Below, piece by piece: positions 1-64,000 of a stretch of 64,000 nucleotides of DNA. The stretch lies in NCBI RefSeq assembly GCF_000022545.1, contig NC_012883.1, positions 496,001 to 560,000 of the forward strand. The letters are read 5' to 3'. The notes below the pieces were generated by a model. That model made no database searches. It worked only from the letters and a program-made list of their open reading frames with translations, and was not told the origin of the DNA. The position numbers were made by a program, and so were the translations under genes. Origin of the DNA: Thermococcus sibiricus MM 739 (GTDB lineage Archaea > Methanobacteriota_B > Thermococci > Thermococcales > Thermococcaceae). The stretch's first letter is position 1. The number at the start of each line of letters is the position of its first letter.

Positions 1-1
1 C

Positions 2-379
2 TTTGCAAACCACATGCCGCCTTTTGGTTCGTATAAGAATCCAGTTGATTTGACAGGTATGGCAGATGCTAAAGCCTATGAAGGGGCAGTTAGGGACGCA
101 CTTGCAAATCCAAACATGGATGCAGTAGCAGTTCTCTACTGTCAAACAGCTGTTCTTGATCCAAGAGACCTTGCAAAAATAGTTATTGAAGAATATGAAG
201 CAAGTGGAAGGAAGAAACCACTCGTGGTTGCCATAGTTGGTGGAATTGAGGCTAAAGAAGCTATTGATCTGCTTAATGAAAGGGGCATTCCAGCATATCC
301 AGAACCAGAAAGAGCAATTAAATCTCTATCAGCTCTCTACAGATGGCACAACTGGAAAATGAAACATAAGAAAGAGTGA
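2..379 (+). CDS. acdA: acetate-CoA ligase (ADP-forming), alpha subunit, C-terminal part (partial)
   Basis: The reading frame is open from base 2, so the gene starts upstream of the window and only about 125 C-terminal residues are present. The tail (FGSYKNPVDLTG, then an Ala/Asp-rich helix and PLVVAIVGG) matches the ligase-CoA domain of archaeal ADP-forming acyl-CoA synthetases. These convert acetyl-CoA, ADP and phosphate to acetate, CoA and ATP in peptide and sugar fermentation of Thermococcales. The catalytic His and the CoA-binding domain lie outside the window. A related paralogue specific for other acids cannot be excluded. The T-rich run just after the stop fits an archaeal oligo-T terminator. 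Confidence 0.85.
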   Translation, partial: FANHMPPFGSYKNPVDLTGMADAKAYEGAVRDALANPNMDAVAVLYCQTAVLDPRDLAKIVIEEYEASGRKKPLVVAIVGGIEAKEAIDLLNERGIPAYPEPERAIKSLSALYRWHNWKMKHKKE

Positions 380-400
380 TTCTTTTTTTCTCTTTTAAAA
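380..400 (+). terminator. oligo-T terminator after acdA
   Basis: Directly after the acdA stop there is a T7 run followed by a second T-rich tract. Archaeal RNA polymerase stops at such oligo-T tracts without needing a hairpin. The reverse gyrase gene converges from the other strand and ends about 30 bases further on. Confidence 0.5.
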
Positions 401-412
401 TTTAAAAAGAGT

Positions 413-3400
413 TCAAGCTGTATATTTTTTAATTTCCTTGTATAACTCAGTAAGAACCTCTTGATAGTCTATCTTGTCTTCTTCTATGAGACCCATAAGC
501 TCTTCGAGCTGTTTTGTTCTTTCTTCACTTACAAGGTCTTTGTACTTGGTTATAAGATAGTGATAGACCTTGGTACCGAGTTCGGTAGGCACGAGTTTCT
601 TCCTTCCCTTGGTTTCTATTACATAGTGTCTATCGAGAAGAGTTTTAACTATCTTTGCATACGTTGAGGGTCTTCCAATCTTGTGCTCTTTCATCAGTGC
701 TATGATATCTCCTTGGCTGAAGAGTGGTACTTTTGGAGCCTTCCATTTTTTAGTTTCTTTGACTTTGATTTTTTGTCCCTTTTCGAGTTTTGGAAGTTTT
801 TTCAAGGGCAGATTTCTGAGTTTTGTCCATCCTTCATAGAGAATCTCCACATAACCCTCTACTTCTGCTTTTGCGATTCTTGCATCGATTGTTGCTTTTT
901 CATAAAGTACTTTTGTGGCTTTCATTTGAGAGGTCATAAATCGTTTGAACACCATATCATAAAGTCTAAAGTGGTCCCTTGTTAGACCTCTTGCAAGGGT
1001 GATGACACCATCTCTTAGGAGTTGCATTAATCTTCCGGTATCTATGGGCCTTGTGGGCCTTATACACTCGTGGGTCCCCTCTTCACCCCATTTCCGTGGG
1101 ACGAAGTATTCTTCACCTATTTCATCGGTTATGTATTCTTTAGCCACCTCTATACCAACGTTGCTTACATGGGTTGAATCTGTTCTTATGTAGGTCAACA
1201 ACCCGACTTCGAAAAGATCTTGGGCAAGCCTCATCGTATAGTCGGTTGAAAACTTTAAGAATCTCGAGGCGTCTTGGAGCATTGTGTCTGTGGTGTATGG
1301 GGGCAGGGGGTTGATTTCTTTTTCTTCGAGGTGCACATCTTCTACAACAACCTCTTCAACTCCATCTTTTACATCTTCCAATACCACACTTAGATCGTTC
1401 TCAAGGGTTAATTGGACAAAATTAATTTCACTTTCTACGAATTCTTTGTACCTTTGGATGATCCAGCTGAGTACAGGTGTTTGGACTCTTCCTGCCGAGA
1501 GATAAGGGTTCTCAAAAACTTCCCAAAGTTTTTGGCTTAATTCAAAACCTATCCATCTATCTTCGATTCTTCTCACAATTTGAGCGTTTACTCTTCCTTC
1601 ATTTATATCTCTCGCTTCTTTTAGGGCCTTTAGAATAGCAGGCCTTGTAACTTCATGGAATTCAATTCTCTTTATTGTCGGAGTGTATGGAGATAGAACG
1701 TTCCTTATGTCCCACGCTATTTTTTCTCCCTCTGTATCAGGGTCGGTTCCAATTAGTATCTCATCAACTTCTTGAGCAATTTCTCTCATGGCTTTCACGT
1801 TTTCAAGGACGTCTCTCACATCGTTGGAACCACATCTTGGACACACTCCTTTACTCTCCCAATCCACAAACTGGTGTCCACATTCTCTACAGCGCTTTAA
1901 AGTGTCATATATTGGAATAAAATATAGTTTTCCCTCTTTTTCCTTTATTAAAACGCCGTGATAATTATCGTTAGTTATGAGATCAAACATATGGCCCCCG
2001 CTTGCGAGGATCGTTAACATCAACTCACCAATGCTCACTTCATAAGCAACCAAGTCCCCAATGCGTCTCTTACTCGGGTGTCCAAAGAAGTTTGCAATTG
2101 TTCTTGCTTTGTTTGGTGATTCAACTATCATAAGGGCAGATTTGACCAGGTCTTTTGTTTTTTCTGCTATTTTTCCTTCCAGGAGGAATTTAACCTTTTC
2201 TCTATCTGCATCAATTTCTTGAAGTAGTTTTTCCAATTCCAGTTCATGGAAAGGTCTCATTTCAAATTCAGCAAACCGCCACCGCATCTGTCTCTTCAAA
2301 CCATTGAACACTTTTTCATTATCCACAATTATTACGCTTAGTCCTTTGGTTATACCACCAGCAAATAATCTTGAAGTCCTTCCGGTGGCCTGTATGTATG
2401 TTCTAACATCTGGTATTTCTATATACCATTTGTTTTCTTCTTTTTTCAGACTTATAAAGGGGTCCTCTTCAATTCTCTTGAGAACATCTTCTTTCTTTAG
2501 TATCATTCTTAAAAATTGAACAGCCTCTTTGAACACTTTAAGTACATGGTTTGAGAAGCCTTCTAGTGGTAATCCCTCTGCAAGTGCTTCCTCTATTTTC
2601 AAAATCTCAAACTGGGGAATGTTGCGTATAAGTCTCCTTATTTGGGCATGGAGCTTTTCTGCATTTTTTCTATCTTCATTTTCTAAAAAGTCCATGACTT
2701 CACTCATAAGGCCCAAAACTCTGTAAATCGTTGGTTGTTCTAGATCTATGCTAAAACGGAATTTAGGAATTCCTGTGAAAATAGCATATCTTATCAAATG
2801 TGGGATGTCTAGGCCTCTAACAATAGATCCATAGTATGTGGCAACACCTACCAGATAATCCACTTCCCCATTCTCAAACCTCTGGAGGCCCTTTTTGTTC
2901 CTTGCGGATATCAATTCTACCTTGAATCCTAGATCTTGGAGATAGTTTGTCAATCTTTCTGCATATGCTATCCCCTGATCGATTGGAACGAAAATAAGGC
3001 CCCCTGGCCCTAAAACTTTTAAAAGTTCTTTAACATGCTCTTCAATTGAATTTTCAGGAAATAAGTAACTATCTACGACGTTTCTTAATGCAGATCTTCC
3101 ACTTCCAACTTCAAAGTCAAGGAGCTCACGATAAAGTTTTATTCTATCCCCTCTAGCACTCCCTGTTGCAGAGGCAATGATTAGAACACCAATTTTGTTT
3201 TTGTCTTTGAATTCTCTAATCTCCTTTTCAATTATATTTATTTGTTTGTTCAGTTCTTTTAGTTGCTCGTTCTTGTCTTTTCTATTCCCATTCAAGTACT
3301 TTGCCATCAGTTTTTTTAGTTTAATGATTTCCCATGCTTTTTGGATCATTTCTTCATTAAAGCCCAGTAAAATAAGGGAGCGGTCTATGTTTTTTGAAGC

Positions 3401-4057
3401 TTTTAAGAAAGCATCAACATCGTCTACAAAGATAAAATCAAATTTTTTATCCTTTATGAGGTCAAAATTTCTAGCCAAATACTGGCCAGATGTTATGAGG
3501 ATGTCAAAATCTCCTGTTTGAATCTTTTGTATCATTTCTTCCTTTTCTTTTTTCTTCATGTTCCCATGATAGTATGCAAGATTTACATCTATTCCAGTGT
3601 TTTCAGCAAAGGTTTTAACTCTTTTTATTGTTTGGGTGACCAGAGGAGTCGTGGGTAAAATTATATACGATTTTTTACCATATTTGGCATAATAAATTGA
3701 CATAAAAGCTCCAAAAACGCTCTTGCCCATACCAGTAGGAGCTATAATCGAAAAACTCTTCCCTTTCACAAGACGTTTTACCCATGTCTTTTGGGCACTC
3801 CAAAATGTGAACCCGGTGGCATTTTTGAAAAGTGTCTCCGCTTCAATAAGCTTCTTTTCAAGAGAATACACTCCTTCCCATTGTTTTATTCTGTTTCTAA
3901 CCCTTAGGCCCTCACGTATCCCACTAATGAGATCAAAATAGGTATCGGAGGTGATTTCATCCTCCAGACATATCTCACATGGATGTTTTTTGTATAATCG
4001 TTCATCGCTTATTTTATCTTCACAATTTGGGCACATGCCCTTATATATTGCCTTCAT
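413..4057 (-). CDS. rgy: reverse gyrase
   Basis: Introduces positive supercoils into DNA at the cost of ATP and is the hallmark enzyme of hyperthermophiles. The 1214-aa protein has the full order of parts: an N-terminal zinc finger (CPNC near residue 9, CEIC near 28), a helicase-like half with Walker A APTGMGKS and a degenerate DEAD box VDDVD, then a type IA topoisomerase half with a Toprim start ([10 protein letters not shown]), a second zinc finger (CRECG and CPRCG) and the active-site tyrosine in [10 protein letters not shown]. No intein is present, unlike some relatives. The ATG at 4057 is chosen over an upstream GTG at 4066 because GAGGGTGA lies at the right distance before it. Confidence 0.98.
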
Positions 4058-4094
4058 TTTATTCACCCTCTAGTGTCTTTTTAGAGTATACGAA

Positions 4095-4110
4095 CTTTAT
4101 AAGGCTTTTT
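4095..4110 (-). promoter_or_regulatory. BRE/TATA promoter of reverse gyrase
   Basis: On the minus strand a purine-rich tract is followed by CTTATAAAG, about 40 bases before the rgy start codon, the usual distance for an archaeal promoter with a short leader. Confidence 0.65.
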
Positions 4111-4220
4111 TTGAAATAGGTTTGATGCAATATAATAACAAAGAAGCTTAAAGTGAGCTCGAATTCCTCCTTTTAGGGCCTTGTTCTTTTAGTAGGGAGC
4201 ATAATGCCTTGAGAGAAAAC

Positions 4221-4760
4221 TCAAAGAGAGCAATCTTTTGTAGCCTCTTCAATCTCTTTTTCAAGGTCTTCTGTTAGATTGTAATCCGAAAATACTCTTT
4301 GAAACTCCTCAAAAATATCTCTGAGCTGGAAGCCAATTTCTTTTGAGGGGGAGAGTGGGAAAAGTTTTAGGACTTTCCTGATAAGTTTTGCAACTTCACT
4401 TCCACTTTCATCGTTGTTCATCTGATAATGAAGCTCTTTTAGTAGTGTTTCCAAACCGAGTTCGGGATTTTCTTCGAAGAAATATTTGTCGATAAAAGAT
4501 TCAGGTGAAAATTCGGAAAGGGGGTTTGTACTTTCTACATAAAATCCCTCTTCAAATGCGCTCAAAGCGGCAGCGACATGTTTGCAGTCTTTTCCTTGAG
4601 GACATGTGCATTTATTAGAATTTTTGGCCAAATCTATCTCTACGTAGTAGGGATAAGTCCCCAAAACCTTGGAAAAGAGCTTTTCTTTATGTTTTAGAAC
4701 CCACAAGACTTTACCTTTCTTGTAGTAGCTCCTTCCTTTCTGTAGGATTTTCTTCTCCAT
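4221..4760 (-). CDS. SWIM zinc-finger protein
   Basis: A 179-aa protein with a SWIM domain: CTCPQGKDCKH near residues 50-60 gives the CxC...CxH zinc ligands followed by the helix VAAALSAFE. SWIM domains bind DNA or protein and occur in archaeal stand-alone proteins and with SWI/SNF ATPases. Outside this motif the protein is acidic and helical and I recognise nothing else. It is transcribed divergently from infB across about 120 bases that carry a TATA box for each direction. The ATG at 4760 is preferred to the GTG at 4769 because GTGGTT precedes it. Biological role is not known from the sequence. Confidence 0.75.
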   Translation of the reverse strand: MEKKILQKGRSYYKKGKVLWVLKHKEKLFSKVLGTYPYYVEIDLAKNSNKCTCPQGKDCKHVAAALSAFEEGFYVESTNPLSEFSPESFIDKYFFEENPELGLETLLKELHYQMNNDESGSEVAKLIRKVLKLFPLSPSKEIGFQLRDIFEEFQRVFSDYNLTEDLEKEIEEATKDCSL

Positions 4761-4788
4761 AATAACCACTGAATGTGGTAAGTGTAGG

Positions 4789-4824
4789 GATTTTTAAGGT
4801 TAACTCCCTAAACCTTTAAAAAGC
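4789..4824. promoter_or_regulatory. divergent promoters of the SWIM gene and infB
   Basis: Minus strand: ACCTTAAAAATC at about 4789-4800 serves the SWIM gene. Plus strand: AACCTTTAAAAAGC at 4811-4824 serves infB, giving a leader of roughly 30-40 bases. The two boxes are only some 10 bases apart. Confidence 0.55.
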
Positions 4825-4879
4825 AGGTGTTTTAGTTAATCCCGTAACGATTATCAAAAGTTTTGGGGAGAGTGAGAGC

Positions 4880-6673
4880 ATGAAAAAGATTAGACAGCCA
4901 ATTATAGCTGTTTTAGGTCACGTTGATCACGGTAAAACGAGTTTACTTGACCGTATACGTAATACTCACGTAGCGGAGAAAGAAGCGGGTGGGATTACCC
5001 AGCACATAGGAGCTACTGAAGTCCCTATCGATGTTGTTAAACAACTGGCTGGTCCTCTTTTAAGCCTTTGGAAAGGTGAGATCAAGCTTCCAGGACTGCT
5101 TTTTATTGATACTCCTGGTCACGAGGCCTTCACAAGTTTAAGAGCAAGAGGAGGAAGTCTGGCAGATTTAGCAATTCTTATTATAGATGTGAATGAAGGT
5201 TTCCAACCACAAACTTTGGAAAGTATAGAGATTTTGAGAAAGTACAAAACTCCCTTTGTTGTAGCTGCAAATAAGATCGATCGTATAAAGGGATGGAAAG
5301 TAGTAGAAAATGAACCTTTCTTAGTCAATATCAAAAAACAAGATCAAAGGGCCCAACAGGACCTTGAGACAAAACTTTGGGAGTTAATAGGTAAGTTTTA
5401 TGAACTTGGTTTCCAGGTTAATAGGTTTGATCGTGTTAAGGATTTCAGGAAGGAACTTGCGATAATACCAATTTCAGCAAAGTATGGCATTGGGGTTCCA
5501 GAATTATTAGTCCTCATTTCGGGGTTGGCTCAAAAATATCTGGAGGAAAAGCTCAAAATAGAGGTTGAGGGGCCTGCAAGAGGGACCATACTTGAAGTTA
5601 GAGAGGAAATTGGCTTTGGAACAACAATAGATGTGATAATCTACGATGGAACTCTAAGGAAAGATGACACTATAGTAGTTGGTGGAAAAGATAAGGCCAT
5701 CGTTACGAAGATAAGGGCCCTTCTTAAGCCTAAACCTTTAGATGAGATAAGAGATCCAAGATACAAGTTTGACCATGTGAATGAGGTTTCAGCATCAGCG
5801 GGTATTAAAATAGCAGCACCGGATCTGGAAGAGGCCCTTGCAGGTTCTCCTGTGATTGCAGTGAGAGATGAAGAAGAGTTGAAAAGGGCCAGAAGAGAGA
5901 TTCTTGAACAGATAAAGAGTGTTATCATAAGCACGGATAAAGTGGGTGTTATAGTAAAGGCAGATACAATTGGGAGCTTAGAAGCCCTAAGCAAGGAGCT
6001 TCATGAAAAGAATATCCCCATTAGAAAAGCAGATGTAGGGAATATCAGCAAAACTGATGTTATGGAGGCCCTTAGTGTAAAAGAAGAGGAACCATTCTAT
6101 GGCGTGGTTATTGGATTCAATGTAAAGGTTAATGAAGATGCGGAAGAAGTTGCAAAAGCGAAAAATATTCCGCTTTTTGTGAACAACATTATTTACAAAC
6201 TAATTGAGGATTACGAGGCATGGATAAAAGCAGAGGAAGAGAAGAAAAAGAAAGAGATTCTAGCAAATACTAAGTTCCCTGGTGTTATTAAACTCTTCCC
6301 CGATGAGCGGTATGTTTTTAGAAGGAGCCATCCAGCTATAGTAGGAATAGAGGTGCTTGAAGGAAGAATAAAACCAGGATATCCTTTAATAAAGCAGAAT
6401 GGAGATAAAGTAGGGGTAATAAAATCAATTAAGTCCAAAGAAGATTTTCTCCAAGAGGCTAAGAAAGGAGATCAAGTGGCTGTGGCAATAGAGGGAGCTA
6501 TTGTGGGAAGACACATACATCCAGGGGAAATCCTTTATGTGGATATAAGCAAAGATGATGCAATAAGGTTAGTGAAGGAACTTAGAGACATGCTTGATGA
6601 CACCGATATAGAAGCTTTGAAAAACACGGCAAAAGTAAAGGCCCAAAAAGATCCATTCTGGGGTGCCCTTTAA
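4880..6673 (+). CDS. infB: translation initiation factor aIF5B (IF-2 family GTPase)
   Basis: Promotes ribosomal subunit joining and initiator tRNA placement. The 597-aa protein shows GTPase motif G1 GHVDHGKT at residues 13-20, G3 DTPGHEAF, G4 NKID and G5 SAKYG, followed by the beta-barrel and domain III/IV of the archaeal/eukaryal IF5B type. The usual intein insertion site in GHVDHGKT is uninterrupted, whereas several Thermococcales carry an intein there. The start is supported by the purine-rich GGGGAGAGTGAG before the ATG. Confidence 0.97.
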   Translation: MKKIRQPIIAVLGHVDHGKTSLLDRIRNTHVAEKEAGGITQHIGATEVPIDVVKQLAGPLLSLWKGEIKLPGLLFIDTPGHEAFTSLRARGGSLADLAILIIDVNEGFQPQTLESIEILRKYKTPFVVAANKIDRIKGWKVVENEPFLVNIKKQDQRAQQDLETKLWELIGKFYELGFQVNRFDRVKDFRKELAIIPISAKYGIGVPELLVLISGLAQKYLEEKLKIEVEGPARGTILEVREEIGFGTTIDVIIYDGTLRKDDTIVVGGKDKAIVTKIRALLKPKPLDEIRDPRYKFDHVNEVSASAGIKIAAPDLEEALAGSPVIAVRDEEELKRARREILEQIKSVIISTDKVGVIVKADTIGSLEALSKELHEKNIPIRKADVGNISKTDVMEALSVKEEEPFYGVVIGFNVKVNEDAEEVAKAKNIPLFVNNIIYKLIEDYEAWIKAEEEKKKKEILANTKFPGVIKLFPDERYVFRRSHPAIVGIEVLEGRIKPGYPLIKQNGDKVGVIKSIKSKEDFLQEAKKGDQVAVAIEGAIVGRHIHPGEILYVDISKDDAIRLVKELRDMLDDTDIEALKNTAKVKAQKDPFWGAL

Positions 6674-6693
6674 TTTTTCTTTTGGTGGTATTT

Positions 6694-7305
6694 ATGGAGG
6701 TTTATCATCTTTACAGCGGCGGAAAAGACTCTTCACTGGCAGCATATATTTTGAAAAGACTAGGTTATGAAGTTAAACTGGTCACTGTTAATTTTGGAGT
6801 GCTTGACAGCTGGAAATATGCTAGAGAAACTGCACAAAGCCTTGGGTTTGAACATGAGGTGCGTTTCTTAGACAGGAAAATCCTTGAAAAAGCTACTGAA
6901 ATGTGTATCAAGGATAATCATCCAAACAATGCTATCCAGTTTATTCATGAAATGGCATTAGAGGAGATCGCCAGATGTGAAGATGTAGAAAGAATAAGTG
7001 ATGGAACTAGAAGAGATGACAGAGTCCCATTACTGGATCAAAGGAAAACAAGAAGTCTTGAGGATAGATTTAACGTTCAGTACATACGGCCTCTTTTGGG
7101 CCTTGGATATAAGACAATAAGAGAACTTACAGATAGACTTTTCATAATTGAACTCAAAGAGAGTGAAAAGCTCGAAAAATCTGACTATGAAATGGAAATC
7201 AGATATCTCTTAAGAGAAAAAGGTATAGATCCACTTACAATTTTCCCGAAGAGACATTTACAGTCAAGAGTACTGGGATGGAAAAAAGAAAAAGCTCACT
7301 TATGA
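6694..7305 (+). CDS. PP-loop superfamily ATPase (predicted ATP pyrophosphatase)
   Basis: A 203-aa protein with the PP-loop SGGKDSS at residues 7-13, which binds the ATP pyrophosphate in N-type ATP pyrophosphatases such as asparagine synthetase, thiouridylases and QueC. A later ISDGTRRDDR segment is consistent with substrate activation. No CxxC or rhodanese part is visible, so it is not obviously a tRNA thiolase. The family is often annotated vaguely as 'alpha hydrolase' in Thermococcales; the substrate is unknown. It follows infB by about 20 bases and is probably co-transcribed. GGTGG precedes the ATG at 6694. Its last 10 bases overlap the end of gltX on the other strand. Confidence 0.8.
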   Translation: MEVYHLYSGGKDSSLAAYILKRLGYEVKLVTVNFGVLDSWKYARETAQSLGFEHEVRFLDRKILEKATEMCIKDNHPNNAIQFIHEMALEEIARCEDVERISDGTRRDDRVPLLDQRKTRSLEDRFNVQYIRPLLGLGYKTIRELTDRLFIIELKESEKLEKSDYEMEIRYLLREKGIDPLTIFPKRHLQSRVLGWKKEKAHL

Positions 7306-9017
7306 GCAAAGATTGCTGTTACTTTTTCTCCTTCTATATTATCTATTCTCACAAAGCCAAAGCGCTCAAATTGTACGATGTCATTGACTTTTAGGTTTGC
7401 ATCCATTTCAAGAAGGCCGTTTTTCACAATAAGTTCGTCCCCTTCTGGTACTAAGACCTCACATGGCTTTCCTTCTGGAACCCAGTGTATCATTCTCCAC
7501 CTGTTTTCTCTGGCCTTTTCATATTCAATGCTATCGAATTCGGCCGCAATTCTCTCTTCACTAACTTCTAGGATTTTTACATTGAAGAGATCCTTAAGTC
7601 TAACATATTCGCTGCTCTTTAGGAGTTCGAGATCGTCTCTTGATACATACACTGGTTTTTCAGGAGTGAATTTAAGCTTTCTAACACCTCTTTCAAGATG
7701 ATCGGGATGGAGAGGTACTTCTGCTATGAACTCTTCATTGTAACCTCTAATCTCCATTGGTATTGGGTCGGCAACAAAGAAGTATCTGTTTGCAATAGGT
7801 TCAATTAGTCTTCTATTTATCGCTGCTAAGTTATCCCAGCTTATGGTTGTGTCGCTCTTCTTAAGACCAACTTCAATTATGAGCTCTTTTATAGCCTCTG
7901 GTTGAATTCCTCTTCTTCTCAGTGCTCTAATTGTTCCAAGTCTTGGATCATCCCAGCCGAGGTATTTGCCTTCTTCAACACCTTTTCTTGTCTTGGATTT
8001 ACTTAGTATAACTCCTTCAATGCTCAACCTTCCGTGATGCACTGTTTCGGGGTATTCCCATCCAAGGTAGTCGTACATGTAGCGTTGTCTTGTTTCATTC
8101 TCTGCATGCTCTTGGCCTCGGAATATATGAGTCACTCCAAGTTCATGATCATCTACAGCTGAGGCGAAGTTATATAAGGGCCATACACGGTATTTGTTGC
8201 CGGTTCTTGGATGGTTTGGGTCATCTATTATTCTAAGAGCGGGCCAGTCTCTTACCGCTGGATTTGGATGCCTTAAATCAGTTTTAATCCTAACAACTGC
8301 TTCCCCCTCTTTGTATTCGCCGCTAAGCATTTTCTTCCATTCTTTGAGCTGAACTTCTGGTGGAAGCTCTCTGTGGGGGCAGGGTTTTCCTTCATCTCTG
8401 AGTTTTTTGTACTCTGCAGGATTACAAGTGCACACGTAGGCCTTTCCCATCTCGAGCAGTTTTTCTGCATAGGAATAATAAATCTCCAACCTGTCGCTTG
8501 CGTGGTGGATCTCGTCTATTTGAAAGCCAAGCCATTTTAAGTCCTCAATAATCCAGTCGTAGAATATCGGTTCAGGTCTTTTGACCTTTGGATCTGTGTC
8601 ATCGAATCTCAAAATGAATTTCCCATCGTATATCCTCGCATACTCATGGCTTAAAATAGCAGCCCTAGCATTCCCAAGGTGGAAGGCCCCATCAGGGTTT
8701 GGAGCAAACCTTGTAACGACTTTTCCTTTCTCAGCTTTGGGTAGTGGTGGGAGGCCCTTCTTTTCTTCTTTTTTCCCTTTTTGCTCTTCAAAAAACTTGG
8801 GATATATCTCTCTAAGCTTTGCTTCCTGTTCATCCATACTCATAGAATTAACCTCTTTGACAATTTCATTAACGGCGGGTATAACTTCCTTAGCCTTTGG
8901 TCTAAGCTCCGGATTCTCACCAAGGATTTTCCCTATCACGGCCTTGGGACTCGCTTTTCCATCGTGCTGGATAGCATTGATGAGCGCATATTTGAGTATA
9001 GTCTCCCTTATCTCCAT
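7296..9017 (-). CDS. gltX: glutamyl-tRNA synthetase
   Basis: Charges tRNA-Glu. The 573-aa protein is of the archaeal/eukaryal class I type: an N-terminal helical extension of about 100 residues, the HIGH-like motif in FAPNPDGAFHLGNAR, and the KMSKS equivalent SKSKT after VILSKS, followed by the beta-barrel anticodon domain. The discrimination between GluRS and GlnRS was made on family knowledge: archaea lack GlnRS. Start at the ATG at 9017 after GGTGAAG rather than the GTG at 9026. It is convergent with the PP-loop gene. Confidence 0.96.
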   Translation of the reverse strand: MEIRETILKYALINAIQHDGKASPKAVIGKILGENPELRPKAKEVIPAVNEIVKEVNSMSMDEQEAKLREIYPKFFEEQKGKKEEKKGLPPLPKAEKGKVVTRFAPNPDGAFHLGNARAAILSHEYARIYDGKFILRFDDTDPKVKRPEPIFYDWIIEDLKWLGFQIDEIHHASDRLEIYYSYAEKLLEMGKAYVCTCNPAEYKKLRDEGKPCPHRELPPEVQLKEWKKMLSGEYKEGEAVVRIKTDLRHPNPAVRDWPALRIIDDPNHPRTGNKYRVWPLYNFASAVDDHELGVTHIFRGQEHAENETRQRYMYDYLGWEYPETVHHGRLSIEGVILSKSKTRKGVEEGKYLGWDDPRLGTIRALRRRGIQPEAIKELIIEVGLKKSDTTISWDNLAAINRRLIEPIANRYFFVADPIPMEIRGYNEEFIAEVPLHPDHLERGVRKLKFTPEKPVYVSRDDLELLKSSEYVRLKDLFNVKILEVSEERIAAEFDSIEYEKARENRWRMIHWVPEGKPCEVLVPEGDELIVKNGLLEMDANLKVNDIVQFERFGFVRIDNIEGEKVTAIFAHK

Positions 9018-9115
9018 TTTCTTCACCAGAGTGAGAACGATAGGATGAGTTATAAATCTTGTGCGAGATTGAAAAGAATTTTAAATCTCTAATGTTATTC
9101 TTCTCGGTGTTGCCA

Positions 9116-9586
9116 ATGAACAAGGTGGAGAGAACGCTGGTAATCATAAAGCCTGATGCTGTTGTTAGAGGTCTTATAGGCAAAATTATAAGCAGATTCG
9201 AGAAGAAGGGCCTTAAAATCATCGGAATGAAGATGATCCACATTGATAGAGAATTAGCTGAGAAGCACTATGAGGAACACAAGGGAAAGCCCTTCTTTGA
9301 GCCTTTGATAGATTACATAACAAAAGCTCCAAGTGTGGTAATGGTTCTTGAGGGGAGGTGTGCTATAGGCGTCGTTAGGAAGATGTGCGGTGCAACCGAT
9401 CCAAAAGATGCAGAACCGGGGACTATAAGAGGTGACTACGGTCTTGATGTGGGAGATGCAATATATAACGTTATCCATGCCTCCGATAGTGAAGAAACCG
9501 CAAAGAGGGAAATAGCACTCTATTTCAAGGACGAAGAGCTCTTAGAATACTTTAAGGCAGCTGAATGGTTCTATCACTCTCATTGA
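9116..9586 (+). CDS. ndk: nucleoside diphosphate kinase
   Basis: Transfers the gamma phosphate between NTPs and NDPs. At 156 aa it has standard size. Motifs include [10 protein letters not shown] at the N-terminus, the substrate loop, and the active-site histidine in NVIHASDS near residue 120, with FFEPLIDYI typical of the archaeal clade. The ATG at 9116 is chosen since the family starts with a short segment before [11 protein letters not shown]; an upstream in-frame extension to 9059 looks untranslated. The divergent gltX promoter region is only about 100 bases long. Confidence 0.97.
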
Positions 9587-9690
9587 AATAAGGAGATGTA
9601 TACTTGAACTCTACAAACTGCCTGAATCTTTGATTCTTTTTTTCTAAATTGTTAAAAACTTAAACTCTCAATCTGTTTTAGGTGTTTAAC

Positions 9691-10941
9691 ATGTGTGATA
9701 TTCTTGTTGCGACCCCCAAAGTGACTAGAGATAATACAATGCTGTTTGCTAAGAACAGTGACAGAGATCCAAATGAGGCTCAGATTCTTGAGGTTATTCC
9801 AAGACAAAAACACGAAGAGGAGAGTGTTAAATTAACGTATGTTGAGTTTCCTCAAGTTAAGGAAACCTATGCGGTAATTCTCTCGCGTCCTTGGTGGATC
9901 TGGGGAGCTGAAATGGGCGTTAACGAATTTAATCTTGCCATTGGGAACACAGCGGTTTTCACTAAAGAAAAAATCCCGGAGAGAGGTATATTGGGGATGG
10001 ACATGATAAGACTTGCCTTGGAAAGAACAAAGACTGCAAAGGAAGCTATGGAATTCATAATTAATATAATCGAAAGTTATGGCCAAGGAGGAAATGGGAG
10101 TTATGAGCACAAAATGCTTTACAGCAACTCATTTATAGTTGCAGATCCAAAAGAGGCTTGGGTTTTAGAAACAGCAGGTAAAAACTGGGTTGCAAAGAAA
10201 GTTGAGAGCGTATACTCTATTTCAAATGCTCTAACTATTGAAGACGATTGGGATTTAGTCTCGGAGAGTGTTGAGAGGTTAGCTAAAAAATCAGATTTTA
10301 GCTTTGCAAGGCATTTTTCTGATTGGTTCTACACCCATTTTGCTCACGGAAGAGACAGGAGAGCTTTTACCTACCGGAAGCTTGAGGAGAATGAGGGAGA
10401 GATAACACTTGAATACATGATGGAAATCTTAAGATCTCATAGTTCTGAGCCTTATTCCCTAGAAAAAGGCTCCATGAAAGATATATGCATGCACTACGGT
10501 GGATTAACAAGACCCTCACAAACAGCATCTTCTCAAATATCGGAGCTTGGAAAAGGCATGCATTGGTTTACCGGAACTTCACTTCCATGTTTGAGCATCT
10601 TTAAGCCGATATTTTTTGAGACACCTCTCGAGTTAGGAGAAAGACCCACAAACAAATACAACCCAAAAAGTTACTGGTGGTGCATGGAGAGATTTCACAG
10701 AGTTTTCCAGACAAACTATAGGGAATACATAAGAGAGTTCTCAAAACAAAGAGATGATCTCCAGAGGGAGATAATAGAGAGAGCTAGAGGACTGCAAGAG
10801 AAGAAAGAGTTAGTAAAATGGGCCTTTGAAGTGGAAAAAGAGTTCGTGGAGAAATGGGAGAATTTAATTGTTCCTGGCAGGTTACCTTTCTTGTACGGTA
10901 TGAAATGGAAAAAAGTTAATGAGAGTGCACGATTGGGATAA
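9691..10941 (+). CDS. peptidase C69 / secernin-family protein
   Basis: A 416-aa protein starting MCDILVATPKVTRD...FAKNSDRDPNEAQ. Cys2 directly after the initiator Met is the expected N-terminal nucleophile of the Ntn-hydrolase C69 family, which includes dipeptidase A and secernins. The GGTG at 9681 lies at proper spacing before the ATG at 9691 and thereby exposes Cys2; an upstream GTG at 9682 would not. Later motifs WGAEMGVNEF, GILGMDMIRLALER and GSYEHKMLYSNSFIVADP are typical of the family. Activity in peptide breakdown is likely, but secernin-type members have no well-defined substrate. It appears to be a single-gene unit. Confidence 0.85.
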   Translation: MCDILVATPKVTRDNTMLFAKNSDRDPNEAQILEVIPRQKHEEESVKLTYVEFPQVKETYAVILSRPWWIWGAEMGVNEFNLAIGNTAVFTKEKIPERGILGMDMIRLALERTKTAKEAMEFIINIIESYGQGGNGSYEHKMLYSNSFIVADPKEAWVLETAGKNWVAKKVESVYSISNALTIEDDWDLVSESVERLAKKSDFSFARHFSDWFYTHFAHGRDRRAFTYRKLEENEGEITLEYMMEILRSHSSEPYSLEKGSMKDICMHYGGLTRPSQTASSQISELGKGMHWFTGTSLPCLSIFKPIFFETPLELGERPTNKYNPKSYWWCMERFHRVFQTNYREYIREFSKQRDDLQREIIERARGLQEKKELVKWAFEVEKEFVEKWENLIVPGRLPFLYGMKWKKVNESARLG

Positions 10942-10982
10942 GTTTTTAACCTCTCTTCATTTTCTCTCTTCTGGTGCTTGGA

Positions 10983-11450
10983 ATGGATGGAATGCTCGAA
11001 GTATTTTTGCTCTCACTCCTCCCAACCTTTGAGGGGAGGTATGCTATAGTCTATGGTATCGGCAGGGGGTATCCTATCTCCAGCACTTTGATTATGGCAT
11101 CGATTGGAGTGGTCCTCCTTTCCCTGACTTTACCTCTTCTCTTACCTCTGATAGACTGGGTAATGCTCAAGCTTGAAAACACTTTTCTGGGGGATGTCGC
11201 CCGTCTCTATTTGAAATATGTTGAAAGGGTGAGAAAGAAAGCGCATCCGTATGTGGAGAAGTGGGGGTTTTTGGGCCTTGTAGTGTTTGTTGCAATTCCT
11301 CTTCCGGGAACGGGGGTATGGACCGGAAGCTTAGCCGCATATATCTTTGGGATAAAAAAAAGAAAGACAATTCTCGCTTTGATTATTGGGGGGCTCTTGA
11401 GTATTATGATAACTCTACTTCCAAGTTTAGGCTTGGTAAAAATAATTTAA
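10983..11450 (+). CDS. small multidrug export-like membrane protein (COG2426)
   Basis: A 155-aa protein with about four hydrophobic segments: residues 5-25, 30-58, 90-115 and 125-150. The signature LPTFEGRYAIVYGIGRGYP near the N-terminus and the loop IPLPGTGVWTGSLAAYIFG with conserved Pro/Gly match the COG2426 (sm_multidrug_ex) family. Transport substrate is not established for this family. GGTG at 10973 places the start at the ATG at 10983. It lies 41 bases after the C69 peptidase gene and could be co-transcribed. Confidence 0.75.
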   Translation: MDGMLEVFLLSLLPTFEGRYAIVYGIGRGYPISSTLIMASIGVVLLSLTLPLLLPLIDWVMLKLENTFLGDVARLYLKYVERVRKKAHPYVEKWGFLGLVVFVAIPLPGTGVWTGSLAAYIFGIKKRKTILALIIGGLLSIMITLLPSLGLVKII

Positions 11451-11462
11451 AAAGAAGAGACT

Positions 11463-12788
11463 TTACTTTGTGGCTTTTGTTATTCCCACGTCTTTCACAA
11501 GCACGTAAGGAGTAAACACGGGTGTGTTAACCTCCCACCAGTGGATGTGGTAGAGATCTTTCCCTAATGCTTTAATGCTCTCCAAAATGTGCTGGAAGTT
11601 GTCACTTACCCTTATGTTTCTTATGGGCTTAACAATTTCACCGTTTTCAATTAGGAATGCTCCATCCCTTGGTATTGTTGAGAAATCTCCGGTAACGTAG
11701 TTCTGGAACCTTGTGTACCATACGTTGGTAATGTAGATACCGTGCTTAACTTCGCCAAATATTTCATCTTTTGAGTAATCACCGGGTTCGAGATAAATAT
11801 TCCACGCTTCGGGCATTAGTAAACCAGCATTTGCTGTAGTCTCAGTCTTGTACTTTCTTGCAAAGCTCGTGTTGAGGAGGTAAGTTTTGAGTTCTCCATT
11901 TTCAATTATAGTGGTTTCTCTTGTCGGAACGCCCTCATCGTCAAATTTTCTCGTGCCATAGGCATTCGGCATGTTTCCAATGTCCTTAATTGTCACGTTC
12001 TCATTTGCAACTTTCTGCCCCAGCTTGCCCACTAAGAAGCTAAACCCTGCCTCAACTGCAAAGGCGGAGGTCATAAAGCTCATGTAACTGAGAAGGTTTG
12101 CAAATGCCAGCGGATCGAAGACAACCTCAAAAGTTCCTGCTTCTCCTTGTATTGGATTGGTAGCGAGTTTGGCTATTTCTCCCGCTTTTCTTCCAGCACT
12201 TTCGGGGTCAAACTCCTTGAGAATTCTTACGGAGTTTGTACCATGTCCACTTTCTTCGTCGCCTATGAATGCCCTAACACTTATCTCTATCCCAGTTCCT
12301 TCGTCAAAAGCTTCAACACCGTTGTTTGTGGTAAGGTAGAGCTTGTTATGCTCTGTGTAAAGAACTCCTGCAACCCTTTTAGCACCCTCCTCAAGCGCAG
12401 CGTTTATTGCAACCTCTACGTAGTCATTTGGCTTGTCTAATTTTACTATCGCTTCATCAAATGTCTCTGGAATATCTTTATACTTAAATGGGCCTTCTGC
12501 TATACCATAATAATCTTCTTTAGCCGCGAGGTTTTTAACACTCTTCATCAGCATCTGTAGAGTCTTTTCTATTGTGTTCTCATCTAGGGCAGTTAGTGTT
12601 GTGGATGCCAATCTTTTTTGATACTCGACGAAGAGCTCGACCTTTTGTGTGTGCCAGTTCTTTGCAACTGTTATCTCATTGTTGGCAAATCTCACCTGTC
12701 TTCTGTTTTGTTCATGGGCCAATACGACGACATCGCCAAAACCAAGTTCTTTTGCTTTTTTCAAGATTAATTCGTTAACTTCGAACAT
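11463..12788 (-). CDS. TldE/PmbA-type subunit of the TldD-TldE peptidase
   Basis: A 441-aa TldD/PmbA family protein that lacks the HExxxH metal site and so corresponds to the TldE (PmbA) partner. It starts right after tldD, with the tldD stop inside its GGAGGTGA ribosome binding site, which implies translational coupling and a stoichiometric complex. In bacteria and in Thermococcales the heterodimer is a zinc peptidase that degrades small unfolded peptides. Motifs: VRFANNEITV near residue 30, EAFDEGTGIEISVRAF, and GDFSTIPRDGAFLIENGEI near the C-terminus. The exact start among adjacent ATGs (12791 or 12788) is uncertain. Confidence 0.88.
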   Translation of the reverse strand: MFEVNELILKKAKELGFGDVVVLAHEQNRRQVRFANNEITVAKNWHTQKVELFVEYQKRLASTTLTALDENTIEKTLQMLMKSVKNLAAKEDYYGIAEGPFKYKDIPETFDEAIVKLDKPNDYVEVAINAALEEGAKRVAGVLYTEHNKLYLTTNNGVEAFDEGTGIEISVRAFIGDEESGHGTNSVRILKEFDPESAGRKAGEIAKLATNPIQGEAGTFEVVFDPLAFANLLSYMSFMTSAFAVEAGFSFLVGKLGQKVANENVTIKDIGNMPNAYGTRKFDDEGVPTRETTIIENGELKTYLLNTSFARKYKTETTANAGLLMPEAWNIYLEPGDYSKDEIFGEVKHGIYITNVWYTRFQNYVTGDFSTIPRDGAFLIENGEIVKPIRNIRVSDNFQHILESIKALGKDLYHIHWWEVNTPVFTPYVLVKDVGITKATK

Positions 12789-12793
12789 CATTT

Positions 12794-14212
12794 TCACCTC
12801 CTCAAAACGACCTCCCTAAGTCTCGCAGGTGCTCCACCCATCCATACTGGAACTCCCTGTCCAGGTTCTCCTTTTCCGCATGTACCGGGGTAGAATTCGA
12901 TTTCTTTTCCAACAGCATCGACGCTGCTCCAGAGGCCTTTGGTGGTTATTTCAAGAATCGGTTTTCTTACGGGATGCTTTATTTCGCCGTTTTCAATGAG
13001 GTATGCCTCTCTCCCAATGTATCTCTGCTGGAATCTTCTGTCATCAATGTTCCATTCATTAAAGCTTACCATGTAAACACCCAACTTCACGTCTTCGATG
13101 AGTTCTTCGAAAGAATGATCTCCGGGAGCGAGGTATGTATTTGCCATTCTCACTATGGGCTCGCGGTTGTAATTTATTGCTCTAGCTGATGCGTTTGACT
13201 TCATTCCAAGGTATGCAGCATACTCTCTGTTCATTAAGAACTCATTTATTATCCCATTTTTAATGAGATATCTAGGCCTTGCCTTGACACCTTCATCGTC
13301 GTAGAGATAGAATCCCCAGCTGTTTGGAACAGTGGGATCTTCAATAACTGTCACTAATTCACTTCCAATCCTTTCTCCAAGCATTTCTGGTTTAACAAAG
13401 CTCTCTCCAGCTTGAGCAGCTTCTCTTCCCATTATTCTGTCTAGTTCGTATGGGTGTCCAACGCTCTCATGAACAGCTATTCCAGCTACTTCGGGACTTA
13501 TTACGACATCAACCTTTCCTTCTGGTGGTTTTTGTCCCTCTTTTATTAGTTTTTGGAGAGCTTTAGCATCTTTGGCGGCCCATTCCCATGGTTGATCTTT
13601 CTCAATAAGTTCAAGACCTCCAGAAAAGGCCCTTTGAACGAAAGGAGCCTGTTCCATCTGTCCTTCTTCAAAGACAACGAGGTTATATGTTACGGAAACT
13701 CTTGGGATAAAACTCGCAACAAATGCACCTTCATTGTTCATGAAGATCTTGTGCCACATGAAATCTCCATACCTTAAAAAGCGCATTGGTGTGGTCACAC
13801 CAGTTTCTTTTACTTTTTCTTCAATAAGTTTCAAATAATTCATCTTTTCCTCAGCACTGATGTCTCTAAAGTCTTTTTTCATTTTCACTTCATAGGAGAC
13901 TTGGTGAAAGGTCTCCTCACTAAACTGAATTGGCTTGTTTCTTATTTTTGCGGCAGCTTTTGCAAGCTTCACAGCTTTTTTCACGGCTTCGCTCACGCTT
14001 TCTTTCGTTAACACGTTTGTGGAGGCAAAACCCATTCCCCCCTCTACAAGAACTCTGATCCCAATTCCCCTGTCGGCCAAAATTCCAAGCCCTTCAGGAT
14101 TGCCATTTTTCATAACGATTTCAGTCCCATTTTTCTCCTCAAACCTTGCCTCGGCATAGCTGGCCCCCATTTCCTGGGCCTTCTCAATGGCAAACTCAAC
14201 AAGCTCATGCAT
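12794..14212 (-). CDS. tldD: TldD metallopeptidase
   Basis: The catalytic subunit of the TldD/TldE peptidase. The 472-aa protein carries HESVGH (HExxxH) near residue 250, the zinc-binding site of family U62, followed by the conserved PYELDRIMG. Near the C-terminus GTCGKGEPGQGVPV supplies the conserved Cys-containing loop. It is the first gene of a two-gene operon with the TldE-type subunit. GAGGTG sits before the ATG at 14212. A TATA box on the minus strand is seen at 14251-14270. Confidence 0.93.
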   Translation of the reverse strand: MHELVEFAIEKAQEMGASYAEARFEEKNGTEIVMKNGNPEGLGILADRGIGIRVLVEGGMGFASTNVLTKESVSEAVKKAVKLAKAAAKIRNKPIQFSEETFHQVSYEVKMKKDFRDISAEEKMNYLKLIEEKVKETGVTTPMRFLRYGDFMWHKIFMNNEGAFVASFIPRVSVTYNLVVFEEGQMEQAPFVQRAFSGGLELIEKDQPWEWAAKDAKALQKLIKEGQKPPEGKVDVVISPEVAGIAVHESVGHPYELDRIMGREAAQAGESFVKPEMLGERIGSELVTVIEDPTVPNSWGFYLYDDEGVKARPRYLIKNGIINEFLMNREYAAYLGMKSNASARAINYNREPIVRMANTYLAPGDHSFEELIEDVKLGVYMVSFNEWNIDDRRFQQRYIGREAYLIENGEIKHPVRKPILEITTKGLWSSVDAVGKEIEFYPGTCGKGEPGQGVPVWMGGAPARLREVVLRR

Positions 14213-14250
14213 GTACATCACCTCGAATTAATGCATATTAAAGTCCTTCT

Positions 14251-14270
14251 TTGAAGTATAAAATCGTTTC
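14251..14270 (-). promoter_or_regulatory. promoter of the tldD-tldE operon
   Basis: The minus strand reads GAAACGATTTTATACTTC, a BRE plus TATA, about 45 bases upstream of the tldD start. Confidence 0.55.
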
Positions 14271-14374
14271 GTTTCGATGGATGTTGAAGCGAAAATAATT
14301 GTCTTTTTATTTGAAATCTTATCCTTTAGATAAGGGATAGTGTCTGTTTTAAAAGAAGAGAAAGAGAAAAAAAC

Positions 14375-16349
14375 TCAAATTTCCCCTGCCAACCATAGTA
14401 ATACTCCTTTCAGGAATGGCCAGTTGCTATCTATGTATCTTCCATAGTAATCATCACTGATTGCTTTGCTTGATCCATAAGCCACAATTTTTCCGTTTTC
14501 AACTTCAACAGCAGCTGCTACGATTGGTTTTGAGCCTTTTTCTTTTGAAATCTCATTATTTTCACCCTCGGCATAGGAAGTTTCATATCCTCTAATGAGC
14601 CATATCGCGTTTCCGCTCACATCTAAGGTGTCGCCATTATAGTAGAGTTGAGAGCTCTCGTTGAGGAATTTCATTGCTGGATGGTTAAGATTGAATTCAC
14701 CTACTAGTGGAAAGTAGGGTCTACCCGTATTTCTTTCATCGTCCATAAGTTCATCATCGTTGAATCTGATACCAAACTCCTCAGTAACCTTGTTGAGGCT
14801 TCTGTAATAAACGAAGGCGTACCAATCGCCGGTAATAAGTAACCCTCCTCCATTTTCAACCCATTCTTTGATTGCTTGGGCTTCTTCGTCCGTAATGTCG
14901 GATCTTGGATTTGTAATGATCAGCACATTATAGTAGGAGAGAGTTTCAGGTGTTAACTTCTCATTGTTCACATCCACCATCCATCCTAGCTCATCTTCCA
15001 TTTTAGTTATTAGTTTTTGAAGTCTTTGGTCATTATAGTGCTGTCCGTGGCTCGAGTCAACAAGGACTCTCACTAAGGAGATTTGAGTCTGGTTTCCAGG
15101 TGATTCTTTAGCTCTAATAAGAGTCTCATTGAGAATAGGCATTATTTCATTTATTCTGTTAATGGTTTCTCTTGTCAATAAGAATGCATTTCGTATATAT
15201 GACATCAGGGGGTAAGGATACAAGGGTCTTATGTACCTGCCTTTGATTTCTAGGTATTCTGAGTAATATTCTTCTATAAGCAGCATGCTGGCGTCTATAG
15301 CTCCTATCTTGTCTTTGAGCGGCCCAAGGTCAACCCCATATTCTTCTAACTCTGAAATGATATCTAAATATGAGGAATATTTCTCATCTAATAGAGGTTT
15401 GAGATAGGTGACGTATCTAATATCATAGAATGTTGTGAGTCTGCTCATTATATCCATTGGGTGTTCAACCACTTTTATAGTTGAGTACTTAGTGTCATAA
15501 TCTCCTAGTTCGGCTTTTATCTGGTGTGTGCCAAGGGTTTGGAGTGTGTATTCATAAGAAAGTTCTTTTGATGAATTAGCCTTCATTAAGATGGTTTCAT
15601 TCTTGAAAAGTTGGCCATCCACATAAATTAGAAAAGTGACATTTTCATCAAGGATTTTGTTATTTTGGAGTATTACCTTTATTTTGAATGGCTGGTTTCT
15701 AAAGGCAGACTTCGGGACATTAAGGCTGGATATACTGATAGGAGACCGGTAGACAATTTCAAGGTATGGTTTTTCATCTGTATATGATGTCTCCTTTGAG
15801 GCAAAATAGATGTAGTCTTTAATAGGTTCATGACTTAAGTTGGAATGAAGCATGAAACTAACTACTTTATCTCCCTCCATCTCACTCTTGACGAAATCTG
15901 TTACATTCCATGAATACCACTTGTATACACTCTTTCCTAACTGCCAATCCAGAGCATTAGTAAGGTTTTGAGGCTTATTGGTCCAATTTATGGTATACTC
16001 ATTCCAGTTATCAGCGACCCCATAGACCGTTATATTGTGGGTTTTACTTCCCTCGTGATAATAGGCATACAAGTTAAGAGTTACACTTATAATAAATTCT
16101 GGTGGAATCCCGAGTTCACTTAAGTTGAACTTTAGATATGCTCTCTCCTCGCTTCCATAATATGTGCCCACTCTAAGCCTGTATGCCTTATTATCCACGT
16201 ATCCCCCCCTCATCAATCCATCTATCGTCGGTGGGGGTTATGCTTACTGTATGTTGGAGCGAATTATCGCCTTTAACAAAGCCCATTGAAGTTCCTGGCA
16301 CTAGACTTAGTAATAAAACTAGGATTAAAAAGAAGCTCCACTTCTTCAT
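14375..16349 (-). pseudogene. secreted DUF4350-type protein, interrupted by a frameshift in a G7 run
   Basis: The true start is the ATG at 16349 after GGTGAT, which opens a signal peptide (MKKWSFFLILVLLLSLVPG). This frame ends about 155 bases later, while the remainder (613 residues from 16216) is open in another frame. The shift lies in seven consecutive G on the minus strand (plus-strand C run 16203-16209). With six G the frames join as D-E-G-G-Y-V-D-N-K. Order of parts: signal peptide, beta-rich carbohydrate-binding-like module (AYLKFNLSELG), a CARDB-like beta domain, a helical section, then a DUF4350/GATase-like fold (VLVDSSHGQHYNDQ, NGGGLLITGDW). Several N-glycosylation sequons occur. 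It probably acts outside the cell on a polysaccharide; function is not known. Real frameshift or sequencing error cannot be told apart. Confidence 0.75.
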
Positions 16350-16476
16350 GATATCACCGAAATATGTAATGTACATCCATGTTATTAAATTTTCTCTATT
16401 AAACATGAGTGAACATGTATCATCCACGAGAACAAATTTAATTAGGTAAAATACCAAAGATAAAATTGGTGATTGC

Positions 16477-16992
16477 ATGAGCATAACAACCAAAACCGGA
16501 GATAAAGGAACCACGGGAATATTCACTGGAGAGCGAATAGTCAAATTTTCCCCAATAATCGAGGCTAACGGCACTATAGATGAGTTGAGCTCATTCTTGG
16601 GAGAAGCGAAGCATTATGTTGATGATGAACTTAAGGAGATTCTGGAAAAAATCCAGGTTGAGCTTTATTCCCTCATGGCCGAAATTGCGAGTAAAGGGGA
16701 ATACAAAAAGGTTGGAGAAAAGGAGATATCCCACTTGGAGGAGCTCATCAGAAAGTTTGAAGAGGACGTTAAGCTTGAAGGCTTTGTTATCCCGGGCTCG
16801 ACACTGGCGAGCGCAAAACTTGACGTATGCCGGGCAGTGGCCAGAAGGGCAGAAAGGAAGGTTTCTAAGGTGGTTCTGGAATACGGAATTGCCGAGGATG
16901 CTCTAAAATATCTCAACCGTCTGAGCGACTTGCTTTTTGTAATGGCCCGTTATATTGAGCTCAAAGAGGGAAAAATCAAATATGCGAAGTGA
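16477..16992 (+). CDS. corrinoid adenosyltransferase, PduO type
   Basis: Transfers adenosyl from ATP to cob(I)alamin to make adenosylcobalamin. The 171-aa protein has the PduO N-terminal signature [17 protein letters not shown] and the conserved [15 protein letters not shown], and [24 protein letters not shown] containing the RxxxRRAER-like motif. The coenzyme would serve B12-dependent ribonucleotide reductase or mutases. Start at the ATG at 16477 after GGTGATT. The next gene starts 5 bases after its stop, so the two are likely co-transcribed. Confidence 0.93.
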
Positions 16993-16997
16993 GGGAT

Positions 16998-17684
16998 ATG
17001 GAAAAGATTATTGGCATACTAGGTGGAATGGGCCCGCTTGCAACAGTTGACCTATTTAGGAGAATAGTTATGAAAACACCAGCGAAAAAGGATCAGGATC
17101 ATCCAAGAATCATAATTTACAATAACTCCAAAGTTCCGGATAGAACAGCATACATTCTCGGTAGAGGAAAAGATCCCCTTCCAGAGCTCTTAGATAGTGC
17201 GAGAAAGCTTGAGAAGTGGGGGGCTGACTTTATAATAATGCCATGCAATACGGCCCATTTCTTTGCAGAAGACATTCAAAAAGCCATTAATATACCCCTT
17301 ATAAACATGATTGAAGAAGCTGCCGAGCACATAAAAAATTTGGGCCTAAAAAAAGCCGGACTTCTGGCAACAGAGGGAACTGTGAAAGGGTTGGTCTACC
17401 ACAGAGCGCTCTTGAAGAGGGGGATTGAGATAGCAGTGCCAAATGAAAAAGATCAAAAGGCGCTGATGGATGCGATCTATGAGGGCATAAAAGCTGGAAA
17501 TCTAGAATGGGGAAGGCAGAAGATGCTCGAAGTTGCCAAGAAGCTTGAAAAAAGGTGTGATGGGTTGATAGCAGGCTGTACTGAAGTAAGTGTAGCTTTA
17601 AGGCAAGAAGATTTTGAAGTTCCTTTCATAGACCCCATGGATGTTATAGCTGAAAAGGCTGTGAAACTTGCTTTAGGCCTATAG
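16998..17684 (+). CDS. aspartate/glutamate racemase family protein
   Basis: A 228-aa PLP-independent amino acid racemase. The start [18 protein letters not shown] and the first catalytic cysteine in MPCNTAHFF near residue 80, paired with the second in AGCTEVSV near residue 194, fit the two-cysteine mechanism of aspartate racemase. D-aspartate formation is known in Thermococcales. It may be co-transcribed with the corrinoid adenosyltransferase gene, although no metabolic link is evident. The ATG at 16998 is preferred over a GTG at 16989. Confidence 0.9.
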
Positions 17685-17747
17685 CCATTCTCTTTTAGGG
17701 ACGACTTCTTCCGGGAGGGAGGGATCCAAACATTCTAAAGGTGAGCA

Positions 17748-17763
17748 CCGAAAGGTTTAAATA
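17748..17763 (+). promoter_or_regulatory. BRE/TATA promoter in front of the omegaRNA-like unit
   Basis: The sequence CCGAAAGGTTTAAATACT forms a strong Thermococcales-type BRE and TATA box. A start of transcription would be expected around 17784, just before the structured GC-rich segment. No long reading frame follows, so this promoter would drive a non-coding RNA. Confidence 0.55.
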
Positions 17764-17783
17764 CTCTTGCTAGTAGTAATAAG

Positions 17784-17930
17784 TGGTTCGAAAATTTGAA
17801 AAGTAGCCTCCGATTCCGGGAGGATATGGGGTAGTGGCCGTGTGAACCGGCCGGTGAGAGTGAGGTTACTGGCAACAGGATGCCGGATGAACTCTCACGA
17901 AACCCCACCAGTAAGGTCGGGGTAGTTCAC
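17784..17930 (+). ncRNA. solo omegaRNA-like RNA of IS200/IS605 origin
   Basis: A GC-rich structured block in an AT-rich genome. GTGAGAGT (17854-17861) pairs perfectly with ACTCTCAC (17891-17898), an inner GGCA/TGCC stem lies between them, and a terminal imperfect hairpin AACCCCACC / GGTCGGGGTAG runs into GTTCAC at 17930. A 3' hairpin ending in a TTCAC-like sequence is typical of the right end and omegaRNA scaffold of TnpB elements in archaea. It has its own promoter at 17748. No tnpA or full tnpB is nearby. Whether the RNA is made, and whether it serves a TnpB in trans, is unknown. Confidence 0.5.
17800..17925 (+). pseudogene. remnant of TnpB C-terminal tail
   Basis: After the stop at 17797-17799 one frame is open for about 41 codons to the TAG at 17923. 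It reads ...VNRPVRVRLLATGC, RMNSHETPPVRSG, stop. The NSHETPxVRxG ending is characteristic of Thermococcales TnpB (OrfB) proteins, whose last codons overlap the omegaRNA. All catalytic RuvC residues and the zinc finger are absent, so no nuclease is made here. Confidence 0.5.
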
Positions 17931-17935
17931 AGCCA

Positions 17936-18036
<101 letters not shown>

Positions 18037-18141
18037 AAAGAAAAAAGTAACCTATTAGTTTTTCATTCAAGGATAACCCTTGGAGGCATTTAGCAAAGCA
18101 AAGTATTTAACATCAATTGCTTTGTTTATTACTAGGTAATA

Positions 18142-19083
18142 ATGTTGATAGAATGGAATGATTATTTTGTGAAGGAGCTCAAAAGGCGGTTTATGGAGAA
18201 GTATGGGGAGAAGCCCCTAGAGGAGGCCTTTCCTGTAAGAGATACGAAGAAGTGTTGTTTAATAGAAGAAAGGGAGAGAATTAAACTGGAGTTGCCAGAT
18301 GTTGAGAAGGTAAAATGGAATCTTTTATCCTCCCTATCATTATTACCTGGAGTTGGACCTCGCACAGAGATGAAACTCAAGGAGAGAGGTTATTCCACTC
18401 TAAAGGACCTTATGAAGCACCCCAGATTTGAAAATGAGGCTTCTAGAATATTGAGGCTTTTAGAGGAACGCCGAATTCATGAAATTGTGGAATATATAGG
18501 GAGAAGGTTCAAAATGTCACATCCTCTCATTCTTCACTGTGCCGCTTTCCACGATCTAGAAAAGTTTCTTGTTGTTGATATCGAGACATTGGGCCTTTTT
18601 AATTGTCCAATAATTTTAATAGGAACAGGAGAGTTTAGAGGTAATGAATTCATCGTAAAACAGTATTTTGCGAGAAATCTGAGGGAGGAAGAATCTATAA
18701 TTCGGATGTTTCTCGATGCAGTTAGAGAAAAGGAGGCCCTGATAACCTTCAATGGGAGGCGGTTTGATGTTCCATTCATTCAGGAGAGATTACAGCATTA
18801 TGGAATTGAAGAGAAGCTTGAATTGCCGAACTATGATATTTATCTCTTTTCTAGGGGCCTGGTTGTGGGAGTTCCTGATCATAGGCTACAAACTCTTGAA
18901 AGGTATTTATTGGGGATTGAAAGAGAAGATGATGTTCCAAGTGCTCTAATACCTGATTTCTATTACTATTATTTAAAAACTGGAAAGGCTGCTCTGGCAA
19001 TCCCAATAATAAAGCACAATGCTTTGGATATAATAACAACTGCAAGGCTTTTTGATATGTTGCTTAAGACAATTAGAGACTGA
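18142..19083 (+). CDS. HhH plus RNase H-like (DEDD) exonuclease-type protein
   Basis: A 313-aa protein. Residues 65-105 hold a helix-hairpin-helix (LLPGVGPRTEMKLKERGYST) that would bind DNA non-specifically. The C-terminal half is a YprB-like ribonuclease H-like exonuclease fold: VVDIETLGLF gives the DxE motif, FNGRRFDVPF the second Asp, and HNALDIITTARL the last Asp, as in the DEDD family. A 3'-5' exonuclease in DNA or RNA repair is the likely role, but the substrate is unknown. The start is at the ATG at 18142. It lies alone, after the IS-derived island. Confidence 0.75.
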   Translation: MLIEWNDYFVKELKRRFMEKYGEKPLEEAFPVRDTKKCCLIEERERIKLELPDVEKVKWNLLSSLSLLPGVGPRTEMKLKERGYSTLKDLMKHPRFENEASRILRLLEERRIHEIVEYIGRRFKMSHPLILHCAAFHDLEKFLVVDIETLGLFNCPIILIGTGEFRGNEFIVKQYFARNLREEESIIRMFLDAVREKEALITFNGRRFDVPFIQERLQHYGIEEKLELPNYDIYLFSRGLVVGVPDHRLQTLERYLLGIEREDDVPSALIPDFYYYYLKTGKAALAIPIIKHNALDIITTARLFDMLLKTIRD

Positions 19084-19152
19084 TATATTCCGCCTTAAAG
19101 GGGCAAAGCTTTTAAATAGTAAAAATTTTAAACAACATAAGAGGTATAGAAG

Positions 19153-19737
19153 ATGAAAAAATGGAAAATAGTGGCAATTTTTCTTGTGTTTATTCTATTA
19201 GCTTTCTACTTTGGAAGTTTTGGCTTCGGAAAATCAGAAATACACTCCTCAACACAGGTAGGAGCGGCATCCACAAAAAACGCTACTTTCAAAGAGGGGT
19301 TTTGTGTGTATCCCGATTCAAAGTTTGGAAGGGTTGTTGCTGAGGAGCTACAGAATAGGGGATACGAAATCTCGGTTATTGGGTCTCCTGCAGAATGCAA
19401 TAGCCAGTTCCTCGCTGTTTGGGTTGAGGAGATAAACACAACTTATTCTCCTTTTGTGGCAAAGGGGGCAATTAAAGTGAAAGCAGTTTATTCAAGCCTC
19501 GGTAAGCCAGATCACTATCTTAAGTATTTGAACGCCACCGATAAAGAGCGGGAATTAATAACCTTTATTTCCAATGTCGACGGAGAAATGCAAGGATATC
19601 TAGTTGCCTATGTAACGGATTCTTCTAAAGGCCTTATGAGCTTTAGATGGTATCAGGAACATCTTATGGAGGAAGTCGCGAAGAACCTGATTAATTCTTT
19701 GGTTAGTGCTATTGAGAATGCCAAAATAAGGAAATGA
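19153..19737 (+). CDS. secreted or membrane-anchored protein of unknown function
   Basis: A 194-aa protein with an N-terminal signal or anchor helix (residues 4-24, KWKIVAIFLVFILLAFYF). The rest is predicted extracellular, with three N-glycosylation sequons and two cysteines (FCVYP near 52, AECN near 80) that could form a disulfide. No catalytic motif is recognised. A TATA-like TTTTAAATAG occurs about 40 bases upstream. It stands alone between the exonuclease gene and tRNA-His. Confidence 0.7.
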   Translation: MKKWKIVAIFLVFILLAFYFGSFGFGKSEIHSSTQVGAASTKNATFKEGFCVYPDSKFGRVVAEELQNRGYEISVIGSPAECNSQFLAVWVEEINTTYSPFVAKGAIKVKAVYSSLGKPDHYLKYLNATDKERELITFISNVDGEMQGYLVAYVTDSSKGLMSFRWYQEHLMEEVAKNLINSLVSAIENAKIRK

Positions 19738-19867
19738 TGAAGTTGTAAAGAATCCCACAATTGCAGTTTTGTCTGGTACTCTATGATTATTCATGGGGAA
19801 CTCCTAGTGGTTGTGAAACTGCTTGAGAAAGCTTTGGAAGTGTTTTATTTTGGGAGAAGTGTTGTTC

Positions 19868-19945
19868 TGGGGCCGGGGCCGGGATTTGAACCCGGGCTAG
19901 GGGATCCACAGTCCCCTGTGCTAACCAGGCTACACCACCCCGGCC
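19868..19945 (-). tRNA. tRNA-His (GTG)
   Basis: The minus strand folds into a full cloverleaf: acceptor GCCGGGG/CCCCGGC, D arm AGCCTGGTTAGC, anticodon stem GGGGA/TCCCC with loop CTGTGGA (anticodon GTG), and T arm CCCGGGTTCAAATCCCGG. A G at position -1 (19945) faces discriminator C, the histidine identity pair. The CCA end is encoded (19868-19870). No intron is present. Confidence 0.96.
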
Positions 19946-19970
19946 ATGTCCACTTTAGCTATCTGGGATA

Positions 19971-19987
19971 TATTTATAAACTTTTCG
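19971..19987 (-). promoter_or_regulatory. promoter of tRNA-His
   Basis: The minus strand shows CGAAAAGTTTATAAATA, a textbook Thermococcales BRE/TATA box about 26 bases before the tRNA 5' end. Confidence 0.75.
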
Positions 19988-20087
19988 CCAAAATACCTCC
20001 AAAAAAGGCTAATAAAGGGGCGTTAGTGGATTAATCAATTTAATTTCCTCCATATTCATCAACTTGATTTGAGGGGGTGAATAAACG

Positions 20088-21676
<1,589 letters not shown>

Positions 21677-21700
21677 TTAGACTGGTTTAATATTTGGATG

Positions 21701-21720
21701 TGAAGATTTATATATCTCAC
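21701..21720 (-). promoter_or_regulatory. promoter of the ribose-1,5-bisphosphate isomerase gene
   Basis: The minus strand reads GTGAGATATATAAATCTTCA, a clear TATA box about 50 bases upstream of the start codon. Confidence 0.65.
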
Positions 21721-21830
21721 CCCTACATTGCGGAATTTCTGTGCATTGACGTTTTTATATGTCCTTTGATGTACATAAAATAATGTGGTATTGTGACTTT
21801 ACAAATATAAAGGGCATTTCCGACCAACGC

Positions 21831-21847
21831 CGAAAGCTTTATATTTA
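21831..21847 (+). promoter_or_regulatory. promoter of the aminotransferase gene
   Basis: CCGAAAGCTTTATATTTAA is a strong BRE/TATA box. It predicts a leader of roughly 60 bases. A second weaker TATA-like GTTTTTATATG lies near 21749-21760. Confidence 0.65.
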
Positions 21848-21929
21848 ATTGTCACAAAACTATCAATGCATAGAATAGACCATGTGTTCATTTCAGTACA
21901 TTAAATAAAGGATTAGGGAGGAGAATAGG

Positions 21930-23183
21930 ATGGAGCTTGAAAAAAGACTTAAAGAGAAATTAGAGGCCCCAACCTTGGATTATGAAAAATACTTCTCAAA
22001 AAAGGCGCTTGGAATGAAGGCTTCAGAGATTAGAGAGCTCTTGAAGCTTGTAGAAAGTTCAGATGTAATTTCGCTGGCGGGAGGACTCCCAGCACCTGAG
22101 ACATTCCCTGTTGAAATAATCGAAGAGATTACAAAGGAGGTTCTTAAGGAGCATGCTGCTCAGGCTCTTCAGTACGGAACTACCAAGGGATTCACCCCAT
22201 TAAGGCTCGCTTTGGCAGAGTGGATGAGGAAGAGATACGAAATCCCAATCTCAAAGGTTGATATAATGATTACTAGCGGTTCACAACAGGCCCTTGACCT
22301 TATTGGAAGAGTTTTCATAAATCCGGGAGACATTGTTGTTGTTGAAGGGCCCACTTATCTGGCAACTCTCCAGGCCTTCAAGTATTATGATCCAGAATTA
22401 GTCCAGATTCCCCTCGATGATGAAGGTATGAGGGTAGATCTCCTTGAAGAGAAATTGGAAGAGCTGGAAAAGGAGGGTAAGAGAGTAAAGGTAGTTTACA
22501 CAATTCCAACGTTCCAGAATCCCGCTGGAGTCACCATGAGTGAGAAGAGGAGAAAGAGGCTCCTTGAACTAGCATCCCAATACGACTTCATAATAGTTGA
22601 GGACAATCCTTATGGAGAGCTTCGCTACTCTGGAGAACACATAAAGCCAATTAAAGCATGGGATGAAGGGGGAAGGGTACTTTATCTGGGAACCTTCTCA
22701 AAGATTCTGGCCCCAGGATTTAGAATTGGGTGGATAGCTGGAGAGCCCCACTTCATAAGAAAATTGGAGATAGCAAAGCAGAGTATTGATCTATGTACTA
22801 ACACCTTCAGCCAAGTAATAGCTTGGAAATATGTTGAGGGAGGCCACTTGGATGCTCATATTCCAAGGATAGTTGATTTCTACAAGCCTAAGAGGGACGC
22901 CATGTTAAAAGCTTTGGAAGAGTTCATGCCCGAGGGAGTTAAGTGGACAAAGCCTGAGGGAGGAATGTTTGTCTGGGTCACACTACCAGAAAGCATTGAC
23001 ACAAAGGCAATGTTCGAAAAGGCTGTTAGTAAAGGCGTTGCATATGTCCCGGGAGAGGCATTCTTCGCTTATAGGGATGTGAAAAACGCCATGAGGCTTA
23101 ACTTTACCTACGTTTCTGAAGAAAAGATTAGAGAAGGTATTAAACGTCTTGCAGAGGCCATAAAAGAGGAAATGAAGAAGTAG
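21930..23183 (+). CDS. PLP-dependent aminotransferase (aromatic/2-aminoadipate type, fold type I)
   Basis: A 417-aa class I/II aminotransferase. SLAGGLPAPETFP near the N-terminus, TSGSQQALDLIGR for cofactor phosphate binding, EDNPYGELRYSG with the PLP-ring Asp and Tyr, and the Schiff-base lysine in GTFSKILAPGFRIGW are all present. The pattern matches Thermococcales multi-substrate aminotransferases related to kynurenine/alpha-aminoadipate aminotransferase, which act on aromatic amino acids and glutamate. Substrate range cannot be set from sequence. Ribosome binding site GGGAGGAG is before the ATG. Confidence 0.92.
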   Translation: MELEKRLKEKLEAPTLDYEKYFSKKALGMKASEIRELLKLVESSDVISLAGGLPAPETFPVEIIEEITKEVLKEHAAQALQYGTTKGFTPLRLALAEWMRKRYEIPISKVDIMITSGSQQALDLIGRVFINPGDIVVVEGPTYLATLQAFKYYDPELVQIPLDDEGMRVDLLEEKLEELEKEGKRVKVVYTIPTFQNPAGVTMSEKRRKRLLELASQYDFIIVEDNPYGELRYSGEHIKPIKAWDEGGRVLYLGTFSKILAPGFRIGWIAGEPHFIRKLEIAKQSIDLCTNTFSQVIAWKYVEGGHLDAHIPRIVDFYKPKRDAMLKALEEFMPEGVKWTKPEGGMFVWVTLPESIDTKAMFEKAVSKGVAYVPGEAFFAYRDVKNAMRLNFTYVSEEKIREGIKRLAEAIKEEMKK

Positions 23184-23187
23184 CAAA

Positions 23188-23280
23188 GGTTATTAAGAAG
23201 GACTTCCAACTCTCACTGCCCGGGGAGTACCGCCGAAGGCGGAGTCGATGAACTCGGGCGGGTTATTACCCCTTTTTTAT
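23188..23280. ncRNA. GC-rich structured element, candidate non-coding RNA
   Basis: About 60 bases (23209-23268) are strikingly GC-rich for this genome. CCGCC-GAA-GGCGG (near 23231) forms a stable hairpin, enclosed by GAGT/ACTC and GCCC/GGGC pairs. The block is bounded by direct copies of GGTTATTA (about 23190 and 23263) and ends in CCCCTTTTTTAT, a terminator on the plus strand. In AT-rich hyperthermophiles GC-rich intergenic islands often mark stable RNAs. Strand and family are not settled; it does not clearly match H/ACA or C/D architecture. Confidence 0.4.
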
Positions 23281-23288
23281 AGTCAATT

Positions 23289-23306
23289 GCCGAAAAGCTT
23301 ATAATG
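23289..23306 (+). promoter_or_regulatory. promoter of the HTH regulator gene
   Basis: GCCGAAAAGCTTATAATG is a BRE plus TATA motif about 25-35 bases before the start codon, predicting a leader of only a few bases. Confidence 0.55.
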
Positions 23307-23327
23307 TATTGGTGTGAGGAATTAACT

Positions 23328-24056
23328 ATGTTGGAAAAAGAGAAAGAAGCTCTGGCGAAAAGAATTGCTGGAGAAATTACGTTATCCTCTGACCCTGGAA
23401 AAACAATGAGAAAATGGAGAGAGATATTCGGTATAAGCCAAACTGAGCTCTCGAGCGAGTTAGGTGTTTCATCTTCGGTGATCAGCGATTATGAAGGTGG
23501 GCGAAGAAAGAGTCCGGGTGCTTCCACAATTAGAAAGTTTGTTGAGGCCCTTTTAGATATAGATGAAAAGAGAGGGGGCAATGTTATAAGAGCTTTTAGC
23601 AGGACTATTGGCAGTGATTTACCAACTAATGCTATTCTTGATATAAGAGAGTTTGCCTTTCCAGTCACGATTAAAGACCTTTTGGAAGCGATTAAAGGTG
23701 AAGTTACTGCCAATGAGGATTTGCTTAGTAGGAAAATTTACGGGTACACTGTAATAGATAGCATCCAGGCCATACTCGAGATGAGCAGTGAGGAATTCCT
23801 AAAACTCTACGGTTGGACTACAGAAAGAGCTTTGATATTCACAAAGGTAACCACTGGGAGAAGTCCAATGATAGCGATAAGAGTTCAGGGCCTGAAACCT
23901 GCAGTAGTTGTTCTTCATGGTGTGAAGAAACTTGATGAGCTTGCCGTAAAAATAGCCGAAAGAGAAAGGGTGCCATTGTTACTTTCGCATGCTAAAGATG
24001 AGAATGAGCTTATCTTAAGCTTAAGAATGCTTGTAGAAAAAAGTGAAAAAAGCTAA
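23328..24056 (+). CDS. HTH (XRE/Cro-type) transcriptional regulator with a conserved C-terminal domain
   Basis: A 242-aa predicted regulator. Residues 30-85 form an XRE-type helix-turn-helix (ISQTELSSELGVSSSVISDYE, then RKSPGASTIRKFVEALL). The rest is a mixed alpha/beta domain found in archaeal regulators of the COG1709 kind, with unknown ligand. GTGAGGA precedes the ATG at 23328; an upstream start at 23304 would lie within the promoter. The end overlaps the phosphopantothenate synthetase gene by 4 bases on the other strand. Targets are not known. Confidence 0.8.
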   Translation: MLEKEKEALAKRIAGEITLSSDPGKTMRKWREIFGISQTELSSELGVSSSVISDYEGGRRKSPGASTIRKFVEALLDIDEKRGGNVIRAFSRTIGSDLPTNAILDIREFAFPVTIKDLLEAIKGEVTANEDLLSRKIYGYTVIDSIQAILEMSSEEFLKLYGWTTERALIFTKVTTGRSPMIAIRVQGLKPAVVVLHGVKKLDELAVKIAERERVPLLLSHAKDENELILSLRMLVEKSEKS

Positions 24057-24841
24057 AATGGGAGTTCTTTTTTTCTCCAAATTCCTTCTTGAGATAATTT
24101 TTTTAGTCTGGAGTTTATATGTAGGAGTGTCTCACTTAAAATCTGACCGTTGTCGTACTCACTTATTATTTTTTCAAGCTCTTCTCTTGAGAGTTTTTTC
24201 ATTTCTCTGGCAAGTTCGGTCATTCTGGGGTAGGCTCTAACGATATTGTCAACTATTGTTATATCGGCCATCCTTGCGCTTCTGGAGAGGGGATTGAGGT
24301 CAATCGTTATCACGAATTTGCCCATGGCAACCAATGCTTCAGTCCTATCGCCATCTTCAAGGGGGACAACCACGACATCCGCTTTCCATATGCCCTCTTC
24401 ATCGACTTTTCCTCTCTCACTTTCCAGATTTGGAATCTTCTTGGTGGGATTTATGCCGAGAAGCTCTACATTAGGATCATATTTTTTCAATTCATCCGCT
24501 ATTGCTTTAACTCTCTCCTCTGTTCTGTAGAAAAGGTTTATTTCCAATTTCGCATCCAAGGCTTTTGCAAGCTCCATGGTTTCCTTAGGGACAAGAGCCG
24601 CCACGTTACCATTTACTGAGACCACCGGATGTTTGGCTAGTAGGAGTTTTGCAATTGCTGCCTTCATGGCCTTCTCTGCGGGTTCTATAGTTTTTTCTCC
24701 AATTAAGTAGTCGAAGGCTTCTCCCCGTCCGTGGGCTATTAAACCTGCTTTGGCAGTCATTCCTTTTTCTAGGCCCTCAATGACCTTTTCTCGGTAATAT
24801 AAGCTCCAGTATCTTGGATGACTTTTAGGTATTTTTACCAT
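24053..24841 (-). CDS. 4-phosphopantoate-beta-alanine ligase (phosphopantothenate synthetase)
   Basis: Joins 4-phosphopantoate and beta-alanine with ATP in the archaeal route to coenzyme A. The 262-aa protein begins IPKSHPRYWSLYYREK, has KAGLIAHGRGEAFDYLIGE, VSVNGNVAALVP, and LEDGDRTEALVAMGKFVITIDLNPLSRSA, all typical of the family (formerly DUF137/COG1701). The partner pantoate kinase gene is not adjacent. Start at the ATG at 24841 after GGTGG. Confidence 0.92.
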   Translation of the reverse strand: MVKIPKSHPRYWSLYYREKVIEGLEKGMTAKAGLIAHGRGEAFDYLIGEKTIEPAEKAMKAAIAKLLLAKHPVVSVNGNVAALVPKETMELAKALDAKLEINLFYRTEERVKAIADELKKYDPNVELLGINPTKKIPNLESERGKVDEEGIWKADVVVVPLEDGDRTEALVAMGKFVITIDLNPLSRSARMADITIVDNIVRAYPRMTELAREMKKLSREELEKIISEYDNGQILSETLLHINSRLKKLSQEGIWRKKELPF

Positions 24842-24886
24842 TTTTTCCACCAGTGGGAGAATAGACTGGAAGTATAATAAGGTTAA

Positions 24887-25348
24887 CTACCATTGTTTTT
24901 TCCTATCTCCCAAAAATACTTTCATAAATCCGGAGAACTCCTCTCTTCTAAAATCTTCGTAGAGTTTGTTGGTTTCCTCCTCGTTCAGCCACTCTAAATC
25001 CTCTGGAATTCCTTCAAAAAAGTCGTAGTATATTTCTTCCCCTTTTCTGGCCACGTTTAGGGTGTATATTTTTTTCTTTAGTTCCTGAGCAGTTTTTATT
25101 TCTCTCACAACCAATGAAGTAAATTTACCAACTATGCCAATAGCGACAAAGATCTCGGCATCTTTTATCATATGCTGGGTAGGTTTTAGTCCATATTCAG
25201 AGGGTAGTATGAAATTGTTGGAGTTCAGTCTCTCCTCTATGATTTTTAAAATGGCTCTTTCGGTCTGGGTGTGATAAATAATGGTGGGCTCGCTTATATA
25301 TATTGGAACTCCATGCTTTTCCTTCCTTCTTCTTAAAAACTCAAACAT
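24887..25348 (-). CDS. unrecognised protein, 153 aa
   Basis: I do not recognise a family with confidence. The protein starts with a basic stretch (FEFLRRRKEK), then alternates helices and strands: ISEPTIIYHTQTERAILKIIEERL, then KDAEIFVAIGIVGKFTSLVVREIKTAQELKKKIYTL, an arrangement loosely like a nucleoside 2-deoxyribosyltransferase or TIR-like alpha/beta fold in which a strand (AEIFVAIG) is followed by a helix. The C-terminus is acidic. GGTGATCC precedes the ATG, and the start lies directly after a probable C/D box sRNA, so the two could share a transcript. Confidence 0.65.
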   Translation of the reverse strand: MFEFLRRRKEKHGVPIYISEPTIIYHTQTERAILKIIEERLNSNNFILPSEYGLKPTQHMIKDAEIFVAIGIVGKFTSLVVREIKTAQELKKKIYTLNVARKGEEIYYDFFEGIPEDLEWLNEEETNKLYEDFRREEFSGFMKVFLGDRKKQW

Positions 25349-25351
25349 TGG

Positions 25352-25412
25352 ATCACCTCAGGTGGGGATAAAACGTCGTCATCATTCGGCTGGGATGACA
25401 CTCATCATCGGT
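25352..25412 (-). ncRNA. probable C/D box sRNA (2'-O-methylation guide)
   Basis: On the minus strand the order is box C ATGATGA, a 12-13 base guide GTGTCATCCCAG, a D'-like CCGA, C'-like ATGACGA (or ATGATGA), a guide CGTTTTATCCCCAC, and box D CTGA, within about 55 bases. These sizes fit archaeal C/D sRNAs, whose guides direct methylation 5 bases upstream of D and D'. The D' box departs from CTGA by one base. No separate TATA box is seen, so it may be processed from the transcript of the downstream gene. Confidence 0.5.
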
Positions 25413-25423
25413 TCGCAACTCAA

Positions 25424-25442
25424 AAAGCCCTATTAGGGCTTT
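25424..25442. repeat. perfect 9-bp inverted repeat
   Basis: AAAGCCCTA-T-TAGGGCTTT is perfectly symmetrical. With the flanking A and T runs it could end transcription on either strand, just upstream of the C/D-like RNA. Confidence 0.6.
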
Positions 25443-25613
25443 GTTTCCGAAATTGGGCCCAATTACGTGACCGAATATCATCGGTTTATCCCCCATGTCA
25501 TCCCCCACTTTTCAAACTTAATTTCAAAGGAGCCTTAATAAGCTTTTGCTCTCAAAATAAAGAAAATCCTAGAAAGTTTGGTTTATGTCATCGGTTTACC
25601 TGTCGAGATGAAA

Positions 25614-26093
25614 CTATGTCTTTTCTGTTTTCATTAACTCGTGTTTCAACTGGACTTGCCTCTCAAGAATTTTAGTACTTAAGTCCTTAAACTGAGCTTC
25701 ATCAATTAGAGATCTGTAGGCAAACAATAGATCCGTAGCCGCCTCAATGTGTCCATCATCTAACAAGATTTCGATAACATCAATAACAACCTTCCTCACG
25801 TTTTCATCTTTCGAAGATTTCCTTAGTATTTGTTCGCGATATTCCTCCACCAAAGAGTCCAAAATATTGACAGGCTCTCCTCGCTTTCTCTTGAGACGCA
25901 ACATTTTAGCTGCATTGCCAATATTCCGCACAAGAATTGGATCTTGTTCTAAGAACACTTTTGTAAAGACCATCCCAACTGCTATTAGATCTGCATATGT
26001 TACTTTATCATTTCCGAATATTTTCTTCAAATTATCAAGATAATTGTATTCATCAATGTTAACTCTAATAATCTTGGACTTCTCTTCTCCCAT
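25614..26093 (-). CDS. unrecognised helical protein, 159 aa
   Basis: No family recognised. The protein appears almost entirely helical and highly charged, opens with a ribbon-like segment (KSKIIRVNIDEYNYLDNLKKIF) reminiscent of antitoxin or DNA-binding N-termini, and contains KMLRLKRKRGEPVNILDSLVEEYR. GGTGACT precedes the ATG at 26093, so the GTG at 26105 is not needed. It has no close co-oriented neighbour. A DNA-binding or scaffold role would be a guess. Confidence 0.6.
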   Translation of the reverse strand: MGEEKSKIIRVNIDEYNYLDNLKKIFGNDKVTYADLIAVGMVFTKVFLEQDPILVRNIGNAAKMLRLKRKRGEPVNILDSLVEEYREQILRKSSKDENVRKVVIDVIEILLDDGHIEAATDLLFAYRSLIDEAQFKDLSTKILERQVQLKHELMKTEKT

Positions 26094-26225
26094 AATAGTC
26101 ACCAATTTCAGTTTACTCTATTACCTTAAAAGTTTACTCCTAATGACATACCCCGTTTAACTCAATATCCTTCGTCACTATGTTTTTAAATTGCGATTTA
26201 CAATATTTTATTGGAGGGCATGAGC

Positions 26226-26603
26226 ATGAAAATAATTGTTTGGTACGTTATGGAATCAAAAACCCTCCGGTACATAATTGCCGAGAACATTCAAATAACA
26301 AGAAGAAACAACATTGATTTGATTGAGCTTCCAAACGGGGCAAGCAGTGTGATAAGTTCTGGAAGAATACGCACAAATGCGAGAACAGAGGACGTTCTTA
26401 TTGAGCTCTGCCTTGCTGGTGTTGGAGAGGTAGTACTTCTTCGTGAGGCAGGCATTGACAGAATAGCATTCATCTATGATGATTTCGAGCTAGATCGAGT
26501 GTTCACAGAGGTTCCAGAGCTGAGAACTATCGGTCTTGAAAATAAAGATATTGACCCAGTAGAACCAACGCCTCAAAAAAGTTCCTCGCCTATTGAACAT
26601 TGA
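26226..26603 (+). CDS. unrecognised protein, 125 aa
   Basis: No family recognised. Residues 1-50 look beta-rich (MKIIVWYVMESKTLRYIIAENI, then IDLIELPNGASSVIS), followed by DVLIELCLAGVGEVVLLREAGIDRIAFIYDD, which reads like a small alpha/beta domain, and a Pro/Ser-rich C-terminal tail of about 15 residues that is probably disordered. GGAGG at 26213 has the right distance to the ATG at 26226. A TATA-like AAATTGCGATTTACAATATTTTA region lies upstream. Confidence 0.65.
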   Translation: MKIIVWYVMESKTLRYIIAENIQITRRNNIDLIELPNGASSVISSGRIRTNARTEDVLIELCLAGVGEVVLLREAGIDRIAFIYDDFELDRVFTEVPELRTIGLENKDIDPVEPTPQKSSSPIEH

Positions 26604-26711
26604 AACAAAGGGATTTTTGCCCGATAATCTTTTTGTTTGGGAAAATGAAAAAATAATGTAAGATTGGAGGATACATCAGGGAGAAAAAGAAATTTTGCAG
26701 AGGAATGGGCT

Positions 26712-29336
26712 TTAAAGCCTACTTTCCAAACTTTCCACTTCCTGCACTTGGGAAACACCGGCTACGTTTCTGATGAGATAAAGAGTGTCAGCTACTGTTT
26801 CAAGTTCTGGATGGTGAGTAACTATCACAACCTGTGGAATGGCTCCTTCCGACTTAAAGAACCTGTCCAGTATCTCCACAAGGTCTTTTCTACGCTCTTC
26901 GTCTAAGTGAGTTGTTGGTTCGTCCATTATGACTATCGATAGACTTTTCGAAAGGGCCCGAGCTATTGCTAGCCTTAACGCTAGTGCAACGGCGACTTTT
27001 TCACCACCACTTAAGGTAGATATTGGAACTTCCACAGAGTTCTTTACAACAGTTATGTCAAAATCTTCGCTTAAATAGATGTCTGTGATGTCCATATTAA
27101 AGTTCTCGATGTATCCCGTTGCTAACTCGGAGATAATTGGGGCTATTTTTTGCCGCAGGAGTCTTTGAACACCGTCACGATGATAGGCGCGCCTAATACG
27201 CTCTAAATCATTTAGGAGCTTTTTAATCTTATCTAGCTCTGCCTTGAGATTATTACGTTTTTCTTCGAGCTCTTTTATTTCCGCTTCCACTTCAGTTAGA
27301 TCTTTTAAGTTCTTTTCTAATGATTTAGTCTTCTCTTCGAGTTCAGTTTTAGTACTCTCAAATTTTCTTAATAGTTCTTCGTGTTCTTTTCTAACTTTCT
27401 CATGGTGTTGCTTATCGTATCCAAGTTTTTTAATCTCTTCTTGGAGCTCATGTTTCTTATTTTCTAGTTTTCTTAGTTTTTCCTGTGCTTCTTTGATATC
27501 TTCGAGCAATTTTTCATATCTATCTGCGATTGGCTTTAGCCTATCATATTCTTCCTTTTTCTTTCTTAATTCCTTCAGTTCATTTTCCGGATCTTCGGGC
27601 TTCTCTCCGATCTCTTCAATAAGCTCATTGAGCCTCTCCTCAATCTCTTTTATCTCCGATTCGATCTCTGAAATTTTTGGTCTGATGTCATTTTCGAGAT
27701 TATTAAGTTCCGTTATTATTCCTTCCAATTCTGTGTAATGCTTCGCAAGTTTTTCTTTCATCTCCTCTATCTCTTTTTGTAATTGCTCAATGCGCTCTAC
27801 GTTTATTTTAGATACACGTTCAATTTCTTCTTTTATTGTCCTCTTTTGATTCTCCGCTTCCTCAATTTCTCTTCTAATTTGTTTCACTATTTCTTCTAAA
27901 GATTTTATTTCTTCCTCCATTTCATGCTTTACTCTATCTCTATGTTCCGGGGTTAGTTTTGTTTTACAAACGGGGCATGCCTCTGATTCACCGAGCATGT
28001 CCAATGCTTTTCTTAAGTCATTTATTCTTCCCGATACTTCACCGAGTTCTTTCCTTAGGCCAGATACAATATTTTCTAGCCTTTTCTCCTCCTCTTTAAG
28101 CTCCTTCAATTTCTTCTCTTTAGCTTCAATTGTTGGCTCGGGTAAAAACTTTAGAGCTTCAGAAATCAATTTTTCAAGCTCTTCTGTGTCCTTCTTTATT
28201 TGGGCTACAGTGCTTCTTACTAGTGTGGAAATTGTTGTAGTGGATTTTTCAATCTCTGATAAGTCTGTTGGTACCTCTATGAACTCCTCGCCAACTTCTA
28301 TGTATTCAACATACACCTTACACGATTTCATTGCCTTATTAGCTTCCTCTCTTATGGCTGATATTTTGTTCAAATCCTTCTCTAACTGTTCTTTTTTTGT
28401 ATTTAACTCCTTGAATTTGTTAAACTGTTTAATGTACTCCTCCAAAAGAGGTATTTTTCTTATTTCTCCCTCTAATTCCTTCAATTTCTCTTTGGCCTTT
28501 TTGGATTCATTTAGGTCTTCTTCGAGTTTCTTAATTTGTTCCTGTACTAATCTTATGCTTTCAATTATTTTGGTTAACTCTAGCATTAGCTCATTGTATC
28601 TCTTTTCTTTCGCATTTAATTCGTTCAACTCTCGTTCAATAGCACTAAGTTGTTGACTAAGGCTTTTTAATTTTTGTTTAAGCTCTTTTATTTGCCTGTT
28701 TAACTCTTGTATTTCTTGTTTGAGTTTGTCTCTCTGTTCATATTTACTCTTTAATTTTCCTTCAATTTCTGCGATCTCTTTTTCCAACTCATTTTTAACT
28801 TGTTCAAAGTAGTAAATTACTTCTCTCATAAACTGCCAGGCTTTCTCTAACTTTTCTAACCCTAGCAGTCTTCCGATGACCTCTTTTCTTTTTGCCGGTG
28901 CTTGGTCTAGTAAAGAAGTTATCTCTCCCTGCCTGATCAGAATGGAGTTAATTGCCGAATCTCTATCGAGGCCAGTTATTGCCTTGAGTTGTGTTTGGAC
29001 TTCGTAGACCCCTTCGGCTATTAATATTCCCTCATCGGCTCTGTAAAGTTTGTAAACTGGAGCTCCATCTTTTTTTCTCTCCCAGAATATGCGGTAGGGG
29101 ACTCCTCCCTCTTCGAACTCCAACTCAATTCTAGCGCGATCACGGCCTCTACGGATTACGTCATTCCAGTTTTCACCACGTGGCCTGTGATTGAACAGTG
29201 CCACAAAGATTCCATCAATTATTGAGGTTTTGCCAGCCCCATTCGGGCCCATAAAAACTGTAACTCCCAGTGGAAATTCAACTGTGGTGTTATTGTGTGA
29301 GAGGAAGTCGTTAAGAGAAATGCGTTTGAGTATCAT
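26712..29336 (-). CDS. rad50: DNA double-strand break repair ATPase Rad50
   Basis: SMC-like ATPase that tethers DNA ends with Mre11. The 874-aa protein has Walker A GPNGAGKTS near residue 35, two long coiled-coil arms, the zinc hook CPVC near the middle, and the C-terminal lobe with signature LSGGEKVAVALALRLA and Walker B IVIMDEPTTHLDEE. Its start ATG at 29336 overlaps the mre11 stop as ATGA, and GGAGGAGG lies before it, so the two are translationally coupled. It is the last gene of the operon. Confidence 0.97.
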   Translation of the reverse strand: MILKRISLNDFLSHNNTTVEFPLGVTVFMGPNGAGKTSIIDGIFVALFNHRPRGENWNDVIRRGRDRARIELEFEEGGVPYRIFWERKKDGAPVYKLYRADEGILIAEGVYEVQTQLKAITGLDRDSAINSILIRQGEITSLLDQAPAKRKEVIGRLLGLEKLEKAWQFMREVIYYFEQVKNELEKEIAEIEGKLKSKYEQRDKLKQEIQELNRQIKELKQKLKSLSQQLSAIERELNELNAKEKRYNELMLELTKIIESIRLVQEQIKKLEEDLNESKKAKEKLKELEGEIRKIPLLEEYIKQFNKFKELNTKKEQLEKDLNKISAIREEANKAMKSCKVYVEYIEVGEEFIEVPTDLSEIEKSTTTISTLVRSTVAQIKKDTEELEKLISEALKFLPEPTIEAKEKKLKELKEEEKRLENIVSGLRKELGEVSGRINDLRKALDMLGESEACPVCKTKLTPEHRDRVKHEMEEEIKSLEEIVKQIRREIEEAENQKRTIKEEIERVSKINVERIEQLQKEIEEMKEKLAKHYTELEGIITELNNLENDIRPKISEIESEIKEIEERLNELIEEIGEKPEDPENELKELRKKKEEYDRLKPIADRYEKLLEDIKEAQEKLRKLENKKHELQEEIKKLGYDKQHHEKVRKEHEELLRKFESTKTELEEKTKSLEKNLKDLTEVEAEIKELEEKRNNLKAELDKIKKLLNDLERIRRAYHRDGVQRLLRQKIAPIISELATGYIENFNMDITDIYLSEDFDITVVKNSVEVPISTLSGGEKVAVALALRLAIARALSKSLSIVIMDEPTTHLDEERRKDLVEILDRFFKSEGAIPQVVIVTHHPELETVADTLYLIRNVAGVSQVQEVESLESRL

Positions 29337-30487
29337 TTGTCTTCCTCCTCCAAGTATTTTCTGCAAACCTCAATACTTCCCTCCAGATCATTTATCCAGA
29401 GATGAGAGTATAGTTCGAAAGCCAAATTACCAAGCTTCTCGTCTCCAAGATACTCAACGAAGAGCCTCCTAAGGTCTCCTATCTCCTTGATGTTATTTGG
29501 TGTTAAGTTTGTAGGAACATTAGTTCCAATAAAATGAATGTCGTATCGTAAGATCCTATAAGGAACAAGCTTTTCTAGTATCTCACGTATTTTCTCAATC
29601 AACTCGGCTTTCCTGATAATATCTCCTTGGACGTTTATTTTTAATATTGGCGCTTTTGTTACAGAGGTTCCTTCCCCAATAATGTCTTGGAGAAACGCTC
29701 CCAACTCATTGATAATATCTTTCTCTTGAGTGTAGGATACTTCAAATTGCGGTCGTATTGATTCTAGGTCTATTTTGTGAATTTCAGGCAGGTCCCCATC
29801 AAGGTCAACAATGTAAAACCCCTTACCTTTGTCTTTCCAAGAAGAAATTTCACTCTTTCTCATTATCTCTGTAGAACCAGAATACGCCAAGTAGCTTCTT
29901 CCAAATGATTCTACGGTTCTCGAATGTATGTGGCCGAATGCATAGTAGGAAATTTCCCGAGGTAGGTCAACCATTTCGAGCTCATAAGCTCCTTCAAAAG
30001 GCAAGAATTTCTTAATTGCTTGATGGGCAATTAGTACACTCTTGTTGTATTCCTTGGCGAGGTGATCAACTTTTGATAACTCTTCCTTCAGTAAATCAAC
30101 TCTTCTTCCTTTGAGGTTAGATATTCCAAAGAACGCGACCCCGTTAAGAACCACTTTTTGAACTTTTCCAATCCCAAGGATGGGTAAATCCAAGAGCATT
30201 TGGGGAGGCATTGCTTTTCTCCGGGGTGTGTCGTGTTCTCCGAGCACTGTTAATATCTTTATGTTGTGTTCTCTCAATTTTCGGATCCCCTCTTTTGCCA
30301 CATAGAGAGCCTTTATTGGAGGTCGGGGAGAATCAAAAAAATCGCCTGCATGGACAAAAACATCAACTCTTTCTTCAATCATTTTTTCAACGGCTTCATT
30401 GAATGCTTCGTAAATATCGTTTTCCCTCTCCTCGAGGTTGTATTGTCGGTAACCAAGATGAGTGTCGGCTATGTGTGCTATTCTCAT
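29333..30487 (-). CDS. mre11: DNA double-strand break repair nuclease Mre11
   Basis: Manganese-dependent nuclease of the Mre11-Rad50 complex. The 384-aa protein carries the calcineurin-like phosphoesterase motifs in order: HIADTHLGY, HAGDFFDS, GEHD, IAHQA and FGHIHS. The third motif is usually GNHD with Asn as a metal ligand; here it is GEHD. The C-terminal region would bind the Rad50 coiled coil. It overlaps the preceding 210-aa gene and rad50 by ATGA junctions. Confidence 0.95.
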   Translation of the reverse strand: MRIAHIADTHLGYRQYNLEERENDIYEAFNEAVEKMIEERVDVFVHAGDFFDSPRPPIKALYVAKEGIRKLREHNIKILTVLGEHDTPRRKAMPPQMLLDLPILGIGKVQKVVLNGVAFFGISNLKGRRVDLLKEELSKVDHLAKEYNKSVLIAHQAIKKFLPFEGAYELEMVDLPREISYYAFGHIHSRTVESFGRSYLAYSGSTEIMRKSEISSWKDKGKGFYIVDLDGDLPEIHKIDLESIRPQFEVSYTQEKDIINELGAFLQDIIGEGTSVTKAPILKINVQGDIIRKAELIEKIREILEKLVPYRILRYDIHFIGTNVPTNLTPNNIKEIGDLRRLFVEYLGDEKLGNLAFELYSHLWINDLEGSIEVCRKYLEEEDK

Positions 30488-31116
30488 CGGGTTCCCTCCA
30501 CTGTAAATACAATTCGTGATGCAACTTCTTTAACATCAAATCTAACACCATTTCTATGCAAGAACTCTATGATGGATTCCTTGAGTCTTGGCTGTGCAAC
30601 TATTACTCCTGAATAATATTCCTCTAAAAACTCTTTAATCGCATCAAGTGCATCTTCATATTCATCTCTTTGGAACTCCGGTACATCCAGAACTCCAAAT
30701 TCTTTTTTTGGTAATTCATCCCCTGCTTTCCTTAGATCCTCTTTTATTCTTTCCTTCACGTACTCAATGGGAACTCCAACTCGTGGAAACTCATTGAATT
30801 CTCTTAGTTTTATTATCATCTTCTGAGTTTCTATTTCAAGTTTCTCGAGTAGTTCTCTAGCCTCAAAAACATACTTCTTTAAATCTTCTGCGATATCCTC
30901 TAACTCCTTCAATTGTTGTAGTGCTTCCTTTCTGGATATTAATCCTTTCTTGTAATCTATTATTATCTGATCTTTATCCTTTTTAAACATCCTAGCTATG
31001 CCCTCTTCTGTAAGGAGGGAAGGAACAATTTCCTCTAAGCCCCTTGACGTTCTTCTGATCTGGGCATTCATTTCTTCAAGCTCAATCAGATTTTTTACAA
31101 GAGTAGGCCTTCGCAT
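30484..31116 (-). CDS. unrecognised 210-aa protein in the herA-mre11-rad50 operon
   Basis: No family recognised. The first 120 residues are helical and likely coiled-coil (MNAQIRRTSRGLEEIVPSLL, then LEDIAEDLKKYVFEARELLEKLEIE), and the last 90 are mixed, ending in RNGVRFDVKEVASRIVFTVEG, a possible beta hairpin. It is placed between herA and mre11, begins 33 bases after herA with GGAGGTGAG before its ATG, and its stop overlaps the mre11 start as ATGA. This position argues for a role with the end-resection machinery, perhaps as a bridging or loading subunit. That is inference only. Confidence 0.8.
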   Translation of the reverse strand: MRRPTLVKNLIELEEMNAQIRRTSRGLEEIVPSLLTEEGIARMFKKDKDQIIIDYKKGLISRKEALQQLKELEDIAEDLKKYVFEARELLEKLEIETQKMIIKLREFNEFPRVGVPIEYVKERIKEDLRKAGDELPKKEFGVLDVPEFQRDEYEDALDAIKEFLEEYYSGVIVAQPRLKESIIEFLHRNGVRFDVKEVASRIVFTVEGTR

Positions 31117-31149
31117 TTGGTCTCACCTCCTACTCCTTCAGGCAAAAAG

Positions 31150-32748
31150 CTACATATCTAAAATATCTCTTATCTCTTTTATTTCTTCTCTTATTATTTC
31201 ATCCTTACTTTCTTCATATTCTTTGGCTTCTTTCAAAGCTTCCGAAAGTCTTGTAACAATATCAATGTCTGCCCCACCTTCTTTGGTCTTTCTCTCTCTT
31301 ATCTTGACCATGACGGGCATCTTGGTCATCTCCCCAACAATAACCGCCTCACCTACATTCAATCCAGGTAAGTCATTAAGTAAGTCCTCGCTTACTTGCT
31401 CTGCACTAGCTCTAACTGCCTTCTGGTCTTCTGGATTGGTCATTCTCATGATTATCTGGCTGTTACACTGGCTTAGAACGTCTTGGTCAATTTTCTGAGG
31501 TCTTTGGGTGAGTAGAATTAAGAATACTCCAAATTTTCTCCCTTCTGCAGCTATTCTCTTTGCTATGCGCTTTGATAGAGTGTTCTCCTTCTTGGGGATA
31601 AACCTATGAGCTTCCTCTACTAAAACAAATACGGGATACTTGTATTTTCCATGTTCTCTCTGATAATACACCTCAGACAAAATTTTGTATGCAATGTAAT
31701 CCGCTACATGGTCACTTAACCCCGAGAGATCCATGACAGAGATGTGTTGTGGCTTAAGGAGGTTCTCTATTGGTGTGGTCACTTCTCCAAAGACTTTTAG
31801 CCCTTTGAGCTTTTCAATGTATTTTATGGCTCTTAATGAATCATTGCTATCCATAGACTCAAGTTTGTTTATTAAGTCTTCAACTGTGTATCTCCCGGGT
31901 TTTTCGTTCTTTAACTCCTTAACAGCATCTCTCACAGCTTTCTGAATATTTAACCACTCATCCCTAATGCCAGTAATTGTGAATATTTCGTCTGGAGAAA
32001 GATCTGAGAACTTAATCTCAAAAGTTTCCATGTGTCCAATATCTTCTTTCGTGTATCTTCCAGTACTCTCGCGAGTTCTGAAGACATCAACTCTTGGCAA
32101 TATTCTTTTTCCGTCTTTACTCTGTGAGATGAAAACATAGTCTGCGTGGGGATCTAGAACTATTACGGTAGCACCTTTATCGTAAAGCTCCTCAAGCAAC
32201 ACTCCTGCAGTGTAACTCTTACCAGCTCCCGTTTGTGCGAGAATTGCGAGGTGTCTTCTGAATCCACGGATCGTCAACTGGACTTTAACTCTGGGTCTAG
32301 TTATTAGATGTCCTATGAAGAGTCCTTCTTCATCGGGATATGAGTAAACTTGGGAGAGAACGTCATCTGGGGCAAGGTAAACGTCTGTTCCGGGATAAAT
32401 TGTGCGTCTTGGCATTAAGACTTTCCCACCCACTGTAAAACCAAGAACCTTAACTTGTGCGAAGTTTCGTGGTTCTATTATTTCAGCGTCTTTGAGCTTT
32501 TCTGCTACTGGATAGGGAGTGTACTCACTTAAACCTGGAGAGTATGAAGTTATTGCAACTATTTGGCCTAAGACTAGTACATCCTTCTCAGTTCCATCTA
32601 CGACTTCTTTCGAGCGGACTACTACATAGTCCCATATTTGGGGTGTTTTTGTGTCCTCTATCGCAAAATAGAATTCCGAATGCGTTGTTTCGCCTACTAC
32701 AACTCCAATTTTCTCAAACGAACCTAACTCTCCTGTAATCTCGGGCAT
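31150..32748 (-). CDS. herA: HerA bipolar DNA helicase/translocase
   Basis: FtsK/VirB4-like hexameric ATPase that drives NurA in 5' end resection. The 532-aa protein has an N-terminal HAS-barrel-like beta domain (residues 1-140), Walker A AQTGAGKSYT near residue 177, Walker B FVLVEEAHRFIP near 360, and the arginine-containing ILLTQRPQKIDQDVLSQCN typical of HerA. Its start lies inside the 3' end of nurA (35 bases of overlap), consistent with coupled expression of the two partners. Confidence 0.95.
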   Translation of the reverse strand: MPEITGELGSFEKIGVVVGETTHSEFYFAIEDTKTPQIWDYVVVRSKEVVDGTEKDVLVLGQIVAITSYSPGLSEYTPYPVAEKLKDAEIIEPRNFAQVKVLGFTVGGKVLMPRRTIYPGTDVYLAPDDVLSQVYSYPDEEGLFIGHLITRPRVKVQLTIRGFRRHLAILAQTGAGKSYTAGVLLEELYDKGATVIVLDPHADYVFISQSKDGKRILPRVDVFRTRESTGRYTKEDIGHMETFEIKFSDLSPDEIFTITGIRDEWLNIQKAVRDAVKELKNEKPGRYTVEDLINKLESMDSNDSLRAIKYIEKLKGLKVFGEVTTPIENLLKPQHISVMDLSGLSDHVADYIAYKILSEVYYQREHGKYKYPVFVLVEEAHRFIPKKENTLSKRIAKRIAAEGRKFGVFLILLTQRPQKIDQDVLSQCNSQIIMRMTNPEDQKAVRASAEQVSEDLLNDLPGLNVGEAVIVGEMTKMPVMVKIRERKTKEGGADIDIVTRLSEALKEAKEYEESKDEIIREEIKEIRDILDM

Positions 32749-34030
32749 TTAGGTTAACCCCCACAAGCTCTTTGAATTTAGAAAGGTACATTTCATCAAA
32801 CTCCCTTCTGTGGAATTTTACCTCTCTGTCTACTTTCCATAGCCAGATATTATGGTAGTCCAGTCCTCCATATCCCGTGGCCACAATACTCAGCACTTCG
32901 GAAATGTCCTCGTCTATTGGTTCGGGCCATCCAACATCTTGGAACTTCGTTGACGATCCTATGCAAAACGCTGGCACGTCTATTCTGAGAGGGGAGTCTC
33001 TTTTATCTGGTAGGACGTGGAACGAGACTATTGCAGGGAGTTCTTTGAGGCGGTTTAGAACGACTTTTGCGTACTTCAAGAAGTCTTCATTATTTGAGAG
33101 GATAGGAAACTGAGTTTTCAGATAACCGATGGGGTCCATTTCTATCTGTTTTATTCTCCTAACCCACCTCGAAGATGGGCCGAGAAGTAGAGGGACTGTG
33201 TACCCCGGTTCAGTTATGGAGGCCTCGATTAGTTGATAATCCGGTCTAGGAGTCGTCAATTCCTTCAAAATTTCTTCTAATAAGCCAATATTAGAATACT
33301 TCAACTTTAATTGTTTCACATACTCAAAAGCTTCCCGTTTTCTATCCAGTGATGTTGAGATTAGTTTCTTCGCTTCTTCGTCAGAAACCTCACCCCGCAC
33401 TTCTGGTAGGGTTATTATTTGTTTTATCAAAAAGTCGCGGAAGAACTTACTTCCACTTTCCTTACTGATTCCAATTACTAGAACATTGTTTTCTTTAGCC
33501 AGCTTGAAAAGCTTCATAACTTCTTGGTAATACTTAATGAAAAATTCTCTGTCATTACTTAGAGGACTTTCTATTATTAGGTGGGAGATTCTCCCGTACA
33601 GAGACCCATCGATAAGGACGACTCCATTAAATCCATCGGATATTGCTTTTCTTGCAAGTTTAATTTCAAGGTATTCCATCTTTCTCTGTATGATACTTGT
33701 TACTTCATGAGCAGAACCTTCAGTGTAATCAAAATCTGCTTCCAGTTCCCGATGTTCGTTTTTCCCATTTAGTCCCAATGCTCTGACCACATAAAAGAGT
33801 CCGCCGTTTTTTAGACGCTCCATTTGGTAACTGCTGTCTATTGCCAGAACATTGAAGTCATTAGGCTTTCTTTCATAAGTTTTAATAGAAACGGGGATCC
33901 ACCACTTTTTATTTTTAATTTCTTGTTTAATCAATGATCCAATGCCGGCGGGTGGTTTGTGATATCGATTTATCCAAATATCTCGTTTCTCACTGATTTT
34001 CTTAGAGAACATATCATAAAATCGTGGCAT
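32714..34030 (-). CDS. nurA: NurA 5'-3' nuclease
   Basis: Nuclease partner of HerA in DNA end resection. The 438-aa protein contains the first metal-binding Asp in VLAIDSSYQME near residue 60, a second conserved acidic site in GVVLIDGSLYGR near 140, and VSFHVLPDKRDSPLRIDVPAF near 350, which fit the RNase H-like NurA domain. It is the first gene of the operon nurA-herA-210 aa-mre11-rad50. About 80 bases separate it from the oppositely placed neighbour unit, also on the minus strand. Confidence 0.92.
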   Translation of the reverse strand: MPRFYDMFSKKISEKRDIWINRYHKPPAGIGSLIKQEIKNKKWWIPVSIKTYERKPNDFNVLAIDSSYQMERLKNGGLFYVVRALGLNGKNEHRELEADFDYTEGSAHEVTSIIQRKMEYLEIKLARKAISDGFNGVVLIDGSLYGRISHLIIESPLSNDREFFIKYYQEVMKLFKLAKENNVLVIGISKESGSKFFRDFLIKQIITLPEVRGEVSDEEAKKLISTSLDRKREAFEYVKQLKLKYSNIGLLEEILKELTTPRPDYQLIEASITEPGYTVPLLLGPSSRWVRRIKQIEMDPIGYLKTQFPILSNNEDFLKYAKVVLNRLKELPAIVSFHVLPDKRDSPLRIDVPAFCIGSSTKFQDVGWPEPIDEDISEVLSIVATGYGGLDYHNIWLWKVDREVKFHRREFDEMYLSKFKELVGVNLNARDYRRVRFV

Positions 34031-34108
34031 AAGACATCAGAAGTTTTATCGCGGAAGTCATTAATAAATATTTCTTTTGACAAAGGATAAAAGTATGGAT
34101 TCCCCCAA

Positions 34109-34372
34109 CTAATTTAGCAAGCCCTCAATCAGATTGTAGTCCTCTTCTGGGATTTCTCTCATTGCTTTGCCCATCAAGTGGCCGCTCCACTTCTTCTTGT
34201 TCGTTATGAATTTTAATTTTGGAATTAATGGTTTGAAGTCAACTTCTCCAAGCTCGATAGCGAGTTTTGCATGCTTTAATCCGAGTTTTAGATCTCCTCC
34301 ACCTCCACCACCAAAGAAAGCCCCACCAAGAACAGCAACTTCAGCAAGTTTTTCATCAACCTTTATTTTCAT
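34109..34372 (-). pseudogene. truncated DUF917-like protein
   Basis: An 87-aa frame whose first half, [19 protein letters not shown], resembles the glycine-rich N-terminus of DUF917 proteins, which are usually about 350 aa and sit beside hydantoin-utilisation genes. The rest is unlike that family as I know it, so most of the gene has probably been deleted, though a short separate protein is possible. The start overlaps the racemase stop as ATGA. Confidence 0.45.
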
Positions 34373-35043
34373 CTGACGTCACCCCATACGTCTAATCTTC
34401 TGAGAGCATGAAGAGTCACAGCCCCCGCCGCAATTACCGGGTCAATAACTGGGATGCCAACTTCTTTTTCGAGAATAGGAGCAATCATGATTGTGGACAT
34501 CCCAGTACAGCCCAAAACTATTGCCTCGACTCCTTTTTCTTTTAATCTCCTTGCAGCGTTTATTGCTTCTTTTCGTCCCCAATCTGTCATCAAATCAAGA
34601 GTATTTGAGACTCCCTCCGGATGATCCTCGGCAATCAACTTGTCGCCAAGAACTTCTTTTATTACCCTTGGAGTTTCCTCAGTTAAATTAAGAACACCAA
34701 TTTTCCTAGCATATGCTAAGGCCAGTGCAGAAGCAGAGGATCCAGCTCCAATCACTGGAACCGAAACTAATTTCCTAGCTTCTTCAACAGCAGGGTCTGC
34801 CGCACAGCTTATGATTATAGCATCAACCCCTTCGTTTTCAAATTCTTTTGCCAAGCGCAAAATTTTTGGTTTTGCTTCTTCCTCGGTTTTTTCATCATAT
34901 ATGCCCTTTGGCTGGTCTTCGATGCATCTGCTAATTACTTTCAGTTCTGGAAATGCCTTCTCGATTAATTTTCCATGGAGATTTAGGAGTTCTTCATCCT
35001 GGATTGTCAATACTCTTATTAGTCCAACTGTGTATTTCTTCAT
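34369..35043 (-). CDS. Asp/Glu/hydantoin racemase family protein
   Basis: A 224-aa two-cysteine racemase. The first catalytic Cys is in [16 protein letters not shown] near residue 80 and the second in [12 protein letters not shown] near residue 180, with the phosphate-binding-like loop [14 protein letters not shown] between. The [16 protein letters not shown] segment is typical of hydantoin racemases. It is followed by a truncated DUF917 gene and preceded by a divergent Lrp-type regulator, which may control it. The substrate is not certain. Confidence 0.82.
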
Positions 35044-35210
35044 TCATGACACCCAAAAAGTTGAGATAAGTAGCAGTATATATCCATTGTTAAACCAAAA
35101 TTGTAGTGATACACTGGTTACTTTGGATTGTGCTTAGGAAATATTTATGGTCTAATGAACTAAAAATTTATTAAGCTGTTTTCATGATAAACAAAAATTG
35201 AGGGGACAAA

Positions 35211-35634
35211 ATGAAGAGAAGATTATCAAAAAAAAGATTGGCAAATTATAAGGCTTTTGAAAGAGAATGCTCGAATGAGTGACGCAGAGATTGGGAGAAG
35301 AATCGGGCTTTCAAAATCAGCCGTTAGATGGAGAAGAATAAACTTGCAAAAAAGAGGATGTCTCTTTATATCTGCCTATTTAAGGTTTGATAAACTTGGC
35401 TACAATTATGCGTTCGTACTTATTAAGCTAAAACCTGAAATTCCAAAGGAACAGATCATTCAATTTAAGAAGAAGCTCATGGAACATGAGCATACATTTG
35501 AAGTATACGAAATATGGGGAGATTACGACATCCTAGTAGGAACGTTTGGGGAAGATATCTCAGATCTTAGAAAAAGCGTTGTAGAGATAATACAAGGGGA
35601 AAATTGCATAATTATAAAGTACTATTTGATGTGA
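35211..35634 (+). pseudogene. Lrp/AsnC family regulator, frameshifted in an A8 run
   Basis: A normal Lrp start (MKRRLSKK at the ATG at 35211, after GAGGGGAC) runs into eight A (35228-35235). With seven A it would read on as DWQIIRLLKENARMSDAEIG, the family's N-terminal helix, and join the frame that is open to 35634. That frame holds the helix-turn-helix (ARMSDAEIGRRIGLSKSAVRWR) and the RAM ligand-binding domain (YEIWGDYDILVGTFG). About 140 aa in total. It is divergent from the hydantoin racemase gene. Either sequencing error, real decay or slippage on the A run. Confidence 0.75.
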
Positions 35635-35891
35635 AAACCTTGAAAGGTCTCGAGGTATCTTTCAAGGACGCACTAACTGATTTTTGAAATGAAAACGAAA
35701 AATTGGTTTCGAATGCCCCTTTATCTGGAATTTTTGACACTTCTTTTTCGAAGAATCTACAGAATAGAACCCAAAGGGTTGAGGAGAGGCATCTTTTCGG
35801 TAACATACAGCCGATCACATGAACGAAGATAATGGCAAAGCTTTTTATTTTAATACCATCAACTCTGCCCTAGGCTGGAGGTGAGAGAAAA

Positions 35892-36218
35892 ATGAAATTC
35901 TGTCCAAAATGCGGGAATATAATGCTTCCAGATAAGAAAAGGGGAGTTTTTGTATGCAGAAAATGTGGCTACGAGGAGCCTCTTGACCTAGAAACCGCAA
36001 GCAAGTATAAAATAACTCAAAAAATTAAACACGATAGAGAAGATATCCCGGTTATTGAACAGGATGTAGCTACACTTCCAAAAGTAAAAATAACCTGTCC
36101 AAAGTGCGGTAACGATGAGGCATACTGGTGGGAATTGCAAACAAGGGCTGGAGATGAACCATCAACCATCTTTTACAGATGCACAAAGTGCGGGTACACA
36201 TGGAGAGGTTATGAATAA
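35892..36218 (+). CDS. transcription factor S (TFIIS-like RNA polymerase cleavage factor)
   Basis: Induces RNA polymerase to cleave backtracked transcripts. The 108-aa protein has an N-terminal zinc ribbon (CPKCG...CRKCG), a basic linker, and a C-terminal ribbon (CPKCGNDEAYWW...CTKCG) with the acidic hairpin QTRAGDEPSTIFYRC, where Asp-Glu reaches the active site. GGAGGTGAG precedes the ATG. It heads a cluster with the small ORF and PCNA. Confidence 0.95.
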   Translation: MKFCPKCGNIMLPDKKRGVFVCRKCGYEEPLDLETASKYKITQKIKHDREDIPVIEQDVATLPKVKITCPKCGNDEAYWWELQTRAGDEPSTIFYRCTKCGYTWRGYE

Positions 36219-36229
36219 TGGTGGAATTT

Positions 36230-36400
36230 ATGAGTGAATTTGAGCTAGAAGTGCTTAAACGCCTTGCAGAAAAAGCTTTAAAGGAATTAGACGAAGCTTA
36301 TAAGAGGGCACCTGATGTGGATAATGGAAAAACTTATTTATTGAGAGGTAAAGAAAGAGTTAGATTAATAGCTAAAATTCTCAATAATATGGAGGGGTGA
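36230..36400 (+). CDS. small helical protein, 56 aa, between TFS and PCNA
   Basis: No family recognised. A charged two-helix protein (SEFELEVLKRLAEKALKELD, then TYLLRGKERVRLIAKILN). The GGTGG at 36220 places the start at 36230; an alternative ATG at 36218 overlaps the TFS stop. It ends 2 bases before the PCNA start, so it is co-transcribed and possibly coupled. A role with PCNA or RNA polymerase is only suggested by position. Confidence 0.65.
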   Translation: MSEFELEVLKRLAEKALKELDEAYKRAPDVDNGKTYLLRGKERVRLIAKILNNMEG

Positions 36401-36402
36401 AG

Positions 36403-37152
36403 ATGCCATTTGAGATAGTTTTTGATGGGGCAAAAGAATTTGCGGACTTGATAGACACAGCAAGCAATTTAATTGATGAAGCTGCGTTCAAAATCGCTGA
36501 AGAAGGTATGTCAATGAGGGCAATGGACCCTAGTAGGGTGGTTTTACTTGACCTCAATCTTCCCGCTAGCATTTTTAGTAAATATGATATTGATGGGGAG
36601 GAAACGGTAGGAGTTAACATGGATCACTTCAAAAAGGTTCTTAAAAGAGGAAAGGGTAAGGATATCCTTGTTTTGAGGAAAGGTGAGGAGAACTTTCTTG
36701 AGATCACTCTAGAAGGCACTGCAAAAAGAACTTTCAGACTCCCATTGATTGAAGTCGAAGAGCTTGAACTCGATCTTCCAGAGCTTCCATTCACAGTGAG
36801 AGCAGTTATACTTGGAGAAGTTCTGAAAGAAGCTGTAAAAGATGCTTCTCTTGTTAGTGACAGCATAAAGTTCATTGCGAAGGAAAATGAGTTCATTATG
36901 AAAGCTGAAGGGGAAACCCAAGAAGTTGAGATTAAACTCACTCTTGAAGATGAGGGGTTACTTGATTTGAATGTTGAAGAAGAAACCAAGAGTGCATATG
37001 GTGTCAGTTACCTGGCTGATATGGCCAAGGGAATTGGAAAAGCGGATGAGGTTGTACTCAGGTTTGGAAATGAAATGCCCCTTCAAATGGATTATCCAAT
37101 AAGGGATGAAGGAAGACTCACATTCTTGTTGGCTCCTCGTGTTGAGGAGTGA
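36403..37152 (+). CDS. pcn: DNA polymerase sliding clamp PCNA
   Basis: Ring-shaped processivity clamp. The 249-aa protein begins MPFEIVFDGAKEFADLID and includes MRAMDPSRVVLLDL, the interdomain connector near residue 118-130 (LIEVEELELDLPEL), and the C-terminal LTFLLAPRVEE, all typical of Thermococcales PCNA. The GGAGGGGTGA site precedes the ATG at 36403. Clients in this window include endonuclease Q, which carries a matching PIP box. Confidence 0.97.
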   Translation: MPFEIVFDGAKEFADLIDTASNLIDEAAFKIAEEGMSMRAMDPSRVVLLDLNLPASIFSKYDIDGEETVGVNMDHFKKVLKRGKGKDILVLRKGEENFLEITLEGTAKRTFRLPLIEVEELELDLPELPFTVRAVILGEVLKEAVKDASLVSDSIKFIAKENEFIMKAEGETQEVEIKLTLEDEGLLDLNVEEETKSAYGVSYLADMAKGIGKADEVVLRFGNEMPLQMDYPIRDEGRLTFLLAPRVEE

Positions 37153-37180
37153 TTTTTTAACATCTTTTTAGGTGGTCAGC

Positions 37181-37741
37181 TTGGATCTAGCGAAACTTAG
37201 AGAACTTCTAGAAATGGAACTATCTTCAAATGAATTAACGGACTTAGATGAGGAATTCTACGAGGAATTTGATAGCCTAATGAAAGCTTTAAAGATTAAG
37301 GCAGAGTCCTCTAAAGAAAGAGGGGAGGAGATTGAGCAGCAGTTGTACCTTTCAGAATTAGGCATTGCAGAAAAATTGGCTAGGGAAATCATTAGGGCCA
37401 GACTTCATAAAATAGTTGACATGGCCGTAGAAGGTCGTCCATTCAATCTTGTTGGGGATGAAAAGAAAATCTTTTCCATCATAGCAACGTTTATTCACAG
37501 AGAGGAAATACCTGTACTTGAGGAAGAGATTCAAGTGAAAGAAACGGAGGAAGTCGTTTTTAAGACCGATAAAAGAATCTTTACCGCTTATCTAATGCTT
37601 CAAGATATTCCAAAAATTTTGGATGAGCACCTGAGAGAATACGGTCCATTTAAGGCCGGTGACCTTGCAACCCTTCCCAGGACATTAGGGCATATCCTGA
37701 CTCAGAGAGAAGCAGCTAGGCGAGTATCAATATCTTATTAG
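37181..37741 (+). CDS. GINS complex subunit GINS15 (Gins51)
   Basis: Subunit of the archaeal GINS complex that works with MCM and GAN/RecJ-like nuclease in replication. The protein (186-189 aa) is helical in the first two-thirds and ends in a small beta domain with YGPFKAGDLATLPRTLGHIL, the A-then-B domain order of the Gins15/51 type rather than Gins23. Its location right after PCNA is the known arrangement in Thermococcales. GGTGG suggests a TTG start at 37181; the GTG at 37172 is the alternative. Confidence 0.85.
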   Translation: MDLAKLRELLEMELSSNELTDLDEEFYEEFDSLMKALKIKAESSKERGEEIEQQLYLSELGIAEKLAREIIRARLHKIVDMAVEGRPFNLVGDEKKIFSIIATFIHREEIPVLEEEIQVKETEEVVFKTDKRIFTAYLMLQDIPKILDEHLREYGPFKAGDLATLPRTLGHILTQREAARRVSISY

Positions 37742-37750
37742 GTGGTTAGT

Positions 37751-39649
37751 ATGTTTAACGTTTGTATGAGGGACTGTTATGATACCTGCTCGATAATAAG
37801 TGAACTTAAAGAGGGAGTGTTGAGGGTTAAAGGTAATCCTTCACACCCGATAACTCGGGGCTTTTTATGTCCCAAAGGGGCCCTGCTCTCTAAATGGTTC
37901 CACAGCGAGGAAAGATTGAAAACTCCCCTTGTTAGGGAGGATTTAAGGGAGGACTTTAAAGAAACCGGATGGAAGGAAGCAATAAATTTTGTTGCAGCTC
38001 GTCTAAGTGAAACCATCCAAAAACACGGGAGTGAAAGTGTTCTTGTGTATAACTATGCAGGTGATAGAGGTGTCGTTAATTACGCTTTTCCACTTCGGCT
38101 GTTTCATTATCTCAACGCTTCAATGCTCGATTATGGAATATGTGACAGGGCAGGCCAGGAGGCCCTGAGGGACGTTTATGGAACTGCTGTGGGCATGGAT
38201 CCGGAAGATCTAAAGAATCAAAAGCTCATAGTTTACTGGGGTGTAAATCCTTTCTGGACGAATCTACATGGTTTCATGCTTGCCAAGAGGTATGGGCTTG
38301 AAAAATGGGTTGTTGACGTGGTGAAAACTGAAACCGCAAAGAAGAGTGAAAAATTCTTCCAAATAAGGCCCAACACAGATGTGCTCTTTGCTTTGGGAGT
38401 TGCAAGGGTCATTGTGGAAAGCAACATTTATGATAGGGAATTTGTTGAGAAAAATGTTTACGGGTTTGAGAAGTTTGTTGAATACCTTTCAACCATTGAT
38501 CTGGATTTTGTGGCTAAAGAGACCGGAATCCAAGGAGAGAAGATTGAAGAATTTGCTTTTGAATACGCTGAGAAAAAAGGGGTTATACACATAGGATACG
38601 GCCTTCAGCGATCTTTTATGGGTGGGGAGGCAGTAAGAGCAATTGCAATACTTCCCACCCTTGTTGGTCATAAATTTGGCTTTATCTACGATATGAAAAC
38701 CATAGATAAGAGTTATGCCGAGGGGGAGTTCCTCCGGACAAGGCCTGTTAAAAGAATACCCCAAATGAAGCTTGCAGAGTTCATTGAAAATGGAGATATT
38801 AAGTTCCTCTATATCTATAATGCAAACCCATTGGCGTCTCTCCCAAATCAAAACCGTTTGAGAAAGGCAATAATGAAAAATGATGTCTTTGTAGTGGTTC
38901 ATGATATATTCCTTACTGACACGGCCCTTTATGCACATGTGGTTTTGCCTGCCAGCACATTCTTTGAACGCCTGGATATTGCGGATTCTTATTATCACCG
39001 CTACGTAGCTCTGAATGAGCCGGTAACACAGCTTTGTGGAAAAAGCAACAGTGAAGTAACAAGGTTGCTTGCCAAGGCTTTGGATATAAAAAACCCCTGT
39101 CTATACGAAAGCGATGAGGATGTCATTAGAAAAATCTTGGAGAAAAATGGGTTAAGTTTTGAAGAGCTTAAGGAGAGGGGATTTGTAAAAGTTGAGGAAA
39201 AGGAGAGGTTTTATAATACTCCAAGTGGAAAGGTGGAATTTTATTCGCAAAGGGCCGTTGGCAGAGGCCTGCCGCCCTTCCCGCAATATAATCCATTGAA
39301 GAGAAAAGGTCTTCAGCTCTTAAGCCCCACTTGGAAGTTAACCATAACCAGCCAGTATCACAACACATACAATATAATTGATCCTTATCTTCACATTAGC
39401 CCTCAAGATGCTGATGAAAGGGGAATAAAGGATAATGATGAAGTGGAAGTTTTCAATGAATATGGAAACATAAAAACAAGAGCAAAGGTGTCAGAAGATG
39501 TTCCAAGTGGAATTGTGGTCCTCTACAAAGCTTTCTGGCCAAAGCTCCTTGGGTGGAATGTAAACTTCCTCACAACGGATGAAACTGTAGAAAAGTACGG
39601 TAATGGATCGGCCTATCATTCAACTTGGGTAGAGGTTAGAAAGATTTAG
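37751..39649 (+). CDS. molybdopterin/tungstopterin oxidoreductase, DMSO reductase family
   Basis: A 632-aa bis-pterin Mo/W enzyme. The N-terminus has a [4Fe-4S] site of the form CMRDCYDTC, then C within FLCPKG about 26 residues later. Further segments are MLDYGICDRAGQEAL, IYNANPLASLPNQ, HVVLPASTFFERLD and the C-terminal pterin-binding barrel ISPQDADERGIKDNDEVEV. No partner iron-sulfur or membrane subunit lies next to it. The substrate is unknown; formate or thiosulfate/polysulfide enzymes belong to the same family. GGTGG precedes the ATG at 37751. It may be co-transcribed with GINS15, whose stop is 9 bases away. Confidence 0.88.
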   Translation: MFNVCMRDCYDTCSIISELKEGVLRVKGNPSHPITRGFLCPKGALLSKWFHSEERLKTPLVREDLREDFKETGWKEAINFVAARLSETIQKHGSESVLVYNYAGDRGVVNYAFPLRLFHYLNASMLDYGICDRAGQEALRDVYGTAVGMDPEDLKNQKLIVYWGVNPFWTNLHGFMLAKRYGLEKWVVDVVKTETAKKSEKFFQIRPNTDVLFALGVARVIVESNIYDREFVEKNVYGFEKFVEYLSTIDLDFVAKETGIQGEKIEEFAFEYAEKKGVIHIGYGLQRSFMGGEAVRAIAILPTLVGHKFGFIYDMKTIDKSYAEGEFLRTRPVKRIPQMKLAEFIENGDIKFLYIYNANPLASLPNQNRLRKAIMKNDVFVVVHDIFLTDTALYAHVVLPASTFFERLDIADSYYHRYVALNEPVTQLCGKSNSEVTRLLAKALDIKNPCLYESDEDVIRKILEKNGLSFEELKERGFVKVEEKERFYNTPSGKVEFYSQRAVGRGLPPFPQYNPLKRKGLQLLSPTWKLTITSQYHNTYNIIDPYLHISPQDADERGIKDNDEVEVFNEYGNIKTRAKVSEDVPSGIVVLYKAFWPKLLGWNVNFLTTDETVEKYGNGSAYHSTWVEVRKI

Positions 39650-39710
39650 TAGTCATATTTGTCCAAAAACGTTTTTATATGCTCCTTCCAACTTTAAAAT
39701 GGTGAGTAAA

Positions 39711-40031
39711 ATGAGAATTTACAGAAAGGATAGGGAATATCCGGAAGAATATAAAGATGTTCTTGAAGAGCTTAGCACTGTTATCGATCCAATAAGTACA
39801 ATGAACATTTTAGATGCTGGCCTTTTAGCGGGATTTAACGTTGAGGAGGATAAGCTTGAGCTGTGGCTAGCCGTTGAGAGCAACGCTTACTACAACATGA
39901 TTGGAGGGGCCGCAATAGCACATTCCAAAATAATAGGTGATATAATGGAGAAATTTGCATTGGTAAAGTTTTCAAAGGTTTATATATATGATATGAGGAA
40001 TAACATACTTGCAAAATTTGAGAAGAAGTGA
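39711..40031 (+). CDS. DUF59/MIP18-like protein, divergent copy
   Basis: A 106-aa protein that parallels its downstream neighbour: ELSTVIDPISTMNILDAGLL and FNVEEDKLELWLAV align with the DUF59 pattern VxDPETxxNIVExGLV. The conserved acidic and cysteine residues used by DUF59 proteins in iron-sulfur assembly are partly missing. Probably a duplicated, diverged member. It overlaps the promoter-proximal part of a short operon with the second copy and the aldo-keto reductase. A TATA box (ACGTTTTTATATGC) lies at about 39668-39681. Confidence 0.6.
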   Translation: MRIYRKDREYPEEYKDVLEELSTVIDPISTMNILDAGLLAGFNVEEDKLELWLAVESNAYYNMIGGAAIAHSKIIGDIMEKFALVKFSKVYIYDMRNNILAKFEKK

Positions 40032-40036
40032 ATAAG

Positions 40037-40408
40037 ATGAAATTTTTAAACTTTCTTAAGGAAAAGGCCCCCGTAGGCACCAAAGAATTTCCACCTGAGG
40101 TTAGGAGAGTAGTGGAAGAGCTCAAAAAAGTTAAGGATCCTGAAACGGAACTCAACATTGTTGAAGAGGGCCTTGTTTATGGGGTAACGGTTGAAGGCAA
40201 AAAAGCTATGGTGTGGTTGCTTTTAGTTAAATCCACACCAAGCTGTCATTTTTGTCAGGCCTTAGCAATGAACGTTCAGAAAAGGATTGTTAGGGACATT
40301 ATCAATGTTTTGAAGGAAAGTGGATTTGGCATTGTTCAGGTGTATAACGAAATGGGTCTTTTACTTGAAGAGTGGAGGGAGAAAAATGAAGAAAGTGCAA
40401 CCTTTTAA
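40037..40408 (+). CDS. DUF59/MIP18 family protein (iron-sulfur assembly-like)
   Basis: A 123-aa protein with the MIP18/SufT-like core KKVKDPETELNIVEEGLVYG and a reactive-type PSCHFCQALAMNVQKRI segment. DUF59 proteins act in iron-sulfur protein maturation and phenylacetate or nitrate systems. Being placed after the Mo/W oxidoreductase with its Fe-S cluster, it might help mature that enzyme; this is inference. The gene overlaps the aldo-keto reductase start by 23 bases. Confidence 0.72.
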   Translation: MKFLNFLKEKAPVGTKEFPPEVRRVVEELKKVKDPETELNIVEEGLVYGVTVEGKKAMVWLLLVKSTPSCHFCQALAMNVQKRIVRDIINVLKESGFGIVQVYNEMGLLLEEWREKNEESATF

Positions 40409-41222
40409 TGATTTTAAAAAAATTGGAGACGATAAAGTTACGGCAATAGGAATGGGAACCTGGGGAGTCGGAGGGCGGGAAACGCCGGACTACTCAAGAG
40501 ACGAGGAAAGTATAGATGCCCTAAGATACGGACTTGAGCTTGGAATGAACCTTATAGACACAGCAGAATTCTATGCCTCTGGTCACAGTGAAGAACTTGT
40601 TGGTGAGGCGATTAAAGAGTTTGAGCGAGAAGATATTTTCATAGTAAGTAAAATCTGGCCCGTACACTTTGGATATGAAAGTGCCAAAAGGGCAGCAAGG
40701 GCAAGTGCGAAGAGACTTGGTACGTACATAGACCTTTATTTGCTCCACTGGCCTACTGACAATTTCGGAAGGATTAAGGATACACTTCACGCATTGGAGG
40801 ATCTTGTGGATGAGGGCTTGATAAGATATATAGGCGTGAGTAACTTTGACTTGGAACTTCTAAAAAAGAGTCAGGAAGTTATGAGAAAATACGAAATTAT
40901 GGTTAACCAGGTTAAATACTCTCTTAAAGACCGTAGGCCCGAACATAGTGGCCTCTTGGAGTACATGAGAAGAGAGAATGTAACCCTTATGGCATATACT
41001 CCGCTTGAAAAAGGAAGTCTCGCAAAGAATAGGTGTTTAAGCGAGATAGGGATTAAATATGGGAAAACTGCTGCACAAATTGCGTTGAACTGGCTAATAT
41101 GGAAAGAAAATGTTGTTGCCATCCCTAAGGCCACCAATAAATATCACATAAAAGAAAACTTTGGTGCAATGGGATGGAGGTTAAGTGAAGAAGACTATGA
41201 AGCTGCTTTGAGGTGCATCTAG
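40386..41222 (+). CDS. aldo/keto reductase
   Basis: A 278-aa NADPH-dependent oxidoreductase with a TIM barrel. The catalytic tetrad is visible: Asp and Tyr in NLIDTAEFYASGHSEE, Lys in IFIVSKIWP and His in LYLLHWP. The N-terminal GMGTWGVGG hairpin and AIPKATNKYHIKENF for cofactor binding are also present. The ATG at 40386 lies inside the 3' end of the DUF59 gene. Substrate is unknown; hyperthermophilic homologues reduce aromatic aldehydes and diketones. Confidence 0.9.
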   Translation: MKKVQPFNDFKKIGDDKVTAIGMGTWGVGGRETPDYSRDEESIDALRYGLELGMNLIDTAEFYASGHSEELVGEAIKEFEREDIFIVSKIWPVHFGYESAKRAARASAKRLGTYIDLYLLHWPTDNFGRIKDTLHALEDLVDEGLIRYIGVSNFDLELLKKSQEVMRKYEIMVNQVKYSLKDRRPEHSGLLEYMRRENVTLMAYTPLEKGSLAKNRCLSEIGIKYGKTAAQIALNWLIWKENVVAIPKATNKYHIKENFGAMGWRLSEEDYEAALRCI

Positions 41223-41260
41223 CGTTAACTTTATTACTATTATGTACTTTAGGTTAACTC

Positions 41261-41500
41261 ATGAACATCTTCATACCACTCTTAGCAGGGGTTTTAACAG
41301 GTTATTTGCTTAAGAATAAGGCTAAAATTAGCATGGACAAACCTATGACTGTGGCCCTATTACTATTGATCTTTTTTATGGGAATAGAAGCAGGCAGGGT
41401 TGAAATAAATGCTTTTAAGCTTCTTTTATATTCCATAGTGTTCGCTTCTTTTACGATACTAGGGAGCTTGTTTGTGGCTCTGCTGGGGGTGAGGAGATGA
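41261..41500 (+). CDS. LysO-like exporter, N-terminal part (separate small subunit)
   Basis: A 79-aa membrane protein with three hydrophobic segments. It corresponds to the N-terminal section of LysO (DUF340), a lysine exporter about 290 aa long in bacteria. Its stop overlaps the start of the next gene (ATGA), and together the two add up to 274 aa. Since both parts have good starts, this looks like a real split gene rather than a frameshift. Confidence 0.65.
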   Translation: MNIFIPLLAGVLTGYLLKNKAKISMDKPMTVALLLLIFFMGIEAGRVEINAFKLLLYSIVFASFTILGSLFVALLGVRR

Positions 41501-42084
41501 GTCTTCTTTATCTTGTCCTGGTTACCTTGGTCTTGGGAATGCTGGTTGGAAAGACTACAACCTTTGACTTTGGGAACTTCTATGAGTTTATGCTTTACCT
41601 GTTGATATTTATAATTGGTGTTGATATAGGAAAGAGTAAAGGGCTTGGGGAGGAGCTTAGAAAGCTTGGTAAAATGGCCCTTTTGCTACCAGTAGCAACT
41701 ATAATAGGTTCACTTATTGGGGGGTTTTTTGCCTCAATGCTTTTAGATGTGTCCTTAAAATGGGGATTGGGGATTGCGGCTGGTTTTGGATGGTATTCTC
41801 TTACAGGTCCACTTTTGGCAGCTTATTCACCTATTTATGGTGTTATTGGATTTCTTGCAAACTTAACCAGAGAAATTCTTACCATAATCTTTTATCCTAT
41901 TGCCATAAAGAGAATTCCAAAGGAAGTCGGGATTGTAATGGGAGGGGCCACAACGATGGATACCACCCTCCCGATAATTGCAAAGTTTGGGGGAACTGAG
42001 ATAACACTTTTGGCTTTTGTACACGGGTTTATTCTGACCGCTATAGCACCATTTTTGATTCCGTTGATCCTTCAATTCTTTTGA
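41497..42084 (+). CDS. LysO-like exporter, C-terminal part
   Basis: A 195-aa membrane protein with five to six hydrophobic segments. GWYSLTGPLLAAY, LANLTREILTIIFYP and VMGGATTMDTTLPII are the conserved LysO (DUF340) motifs, with the Arg/Glu pair and TMDTTLP in the transport region. Lysine export is the known activity of the family; whether that holds in Thermococcales is inferred. Coupled to the preceding 79-aa gene. Confidence 0.78.
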   Translation: MSLLYLVLVTLVLGMLVGKTTTFDFGNFYEFMLYLLIFIIGVDIGKSKGLGEELRKLGKMALLLPVATIIGSLIGGFFASMLLDVSLKWGLGIAAGFGWYSLTGPLLAAYSPIYGVIGFLANLTREILTIIFYPIAIKRIPKEVGIVMGGATTMDTTLPIIAKFGGTEITLLAFVHGFILTAIAPFLIPLILQFF

Positions 42085-42117
42085 AATACTTTGGATGTTT
42101 GGGCCTTTAAGACCCTT

Positions 42118-42224
42118 CCAAAAACGTTTTAAAGGGTTCAACATAAGGGTTCTCGAACTGTCATGAGTTCATGCTCGGGGGTCTCCGTGAAGGAACCTAC
42201 CGGGCGTACGAGGGAGGTGGAAAA
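42118..42224 (+). promoter_or_regulatory. promoter and GC-rich leader of the L44e operon
   Basis: AAAACGTTTTAAAGGG (about 42120-42135) gives a TATA box. The following leader of about 60 bases is GC-rich and folds: CTCGGGGGTCTCC ... GGAACC and TACCGGGCGTACGAG contain complementary pieces (CTCG/CGAG, GGT/ACC, CCG/CGG) around CCGTGAAGG. Such a structured leader could bind a ribosomal protein. No known motif was matched. Confidence 0.4.
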
Positions 42225-42503
42225 ATGAAATATCCAAAGCAGATAAGAACATACTGTCCATTTTGTAAGAAGCACACAGTTCACAAGGTCGAAAGGGTAA
42301 AGAAGAGGCCAAGAAGTGAGCTTAGCGCTGGTCAAAGAAGATTCAGGAGAATTCTTAAGGGTTACAAGGGTTTCCCAAGACCAAACCCAGCTGGAAGAGA
42401 GAAGCCAGTAAAGAAGCTTGATTTAAGATACAGATGTACAGAATGTGGAAAGGCCCACACAAGAGGCCAAGGATTCAGAGTAAAGAAATTTGAGCTTGTG
42501 TGA
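42225..42503 (+). CDS. rpl44e: large ribosomal subunit protein eL42 (L44e)
   Basis: A 92-aa zinc-binding ribosomal protein near the E site. [20 protein letters not shown], then the C-terminal [22 protein letters not shown] hold the two CxxC pairs. GGAGGTGG precedes the ATG at 42225. It heads the conserved archaeal cluster L44e-S27e-aIF2alpha-Nop10-PAC2. Confidence 0.97.
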
Positions 42504-42514
42504 GGTGGGTTAAG

Positions 42515-42712
42515 ATGACAATGCCAAAGGATTTAATCTCCATGCCAAAATCAAAGTTCCTTAGAGTCAAGTGTATTGACTGTGGAAATGAACAGATTGT
42601 TTTCAGCAACCCCGCTACAAAAGTCCGCTGTTTGGTCTGTGGCTCAACTTTAGTGGAACCTGCTGGCGGCCGAGGGATTATAAAGGCCAAAGTACTCGAG
42701 GTCTTAGAGTGA
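42515..42712 (+). CDS. rps27e: small ribosomal subunit protein eS27
   Basis: A 65-aa zinc-ribbon ribosomal protein: [20 protein letters not shown] and CLVCG supply four cysteines. It follows L44e by 11 bases, with GAGGTGG overlapping the L44e stop. The start could be 42515 or the next ATG at 42521. Confidence 0.96.
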
Positions 42713-42797
42713 TCTCTTTTCTAACTCTTTTCTCCAAAACCTTAAAAACTTATGACTTGTACCAATTAATAGGATAGAATTTAGGGAGATGATGAAA

Positions 42798-43625
42798 ATG
42801 CCGAGGAGAGCTAGAGAATTTCCGGAAGAGGGGGAGTTTGTTGTTGCAACTGTTAAAGATATTCATAATTATGGAGCATTCTTGTCCCTTGACGAGTACC
42901 CAGGGAAAGATGGTTTCATGCATATAAGCGAAGTGGCCCCGACTTTTGTTAGAAACATTAGGGATTACCTAAAAGAAGGACAAAAAATCGTAGCCAAGGT
43001 CATAAGGGTTGACCCAACCAAAGGCCACATAGACTTGAGTCTCAAAAGGGTTAAGCAACAGGAGAGAAAGGCTAAGCTTCAGGAATTCAAGAGAGGCCAA
43101 AAAGCAGAGAATCTCTTAAGAATAGCCGCTGAAAGAGCGGGTAAGGATTTTGAAACTGCTTGGAAAGAAGTTTGGATCCCATTGGAAGAGGAGTATGGAG
43201 AAGTGTATGCAGCTTTTGAAGATGTTGCTCAAAATGGAATAGAAATCATTAAGGGCCTCATTCCAGATGAATGGCTCCCTGTTCTGGAGGAGATTATAAA
43301 GAGTTATGTTGAAATCCCCACGGTTACGATAGATGCGGAATTTGAGATCACAGTCCCCACTCCAAATGGTGTTGAAGTTATTAAGGAAGCCTTGATAAAA
43401 GCTAGGGATACAGCAAACGAAGAAAAAGGTGTTGATGTTAAATTCAGTTATCTTGGAGCTCCAAGATACCGCATAGACATCACGGCACCCGATTATTATA
43501 AGGCTGAGGCAGTATTAGAGAAAATTGCCGCTGAAATATTGAATGTTATAAAACAAGCTGATGGAGAGGCCTCTCTAATAAGGAAGGAAAGAAAAATAAG
43601 GAAAATTAAGAGGAGAGAGGCATGA
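42798..43625 (+). CDS. translation initiation factor aIF2 alpha subunit
   Basis: Part of the heterotrimer that brings initiator tRNA to the small subunit. The 275-aa protein has the N-terminal S1/OB fold (EGEFVVATVKDIHNYGAFLSL ending in HIDLSLKRV), a helical middle, and an alpha/beta C-terminal domain. Start candidates are the ATGs at 42789, 42792 and 42798; GGGAG at 42784 favours the last. Nop10 starts inside its 3' end. Confidence 0.95.
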   Translation: MPRRAREFPEEGEFVVATVKDIHNYGAFLSLDEYPGKDGFMHISEVAPTFVRNIRDYLKEGQKIVAKVIRVDPTKGHIDLSLKRVKQQERKAKLQEFKRGQKAENLLRIAAERAGKDFETAWKEVWIPLEEEYGEVYAAFEDVAQNGIEIIKGLIPDEWLPVLEEIIKSYVEIPTVTIDAEFEITVPTPNGVEVIKEALIKARDTANEEKGVDVKFSYLGAPRYRIDITAPDYYKAEAVLEKIAAEILNVIKQADGEASLIRKERKIRKIKRREA

Positions 43626-43801
43626 GGTTTAAGATTAAAAAATGTCCAAAATGTGGAGAGTACACCTTAAAGGAAACCTGCCCACTATGTGGTGAAAAAA
43701 CAAAGTTAGCTCATCCTCCAAAGTTTTCCCCCGAGGATCCTTATGGGGAGTACAGGAGGAGACTTAAAAAGGAAACGCTTGGTATAGGGGTGAAAAAATG
43801 A
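43622..43801 (+). CDS. nop10: H/ACA RNP protein Nop10
   Basis: A 59-aa protein too small for many gene finders. MRFKIKKCPKCGEYTLKETC, then CPLCG form the zinc ribbon and HPPKFSPEDPYGEYRRRLK the linker and helix that contact Cbf5 in the pseudouridine-guide complex. Its start overlaps the aIF2alpha stop (ATGA) and its stop overlaps the next start (ATGA). Confidence 0.96.
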   Translation: MRFKIKKCPKCGEYTLKETCPLCGEKTKLAHPPKFSPEDPYGEYRRRLKKETLGIGVKK

Positions 43802-44583
43802 AAGAAAGTATGATAATTGTTTATGAAAAACCCGAGGTATATGATCCTATATTCATAGAGGGCTTACCAGGAATAGGATTGGTTGGTAAACTTGCTGCAG
43901 ACCATTTGATTCAAGAACTTAAAGCAAAGAAATTTGCCGAGCTTTATTCCCCTCGTTTTATGCACCAAGTTATAGTAAAGAAAGACTCAACAGTAGATTT
44001 AATGAGAAATGAGTTCTACTACTGGAAAAGCCCGGATAAAGAGCATAGAGATTTGATAATTGTCACTGGAGATACTCAAGTTCCTCCAACTGACAGTTAC
44101 GGCCACTTCGAAGTTGTTGGAAAAATGCTTGATTTCGTGGAGCAGTTTGGCACAAGAGACATAATAACAATGGGTGGTTATCAGGTCCCAGAACTGGATG
44201 GAGAACCCAAAGTATTGGCCTCATTTACAGATCTAGAGACAAAGGAAAAATACAAAGAATTACCGGTGGTCATCAGAGAAGATGAAGGAGGGGCTATTGT
44301 CGGAGCAGCAGGTCTTCTTCTAGGCATTGGGAAACTTAGGGGAATGAAGGGGGTTTGCTTCTTAGGAGAGAGTCTTGGTTATATTGTAGATGCCAAGGCT
44401 GCTAAGGCCGTTTTAAGTGTGGTTGCTAAAGTTCTCAACCTGGAGATTGACATGAGTGCTCTTGATGAGAGGGCCAAGGAGACTGAGGAAATACTGAAAA
44501 AGGTCCAAGAGATGCAGAGGGCCATGTTTGAACAGCAAGTGCCTCAAGCACCACATGAAGAAGAAGATAGAGGATACCTCTGA
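43798..44583 (+). CDS. PAC2-family proteasome assembly chaperone-like protein
   Basis: A 261-aa protein of the PAC2 family (COG2047): FIEGLPGIGLVGKLAADHLI at the start, VVTGDTQVPPTDSYGHFEVV and GAAGLLLGIGKLRGMKGVCFLGES. Archaeal members include PbaA/PbaB, which are linked to proteasome assembly. The C-terminal helix is charged and the last residues are GYL, which only loosely resembles a HbYX-like proteasome-docking tail. It closes the ribosome-related operon by an ATGA overlap with nop10. Confidence 0.85.
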   Translation: MKESMIIVYEKPEVYDPIFIEGLPGIGLVGKLAADHLIQELKAKKFAELYSPRFMHQVIVKKDSTVDLMRNEFYYWKSPDKEHRDLIIVTGDTQVPPTDSYGHFEVVGKMLDFVEQFGTRDIITMGGYQVPELDGEPKVLASFTDLETKEKYKELPVVIREDEGGAIVGAAGLLLGIGKLRGMKGVCFLGESLGYIVDAKAAKAVLSVVAKVLNLEIDMSALDERAKETEEILKKVQEMQRAMFEQQVPQAPHEEEDRGYL

Positions 44584-44611
44584 TTTTATTTTTTCATTTT
44601 GAGGTGTTCTC

Positions 44612-45877
44612 ATGTTCATTGATGCAGATCTGCATATTCATTCTCGATACTCTAAAGCAGTCTCAAAATTAATGACCTTTCCCATTCTGGCGGAGAACGC
44701 AAAGCTCAAGGGGCTTGGAATCGTTGGAACAGGAGATATTTTAAACCCGAAATGGGAAGGTGAACTCCTTAAATATAGTCAAAAAGTTGATGAGGGTACT
44801 TATGAAATAAAAGGAATAAAGTTTCTCCTTACAGCGGAGGTGGAGGATAATAAAAGGGTACATCATCTTCTTATTTTTCCCAACATTGAGACAGTAAGAG
44901 AGCTTAGAGAAAGGCTTAAACATTATTCTAAGGATGTTGAAAGTGAAGGGAGACCACATTTAAGTTTAAATGCATCCGAGATAGCAGACCTCTCCAATGA
45001 GTTTGATGTATTAATAGGCCCGAGTCATGCATTTACACCATGGACAGCCCTCTATAAAGAGTACAATTCCATAAAAGAGGCCTATGGTAATTACAAGATC
45101 CATTTTCTTGAGTTGGGACTTTCTGCTGATTCATATATGGCTGATAAGATTAAAGCTCATCACAACCTCGTGTATTTGTCAAATTCTGATGCTCATTCCC
45201 CACAGCCACATCGCCTTGGAAGAGAGTTTAACCGCTTTGAAGTAGAAGATGCAACTTTTGAAGAGATTAAGAAAGCTATCTTGAAACGGGGTGGAAGAAA
45301 GATTGTTCTTAACGCTGGTTTAGATCCAAGACTTGGAAAATATCACCTGACTGCATGTTCAAGGTGCTATACTAAATACCGTCTTGAAGATGCAAAGAGA
45401 CTGGGATGGAGATGTGAACTCTGTGGGGGAGTTATAAAGAAGGGCGTTCACGATAGGATCCTTGAGCTTGCAGATACGGATGAAAGGCCCAAAGATAGGC
45501 CTCCTTACCTCCACCTTGCACCGCTGGCTGAAATAATTGCAATGGTTCTAAACAAAGGAGTTGAAACTAAGTCTGTAAAGAGTATATGGGAACGTCTTCT
45601 GAAAGAATTCGGGAGTGAGATCAGAGTTCTTGTCGATGCTCCTGTAGAGGCTATAGCAGAGCTTATTGGGGATGAAATAGCGAAAGCAATCTGGGCTTTC
45701 AGGAATGAGAAACTTATTATTGTTCCTGGTGGAGGAGGAAAATACGGAGAGATAAAACTACCTGAGGAAGTCAAAAGAGCAAGACTTGAAGATCTTGAGA
45801 GTATTGAGGTTAAGGGTGTGGAAGTGTATTATAGGCCCAAACAAAGTTCTTTGTTGAGTTTCATAAAAAGAGACTAA
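44612..45877 (+). CDS. endonuclease Q (PHP-domain DNA repair nuclease)
   Basis: Cleaves 5' of deaminated bases (uracil, hypoxanthine, xanthine) and AP sites. The 421-aa protein opens with the PHP metal-binding motif DADLHIHSRYSKAVSKLM, has GTGD, SNSDAHSPQPHRLG with further ligands, a zinc finger (CSRCYTKYRLEDAKRLGWRC then ELCGG) near 247-272, and a helical C-terminal domain. The last residues KQSSLLSFIKRD contain QxxLxxFI, a PCNA-interacting (PIP) box; PCNA is encoded 8 kb upstream. The last four bases overlap galT on the other strand. Confidence 0.93.
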   Translation: MFIDADLHIHSRYSKAVSKLMTFPILAENAKLKGLGIVGTGDILNPKWEGELLKYSQKVDEGTYEIKGIKFLLTAEVEDNKRVHHLLIFPNIETVRELRERLKHYSKDVESEGRPHLSLNASEIADLSNEFDVLIGPSHAFTPWTALYKEYNSIKEAYGNYKIHFLELGLSADSYMADKIKAHHNLVYLSNSDAHSPQPHRLGREFNRFEVEDATFEEIKKAILKRGGRKIVLNAGLDPRLGKYHLTACSRCYTKYRLEDAKRLGWRCELCGGVIKKGVHDRILELADTDERPKDRPPYLHLAPLAEIIAMVLNKGVETKSVKSIWERLLKEFGSEIRVLVDAPVEAIAELIGDEIAKAIWAFRNEKLIIVPGGGGKYGEIKLPEEVKRARLEDLESIEVKGVEVYYRPKQSSLLSFIKRD

Positions 45878-46854
45878 ACACATTTCCCTCTCATGTCTAT
45901 TTTGTCCTTAATCTTTTTGCAAGCATTTTTGAGTTTTCGAGCGTTCTCTTCTGGGATTCCATCGTAGGTGAAGTCCCATGTACCCATTTCTATCCCAGCA
46001 GCATATTTTAGTTTATCTTTTTCCCTGAGGAGTGGATAAAACTCAATGTGCAGATGATAGAAGGGGCACTCTCCTTTAAAGGGGGCCTGATACACGGTCA
46101 TCACGTATGGCATTTGTCTTTCAAAAAGAGAATTAAGGGTGCCTGTAGTCACTCTTAGGATATCTGCTAAGTTGAGGATTTCTGCTTGGGTTAGTTGAGT
46201 GAGCCATTGGATGTGTCTTTTTGGATAAATATGTACTTCAAAAGGCCAGTTTGCAAAGAAAGGTAGGAAGAGAATAAAGTCATTATTTTCGTAGATCAAC
46301 CGCTTTCCTTTTAGCTCTTCATCTAATATCTTGCAGAATAGACATTTCTTAAACCGATTATAGTACCTTCTAGAATTCTCCATCTTTAATCGAACCTTCA
46401 ATGGTATGAAGGGCAGAGCGTACAATTGTCCATGGGGGTGGGTTAAACTCACACCTATTTCTTCACCCTTATTTCGAAAAATTGATAGATATGCAATATG
46501 GGGGTTGTTTTTTAATTCTTCTGTGATTTGCTTCCAGAGCTGGACAACCTTAGTCATCTGCTCTATGGAGAGTTCCTCCAAGTCTTTCAATCCATGCTCT
46601 GGGGTTTCCACTATAACACTGCATTGACCAAGAGCACGAGCTTTTTTATAAAAACCCTTACTTTCAGGTTTAGGGGCGTTGAAAGAAAACATTGGGAAAC
46701 GATTAGGAAGTAAGAGCACTTCCCATCCATAACCAGTCTCTTCACCTCCTGGGCAGAAAGGGCAGAAATTTTTAGGCCTCCAAGGTCGGTTCTTTCTCAC
46801 AGCAGAGACCATGATCCATTGTCCGGTTAAGGGGTTATATCGAAGTTCACGCAT
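45874..46854 (-). CDS. galT: galactose-1-phosphate uridylyltransferase
   Basis: Exchanges UMP between UDP-glucose and galactose 1-phosphate (Leloir pathway). The 326-aa protein has the RYNPLTGQWIMVS start, zinc-type CPFC near residue 35, and the active-site HPHGQLY near residue 155 where the central His is uridylylated. HIQWLTQLTQAEI and FYHLHIEFYPLLR complete the HIT-like second half. The first start is uncertain (46860 or 46854). Divergent from the GH1 gene. Confidence 0.93.
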   Translation of the reverse strand: MRELRYNPLTGQWIMVSAVRKNRPWRPKNFCPFCPGGEETGYGWEVLLLPNRFPMFSFNAPKPESKGFYKKARALGQCSVIVETPEHGLKDLEELSIEQMTKVVQLWKQITEELKNNPHIAYLSIFRNKGEEIGVSLTHPHGQLYALPFIPLKVRLKMENSRRYYNRFKKCLFCKILDEELKGKRLIYENNDFILFLPFFANWPFEVHIYPKRHIQWLTQLTQAEILNLADILRVTTGTLNSLFERQMPYVMTVYQAPFKGECPFYHLHIEFYPLLREKDKLKYAAGIEMGTWDFTYDGIPEENARKLKNACKKIKDKIDMRGKCV

Positions 46855-46908
46855 AACCATCACAATAGATTTAAGACATAACCACAAATAAATAATTTGG
46901 TGAATGCT
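46855..46908. promoter_or_regulatory. compact divergent promoter of galT and the GH1 gene
   Basis: Only about 54 bases separate the two starts. Minus strand: AAATTATTTATTTG at about 46884-46898 acts as TATA for galT, with a very short leader. Plus strand: AGATTTAAGACA at about 46867-46878 for the glycosidase. The boxes overlap, so initiation in one direction may exclude the other. Confidence 0.5.
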
Positions 46909-48171
46909 GTGATTGTGTTTCCCAAGTCCTTTCTTTTTGGAACTGCCACATCCTCTCATCAGATTGAAGGCAATAACAAGTGGAATGACTGGTGGTACTA
47001 CGAGCAAATAGGAAAGCTTCCCTACAAGTCTGGAAAGGCCTGCAACCACTGGGAACTTTATAAAGAAGATATATCACTGATGCATTCCCTTGGCTATGAT
47101 GGATATCGTTTTTCTATAGAATGGAGCCGCATCTTTCCAAAGGAAAACGAGATTGATGAAAATGCATTAAACAGGTATCTGGAGATTATTGAGCTTCTAG
47201 TTAAGAGCGGCATAACCCCGAATGTAACATTGCATCATTTTACTTCCCCCATTTGGTTTATGCAGAGGGGAGGGTTTGCAAAAGAAGAGAACCTAAAATA
47301 CTGGGAGCAATATGTTGAGACAGTTGCTGGGATTTTAAAGGATGTTAAACTTGTTGCAACTTTTAATGAACCCATGGTCTATGTTATGATGGGTTACTTA
47401 ACTGCCTATTGGCCTCCTTTTGTAAAGAGTCCATTCAAAGCATTTAAAGTCGCTGCAAACCTTCTCAAGGCACATGCATTGGCGTATGAAATTCTTAGTA
47501 GCAGGCTTAAAGTTGGGATAGTAAAGAACATACCCATAATGCTCGCAGCAAGTTATATGGAAAGAGACAAAAAAGCAGCAGAAAAGGCTGATAATCTTTT
47601 TAATTGGAATTTCCTCGATGCAATATGGAGTGGCAAGCTTAAAGGTGTTCTCAGCACTTACACTGTTCCTGAGAGCGATGTCGATTTTATAGGGGTCAAC
47701 TATTACACGGCTAGCGAGGTAAAGTACAGCTGGAACCCAATTAAATTCTTTTTTGAGGCGAAATTAGCAGATTTGAGTGAGAGAAAGACCCAAATGGGGT
47801 GGAGCGTTTATCCTGAGGGTATATACAAAGCAATAACTGCAGTTTCTCGTTATGAGAAGCCAATGTACATCACAGAAAATGGCATAGCAACACTGGACGA
47901 CGAGTGGAGGAAAGAGTTTGTTGTCCAGCATCTTCAATACGTGCAAAAGGCCATAGATGAGGGGTATGATGTTAGAGGGTATTTCTACTGGTCTTTTATG
48001 GACAACTACGAGTGGAAAGAGGGATTTGAGCCCAGATTTGGACTGATTGAGATTGATTATAAGACATATGAAAGGAAACCGAGGGAAAGCGCTTATGTTT
48101 ATGGAGAAATAGCTCAGAAGAAAGAAATAAGCGAAGAATTAATCAAAAAATATGGATTAAAAGGCCTTTGA
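46909..48171 (+). CDS. family 1 beta-glycosidase (BGPh-like)
   Basis: A retaining glycosidase of about 420 aa. GTATSSHQIEGNN near the start, the acid/base Glu in ATFNEPMVYVMMGY and the nucleophile Glu in YITENGIAT, plus the YFYWSFMDNYEWKEGF segment are all GH1 hallmarks. It closely resembles the 423-aa membrane-associated beta-glycosidase of P. horikoshii, which prefers alkyl glycosides. No signal peptide is visible. Start uncertain: GTG at 46909 or 46915, or TTG at 46897. Its end overlaps the MFS transporter gene by 15 bases on the other strand. Confidence 0.92.
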   Translation: MIVFPKSFLFGTATSSHQIEGNNKWNDWWYYEQIGKLPYKSGKACNHWELYKEDISLMHSLGYDGYRFSIEWSRIFPKENEIDENALNRYLEIIELLVKSGITPNVTLHHFTSPIWFMQRGGFAKEENLKYWEQYVETVAGILKDVKLVATFNEPMVYVMMGYLTAYWPPFVKSPFKAFKVAANLLKAHALAYEILSSRLKVGIVKNIPIMLAASYMERDKKAAEKADNLFNWNFLDAIWSGKLKGVLSTYTVPESDVDFIGVNYYTASEVKYSWNPIKFFFEAKLADLSERKTQMGWSVYPEGIYKAITAVSRYEKPMYITENGIATLDDEWRKEFVVQHLQYVQKAIDEGYDVRGYFYWSFMDNYEWKEGFEPRFGLIEIDYKTYERKPRESAYVYGEIAQKKEISEELIKKYGLKGL

Positions 48172-49485
48172 TAATTCAATGGCTCTCTTTTTTAATGTTT
48201 CTTTTACCATATCTCTATCTTCTGGATAGCTCTTCCTTATCCAAAGCCATACTGCTGCACAGGGTATCCAAAAGAGAGCTCCGATTAGAAGTGTGTATTC
48301 ATATGCCAATGCATCTGAATAGCCAGCACTTCTCAGAGTTTCTATTAGAAAACCCCCGAATAGGGGCCCTGTGGCCTTTCCCACATTGTCCAGTATATTG
48401 AAAAGTCCAAAAACTGTCCCTCGATCTTCAGGGAGATTTACTTGAGATACTATTGCTCTCACGTTTGGGCCGGCATAGGAAACAAACTGAATTAAAACAA
48501 AGGAATATATCATTAAACCAATCCAGTGAATTAAAGTCAACTCGCTGGGGAGAGGGTAGATGATCATGCCTATAGCGGCTATCATGCCCAAGAAAATTGC
48601 CAGACCAGTTATAATGGCTCTTCCTCCTTTTTCTCGTGCTTCAAAGTAGTCTCCTGCGAATCCTCCTAGTAGGCTACCTATGACTGTGGAAAGGCCAACT
48701 AGCAGGAGTACAAAGGTAGCTGTGCTTTTTTCCATTCCCCTTGTAACTATAAAGAATGATACAAGCCAGTACATTATGATACCCCATGGAACTGTCCCTA
48801 TTATTCCCTGGATGAATATGAGGATATTAGTTCTCGTTTTAAGGGATTTTTTGATAACTTCCTTATTCAGTCGATACGTGTACTCATAGCCTTTTTCCAG
48901 AACCTTCTTAAGCTCTTTTTCCCCTTCTCCTCTTCTTGGCTCTTCAGCCACGATATAGAAGAGCGGTGCAAGGATAAAGTTTGGTACAGCTGCAATTATG
49001 AAAGGTGGTCGCCAGCTGGTTATAAGCCCTGCCACTATCATACCGAAGAGAGTACCAAATCCAAAGGCTGTCTCGATATATGCATATCCCCTCCCTCTCT
49101 TTTCTTCCTCGAACATATCCGCTATTAGGGAGTACCCTATCGGAATTATGGAACCTATTCCGATACCAGTTAAAAACCGCATTGCCAGTAGCTGATAGTA
49201 GTTTTGAACATAGGCCGTTAAAAAGCATGGAATTTCTCCGAGAAGGACTCCAATAACAAGGAGCTTTTTTCTCTGTCCTATGTCAGATAAGAAACCCCAA
49301 ACTATTGTTATCAGAGCACTTGTGGCCACAAAAATCGTTGAAACAAGGCCCATTTGAGTTTCAGTGATCCCGAATTCTGCCATTATCTGCTGATAATTTG
49401 GAGGTAGAAGATTCTGATCAGCCATTAAAAAAGCTGCCATCAGTACGAGCAATACAATTGAGATTTTCCTTCTAAGATTTCTCAT
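48157..49485 (-). CDS. MFS transporter, probably for sugars or galactosides
   Basis: A 442-aa major facilitator with twelve predicted helices. The loop 2-3 motif GFLSDIGQRKKLL is the MFS signature, and RFLTGIGIGSIIPIGYSLIADMF and FGLFNILDNVGKATGPLFGG are typical for the two halves. A charged cytoplasmic loop (GEGEKELKKVLEKGY) links them. The location between GH57 galactosidase and GH1 glycosidase suggests uptake of galactosides. GGGGTGAGG precedes the ATG at 49485, overlapping the galactosidase end by 14 bases. Confidence 0.85.
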   Translation of the reverse strand: MRNLRRKISIVLLVLMAAFLMADQNLLPPNYQQIMAEFGITETQMGLVSTIFVATSALITIVWGFLSDIGQRKKLLVIGVLLGEIPCFLTAYVQNYYQLLAMRFLTGIGIGSIIPIGYSLIADMFEEEKRGRGYAYIETAFGFGTLFGMIVAGLITSWRPPFIIAAVPNFILAPLFYIVAEEPRRGEGEKELKKVLEKGYEYTYRLNKEVIKKSLKTRTNILIFIQGIIGTVPWGIIMYWLVSFFIVTRGMEKSTATFVLLLVGLSTVIGSLLGGFAGDYFEAREKGGRAIITGLAIFLGMIAAIGMIIYPLPSELTLIHWIGLMIYSFVLIQFVSYAGPNVRAIVSQVNLPEDRGTVFGLFNILDNVGKATGPLFGGFLIETLRSAGYSDALAYEYTLLIGALFWIPCAAVWLWIRKSYPEDRDMVKETLKKRAIELSKAF

Positions 49486-50566
49486 CCTCACCCCTCCAAG
49501 ACTTATAAATTGCTTTGAATGCATCTAACCTCCTCTCAGGAAGAGGTTCCCACCCTCTGGCGTCACTATTCTCTGCAAAGAATGCTAATTCTCCCTCCAA
49601 TCCTATGGAAAGCATATTCAATCGTGCATTGCCTTCATCTTTGGTCCATATGTCCAAACTCTTGTCGGGGGCCCAGCTTGAGGTTCTTAGGTAGAGTCTT
49701 CTTCCGCTGTGCTTAAGTTCCGAAGGCAGGCATACTGTATCATTGAGATGATCAAGGAGCATTAAGAGACTATCAATATTCATTTTATAGCCTGCAATAT
49801 CGCGGTAGCCAAGAAACTCTATGTCTGTGCCATACAGAAGTATTTCATCCTTTTCCTTTATCCAGGAGGCTGCTTTCTTTGGGTTCATTAATGGGAAGTT
49901 TCCAATTCCAAGCATTATGGTGGTATTTATGGCCACCCATACTGGAACTGCATCGATCTCTTTAACTGCTTCAAGGGCCACTTTACCGCTAAAAGCTAAT
50001 TTAACTGCTCTTTTCAGCTCCCGAATACCAAGAAAATAATTTAGATACACAAACCCCTCTCCCCGTTGAGCTCGTATGAGGTGGGGATAAAGCGGTTTTA
50101 TATGTCTTATTGCAGAATTTAGATGGTTTGAGAGCAACATTGCTTCACCGTCTGCAAATAGGTACTCATAACTATTGTCCTTTAATATAGCTGGAATCAG
50201 TGGATCATATGCTAACTCCGGAAGCCAGAAGCCTTTTGGAGAAGTGTCTAGGATTTTTTCCTTAACTTCTTTGTCTTTTTGCACCTGTGCTTCAACTCTG
50301 TTAAGAGGAAGAAGGGGCAAAATTGCATGCGTGTAACTGGTTCCAAGGATTTCAATTAAACCAACTTCAATGCCTTCTTTGATTAGAGAAATTATTTCAT
50401 TGGGGAGGATTTCAAGGGTATAACCAGTTACATTAAGACCGAAGGGAATTTCAGCTTTAATTAACTTTGATATAACGGGAAAATATGCTTTCTCAATGAC
50501 TGTTGGAATTTCATTTTTTGGAATCTCTGCATATTGTAAATTCCCGTGGAAAACCAATGCTCTCAC
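49472..50566 (-). CDS. galA: GH57 family alpha-galactosidase-like protein
   Basis: A 364-aa GH57 glycosidase matching the size and context of the P. furiosus alpha-galactosidase encoded next to galK. LVFHGNLQYAEIP at the N-terminus and GFWLPELAYDPLIPAIL, with Glu as the likely nucleophile, follow GH57 motif order, and GTDIEFLGYRD gives the second acid. It starts with GTG at 50566 directly after galK; GGGGTGA is the ribosome binding site. Confidence 0.88.
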   Translation of the reverse strand: MRALVFHGNLQYAEIPKNEIPTVIEKAYFPVISKLIKAEIPFGLNVTGYTLEILPNEIISLIKEGIEVGLIEILGTSYTHAILPLLPLNRVEAQVQKDKEVKEKILDTSPKGFWLPELAYDPLIPAILKDNSYEYLFADGEAMLLSNHLNSAIRHIKPLYPHLIRAQRGEGFVYLNYFLGIRELKRAVKLAFSGKVALEAVKEIDAVPVWVAINTTIMLGIGNFPLMNPKKAASWIKEKDEILLYGTDIEFLGYRDIAGYKMNIDSLLMLLDHLNDTVCLPSELKHSGRRLYLRTSSWAPDKSLDIWTKDEGNARLNMLSIGLEGELAFFAENSDARGWEPLPERRLDAFKAIYKSWRGEDEKS

Positions 50567-51643
<1,077 letters not shown>

Positions 51644-51706
51644 CTATAAATCTCTTTCTCCGAAGGTTTTTAATGGGGATAGAATGTACTATCAAGGGGG
51701 ATCGAT

Positions 51707-52642
51707 GTGGAGCGTGAGATAATAGAACTCTTCATGAGACACCTTAAACTTCAGGGAGATTTACCTTTAGGAGACGATGCTGGTGCAATAAAATGGAAAA
51801 ATGAATGGTTAGTGGTCACAAATGACATGTTGGTGCGAACTACAGATGTTCCTGATATAATGACACCTGAACAGGTAGGATTTAAGGTCTTCACAATGAA
51901 TGTTAGTGATGTTGCAGCTATGGGTGCAACGCCAATAGGTTTTCTGTTTTCCATTGGAGTCCCAAGAGATTTTGAGAGGGATTATTTAGAAGGGATTTCA
52001 AGGGGAATTGCTAGGGCATCTGAGTTTTATAGAACGCCAATAATAAGTGCTGATACAAATGAAGCCTGTGACCTAATAATTGATGGAATAGCTGTTGGAA
52101 AGACTAAAAGATTACTTACGAGAAGCGGTGCAAAAATTGGGGACTTGGTCTGTGTTACTGGAGATATTGGGAGAGCTCTGGCCGGGCTTAAAGTGTATTT
52201 TAGGAATCTTAAGATAGGAGAGAGGACAAGAAAGGTGCTTTACGAGAAGCTTTTGGAGCCAAAGGCGAGGATTAAAGAGGGTCAGGTTTTAAGCAAATAT
52301 GCAAATGCAGCGATAGACATAAGCGATGGCATGAGCAAAGAACTGCACTTAATAGCAGAAATGAGCAAAGTAAAGATAATAATCAATGCGGAAAAGCTCC
52401 CTATAAGGGAGGAGGTTTTTGAAGTTGCTGAGCTCTTGGGCTTAGACCCTATTGAGGTTGCCTTAGCTTCTGGAGAAGAGTTTGAGCTCATCTTTACGAT
52501 TCCTGAGGAGCACTTGGATCAGCTTGACTTTGATTTCGCAGTGATTGGAAGAGTCGAAAAGGGAGAAGGAGTTTACCTAAGGAGGAATGGAAAACTCGAA
52601 AAAATGCCAGTTTTGGGGTGGGAGCATCTTTCGAAGTTTTAA
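51707..52642 (+). CDS. thiL: thiamine-monophosphate kinase
   Basis: Phosphorylates thiamine phosphate to thiamine diphosphate. A 311-aa PurM-like ATPase: GDDAGAIKW near the N-terminus, the Asp-rich TNDMLVRTTDVPDIMTPEQVG, TMNVSDVAAMGATPIGF and ISADTNEACDLIIDG bind magnesium and ATP, and CVTGDIGRALAGLKVY fits ThiL. Start GTG at 51707 after GGGGGATC. It lies alone between galK and the toxin-antitoxin stretch. Confidence 0.92.
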   Translation: MEREIIELFMRHLKLQGDLPLGDDAGAIKWKNEWLVVTNDMLVRTTDVPDIMTPEQVGFKVFTMNVSDVAAMGATPIGFLFSIGVPRDFERDYLEGISRGIARASEFYRTPIISADTNEACDLIIDGIAVGKTKRLLTRSGAKIGDLVCVTGDIGRALAGLKVYFRNLKIGERTRKVLYEKLLEPKARIKEGQVLSKYANAAIDISDGMSKELHLIAEMSKVKIIINAEKLPIREEVFEVAELLGLDPIEVALASGEEFELIFTIPEEHLDQLDFDFAVIGRVEKGEGVYLRRNGKLEKMPVLGWEHLSKF

Positions 52643-52767
52643 AGCAATGTAGGGAACGCCTTTTTGCGCGCTAAATTTCCCTTCAGACTATGAGGAAGTT
52701 TAAATGCTTGCCCCTCTATACCAAAACTTTTTATCTCTTCTGATTTTATTTATCTAATGGTGAGGTT

Positions 52768-53180
52768 ATGGACATTTTCCTCGACTGAAAAAGGACTTCA
52801 AAGATTTCAAAACCTCCTGCTTAGCCATAGTTCTTTATGGTTCATATGCTAAAGGCTCACCTACAAAAAGGAGTGATGTAGATATCTGCCTGATTAAACC
52901 AAAAGAAGGTGTATATGAGAGGGTACTGAAGAAGCTTGGCGAGAAATATGATATAAAAGTTTTTGAGGAACTTCCGCTTTATATTCAAATTGATATTATA
53001 AAAAACCATAAGGTAGTTTATGAGAATGAGCTTGAACTTTCCGAATACTTCTACCAATTTAGAAAGCTCTGGAAAGATATGGAGCATCGCATAAAAGAAA
53101 ATCAGTTTTCAAGTGTTAGGGAAAAGATAGATTTGAGGAGGAGAGCAAATGAGAAGGCAAAGATACTTAGAAAAACTTGA
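52768..53180 (+). pseudogene. MNT-type nucleotidyltransferase (antitoxin), frameshifted near its start
   Basis: From ATG 52768 the frame (MDIFLD) stops at once at 52786-52788. Adding one base there yields a full minimal nucleotidyltransferase ending at 53180: VLYGSYAKGSPTKRSDVDIC is the GSx10DxD motif. The protein would be about 137 aa. MNT antitoxins partner HEPN toxins and modify them by nucleotide transfer. No homopolymer explains the shift, so decay is more likely than sequencing error. A later start that skips the shift cannot be excluded. Confidence 0.7.
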
Positions 53181-53552
53181 AAAGTTTGAGGAAGAATATC
53201 GCTTTATTAAACGACATGAGATGAAGGATGAAGTGACTCAAAGAGCGCTCTTATATTCTCTCTAGCTCTGTGTGGACATAGCTATGGATGTTGTTGCAAT
53301 GTTAACCAAAGATTTGGGAATAACTGTTGAAGATGACTATACAAACATTAAAGACTTTTGGAGAATGGAATTCTCTTGGAAAAGGAAGCAGGACTTCTTA
53401 GGCAATTTAACGCTGTAAGAAACGCAATTGTTCATAAATACGACAGACTAAATTTGAAAATCATAAACGAAGCCCTTAATAGGGTCGATGAGCTGTACAA
53501 CATTGTTATAAAATTGATTGAGAGTTATGAATCTTTGGTCTCATTGCAATAA
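53149..53552 (+). pseudogene. HEPN-domain toxin with an in-frame stop and a frameshift
   Basis: Follows the MNT gene with 32 bases of overlap, as in functional MNT-HEPN pairs. The frame MRRQRYLEKLEKFEEEYRFI runs to a TAG at 53263, where CAG (Gln) would be expected (SL-stop-LCVDIAM). A second break near 53351-53360 shifts the frame by one base. The last part holds RNAIVHKY, the HEPN catalytic RX4-6H motif. Two independent lesions make this a decayed toxin gene. Confidence 0.75.
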
Positions 53553-53600
53553 CTGAGCGAAATCCTAATAACTTCCCTCCCCAACTATCTCTGATGCATT

Positions 53601-54266
53601 ATGAAGAGGATAAAGTTTAGGATTCCGATTGACAAAGTTAATTATGAATTTTTCAATGCCTTTAAGTGGTTCATGGATCTGGTTGAGTGGGGCTATGGAG
53701 ATACTTACTTCTTCCTCGGAAGCGACGTGGTGAAGCTTGTGGAGATTAAGTTCAAAGAAGACTTAAAAGCAGAAGAAATTGTTAAGAAACTCCTTGAAAT
53801 CCCTCACGTTAGAGATGCCAAGCTTATTCCAAAGAACGACCACTATCTCCTCTACGTGAGAGCCAACATTTTTGAGGCACCTTTTCCCAAAAACGTCCTG
53901 GAGGTTTTTGATATTCAAAAGAAGGGCGTAGTGGTGTTCGAAAAGGGCACATTCACATCCAAAGAAATTTATTTATACGTGATCTGTGAGGATGAGCTTG
54001 TGGGGGACGTTATCTCAGTGGTAAAGAAAGTGTATGGCGGGGAGCTGGTAAGCATAGAGGAGTATTCTCCAGAAGATAATCCCCTCTCAAAGCTCACCGG
54101 AAAGCAGCTTGAAACATTGCTCCTGGCATATAAGAGCGGTTATTTCGATGATCCTAGGAGGATAACCCTTAGGGAGCTCGCCGAGATGCTGAACCTGAGC
54201 CCTTCAACTGTGAAGGAGCATTTGAGGAAAGCCCAGAGAAAAATCTTTGAGGAGCTTATAGGCTAA
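53601..54266 (+). CDS. HTH-10 (bacterio-opsin activator-like) transcriptional regulator
   Basis: A 221-aa regulator. The C-terminal 50 residues, LTGKQLETLLLAYKSGYFDDP and then RRITLRELAEMLNLSPSTVKEH and LRKAQRKIFEEL, are the HTH-10 DNA-binding domain. The N-terminal 165 residues form a beta-rich domain of unknown ligand (YFFLGSDVVKLVEIKF, VVVFEKGTFTSKEIYLYVI). It stands between the decayed MNT-HEPN pair and the intact VapBC pair; whether it controls either is unknown. Confidence 0.82.
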   Translation: MKRIKFRIPIDKVNYEFFNAFKWFMDLVEWGYGDTYFFLGSDVVKLVEIKFKEDLKAEEIVKKLLEIPHVRDAKLIPKNDHYLLYVRANIFEAPFPKNVLEVFDIQKKGVVVFEKGTFTSKEIYLYVICEDELVGDVISVVKKVYGGELVSIEEYSPEDNPLSKLTGKQLETLLLAYKSGYFDDPRRITLRELAEMLNLSPSTVKEHLRKAQRKIFEELIG

Positions 54267-54268
54267 TT

Positions 54269-54304
54269 TCTTACCGAAATCTTTAAATCATCTTTTCGGT
54301 AATT
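54269..54304 (+). promoter_or_regulatory. vapBC promoter embedded in an operator-like inverted repeat
   Basis: TTACCGAAA (54271-54279) and TTTCGGTAA (54294-54302) are perfect 9-bp inverted arms separated by 14 bases that contain the TATA box CTTTAAATC. The left arm overlaps the BRE and the right arm the predicted start of transcription. A dimeric antitoxin bound here would block the polymerase. Confidence 0.7.
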
Positions 54305-54322
54305 ACCTATAGAGGGAGGCCT

Positions 54323-54592
54323 ATGGGAAAAATCAAAACCAGCATTTATATTGATGCCGAACTATGGTGGGAATTAAAGAAAGATGCTGCTGAAGAGAAA
54401 AAGGATTTGAGTAAACTTCTTGAAGAGATTATTTCAGAGGAGCTTCTTTTAGGCGTGGAAGATTCTTTGAGAGGGATGATCAGAGAATTTGAGGAAAAAA
54501 TTGAATTTGAACCTGTTATTGCGAAAGAAAGTGTTAGTGAACTCGTAAGGGCGATGCGGGATGAGCGGGAAGACAGTATACTTGGACAGTAA
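54323..54592 (+). CDS. VapB-type antitoxin
   Basis: An 89-aa antitoxin-like protein: the N-terminal TSIYIDAELWWELKKDAAEEK is a ribbon-helix-helix-like DNA-binding segment, and the acidic C-terminal half (GVEDSLRGMIREFEEKIEFEP) could neutralise the toxin. GAGGGAGG precedes the ATG. Its end overlaps the toxin gene by 32 bases. It is probably autorepressing via the inverted repeat in its promoter. Confidence 0.78.
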   Translation: MGKIKTSIYIDAELWWELKKDAAEEKKDLSKLLEEIISEELLLGVEDSLRGMIREFEEKIEFEPVIAKESVSELVRAMRDEREDSILGQ

Positions 54593-55013
54593 TGCCATAA
54601 TTAAACGCTACGTAAAGGAAAAGAACAGCGAAGAAATCATTAAACTCTACAGAAAAGCGTATAATGGAGAAGTTAAGCTCTCATTCAGTCTCTGGAATAT
54701 AGGTGAGGTGTTAGGGGTTCTTGATAAAGCAAGAAGGCTTGAAAGGCTTGATATAGAGAGTTATGAGTTAGTTAGGGCCAGATTTCTCTCTGAAACTCTT
54801 AGAATGAAGCAATTAGGGATATTAAGGCTTATTCCTGTGCATGCGTCAATACTTGAAAAGAGCTGGCAGCTGATAGAAAAATATCACATATATCAAGCTG
54901 ATGCCCTCCAGATCCTCTCATCAAAAAGGATAAATGTGGATGAATTTTATACCGGGGATAAAAGATTGAACGAAGTTGCTATCTCAGAGGGATTGAACTC
55001 GGTTATTGTTTGA
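54561..55013 (+). CDS. VapC toxin, PIN-domain ribonuclease
   Basis: A 150-aa PIN domain RNase. All acidic residues expected are present: Asp in VYLDSNAIIKRY near residue 9, Glu in SLWNIGEVLGVL near 49, Asp in YQADALQILSS near 113 and Asp in YTGDKRLNEVA near 131. The first gene of the pair lies before it with overlap. In contrast with two neighbouring toxin-antitoxin relics, both reading frames are intact. Confidence 0.9.
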   Translation: MSGKTVYLDSNAIIKRYVKEKNSEEIIKLYRKAYNGEVKLSFSLWNIGEVLGVLDKARRLERLDIESYELVRARFLSETLRMKQLGILRLIPVHASILEKSWQLIEKYHIYQADALQILSSKRINVDEFYTGDKRLNEVAISEGLNSVIV

Positions 55014-55040
55014 GTTATATTATGTAACCTACTCAAATGT

Positions 55041-55056
55041 CCCGCACATGTGCGGG
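55041..55056. repeat. perfect 16-bp palindrome CCCGCACATGTGCGGG
   Basis: Lies between the VapC stop and the ABC transporter start, in an otherwise AT-rich region. It can form a GC-rich cruciform or hairpin, or bind a dimeric regulator of the ABC operon. No T run follows at once, so it is not a standard terminator. Confidence 0.7.
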
Positions 55057-55101
55057 GTTAACTATAACTACTTCTAGCGCCTATTTTAAATTGGTGAAAG
55101 C

Positions 55102-55953
55102 ATGCCTGTGATTGAAGTTAAGAATGTTAGGAAGTATTACGGCGATGTTAGGGGTGTAGAGAATTTAAGCTTCGAAGTTGAAGAAGGGGAAATCTACGGC
55201 TTTTTGGGGCCAAATGGAGCTGGAAAGACAACAACCGTTAAAATTCTTGTGAAGATCATCAAAGACTACACCGGGGAAGTCAAGGTTTTTGGCAAAGACT
55301 TGAGAAAATGGGGTAAAGATTACTACAACAAGATCGGTGTATCATTTGAGTTCCCTGCCGTCTATTCAAAGCTCACTGCTCTTGAAAACCTTCAGTTCTT
55401 TGCAAGCTTTTATAAGAAGCATCTCGATCCAATGAATGTCCTAAAGATGGTTGGTCTTGACAAAGAAGCAAATCAGCTCGTTGCCGGATTCTCCAAGGGT
55501 ATGAAGAAGAAGCTCGATTTGGCAAGGGCCTTACTACCTGACCCCGAAGTATTCTTCTTAGATGAACCCCTTGAAGGTCTTGACCCTGCAAGTGCAAGAA
55601 AAATAAAAGATCTGCTCCTTGAAATGCGTGAAAACGGAAAAACAATCTTTTTGACCACTCATAACATGTATGTTGCAGATGAGCTGTGTGATAGGGTAGG
55701 GTTCATCGTTGATGGTGCTGTAAGACTGGTAGACAACCCAAGTGAGCTTAAGGTAAAAATGGGCAAACGGCTTGTTAGAGTGGAATACGTTGCTAATGGT
55801 GGCGTTGCAGTGAAGGAGTTTCCACTGGAGAACATCGGCCAGAACGAGAAGTTCCTCAAAATCATCCAGGAGCACGAGGTAAGAAGAATAAACACGGAGG
55901 AGCCTACATTGGAGGAGATATTCCTAAAAGTGACAGGGAGGAGGCTTGTATGA
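55102..55953 (+). CDS. ABC transporter ATP-binding protein
   Basis: A 283-aa ABC-2-type ATPase. Walker A GPNGAGKTT near residue 38, the signature-like VAGFSKGMKKKLDLARAL near 138, Walker B EVFFLDEPLEGLDP and the H-loop LTTHNMY are in place. The C-terminal extension (VRVEYVANGGVAVKEFPLEN) is typical of drug or lipid exporters. First gene of a three-gene operon whose next starts overlap by four bases. Confidence 0.93.
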   Translation: MPVIEVKNVRKYYGDVRGVENLSFEVEEGEIYGFLGPNGAGKTTTVKILVKIIKDYTGEVKVFGKDLRKWGKDYYNKIGVSFEFPAVYSKLTALENLQFFASFYKKHLDPMNVLKMVGLDKEANQLVAGFSKGMKKKLDLARALLPDPEVFFLDEPLEGLDPASARKIKDLLLEMRENGKTIFLTTHNMYVADELCDRVGFIVDGAVRLVDNPSELKVKMGKRLVRVEYVANGGVAVKEFPLENIGQNEKFLKIIQEHEVRRINTEEPTLEEIFLKVTGRRLV

Positions 55954-56651
55954 TAGGGAACATAATCAGGACAAACCTTGTCATTGGAGTGAGAAGCTAT
56001 GTTTACCCAGTATACATATTAATAGGATTAGCATATGGTCTCATGCTTATGGTCTTTCCCGAGCAGTACCTCCCGACAATGGTGCCGATCTTCCTCCTCT
56101 TTGAGCCGGGACTTGTTGGTTTTATGTTCGTAGGAACAGAGATATTCGCCGAAAAGAAGGACGGTGCGATAGGTGCTTTAGCAGTCACGCCGATAGAGTG
56201 GAGAAGCTATATCTTAGCTAAAACACTCCTTTTGAGCGTGCTATCAATCATCGGAGCCATACTTATAATGGCAATTGGTACCCGCTCCCTCAATGGACTT
56301 CCATATGTGATCGTGGGAGTCTTCTTAGTTTCCATAGTTTACACACTCCTCGGTATAGGAATCTCGGCAAAGTATCACGATTTGGATGACTACTTTGTTC
56401 CGATAATGGGGGTTCTGGTAATTTCACTCCTCCCATTTGTCCATTATCATGGCTATTTGACGAGTGAAATCTGGAAAGTCCTTTATGCAATCCCAAGTTA
56501 TCCCGGGCTTTACTTCTTCAAGGCACCCTTCGAGGAAATCTCTAGGGACGCAATGACATGGTCCGCTGTGGCTTTAATTGTTTGGGCAGGTATAGCATAT
56601 TACATAGCTAGAATAAGGTTTTACAAATATGCTGTGGAGGGATTGAGATGA
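55950..56651 (+). CDS. ABC-2 type transporter permease, first subunit
   Basis: A 233-aa membrane protein with six predicted helices. It resembles ABC-2 permeases of the fluoroquinolone/daunorubicin kind (MVPIFLLFEPGLVGFMFVGTEIF, AEKKDGAIGALAVTPIEWRSY). Overlaps the ATPase gene by ATGA and the second permease by ATGA. Substrate unknown. Confidence 0.85.
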   Translation: MIGNIIRTNLVIGVRSYVYPVYILIGLAYGLMLMVFPEQYLPTMVPIFLLFEPGLVGFMFVGTEIFAEKKDGAIGALAVTPIEWRSYILAKTLLLSVLSIIGAILIMAIGTRSLNGLPYVIVGVFLVSIVYTLLGIGISAKYHDLDDYFVPIMGVLVISLLPFVHYHGYLTSEIWKVLYAIPSYPGLYFFKAPFEEISRDAMTWSAVALIVWAGIAYYIARIRFYKYAVEGLR

Positions 56652-57352
56652 GTTTTGTGAAAAAGTTTGGGGCTATCTACAAGACCGACCTTAAGCTTCT
56701 TCGCAGAGACCCCATGCTTCTTTACAGTGTGACAATGATACTAGTGCTCCTTCTCATTGTCCGCTACTTCAAGGATCGCATCGGCGTTTACTATCCGATA
56801 CTGGCGCTCCTTGTAATGGTATTTATCCCCATGATACTGGGGATGATACCCGGATTCATGATGGCCGACGAGAAGGAGGACAAAACCATACAGGCCCTTC
56901 AAGTAATTCCTATCTCAAGTGAAGCTTTTTTGACATACAGGCTTACATGGACCTCCATCACTACCGCCGTACTAACAGTTATATCTCCAAAAATTCTCGC
57001 CATAGAGTTTTCGCAAAAGGGGTTTCTGGCTTTAGGGGTTCTCTTCGTCTTTGAGGTTTGGATTTATGGGTTGCTGATCACAGTGTTTTCAGAGTCTAGG
57101 ATGCAGGCTTTGACGGTTTCCAAGGTTCTCGGATGGTTCTTAATGCTGCCACCGCTGATAAAGCTCGTCGTCGTCTGGAGAAACCTCTCAATGGACTGGA
57201 GCAAGTTCACGGCATTCTTGCCGACCTACTGGCTCTACAAAGTATTTGAAGGTATCCCACTTAACGACTACAGCGACTTTCCAATAGCAATTGGTGTCCA
57301 CTTGGTGTGGCTTGTTCCGCTAGTCCTTCTTTTTAGAAAGAGAGTTCTTTGA
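56648..57352 (+). CDS. ABC-2 type transporter permease, second subunit
   Basis: A 234-aa membrane protein with six hydrophobic segments. IPGFMMADEKEDKTIQALQV parallels the EKKDGAIGALAVTP segment of the first permease, so the two are paralogues that probably form a heterodimer. The C-terminus ends LLFRKRVL. Last gene of the operon; a T-rich run after the stop (57353-57366) may end transcription. Confidence 0.85.
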   Translation: MSFVKKFGAIYKTDLKLLRRDPMLLYSVTMILVLLLIVRYFKDRIGVYYPILALLVMVFIPMILGMIPGFMMADEKEDKTIQALQVIPISSEAFLTYRLTWTSITTAVLTVISPKILAIEFSQKGFLALGVLFVFEVWIYGLLITVFSESRMQALTVSKVLGWFLMLPPLIKLVVVWRNLSMDWSKFTAFLPTYWLYKVFEGIPLNDYSDFPIAIGVHLVWLVPLVLLFRKRVL

Positions 57353-57416
57353 TCTTTTTTCTTTTTGAACCAAAAACTTAATTTATGTTCATACTTATTC
57401 TAGAATGGGGAGTAGA

Positions 57417-57628
57417 ATGAGCGAGATAATTGAGGTAATTTATGAAAAAGGTGTTTTAAAACCTTTGAAAAAGCTCCCATTCAAGGATGGAGAAAAATTA
57501 ATTGTTGAGATTAGAAAACGGGACAAAAAAAGCTCTTGGATGAGCTTGAGGGAAGCATAAGACTAAAAAAGAAGATAAAACTCGAGGAAATCCTGGAGCT
57601 GGAGGATGACCTATGGTTATCTACATAA
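57417..57628 (+). pseudogene. DUF104/AF2212-type antitoxin, frameshifted in an A7 run
   Basis: ATG 57417 opens [20 protein letters not shown], the typical DUF104 antitoxin start, but the frame ends at 57560. In the neighbouring frame the tail [19 protein letters not shown] and LEDDLW runs to the TAA at 57626. The frames join by adding one base in seven A at 57525-57531. It precedes and overlaps a PIN-domain relic, so this was a VapBC-type pair. Confidence 0.7.
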
Positions 57629-58052
57629 ATGTAATTGTCAGCTATCTGCTTTATACCGAGAGAACAAAAGAGGCTCGAAAAATTCTTGAGCAGGAGGAAG
57701 CATTTGCTACAACAATAAACACGCTAGAAGAGGCAATGTTTATTGGAATGAGATTGATTTTTGAAGAGCATTATGGAGATTATAAGCTAAAAAAGCTCAA
57801 AAAACCTTGAAGCGGGAATTCACAATTTATCAAAAATATTTGAACAACTTGAATAGATTAATTTCTGAACTGCCAGTTCTCCTTTTACCCCCTCCGTCAG
57901 ACTTGAGTCAGTTAATTGAGATTATGGAAAGATATTCTCTCCTCCCTAATGATGCTTTAATTGTGCTCGCCTGCAAAGCCCATGGGATTAACAAAATAGC
58001 AACTTTCGACTCTGATTTTGAAAATGTTGAATTTCTTGAAAAACTTCCTTAG
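57613..58052 (+). pseudogene. PIN-domain toxin, frameshifted and lacking its first catalytic Asp
   Basis: The first 65 codons read MVIYINVIVSYLLYTERTKE..., to the TGA near 57808. The rest, from KREFTIYQKYLNN to 58052, is in another frame and ends in PNDALIVLACKAHGIN and KIATFDSDFENV, the typical second half of a PIN domain. The shift falls between two A6 runs at 57789-57804. Moreover the usual YIDxNVIVS motif reads YI-NVIVS: the catalytic Asp and one neighbour are deleted. The toxin is thus probably inactive even without the shift. Confidence 0.75.
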
Positions 58053-58062
58053 TGGTGGGATT

Positions 58063-59109
58063 ATGAGAGAAGCAATGTATTGGGAGCCCCTTGAGGGGAA
58101 TAGGGTGAGATGCCATTTGTGCCCTTTGAATTGCATTATTAGTGAAGGGCAAAGGGGATCATGTAAGATTAGAAAAAATATTAATGGGAAGCTGTATGCA
58201 CTCAATTATGGGAAAATTTCTTCCATGGCTGCCGATCCAATAGAGAAAAAACCTCTTTATCATTTTCACCCCGGTTCATGTGCTTTTTCAATTGGCACGG
58301 TTGGTTGCAACATGCACTGTATTCACTGCCAGAACTGGGAGATAAGTCAGAGCAATGAGACTTTCCCCTACTTAGAGAATGCAACCTCTGAGGCCATAGT
58401 GAGATTGGCCAAACACTATGCGTGTGAGAGCATAGCCTACACTTACAACGAGCCCACGATATGGTATGAATTTGTTCTCGAGACTTCAAAACTTGCCAAA
58501 GAGGCCGGCCTTAAAAACATACTTGTAACAAACGGCTACATAAACGAAGAACCTTTTAGGGCCTTGGCCCCTTACATTGATGCCATGAACATCGATATAA
58601 AAGCATTCAGGGATGAGTTCTACAGGAAAATTTCAAAGGTTCCGGGGGTTGAGCCGAGCAAAAGAACGGCCATCATAGCCAAGAAAGAGTTTGGAATCCA
58701 CGTAGAGTTGACTTACTTGATCATTCCAACTCTCAACGATAGTGAAGAAGAGATAAGTGCCTTTGTGAGATGGGTAGGGAAGGAGCTTGGTGATGATACA
58801 CCAGTACACTTCTCCCGCTTCTTCCCGCACTATCAGCTTCTCTCTTTGCCACCAACACCAGTCGAAACCATTGAAAAAGCCTACCGCATAGCAAAGGAGG
58901 AAGGTCTAAAATTTGTTTACGTTGGCAACGTTCCCGGCCATAATGGAGAGTACACATACTGCCCAAAATGTGGAAAACCTTTAATAGTCCGGTGGGGGTT
59001 TACCATAGAGGAGTATCACATAAAGAATGGAAAATGCGAATACTGCGGTGAACCAATACCGATAATTGGGGAATATAAGAAAAAACATTACAGAGGGCTG
59101 TGGTGGTAA
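58063..59109 (+). CDS. AmrS-type radical SAM enzyme (AmmeMemoRadiSam system)
   Basis: A 348-aa radical SAM protein of the PflA-like COG1180 group. The iron-sulfur motif is CNMHCIHC within IGTVGCNMHCIHCQNWEIS near residue 85. The N-terminus has an extra cluster of cysteines (CHLCPLNC and C in GQRGSC), and the C-terminus a rubredoxin-like zinc site (YCPKCG...CEYCG). AYTYNEPTIWYEF is typical of AmrS. The partner Memo/AMMECR1 genes are not adjacent. GGTGGGA precedes the ATG at 58063. Confidence 0.88.
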   Translation: MREAMYWEPLEGNRVRCHLCPLNCIISEGQRGSCKIRKNINGKLYALNYGKISSMAADPIEKKPLYHFHPGSCAFSIGTVGCNMHCIHCQNWEISQSNETFPYLENATSEAIVRLAKHYACESIAYTYNEPTIWYEFVLETSKLAKEAGLKNILVTNGYINEEPFRALAPYIDAMNIDIKAFRDEFYRKISKVPGVEPSKRTAIIAKKEFGIHVELTYLIIPTLNDSEEEISAFVRWVGKELGDDTPVHFSRFFPHYQLLSLPPTPVETIEKAYRIAKEEGLKFVYVGNVPGHNGEYTYCPKCGKPLIVRWGFTIEEYHIKNGKCEYCGEPIPIIGEYKKKHYRGLWW

Positions 59110-59110
59110 T

Positions 59111-59935
59111 ATGACGACAATGAAAGTTAGATTTTATATCGAAGGCCTTTCCAATGATAAGAAAGCTTTGGAAAGAGCTGTTGAGGAGATAGTAAAATCA
59201 CTCAAAAACGAAGATACTCTCAAAGTTGAAAATATAAGGGCTGAGGAGATTCTAGAGAATCCTGATGATGACATGTTAAAATACTCAATGATGGTAGAGG
59301 CAGACCTCGAGGGTTCTTTTAAGGACATAGTAAAAGCAACAATGAAATATGCTCCAGTGGTTGTTGAAGTGATATCCCCCGCAAAAATGGAGATGGAAAG
59401 GAAAGAGTTAATGAAAATTCTGGGAGAGGTCTCTCTTTTCATAGGGGAGCTCATGAAGAATTTTGGCACTCTAGCTGTTTATCCTAGACTTGATGAACTC
59501 CCAGAACCAAGAATTGGTTATAGCAGAGAGGAAATAGAGGACTTTATAATAGATGACAGAGAAATTCTCTATCGCTTTGTCGTTGAGGTATTTGGAGAAG
59601 ATCAGAAGGCTATTGAAGACGTTTTAAAGAAAGCATTTGACTATGAAGGTGCTAAAATAAACAAAATTGTCAGTAAAGTCCAAGAAGAAAAAAATGGAAA
59701 GCTTCGCATATTGGCTGCTGCAGAATTGATCTCTTCATTTGAGAACCTTTTCCAACTTACAGGAAAATTTGCTCCTGTTGCGATCTCTATAATGGAACCG
59801 GAAATGATTGACGTGAGTGCACCGGAACTTCAGAATGTCTTAACGGACTTGGCGAGTTTTGTTTATGAACTCATTCATAGACCCATCAAAAAGAAGCTCA
59901 TTGAGCATGACACGTTTAAAATTAAACTTTCTTGA
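59111..59935 (+). CDS. unrecognised protein made of two tandem repeats, 274 aa
   Basis: No family recognised. The protein consists of two similar halves. KVRFYIEGLSNDKKALERAVEE ... APVVVEVISPAKMEMERKELMKI in the first matches LYRFVVEVFGEDQKAIEDVL ... FAPVAISIMEPEMIDVSAPELQ in the second, each about 130 residues with a beta-strand plus helix pattern ending in LFIGELM / SFVYELI. It starts 1 base after the AmrS gene stop and is probably co-transcribed. No metal or catalytic motif is visible; a dimer-like fold made from one chain is likely. Confidence 0.75.
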   Translation: MTTMKVRFYIEGLSNDKKALERAVEEIVKSLKNEDTLKVENIRAEEILENPDDDMLKYSMMVEADLEGSFKDIVKATMKYAPVVVEVISPAKMEMERKELMKILGEVSLFIGELMKNFGTLAVYPRLDELPEPRIGYSREEIEDFIIDDREILYRFVVEVFGEDQKAIEDVLKKAFDYEGAKINKIVSKVQEEKNGKLRILAAAELISSFENLFQLTGKFAPVAISIMEPEMIDVSAPELQNVLTDLASFVYELIHRPIKKKLIEHDTFKIKLS

Positions 59936-60061
59936 TTTTTGGATCTTTTATTTTTAAAAATGGAAATGCTTATAAATTATTTTACATAGCAGAGGATTAA
60001 TGAGCCACTTAACATTTAAATTTTGGTTAAGATATTATCGGCAAAAGGCGAATTGAGTGTA

Positions 60062-60125
60062 GGCATTAGGTAAATGCCATTTTTGGTCATTAGAGGAAAA
60101 AGAAGGCTTTTCTAATCGTTAGAAA
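60062..60125 (+). promoter_or_regulatory. two inverted repeats upstream of the S-layer promoter
   Basis: GGCATT-AGGTA-AATGCC (60062-60078) and TTTCTAA-TCG-TTAGAAA (60109-60125) are both perfect small palindromes. The second ends about 11 bases before the BRE, a good place for an activator or repressor. The stretch 59936-60228 carries no gene; an additional TATA-like GCTTATAAATTATT occurs near 59968-59981. Confidence 0.5.
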
Positions 60126-60135
60126 GGGTCTGAAA

Positions 60136-60152
60136 GCGAAAAGTATATAAAC
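60136..60152 (+). promoter_or_regulatory. strong promoter of the S-layer gene
   Basis: GCGAAAAGTATATAAAC is an ideal BRE/TATA box. The expected start near 60175 leaves a leader of about 54 bases before the ATG at 60229. Confidence 0.75.
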
Positions 60153-60187
60153 CCCAAGGCACCTATAGGTAATGAAGAATACCATAG

Positions 60188-60206
60188 TTAGGGGTTTAAC
60201 CCCTAC
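60188..60206 (+). promoter_or_regulatory. hairpin in the S-layer mRNA leader
   Basis: TAGGGGTTTAACCCCTA is a perfect palindrome within the predicted leader. It may protect the abundant mRNA at its 5' end. The ribosome binding site GGAGGTG lies 10 bases further. Confidence 0.55.
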
Positions 60207-60228
60207 GAGGTATTGGAGGTGTGAAGAT

Positions 60229-61728
60229 ATGAAAGCAAGAAAAATAATTGCACTGGGTGTCGGCGCCCTTGTAGCAGGGGGCCTTGGAGCAGTAGCTGCT
60301 CAAAACGAGAATGTATATGCTGGTCTTAATATTGAAAAAGCCGTAATTGCCTTCCCAACAACCGCAGAGGTTGACGGACAGGTTGTCCACGTTAAAGAAG
60401 ATGGATTAGCAGCTGCAAGGCTCGCCTTGACACTATTCCAAGACTCAATCACATCAACAGAGGTAGAAGTAAAAGCCAAAGACACACACATGACAGAAGC
60501 ATTTCAAGATGATGACAATGGATGGTGGTTCAATGCAGCTGAATACGTTCCAGACTTTGAAACATTCCCCTACTCAATAGAGGTTCCAAACACTACAACG
60601 CCTGCTGGTGAAAATATAACAATCTGGTTTGACTGGTCTAGGATAGATGCAAACACAACTGAAGAGACTTTCACAATTAACAGCACCACAGCAAACCCAG
60701 CAATAAAGATCTACTTTGGAGAAGATATAAGCCCATTCCCAGACTTCCCTGGAAGTGCCGTTTATTTAAATGATACTGCATACTTCTATGACTCAGACTC
60801 TTCAGAGCCACTCCAAACCTATGAAGTTGGCGTCCCCGTTACAGACATAGAGAGATGGGACATACAATTCATCGACTATGAGCTTACAACCCCACCAAGA
60901 GCTCTTGTACAAATCAAAGGCCCAGGTGCAGACAGTGCAGACCTCGTAATCATGAACAGGAGTGTTGACTACTTCTTGTACGTGGATGAAAATGGCAACA
61001 ACGTGATTAAGACATTGAGTGAGTTAGAGAGTGACTACGGTGTCACAGGGGTAACAAACGTAACTAAGGAACTAGAAAAGGACAAAATTGAGAACTTCGT
61101 ACACATGAGAATCGGTGATACATTCTTCGGTGTCCTTGGAAGCCAGTACATCTACGTTGACTGGGAACACTACTGGTTCACAGATGAAGTTGAAAAGGGA
61201 GAGCCAGTAGTAGACAACTGGTTGCTTAACTGGACAGGGGAAGGAGATTCAGTTTGGGTTTACTTTAACGGTACAGCAACCCTTGACTTTGGTGAAGGCT
61301 TTGAAATTGCAGATCTTGATGTCTTCCTCACTACAGAGGATGGAACAGACTACCGCCTTGTCTGGTACACAGAGAGAGTTGTTGACACCTACACCCAATA
61401 CATGATCCCATCAATCGACCCATACGCAGTTGCAGTTCCAGACTATGAAGTTGACTTGACAGAGTTCAACGTTGCTGAAAACACCAAGGATGTCTACATC
61501 ATCGGTGGATGGGTAAGCAACAAGGTCTGGGCTCAACTTGAAGAGGTCTTCGGCGAAGAGAAAGTTGCAGAGTGGAAAGAGGATGTCATGGACGAGGACG
61601 GCTACGCATTAATCGTTGAGCCACTTCCAAACGACCCAGACAACTACGTCATCATAGTTGCAGGACAAGACTACATGAAGACAGCCGAAGCAGTTGACGA
61701 ACTCATAGACCTTATAGAATCAAACTGA
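60229..61728 (+). CDS. S-layer protein
   Basis: A 499-aa secreted cell-envelope protein. The signal peptide is KARKIIALGVGALVAGGLGA with cleavage likely after AVAA-Q. The mature part is acidic, beta-rich and has many N-glycosylation sequons. The C-terminal region VYIIGGWVSNKVWAQLEEVF, then YVIIVAGQDYMKTAEAVDEL is the paired motif of archaeal S-layer proteins. Codon use is biased to C-ending codons for Asn, Asp and Tyr, unlike neighbours, as in highly expressed genes. Strong promoter, structured leader and a hairpin terminator agree with high expression. Size is smaller than the largest Thermococcales S-layer proteins, so a second S-layer-type gene may exist elsewhere. Confidence 0.78.
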   Translation: MKARKIIALGVGALVAGGLGAVAAQNENVYAGLNIEKAVIAFPTTAEVDGQVVHVKEDGLAAARLALTLFQDSITSTEVEVKAKDTHMTEAFQDDDNGWWFNAAEYVPDFETFPYSIEVPNTTTPAGENITIWFDWSRIDANTTEETFTINSTTANPAIKIYFGEDISPFPDFPGSAVYLNDTAYFYDSDSSEPLQTYEVGVPVTDIERWDIQFIDYELTTPPRALVQIKGPGADSADLVIMNRSVDYFLYVDENGNNVIKTLSELESDYGVTGVTNVTKELEKDKIENFVHMRIGDTFFGVLGSQYIYVDWEHYWFTDEVEKGEPVVDNWLLNWTGEGDSVWVYFNGTATLDFGEGFEIADLDVFLTTEDGTDYRLVWYTERVVDTYTQYMIPSIDPYAVAVPDYEVDLTEFNVAENTKDVYIIGGWVSNKVWAQLEEVFGEEKVAEWKEDVMDEDGYALIVEPLPNDPDNYVIIVAGQDYMKTAEAVDELIDLIESN

Positions 61729-61770
61729 AGGCTTTAGCCTTTTCTTAATTTCTTTTTAACTTTGTATTTT
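61728..61770 (+). terminator. hairpin plus oligo-T terminator of the S-layer gene
   Basis: AAGGCT-TT-AGCCTT forms a perfect stem overlapping the stop codon, followed by TTTTC and further T-rich tracts. Confidence 0.65.
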
Positions 61771-61792
61771 TATAGAACCCTGATTTGGATTT

Positions 61793-63556
61793 TTAGATTT
61801 TTGTAATCTTTTTGTAGAATTCCCTTTCTCTGGGATCTAACAGTTTTAGAAATTTTTCCTTGTTTTCAAAGGGCCTTTGTGCGAGAATCTTAATTATTTT
61901 CTTCTTGCCGAGTCCTGGAAGATAACCAAGCACTTTGGAACTTTCTCGATTCACGTTTATGGGAATCGGAATTCCCGTTATGCTTCTAAATCCATGACCA
62001 ACTATCACAACATCGTAGAGCTTATTGAGCTCTATCTCCTTCGGAATTCCCACTATAAGGGGGTAACTTCCTATCTGCCGGCCGTAAGTTAAACCATTAT
62101 CAAAAACTTCTGCCCTGACTTCTCCCAAAATCGTACCCACAGGAACCAAGCGTTTGAGCATTGGATAATCTATCTCATGTCTTATTTTGTATTTGTAGTG
62201 GTGGATGAGTTTTTTATGCTTTTCAGTCTTTATTTTTTCTCTCATGTTCCATAATGGAGTTCCTGGAAACACCACCACCTGTCGAATGTTTATCCTTCTT
62301 ATTAGAAGACCATCATCAAGAATTTTCTTTAAAAACTCGTAGGTAAGCTCATAGGTTTTCTTAGTCTCTCCGGGCAGGCCAAAAAGAATGTTGATTCCCG
62401 GTAACAGCAAGGGCATGCCATTGTAACCCCTTTTTGCTCCCACTTTGTTTAAGATTTTCACAGCTTCGTAAGTTTCCTCAGGGGTTGAGTTTAGGTTATT
62501 AAGTCTTGCTACCTTTGGATCGGCAGTTTCAAGGCCAAAGGCAACAACATTCCCGGGGGTTCCATATTCAATCAGGGCCTTTGCTATCCTGATACTTTCC
62601 TTGGGATAATTTGCTATTATGGCCGGGTTTGCGTTATCAACGTGGAGTGTTTTTATTTTCGGTGCAACAGCCCTTATACCTTTAAAGAGTTTCTCAATGG
62701 CTTCAGGATTTGGGATGGGCACTCTGCTATCTGGCTTCGCCATATATGAAAAGATACAGCTCTGCCTTCCTATTCTGAAGTGCTTCACACCCAAATTGTA
62801 AAGAATCTCGACTTCTTTTACAATATCCTCAATTGGCCTATCTTCAATTGTTTTATATCTCACAGGCTCAGTGCAAAAACTGCATCCCCCTATGCCAGCG
62901 GCCTTTGGACATCCCCTTTGGCTCTCGATTTCCACTATAACAAACTCTGGATAGTCTGGGAACTGCTTTACGACCTCAGCTCCAAGGAGGGCGTAGTCCC
63001 TCAATTCCGAATAACTCCTGAAGCGGAAGGGGTTTGCATCTTTGGGATTTGTGAGGAAATCATAGAGGAAGGCCTCCAAGTCGCCGTAAACTATGTGATC
63101 GAAAACATTCTGGGCAAGCATGAGTTCTCTTGAGCTTATCCTAGTTCCTCCTTCATGAGCCGAACCCATAAAAGCCGGCCCTCCGAGGATTTTAACGCCT
63201 CTAAAGGGTTTTATGAACTTTGCAACCTCCTCTACCTGGGAAGGAACCGCAGAAAGGTATTTGCCCGGGGTGTGCAAGCCGCCAATGTAAACAATCACAT
63301 CGGCCTTCTCGAGGATTTTACCTGCCTTTGCAACATTGGGAGTTTTGTTCTTGGTTTTTATCCCTTGCTCGCCCTCAAAGGTAAAGCGTAAGTCGTCGAT
63401 TGTCAAGTAGAATACCCTAGCATCTTTTCTGGCCTTTTTTATTGCCCCATAAGCGTACCTAGGGTAGATTCCCAAATAGGGTGGCACTCCAAGCCCCGCT
63501 GGTTCATCAGTGTAGCCATCTATTATCGCAACTATCATCATGGATGAGTCTGCCAT
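61793..63556 (-). CDS. radical SAM enzyme with C-terminal helix-hairpin-helix (COG1031)
   Basis: A protein of about 587 aa. The N-terminal 190 residues form a domain like the B12-binding domain of radical SAM enzymes ([36 protein letters not shown]). The cluster motif is [13 protein letters not shown], with CX8CX2C spacing, followed by the radical SAM barrel. The C-terminus holds a TRAM-like beta part and an HhH ([21 protein letters not shown]), suggesting action on DNA or RNA. Reaction unknown. The start may be 63556, 63541 or 63538; the shortest begins directly with MIVAIIDG. Confidence 0.82.
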
Positions 63557-63581
63557 GTCTTTTAAAAACCAATCGCATGTC

Positions 63582-63597
63582 AAAAGGTATAAATGCT
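63582..63597 (+). promoter_or_regulatory. promoter of the ferritin-like gene
   Basis: AAAAGGTATAAATGC fits BRE/TATA and lies about 40 bases before the ATG. A second TATA-like ATTATATACATA occurs at 63608-63619. The divergent radical SAM gene must be read from the same short interval. Confidence 0.5.
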
Positions 63598-63628
63598 AGG
63601 ACTACCATTATATACATAGGTGAACTAT

Positions 63629-64000
63629 ATGATGCACCAGCGTTTTAAAACCAAAGAAGAAAAGTCCAAATTCAAACAAATTTTGGAGGCTATATCAAAG
63701 CTCGGCACTAAGGAACTCCTTGTGTACTGGATGGATCAGGAGGTAAAGGAAGCGGAAATGTACCATAGGCTTTACGCAATAAGTAGTGAGGTTAACTGGG
63801 ATGAGAAAGTTTCAAAGCTTTTCTTGGATATGTACAACGATTGTCTGGAACACGCTGAGACACTGCTAAAGCTTTATCGTACGATGTATCCAGATGAGGA
63901 AGTTATTAAGGTCGATCTCCCTGCCTTAGAGGTAGAGCTGTCCGAGAAACGCTTGAGGGATTTGGTGTATCAAGGGAGACTTCAAGAGATCCTCGAATAC
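63629..64000 (+). CDS. ferritin-like/rubrerythrin-related protein (partial, runs off the window)
   Basis: The frame is open to the window end, giving 124 residues. WMDQEVKEAEMYHRL and DMYNDCLEHAETLLKLY are two helices with Glu and His in ferritin-like spacing for a di-iron site (E...ExxH...E). The following segment up to the border is less typical. Iron or oxidative-stress function is likely for the family. GGTG at 63619 precedes the ATG at 63629; a second ATG follows directly. Confidence 0.6.
   Translation, partial: MMHQRFKTKEEKSKFKQILEAISKLGTKELLVYWMDQEVKEAEMYHRLYAISSEVNWDEKVSKLFLDMYNDCLEHAETLLKLYRTMYPDEEVIKVDLPALEVELSEKRLRDLVYQGRLQEILEY

Follow-up and report, generated by a model that had tools for sequence, protein, structure and literature searches.

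The stretch of DNA analysed here (the window, 64 kb) belongs to a genome that consists of a single contig of 1,845,800 bases and is labelled G000 in the following. At 17692-17930, the window carries a segment without any gene inside, which is assigned to a non-autonomous element of the IS200/IS605 type. The features of this locus are, from left to right:

17678..17682, plus strand: CCTAT, target pentamer at the insertion point, in the position of the TAM; the family consensus is TTTAT (from empty sites)
17683..17691, plus strand: AGCCATTCT, 9-bp extra copy of target sequence left of the left end, directly repeating 17931-17939
17692..17930, plus strand: non-autonomous IS200/IS605-type element, 239 bp (left end aligned by eye, right junction exact)
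17692..17722, plus strand: decayed left end, an imperfect palindrome (compared by eye with solo and tnpB-bearing left ends)
17750..17763, plus strand: BRE/TATA promoter GAAAGG-TTTAAATA (conserved among type B solo copies and before intact tnpB)
17801..17930, plus strand: omegaRNA-like scaffold (covariance model match, covariation in 49 solo copies)
17806-17811/17827-17832, plus strand: scaffold helix P1
17836-17840/17848-17852, plus strand: scaffold helix P2
17854-17861/17891-17898, plus strand: scaffold helix P3, the 8-bp stem GTGAGAGT/ACTCTCAC, with a possible kink-turn
17902-17910/17915-17923, plus strand: scaffold helix P4, the terminal hairpin, imperfect in the window copy
17803..17925, plus strand: tnpB remnant, last 40 codons and stop, VASDSGRIWGSGRVNRPVRVRLLATGCRMNSHETPPVRSG (translated in the tnpB frame beside tnpB-coupled copies)
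17925..17930, plus strand: GTTCAC, right-end terminus
17931..17946, plus strand: guide position AGCCACTCTTTTCTTT, the former target at the 3' end of corA (from empty sites)
17931..18001, minus strand: corA remnant, last 24 codons of a CorA-type Mg2+ transporter gene (by identity to the L077 gene)
18002..18050, minus strand: palindromic ends-only relic of about 50 bp from another IS605 tnpB family, GAAAGCCTCGCCCTTTAGGGCGGGGAGGAGGTCA (dozens of copies in the genome)

The BRE/TATA box, the 8-bp stem, the terminal hairpin, the GTTCAC and the TnpB tail named in the original prediction are all present where it had placed them, and the nuclease is indeed lost at this locus. The extent of the feature could be refined, since the element begins at 17692 and is preceded by the 9-bp target copy. 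By eye, its left end aligns with a class of left ends in relatives, CTTTTT(G)GGAAGACTCC, that we term type B, and left end, promoter and right end all match tnpB-bearing copies, the ends being common to the autonomous element. The motif GAAARNTTTAAATAC occurs once in the window and in none of 100 shuffles. The same BRE/TATA motif is found at the equivalent place in sister elements, and the promoter of the window element is the one that precedes intact tnpB in L096, L097, L099, and L143. If active, it is predicted to start transcription near 17785. A scan of the locus for sigma-70 promoters and terminators, which is a type of scan unsuited to archaea, gave nothing useful. At the right end, GTTCAC or GGTCAC was found in nearly all of 84 counted copies, which had been chosen for a CAC ending.

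Insertion site and flanking sequence

The locus is uninterrupted in six relatives, in which CCTAT, CTTAT, or TCTAT immediately precedes the bases found after GTTCAC in the window. This empty site, CCTAT followed immediately by AGCCATTCTTTTCTTTTGAAG with minor variants, lies at the stop codon of a racemase gene. As the empty sites show the junctions, the bases after 17930 can be identified as the guide position, in agreement with the prediction that the guide starts with the base after GTTCAC. In the window, the right junction is exact. On the left side, 9 target bases oddly lie between CCTAT and the left end; this second copy of AGCCACTCT has only a single counterpart in each of the six empty sites. 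We speculate that it arose when a break inside the target was repaired through microhomology to the CTTTT of the left end, as might happen after an RNA-guided cleavage.

For ten elements of the family, the joined flanks were searched against the genus. Gap-free empty sites were found for the elements in L069 (in G009, G000, and others), L084 (in G006), and L085 (in G011), and a near-gap-free site with a length difference of 1-3 bases was found for that in L083 (in G011, G000, and G003). All four sites lie 3' of TTTAT and show no target duplication. Recognisable left ends in the family are likewise mostly preceded by TTTAT, and most of 33 ends of the second architecture, type A, have T, T, A, and T as the four bases that precede the first C.

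On the right side, the element borders on the corA remnant, which is 88% identical to residues 306-329 of an intact gene on the sister contig L077; the gene of the relatives is a CorA gene (Pfam, E 2.5e-60). It is intact in the relatives' contigs L077, L079, and L080, and is deleted save for its last 24 codons in the window genome, which has a 39% identical CorA paralogue at 643219-644100. The relic at 18002-18050 adjoins this remnant and resembles an element of the second IS605 tnpB family that is reduced to its ends. A weak Rfam match to HgcC at 17988-18084 on the minus strand lies outside of the window element.

Family architecture and scaffold RNA

The segment 17798-17931 has five relatives in its own genome with 84-90% identity, three of which lie directly downstream of C-terminal tnpB coding sequence. 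Family matches were found in 11 of the 13 Thermococcus genomes searched, the window genome included, with 24 matches in G003, 28 in G009, and 32 in G010. At E <= 0.001, the scaffold covariance model has a match in 42 of 81 Thermococcaceae genomes, some of the weaker matches belonging to related tnpB families. A single copy with a short tnpB tail upstream is present in P. abyssi (58853-58991, L202; chromosome G018, as we take it), and no relatives of the window element were found on plasmids. According to a motif test, about 77 right ends in the fetched Thermococcus loci have no tnpB upstream and 17 have one, a ratio that is approximate because the 77 include a few that are truncated, partial, or counted twice. 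The window element is a multicopy non-autonomous element and not a one-off gene.

Solo copies come in two common architectures and a rarer third one. In type B copies of about 245 bp, to which the window copy belongs, the left end and promoter of tnpB are joined to the final tnpB codons. Type A copies of about 272 bp, which include several in T. sibiricus, differ in their left end and carry a 69-nt leader containing two hairpins. None of the tnpB-bearing copies examined has this leader, the pairs of which are retained with few two-sided changes. The smaller versions of about 113 bp are devoid of a promoter (L022, L122). The 113-bp copies in L022 (T. sibiricus) and L122 (G009) are located at the same place, which identifies them as an insertion common to both.

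A covariance model was built from 49 rows, the window copy included, and the window segment matched it with 141 bits (E 2e-33). In the 49 solo copies, standard pairs occupy 95.8% of the pair cells, and two-sided changes occur at 15 of 36 pairs in 78 cells. The percentage of pairing, the two-sided counts, and the covariation score were each reached by 0 of 500 shuffles, and the count of pair types was reached by 21 of 500, although this comparison is inflated by the relatedness among the copies. When the helix partners were slid against each other, pairing fell to 33-50%. The tnpB frame is lost in 23 of the 49 solo copies. In an alignment of 17 tnpB-coupled copies with the window copy, 16 of the 18 rows keep it open, and the other two stop a few codons short. 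A recurrent change of GCC to GCT creates a stop codon and retains the pairing as G-U. From these alignments, we conclude that the helices of the solo copies are kept by compensatory changes and are under constraint at the RNA level, as had been predicted for the structure; the compensatory variants could in part have been inherited from tnpB-bearing masters. The stems are conserved in relatives, and matches to tnpB right ends exist both in the own genome and in related genomes. Judged by its homology to these right ends and by a promoter like that before intact tnpB, the locus fits the proposal of an omegaRNA-like gene that has a promoter of its own and a TnpB tail.

The arm of P3, with GUGA opposite GAAUGA, resembles a kink-turn by sequence and is exchanged for a plain hairpin in some copies. 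Rfam 15 had no match at 17784-17930, even with E up to 1, and contains no entry for the family. The open-access literature that we searched yielded no description of it either, and the family is apparently undescribed.

Nuclease genes and known systems

Intact cognate tnpB genes with frames of about 425-453 aa are present in G003, G004, and G010, and the TnpB of L096 has the OrfB_IS605 and TNB domains. The tnpB of G001 is nearly complete, with a TGA reported within the match. In the window genome, the searches, on which the count rests, found three cognate tnpB copies, and all of them are broken: those at 650818 and 794267 have three stops each, and the one at 275266 has a frameshift that splits it and one further stop. 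The tnpB genes of L037/L038 are called broken because of their stop codons and not because of a missing zinc finger; its absence was rejected as a mark of pseudogenes, since intact genes in relatives have no finger either. TnpBs of the window family (L055, L058, L064, L096, and others) are without the CxxC zinc-finger cysteines (YTSKADALALEP...), and the L032 copy has them. The window genome also keeps intact distant tnpB genes of about 30% identity (the HgcC-type family, L034-L036). Y1 TnpA is encoded by one gene each in G000 and G003, and that of G000 lies beside a tnpB of the second, HgcC-type family.

In ISDra2, the scaffold of the guide RNA (reRNA or omegaRNA) is the right end of the transposon, overlaps the 3' end of tnpB, and the target lies beside the TAM. 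The window family shares this arrangement but has a TTTAT-like TAM instead of TTGAT, and the window copy is a solo gene. Altae-Tran in 2021 and Meers in 2023 are said to have described trans-acting omegaRNAs, guide RNAs of TnpB or IscB that are encoded apart from the nuclease. The window family resembles these in the separate location of guide and nuclease, and differs in that it is not known to have nuclease activity and in that the cognate tnpB copies of the window genome are broken.

The closest precedent comes from P. abyssi, in which the repetitive intergenic RNAs sRk48/sRk52 and sRkB/sRkC are related to the 3' end of tnpB (OrfB), have BRE/TATA promoters and 5' triphosphates, were detected in Northern blots, are structured, and bind L7Ae (PMC3124441, Phok et al. 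2011). As RNAs from tnpB 3' ends with their own promoters are thus known, the window family, which has the tnpB 3'-end relation and the BRE/TATA promoter in common with them, is a new family of a known kind. The P. abyssi RNAs belong to other tnpB families, and an identity of the window RNA with sRkB/C or sRk48/52 was rejected, the P. abyssi loci L198-L201 having no significant match to the covariance model of the window family, R1 (best E 0.9). The sRk52/sRk48 loci L200 and L201 match the region just 3' of the IS607-type tnpB in L031/L033 of the window genome; this sequence match suggests that sRk48/sRk52 are solo omegaRNA-like genes of an IS607-type tnpB family.

PATE-type IS605 elements, for example in Halanaerobium (271 nt), consist of a left-end hairpin, the last part of tnpB, and a full right end without genes (PMC7290912). 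The window family has the same composition, but differs in that it keeps the tnpB promoter, has dozens of copies, and includes a subset with an extra 5' hairpin leader. HgcC (Rfam RF00062), transcripts of which are found in T. kodakarensis, is likewise a thermococcal RNA associated with transposase genes (PMC4247193), but it is of another IS605 tnpB family than the window RNA. With scores under the gathering threshold, the Rfam model of HgcC matches the 3' ends of intact tnpB genes (L034 1298-1439, L035 1295-1410, and L036 1766-1908), and sot0042 matches two of these places. HgcC may, by these positions, be the omegaRNA or right end of the L034-L036 tnpB family.

Origin and possible function

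We propose, with a probability of about 0.8, that the window element is a PATE- or MITE-like non-autonomous element of the IS200/IS605 type that is derived from a tnpB element through an internal deletion and encodes an omegaRNA-like guide. The deletion would have fused the left end and the tnpB promoter to the 3' end of tnpB, and the element would move by inserting on the 3' side of a TTTAT-like sequence, for which a Y1 TnpA would presumably be provided in trans. The promoter is predicted to give rise to an RNA of about 145 nt, with the omegaRNA scaffold and a 3' extension that reads the flanking site. Where an intact cognate TnpB exists, we infer that the nuclease would be loaded in trans with this RNA and guided by it to the empty target site, and such targeting would favour retention of the element.

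The original prediction that the locus might supply a guide in trans is plausible for relatives with intact tnpB and many solo copies, such as G003. It finds no support in the window genome, given the frameshifts and stops in its three cognate tnpB genes, and the RNA is most likely an orphan there. A functionless relic has to be considered in this context, that is, a decayed tnpB element of which the right end remains, with promoter and stems as mere leftovers. Besides the broken tnpB copies, the decayed left end speaks for this possibility, as does guide position 6, which is a C in the window and a T in the ancestral target of the relatives and thus constitutes one mismatch. We take the relic seriously without holding it to be the probable answer, because the locus is an insertion that is absent in six relatives, and because the family was amplified without tnpB while its helices were kept. 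A loss of function after the insertion in the window genome is possible and would be compatible with a non-autonomous, guide-encoding element.

A more far-reaching and quite tentative idea is that, in genomes like G003, a few intact TnpBs are served by many solo omegaRNAs, each transcribed on its own, as a policed array of guides. The solo sub-lineage, having evolved a 5' hairpin leader of its own and variants of the kink-turn, as well as the 9-bp copy as a footprint of RNA-guided cleavage and microhomology, would belong to this picture.

The co-option that had also been suggested for the window genome, as a guide or regulatory RNA either for another TnpB of the HgcC type (L034-L036) or as an sRNA that binds L7Ae, is unlikely. 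Intact distant tnpB genes do exist, their right ends score weakly with the window-family model (29-34 bits), and the scaffold has a possible kink-turn, with tnpB-derived RNAs of P. abyssi being known to bind L7Ae (PMC3124441). However, the insertion is specific to the window lineage, the two tnpB families have strongly differing scaffolds, there is no second site for the guide in its own genome, and the ancestral target pattern had no match in viral contigs. As all three cognate tnpB genes found are broken and a second guide target is missing, an orphan is likelier than a co-opted RNA in this genome. A chance combination of a GC-rich fold, a fortuitous tnpB-like frame, and a TATA box, for which one could cite the only modest stability of the single sequence relative to shuffles (z = -2.25), is refuted by the many homologous copies, the direct homology to tnpB 3' ends, and the 141-bit match, with the homology and not the single-sequence fold being decisive.

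The non-autonomous, guide-encoding element is of interest beyond this locus, as its family allows one to test whether the guide RNAs of transposon nucleases act and spread in trans. A single clade offers both situations, G003 with many solo guides and intact nucleases, and the window genome with solo guides and cognate nucleases that are all broken. If the idea of a dispersed guide array were true, one nuclease would police many addresses, each solo RNA specifying its own insertion site.

Follow-up and report, generated by a model that had tools for sequence, protein, structure and literature searches.

A rare protein encoded between herA and mre11 in a second, acquired HerA-NurA/Mre11-Rad50 operon of Thermococcus sibiricus, a possible accessory subunit of the encoded machine

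What does a protein of no described family do when its gene is held tightly between herA and mre11? The question is raised by a stretch of DNA of 64,000 nucleotides from Thermococcus sibiricus MM 739 (positions 496,001 to 560,000 of contig NC_012883.1), referred to here as the window, in which the original prediction, made from the letters alone, placed an open reading frame of 210 aa at 30484-31116. This frame, gene X (30484..31116), was confirmed from the ORF list, a homologue in another genome and structure models, and it lies on the minus strand, which the prediction had left unstated. The predicted 33-base gap after herA, strong ribosome-binding site and stop overlapping the start of mre11 were all found. 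X starts with ATG 33 nt past the end of herA, and the herA-X spacer (31117..31149, minus strand) holds the strong Shine-Dalgarno sequence GGAGGTGA; GGAGGTGAGACCAA stands directly 5′ of the ATG and is, by eye, the strongest ribosome-binding site among the five operon genes; X and mre11 overlap by 4 nt. Together, the overlap, the spacer and the ribosome-binding site bear out the tight coupling of X to the four other genes. X is a genuine gene rather than a chance frame, because a homologue with 45% identity over its whole length (210 aa) occupies the same herA-mre11 slot in a genome of a different genus (G028), and because the hydrophobic period of its helix 62-108 is rarely reached by shuffled sequences.

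In reading direction, and all on the minus strand, the operon consists of nurA (34030-32714, 438 aa; PF09376, 1.1e-16; DGS/DSS motifs present), herA (32748-31150, 532 aa; PF01935, 2.3e-39; Walker A QTGAGKS, VEEAH and TQRP present), X (31116-30484), mre11 (30487-29333, 384 aa; Metallophos by Pfam) and rad50 (29366-26712, 884 aa; AAA_23 and zinc hook by Pfam; LSGGE and CPVC present). The nurA and herA frames overlap by 35 nt and the mre11 and rad50 frames by 34 nt. All four enzymes are therefore encoded, with Pfam matches and the sought motifs found in HerA, NurA and Rad50, and the identities assigned to the neighbors of X were correct. What the original prediction missed is that the window operon is a second, horizontally acquired copy and not the cell's own.

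The native operon, herA-mre11-rad50-nurA (L040), was located at C1:91.7-98.6 kb of the T. sibiricus genome, which is one contig of 1,845,800 bases, approximately 430 kb from the window copy. It contains four full open frames and is similar to the window operon in its tight packing and in encoding the same four enzymes, but nurA comes last and X is absent. The HerA, Mre11 and Rad50 proteins of the two operons share only about 27-30% identity (30% over 310 aa for Mre11), and native NurA did not match window NurA at E 1e-3. Because the native operon is intact elsewhere, the second copy would be free for another task.

In a tree of 67 Mre11 rows, in which several long branches occur elsewhere, window Mre11 groups with the sequences of L095-L098 with support of 99/98 and apart from all native Thermococcales Mre11. 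These loci belong to the phylum of G060, which we take to be Thermoproteota. Window Mre11 scored 276 bits against the Sulfolobus-type model NF041031 versus 112 bits against the Pyrococcus-type model, both under the curated cut-off. In terms of motif III, the window, G028 and G013 copies and L045 have GEHD, most of the compared Thermoproteota rows have GDHD and the native copy has GNHD. The Thermoproteota operons L095-L101 and L107, of which L095-L098 hold the nearest Mre11 relatives in the tree, are similar to the window operon in gene order (nurA-herA-mre11-rad50) and in HerA/NurA/Mre11 subtype. However, they lack X, and each of their genomes has one Mre11 match.

DNA comparison with five genomes of the same genus delimited a horizontally acquired insert of 10.4 kb (25414..35831, no strand assigned). 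The flanks of the insert are separated by an empty site of 57 bp in G003, G007 and G008 and of 56 bp in G011, and by 592 bp in G010; its right edge lies just before the TFS and PCNA genes, as named from our reading of the ORFs. The cargo besides the operon comprises ORF163, a 130-aa ORF, the remnant of an EVE gene, a racemase gene (PF01177) and a gene that we read as Lrp-like. The insert is a mosaic, because the racemase/Lrp piece is placed elsewhere in G003 at 80% DNA identity. The EVE-domain gene remnant (34116..34254, minus strand, 139 bp, upstream of nurA) was recognized because short segments of the relatives' DNA match it at 72-88%, and a full EVE gene (PF01878) stands at the matching place upstream of nurA in the G028 copy (L041). 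An 87-aa ORF at 34109-34372 of the window is a hybrid, in which 49 residues are 86% identical to the L041 EVE-domain protein and the start matches DNA beside the G003 racemase gene; it marks a recombination joint.

Searches with the X protein gave matches in 8 of 61 genomes at E ≤ 0.01, of which the genome of origin and G028 alone were counted as real. Two of the seven weak-match loci were opened. A 648-aa Pyrococcus frame (L003, E 6.3e-5) was read from its sequence as an indolepyruvate oxidoreductase, and a match in G032 (L006, E 0.005) lies inside what we read as a helical repeat protein; neither is X. Four other frames of 646-648 aa (L004, L005, L007 and L008), which match the same part of X as L003, and L009 (646 aa) were dropped as weak. 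An X profile found 2 of 115 genomes of the same phylum, 1 of 398 sampled Thermoproteota (G379, E 3.6e-4, inside a protein that we read as a sensor kinase and not X) and 0 of 151 genomes of a further phylum, that of G059, in a search run without a positive control. No X homologue away from such an operon was thus found in these 115, 398 and 151 genomes of three phyla, and the displaced orthologues that would have spoken against the original prediction were not found. Pattern scans of larger collections were without result for NurA and X in genome_contigs, for X, NurA and HerA in viral_contigs, for X and NurA in plasmids and for X in phages; these scans used two to six short peptide patterns and missed the known G028 and G013 relatives, and are weak evidence of absence.

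The accessory Mre11 is itself found in only 3 of the 115 genomes of the phylum, namely the window genome (G000), G013 and G028. Both X and the accessory Mre11 are absent from all 12 other genomes of the same genus, five of which are less than 90% complete or split into hundreds of contigs. The G028 copy (L041) has the order nurA-herA-X-mre11-rad50, and the G013 copy (L042) has the order nurA-herA-mre11-rad50, with X absent and 11 bp between herA and mre11. Among 36 further loci, 14 without herA beside mre11 were left out, and none of the 22 remaining herA-mre11 junctions, 10 of them with the HerA type of the window by best BLAST hit, has room for X; the largest gap, 216 bp at L098, accompanies a shortened mre11 frame. 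X is a rare, optional add-on of the accessory operon, because neither the most closely related Thermoproteota operons nor the G013 copy, one of three in Thermococcales, contains it. For the same reason, and because the native operon has no X while the operon that has it is the acquired second copy, the role of a stable partner in the archaeal resection operon, which the original prediction implied, is not supported. X would most simply have entered the operon during its transfer to Thermococcales and then disappeared from G013, the alternative being two independent gains. X also diverges faster than its neighbors, with 45% identity between the window and G028 versus 60-75%.

The G028 and G013 copies form a natural pair in which the machine can be compared in the presence and absence of X. 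Their DNA is approximately 95% identical over nurA and the greater part of herA, and the same holds from the mre11 start codon into rad50; their proteins are about 96% identical (421 of 436 residues for NurA, 483 of 498 for the HerA core and 365 of 380 for Mre11). One sharp difference covers the last ~31 residues of HerA, of which only 11 of 31 are identical, along with X itself, which G028 has and G013 lacks. The other is the Rad50 coil, which is 65% identical between the window and G028 over 494 aa, whereas the G013 coil shares about a third of its residues with each of them. The G013 accessory rad50 (L042:9807-13484) has 1225 codons, an in-frame TGA and a coil ~350 residues longer than those of its relatives, and its interruption reflects either a broken gene or a sequencing error. 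X thus changed in one lineage along with the tail of HerA and the coil of Rad50. This joint change would fit an X that contacts the HerA tail and the Rad50 coil, and it could equally be the outcome of gene conversion from one X-less donor or of decay, the latter because the G013 Rad50 is interrupted. The idea that the HerA tails of X-containing operons are adapted to X was given up for the weaker statement that the three changes coincide, as these tails also score well against the tails of X-less Thermoproteota.

AlphaFold models of window X and G028 X, each built from a two-row alignment of the two X sequences known, agree with each other, including the C-terminal fold. Helices are predicted at residues 3-30, 37-56, 62-108 and 117-132, with the helical or coiled-coil part at about residues 3-108, followed by beta-alpha-beta-alpha-beta-beta from about 138 to 208. 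The mean pLDDT values were 69.6 and 64.4 and the pTM values 0.38 and 0.36, with pLDDT of 70-88 in the C-terminal domain. By Fourier test, helix 62-108 has a 3.5-residue hydrophobic period that was reached by 3 (window X) and 2 (G028 X) of 2000 shuffles; this test, used in place of a dedicated coiled-coil program, suggests that the helix is coiled-coil-like. The predicted layout of a coiled-coil first half and a mixed C-terminal domain therefore agrees with the helix periodicity and with the alpha/beta domain in both models.

The C-terminal domain of window X aligned with 3hz7 (SirA-like; Z 9.7, rmsd 1.9, 68 aligned), 3fau (Smr; Z 8.5, rmsd 1.6, 61 aligned) and 1nh9 (Alba; Z 7.6, rmsd 2.4, 67 aligned), the G028 model gave Z of 9.0, 8.3 and 7.4 with the same structures, and IF3-C reached Z of about 7. 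Z values of 7-9.7 are at the level where common arrangements occur, and the absence of other families from the fold search proves nothing. Several of the SirA/TusA, Smr, Alba and IF3-C folds bind nucleic acids. X as modeled resembles this fold group in the strand and helix order of its C-terminal domain but has an extra long helical N-terminal part and no Pfam sequence match, no Alba, Smr or IF3-C profile having matched window X up to E 1 or G028 X up to 0.1. Foldseek and a viral-structure search returned no match for X at E ≤ 0.001, and no sequence relative below E 0.06 was found in the PDB. FHA or BRCT domains define the Nbs1/Xrs2-type partner of Mre11-Rad50, and Pfam matched neither in X up to E 1. 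An AF0941-like assignment (PF14591) was rejected, with 16.8 and 19.8 bits against a cut-off of 22.6 and only in the helical part. Window X belongs to no family in NCBIfam, PADLOC or PHROGs, its Pfam matches were sub-threshold only, and G028 X had one weak PHROG match (E 0.0066). To this extent, that window X matches no described family above cut-off, the statement that it has no described function stands. The C-terminal half is net acidic in window X (pI 4.99) and basic in G028 X (pI 8.66).

The setting of the related copies is rich in defense and mobility genes. The G028 copy adjoins the EVE gene, an Argonaute-like gene (Piwi, 2.6e-11) and an integrase gene (PF00589, 1.3e-4, below cut-off; PHROG integrase, 5e-8), and the G013 copy adjoins a DUF1156 methylase gene. 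No integrase was found among the part of the window insert ORFs that was scanned. This setting suggests that the operon may be used against invaders. Downstream of the Argonaute-like gene in the same region of G028, there is also an AbiEii-type toxin gene (L142:4899-5933; PF08843, 4.9e-23).

HerA-NurA of T. kodakarensis is reported to digest the two strands of dsDNA whatever the type of end, and an antiviral role for HerA-NurA has been proposed for Thermococcus (PMC12977600). Mre11, Rad50 and HerA are reported to interact in Sulfolobus (PMC2288612). The DUF4297-HerA (PMC11291478) and SIR2-HerA (cited in PMC12977600) anti-phage systems are similar in combining a HerA ring with a nuclease partner. 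However, the partner here is NurA together with Mre11-Rad50, X has no counterpart in those descriptions, and Pfam found no DUF4297 or SIR2 domain in the operon proteins. The TdtA/NurA-like pair of Thermus ICETh1 is likewise an island-borne pair of the NurA-HerA type, but its role is DNA donation, and the accessible part of the report names no Mre11-Rad50 or X-like protein (PMC5365140). Titles and the opening lines of abstracts in the literature on T. sibiricus, T. barophilus, Mre11 and HerA gave no account of a second operon, nor did the accessible part of the literature joining Argonaute, NurA and HerA.

Our data lead us to favor, tentatively and at somewhat less than even confidence, the reading that X serves the acquired HerA-NurA/Mre11-Rad50 DNA-end-processing machine on this genomic island as an accessory adaptor subunit without catalytic activity. 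X is probably not a general factor of DNA repair but a helper subunit of the transplanted machine. Its translation falls between those of HerA and Mre11, and X may dock with its long helices on HerA-NurA and/or on the Rad50 coiled coils, while its Alba/Smr/IF3-C-like C-terminal domain may touch DNA or another protein; for window X, DNA binding is not favored because of the acidic C-terminal half. X would then help to steer HerA-NurA, which degrades dsDNA, to ends that Mre11-Rad50 has opened, and the most plausible target would be invading DNA. The adaptor reading is favored because X occupies one and the same slot in two genera, with the 4-nt overlap and strong ribosome-binding site, and has no homologue away from the operon; because the native operon is intact and the accessory Mre11 nests with Thermoproteota; and because the G028 and G013 copies are flanked by the genes described above. 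It is also consistent with the absence of X from G013, where the HerA tail and the Rad50 coil, the parts that X would be expected to touch, have been replaced as well, with the shared C-terminal fold of both models, which has nucleic-acid-binding folds among its top matches, and with the reported interactions (PMC2288612) and the proposed antiviral role (PMC12977600). Counting against it are the resemblance of the HerA tails of X-containing operons to X-less Thermoproteota tails, the restriction of the linked change to one lineage with a stop in Rad50, fold Z scores at the level of common arrangements with low pTM and no Foldseek match, the small number of X sequences available, two, and the failure of PADLOC to name a family for X or for this NurA.

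The main rival to the adaptor reading is restraint of the nuclease, in which X would be an inhibitor or gate that prevents the foreign HerA-NurA from attacking the host chromosome before it is required and so lets the cell tolerate the acquired copy beside the native one. A nuclease that degrades both strands from any end (PMC12977600) would need such control when present in a second copy, the strong ribosome-binding site would give an excess of X, and the acidic C-terminal half of window X could mimic DNA. Nevertheless, we regard restraint as unlikely, since the C-terminal half of G028 X is basic and the G013 copy exists without X, though with its Rad50 broken. An equally unlikely explanation is that the operon simply adds repair capacity, with X as a lineage-specific repair cofactor that has no role in defense. 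The same operon type does look ordinary in Thermoproteota, where 131 of 398 genomes match at E ≤ 1e-40, nearly all with one match (G367 has two), and the order nurA-herA-mre11-rad50 has been kept. However, a second Mre11 is rare and patchy in the phylum of the window, and the proximity of the G028 and G013 copies to EVE, methylase, integrase or Argonaute-like genes is unlike that of a housekeeping gene.

That X is a passenger of unrelated function, captured between herA and mre11, is less probable still; it would account for the two known members, for their faster divergence and for the absence from G013, but not for the same slot in two genera, the tight spacing and the lack of homologues found elsewhere. 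Least probable of all is a machine for DNA export or import, with X as a coupling protein. The precedent is ICETh1, whose island-borne pair is reported to be required for DNA donation (PMC5365140), and an integrase gene does adjoin the G028 copy; the ORFs of the window insert that were scanned include none, however, and all three copies retain Mre11 and Rad50, if broken in the case of G013 Rad50.

The adaptor reading can be extended to a more specific scheme, which we consider possible but doubtful. Islands of Thermococcales would have received a complete crenarchaeal-type HerA-NurA/Mre11-Rad50 set as a system that destroys the DNA of invaders, with X as a target-choosing subunit that is matched to, and exchanged as a cassette with, the HerA tail and the Rad50 coil. 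Whether HerA-NurA serves end resection or the destruction of foreign DNA is described as an open question (PMC12977600). Since T. sibiricus still has its own operon, which would supply the essential function, straightforward deletion of the foreign copy with its additional subunit could tell these two roles apart.

The left border of the insert is formed by the gene for sR55, a C/D-box small RNA (25356..25412, minus strand; Rfam RF01307, 63.1 bits). Next to it lies ORF163 (25614..26105, minus strand), a member of a family of small proteins whose genes, in three genera, separate sR55 from variable genes. This family is small and patchy (5 of 61 genomes); its members adjoin sR55 in the window genome, G013 and G031, and one precedes an Eco57I-type restriction-modification gene in G002. 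The start of ORF163 is predicted, from our reading, to resemble a ribbon-helix-helix DNA-binding part. The 5′ side of sR55 is a hot spot, as the window insert, the G013 operon and the G031 ORF163 gene are all located there (window 25356-25600; L042:14397-14460; L143:6160-6226). The sequence TCATCGGTT, part of the sR55 start, occurs in three copies within 192 bp at the border of the window insert and four times in the whole window, compared to 0.3 expected in 64 kb.
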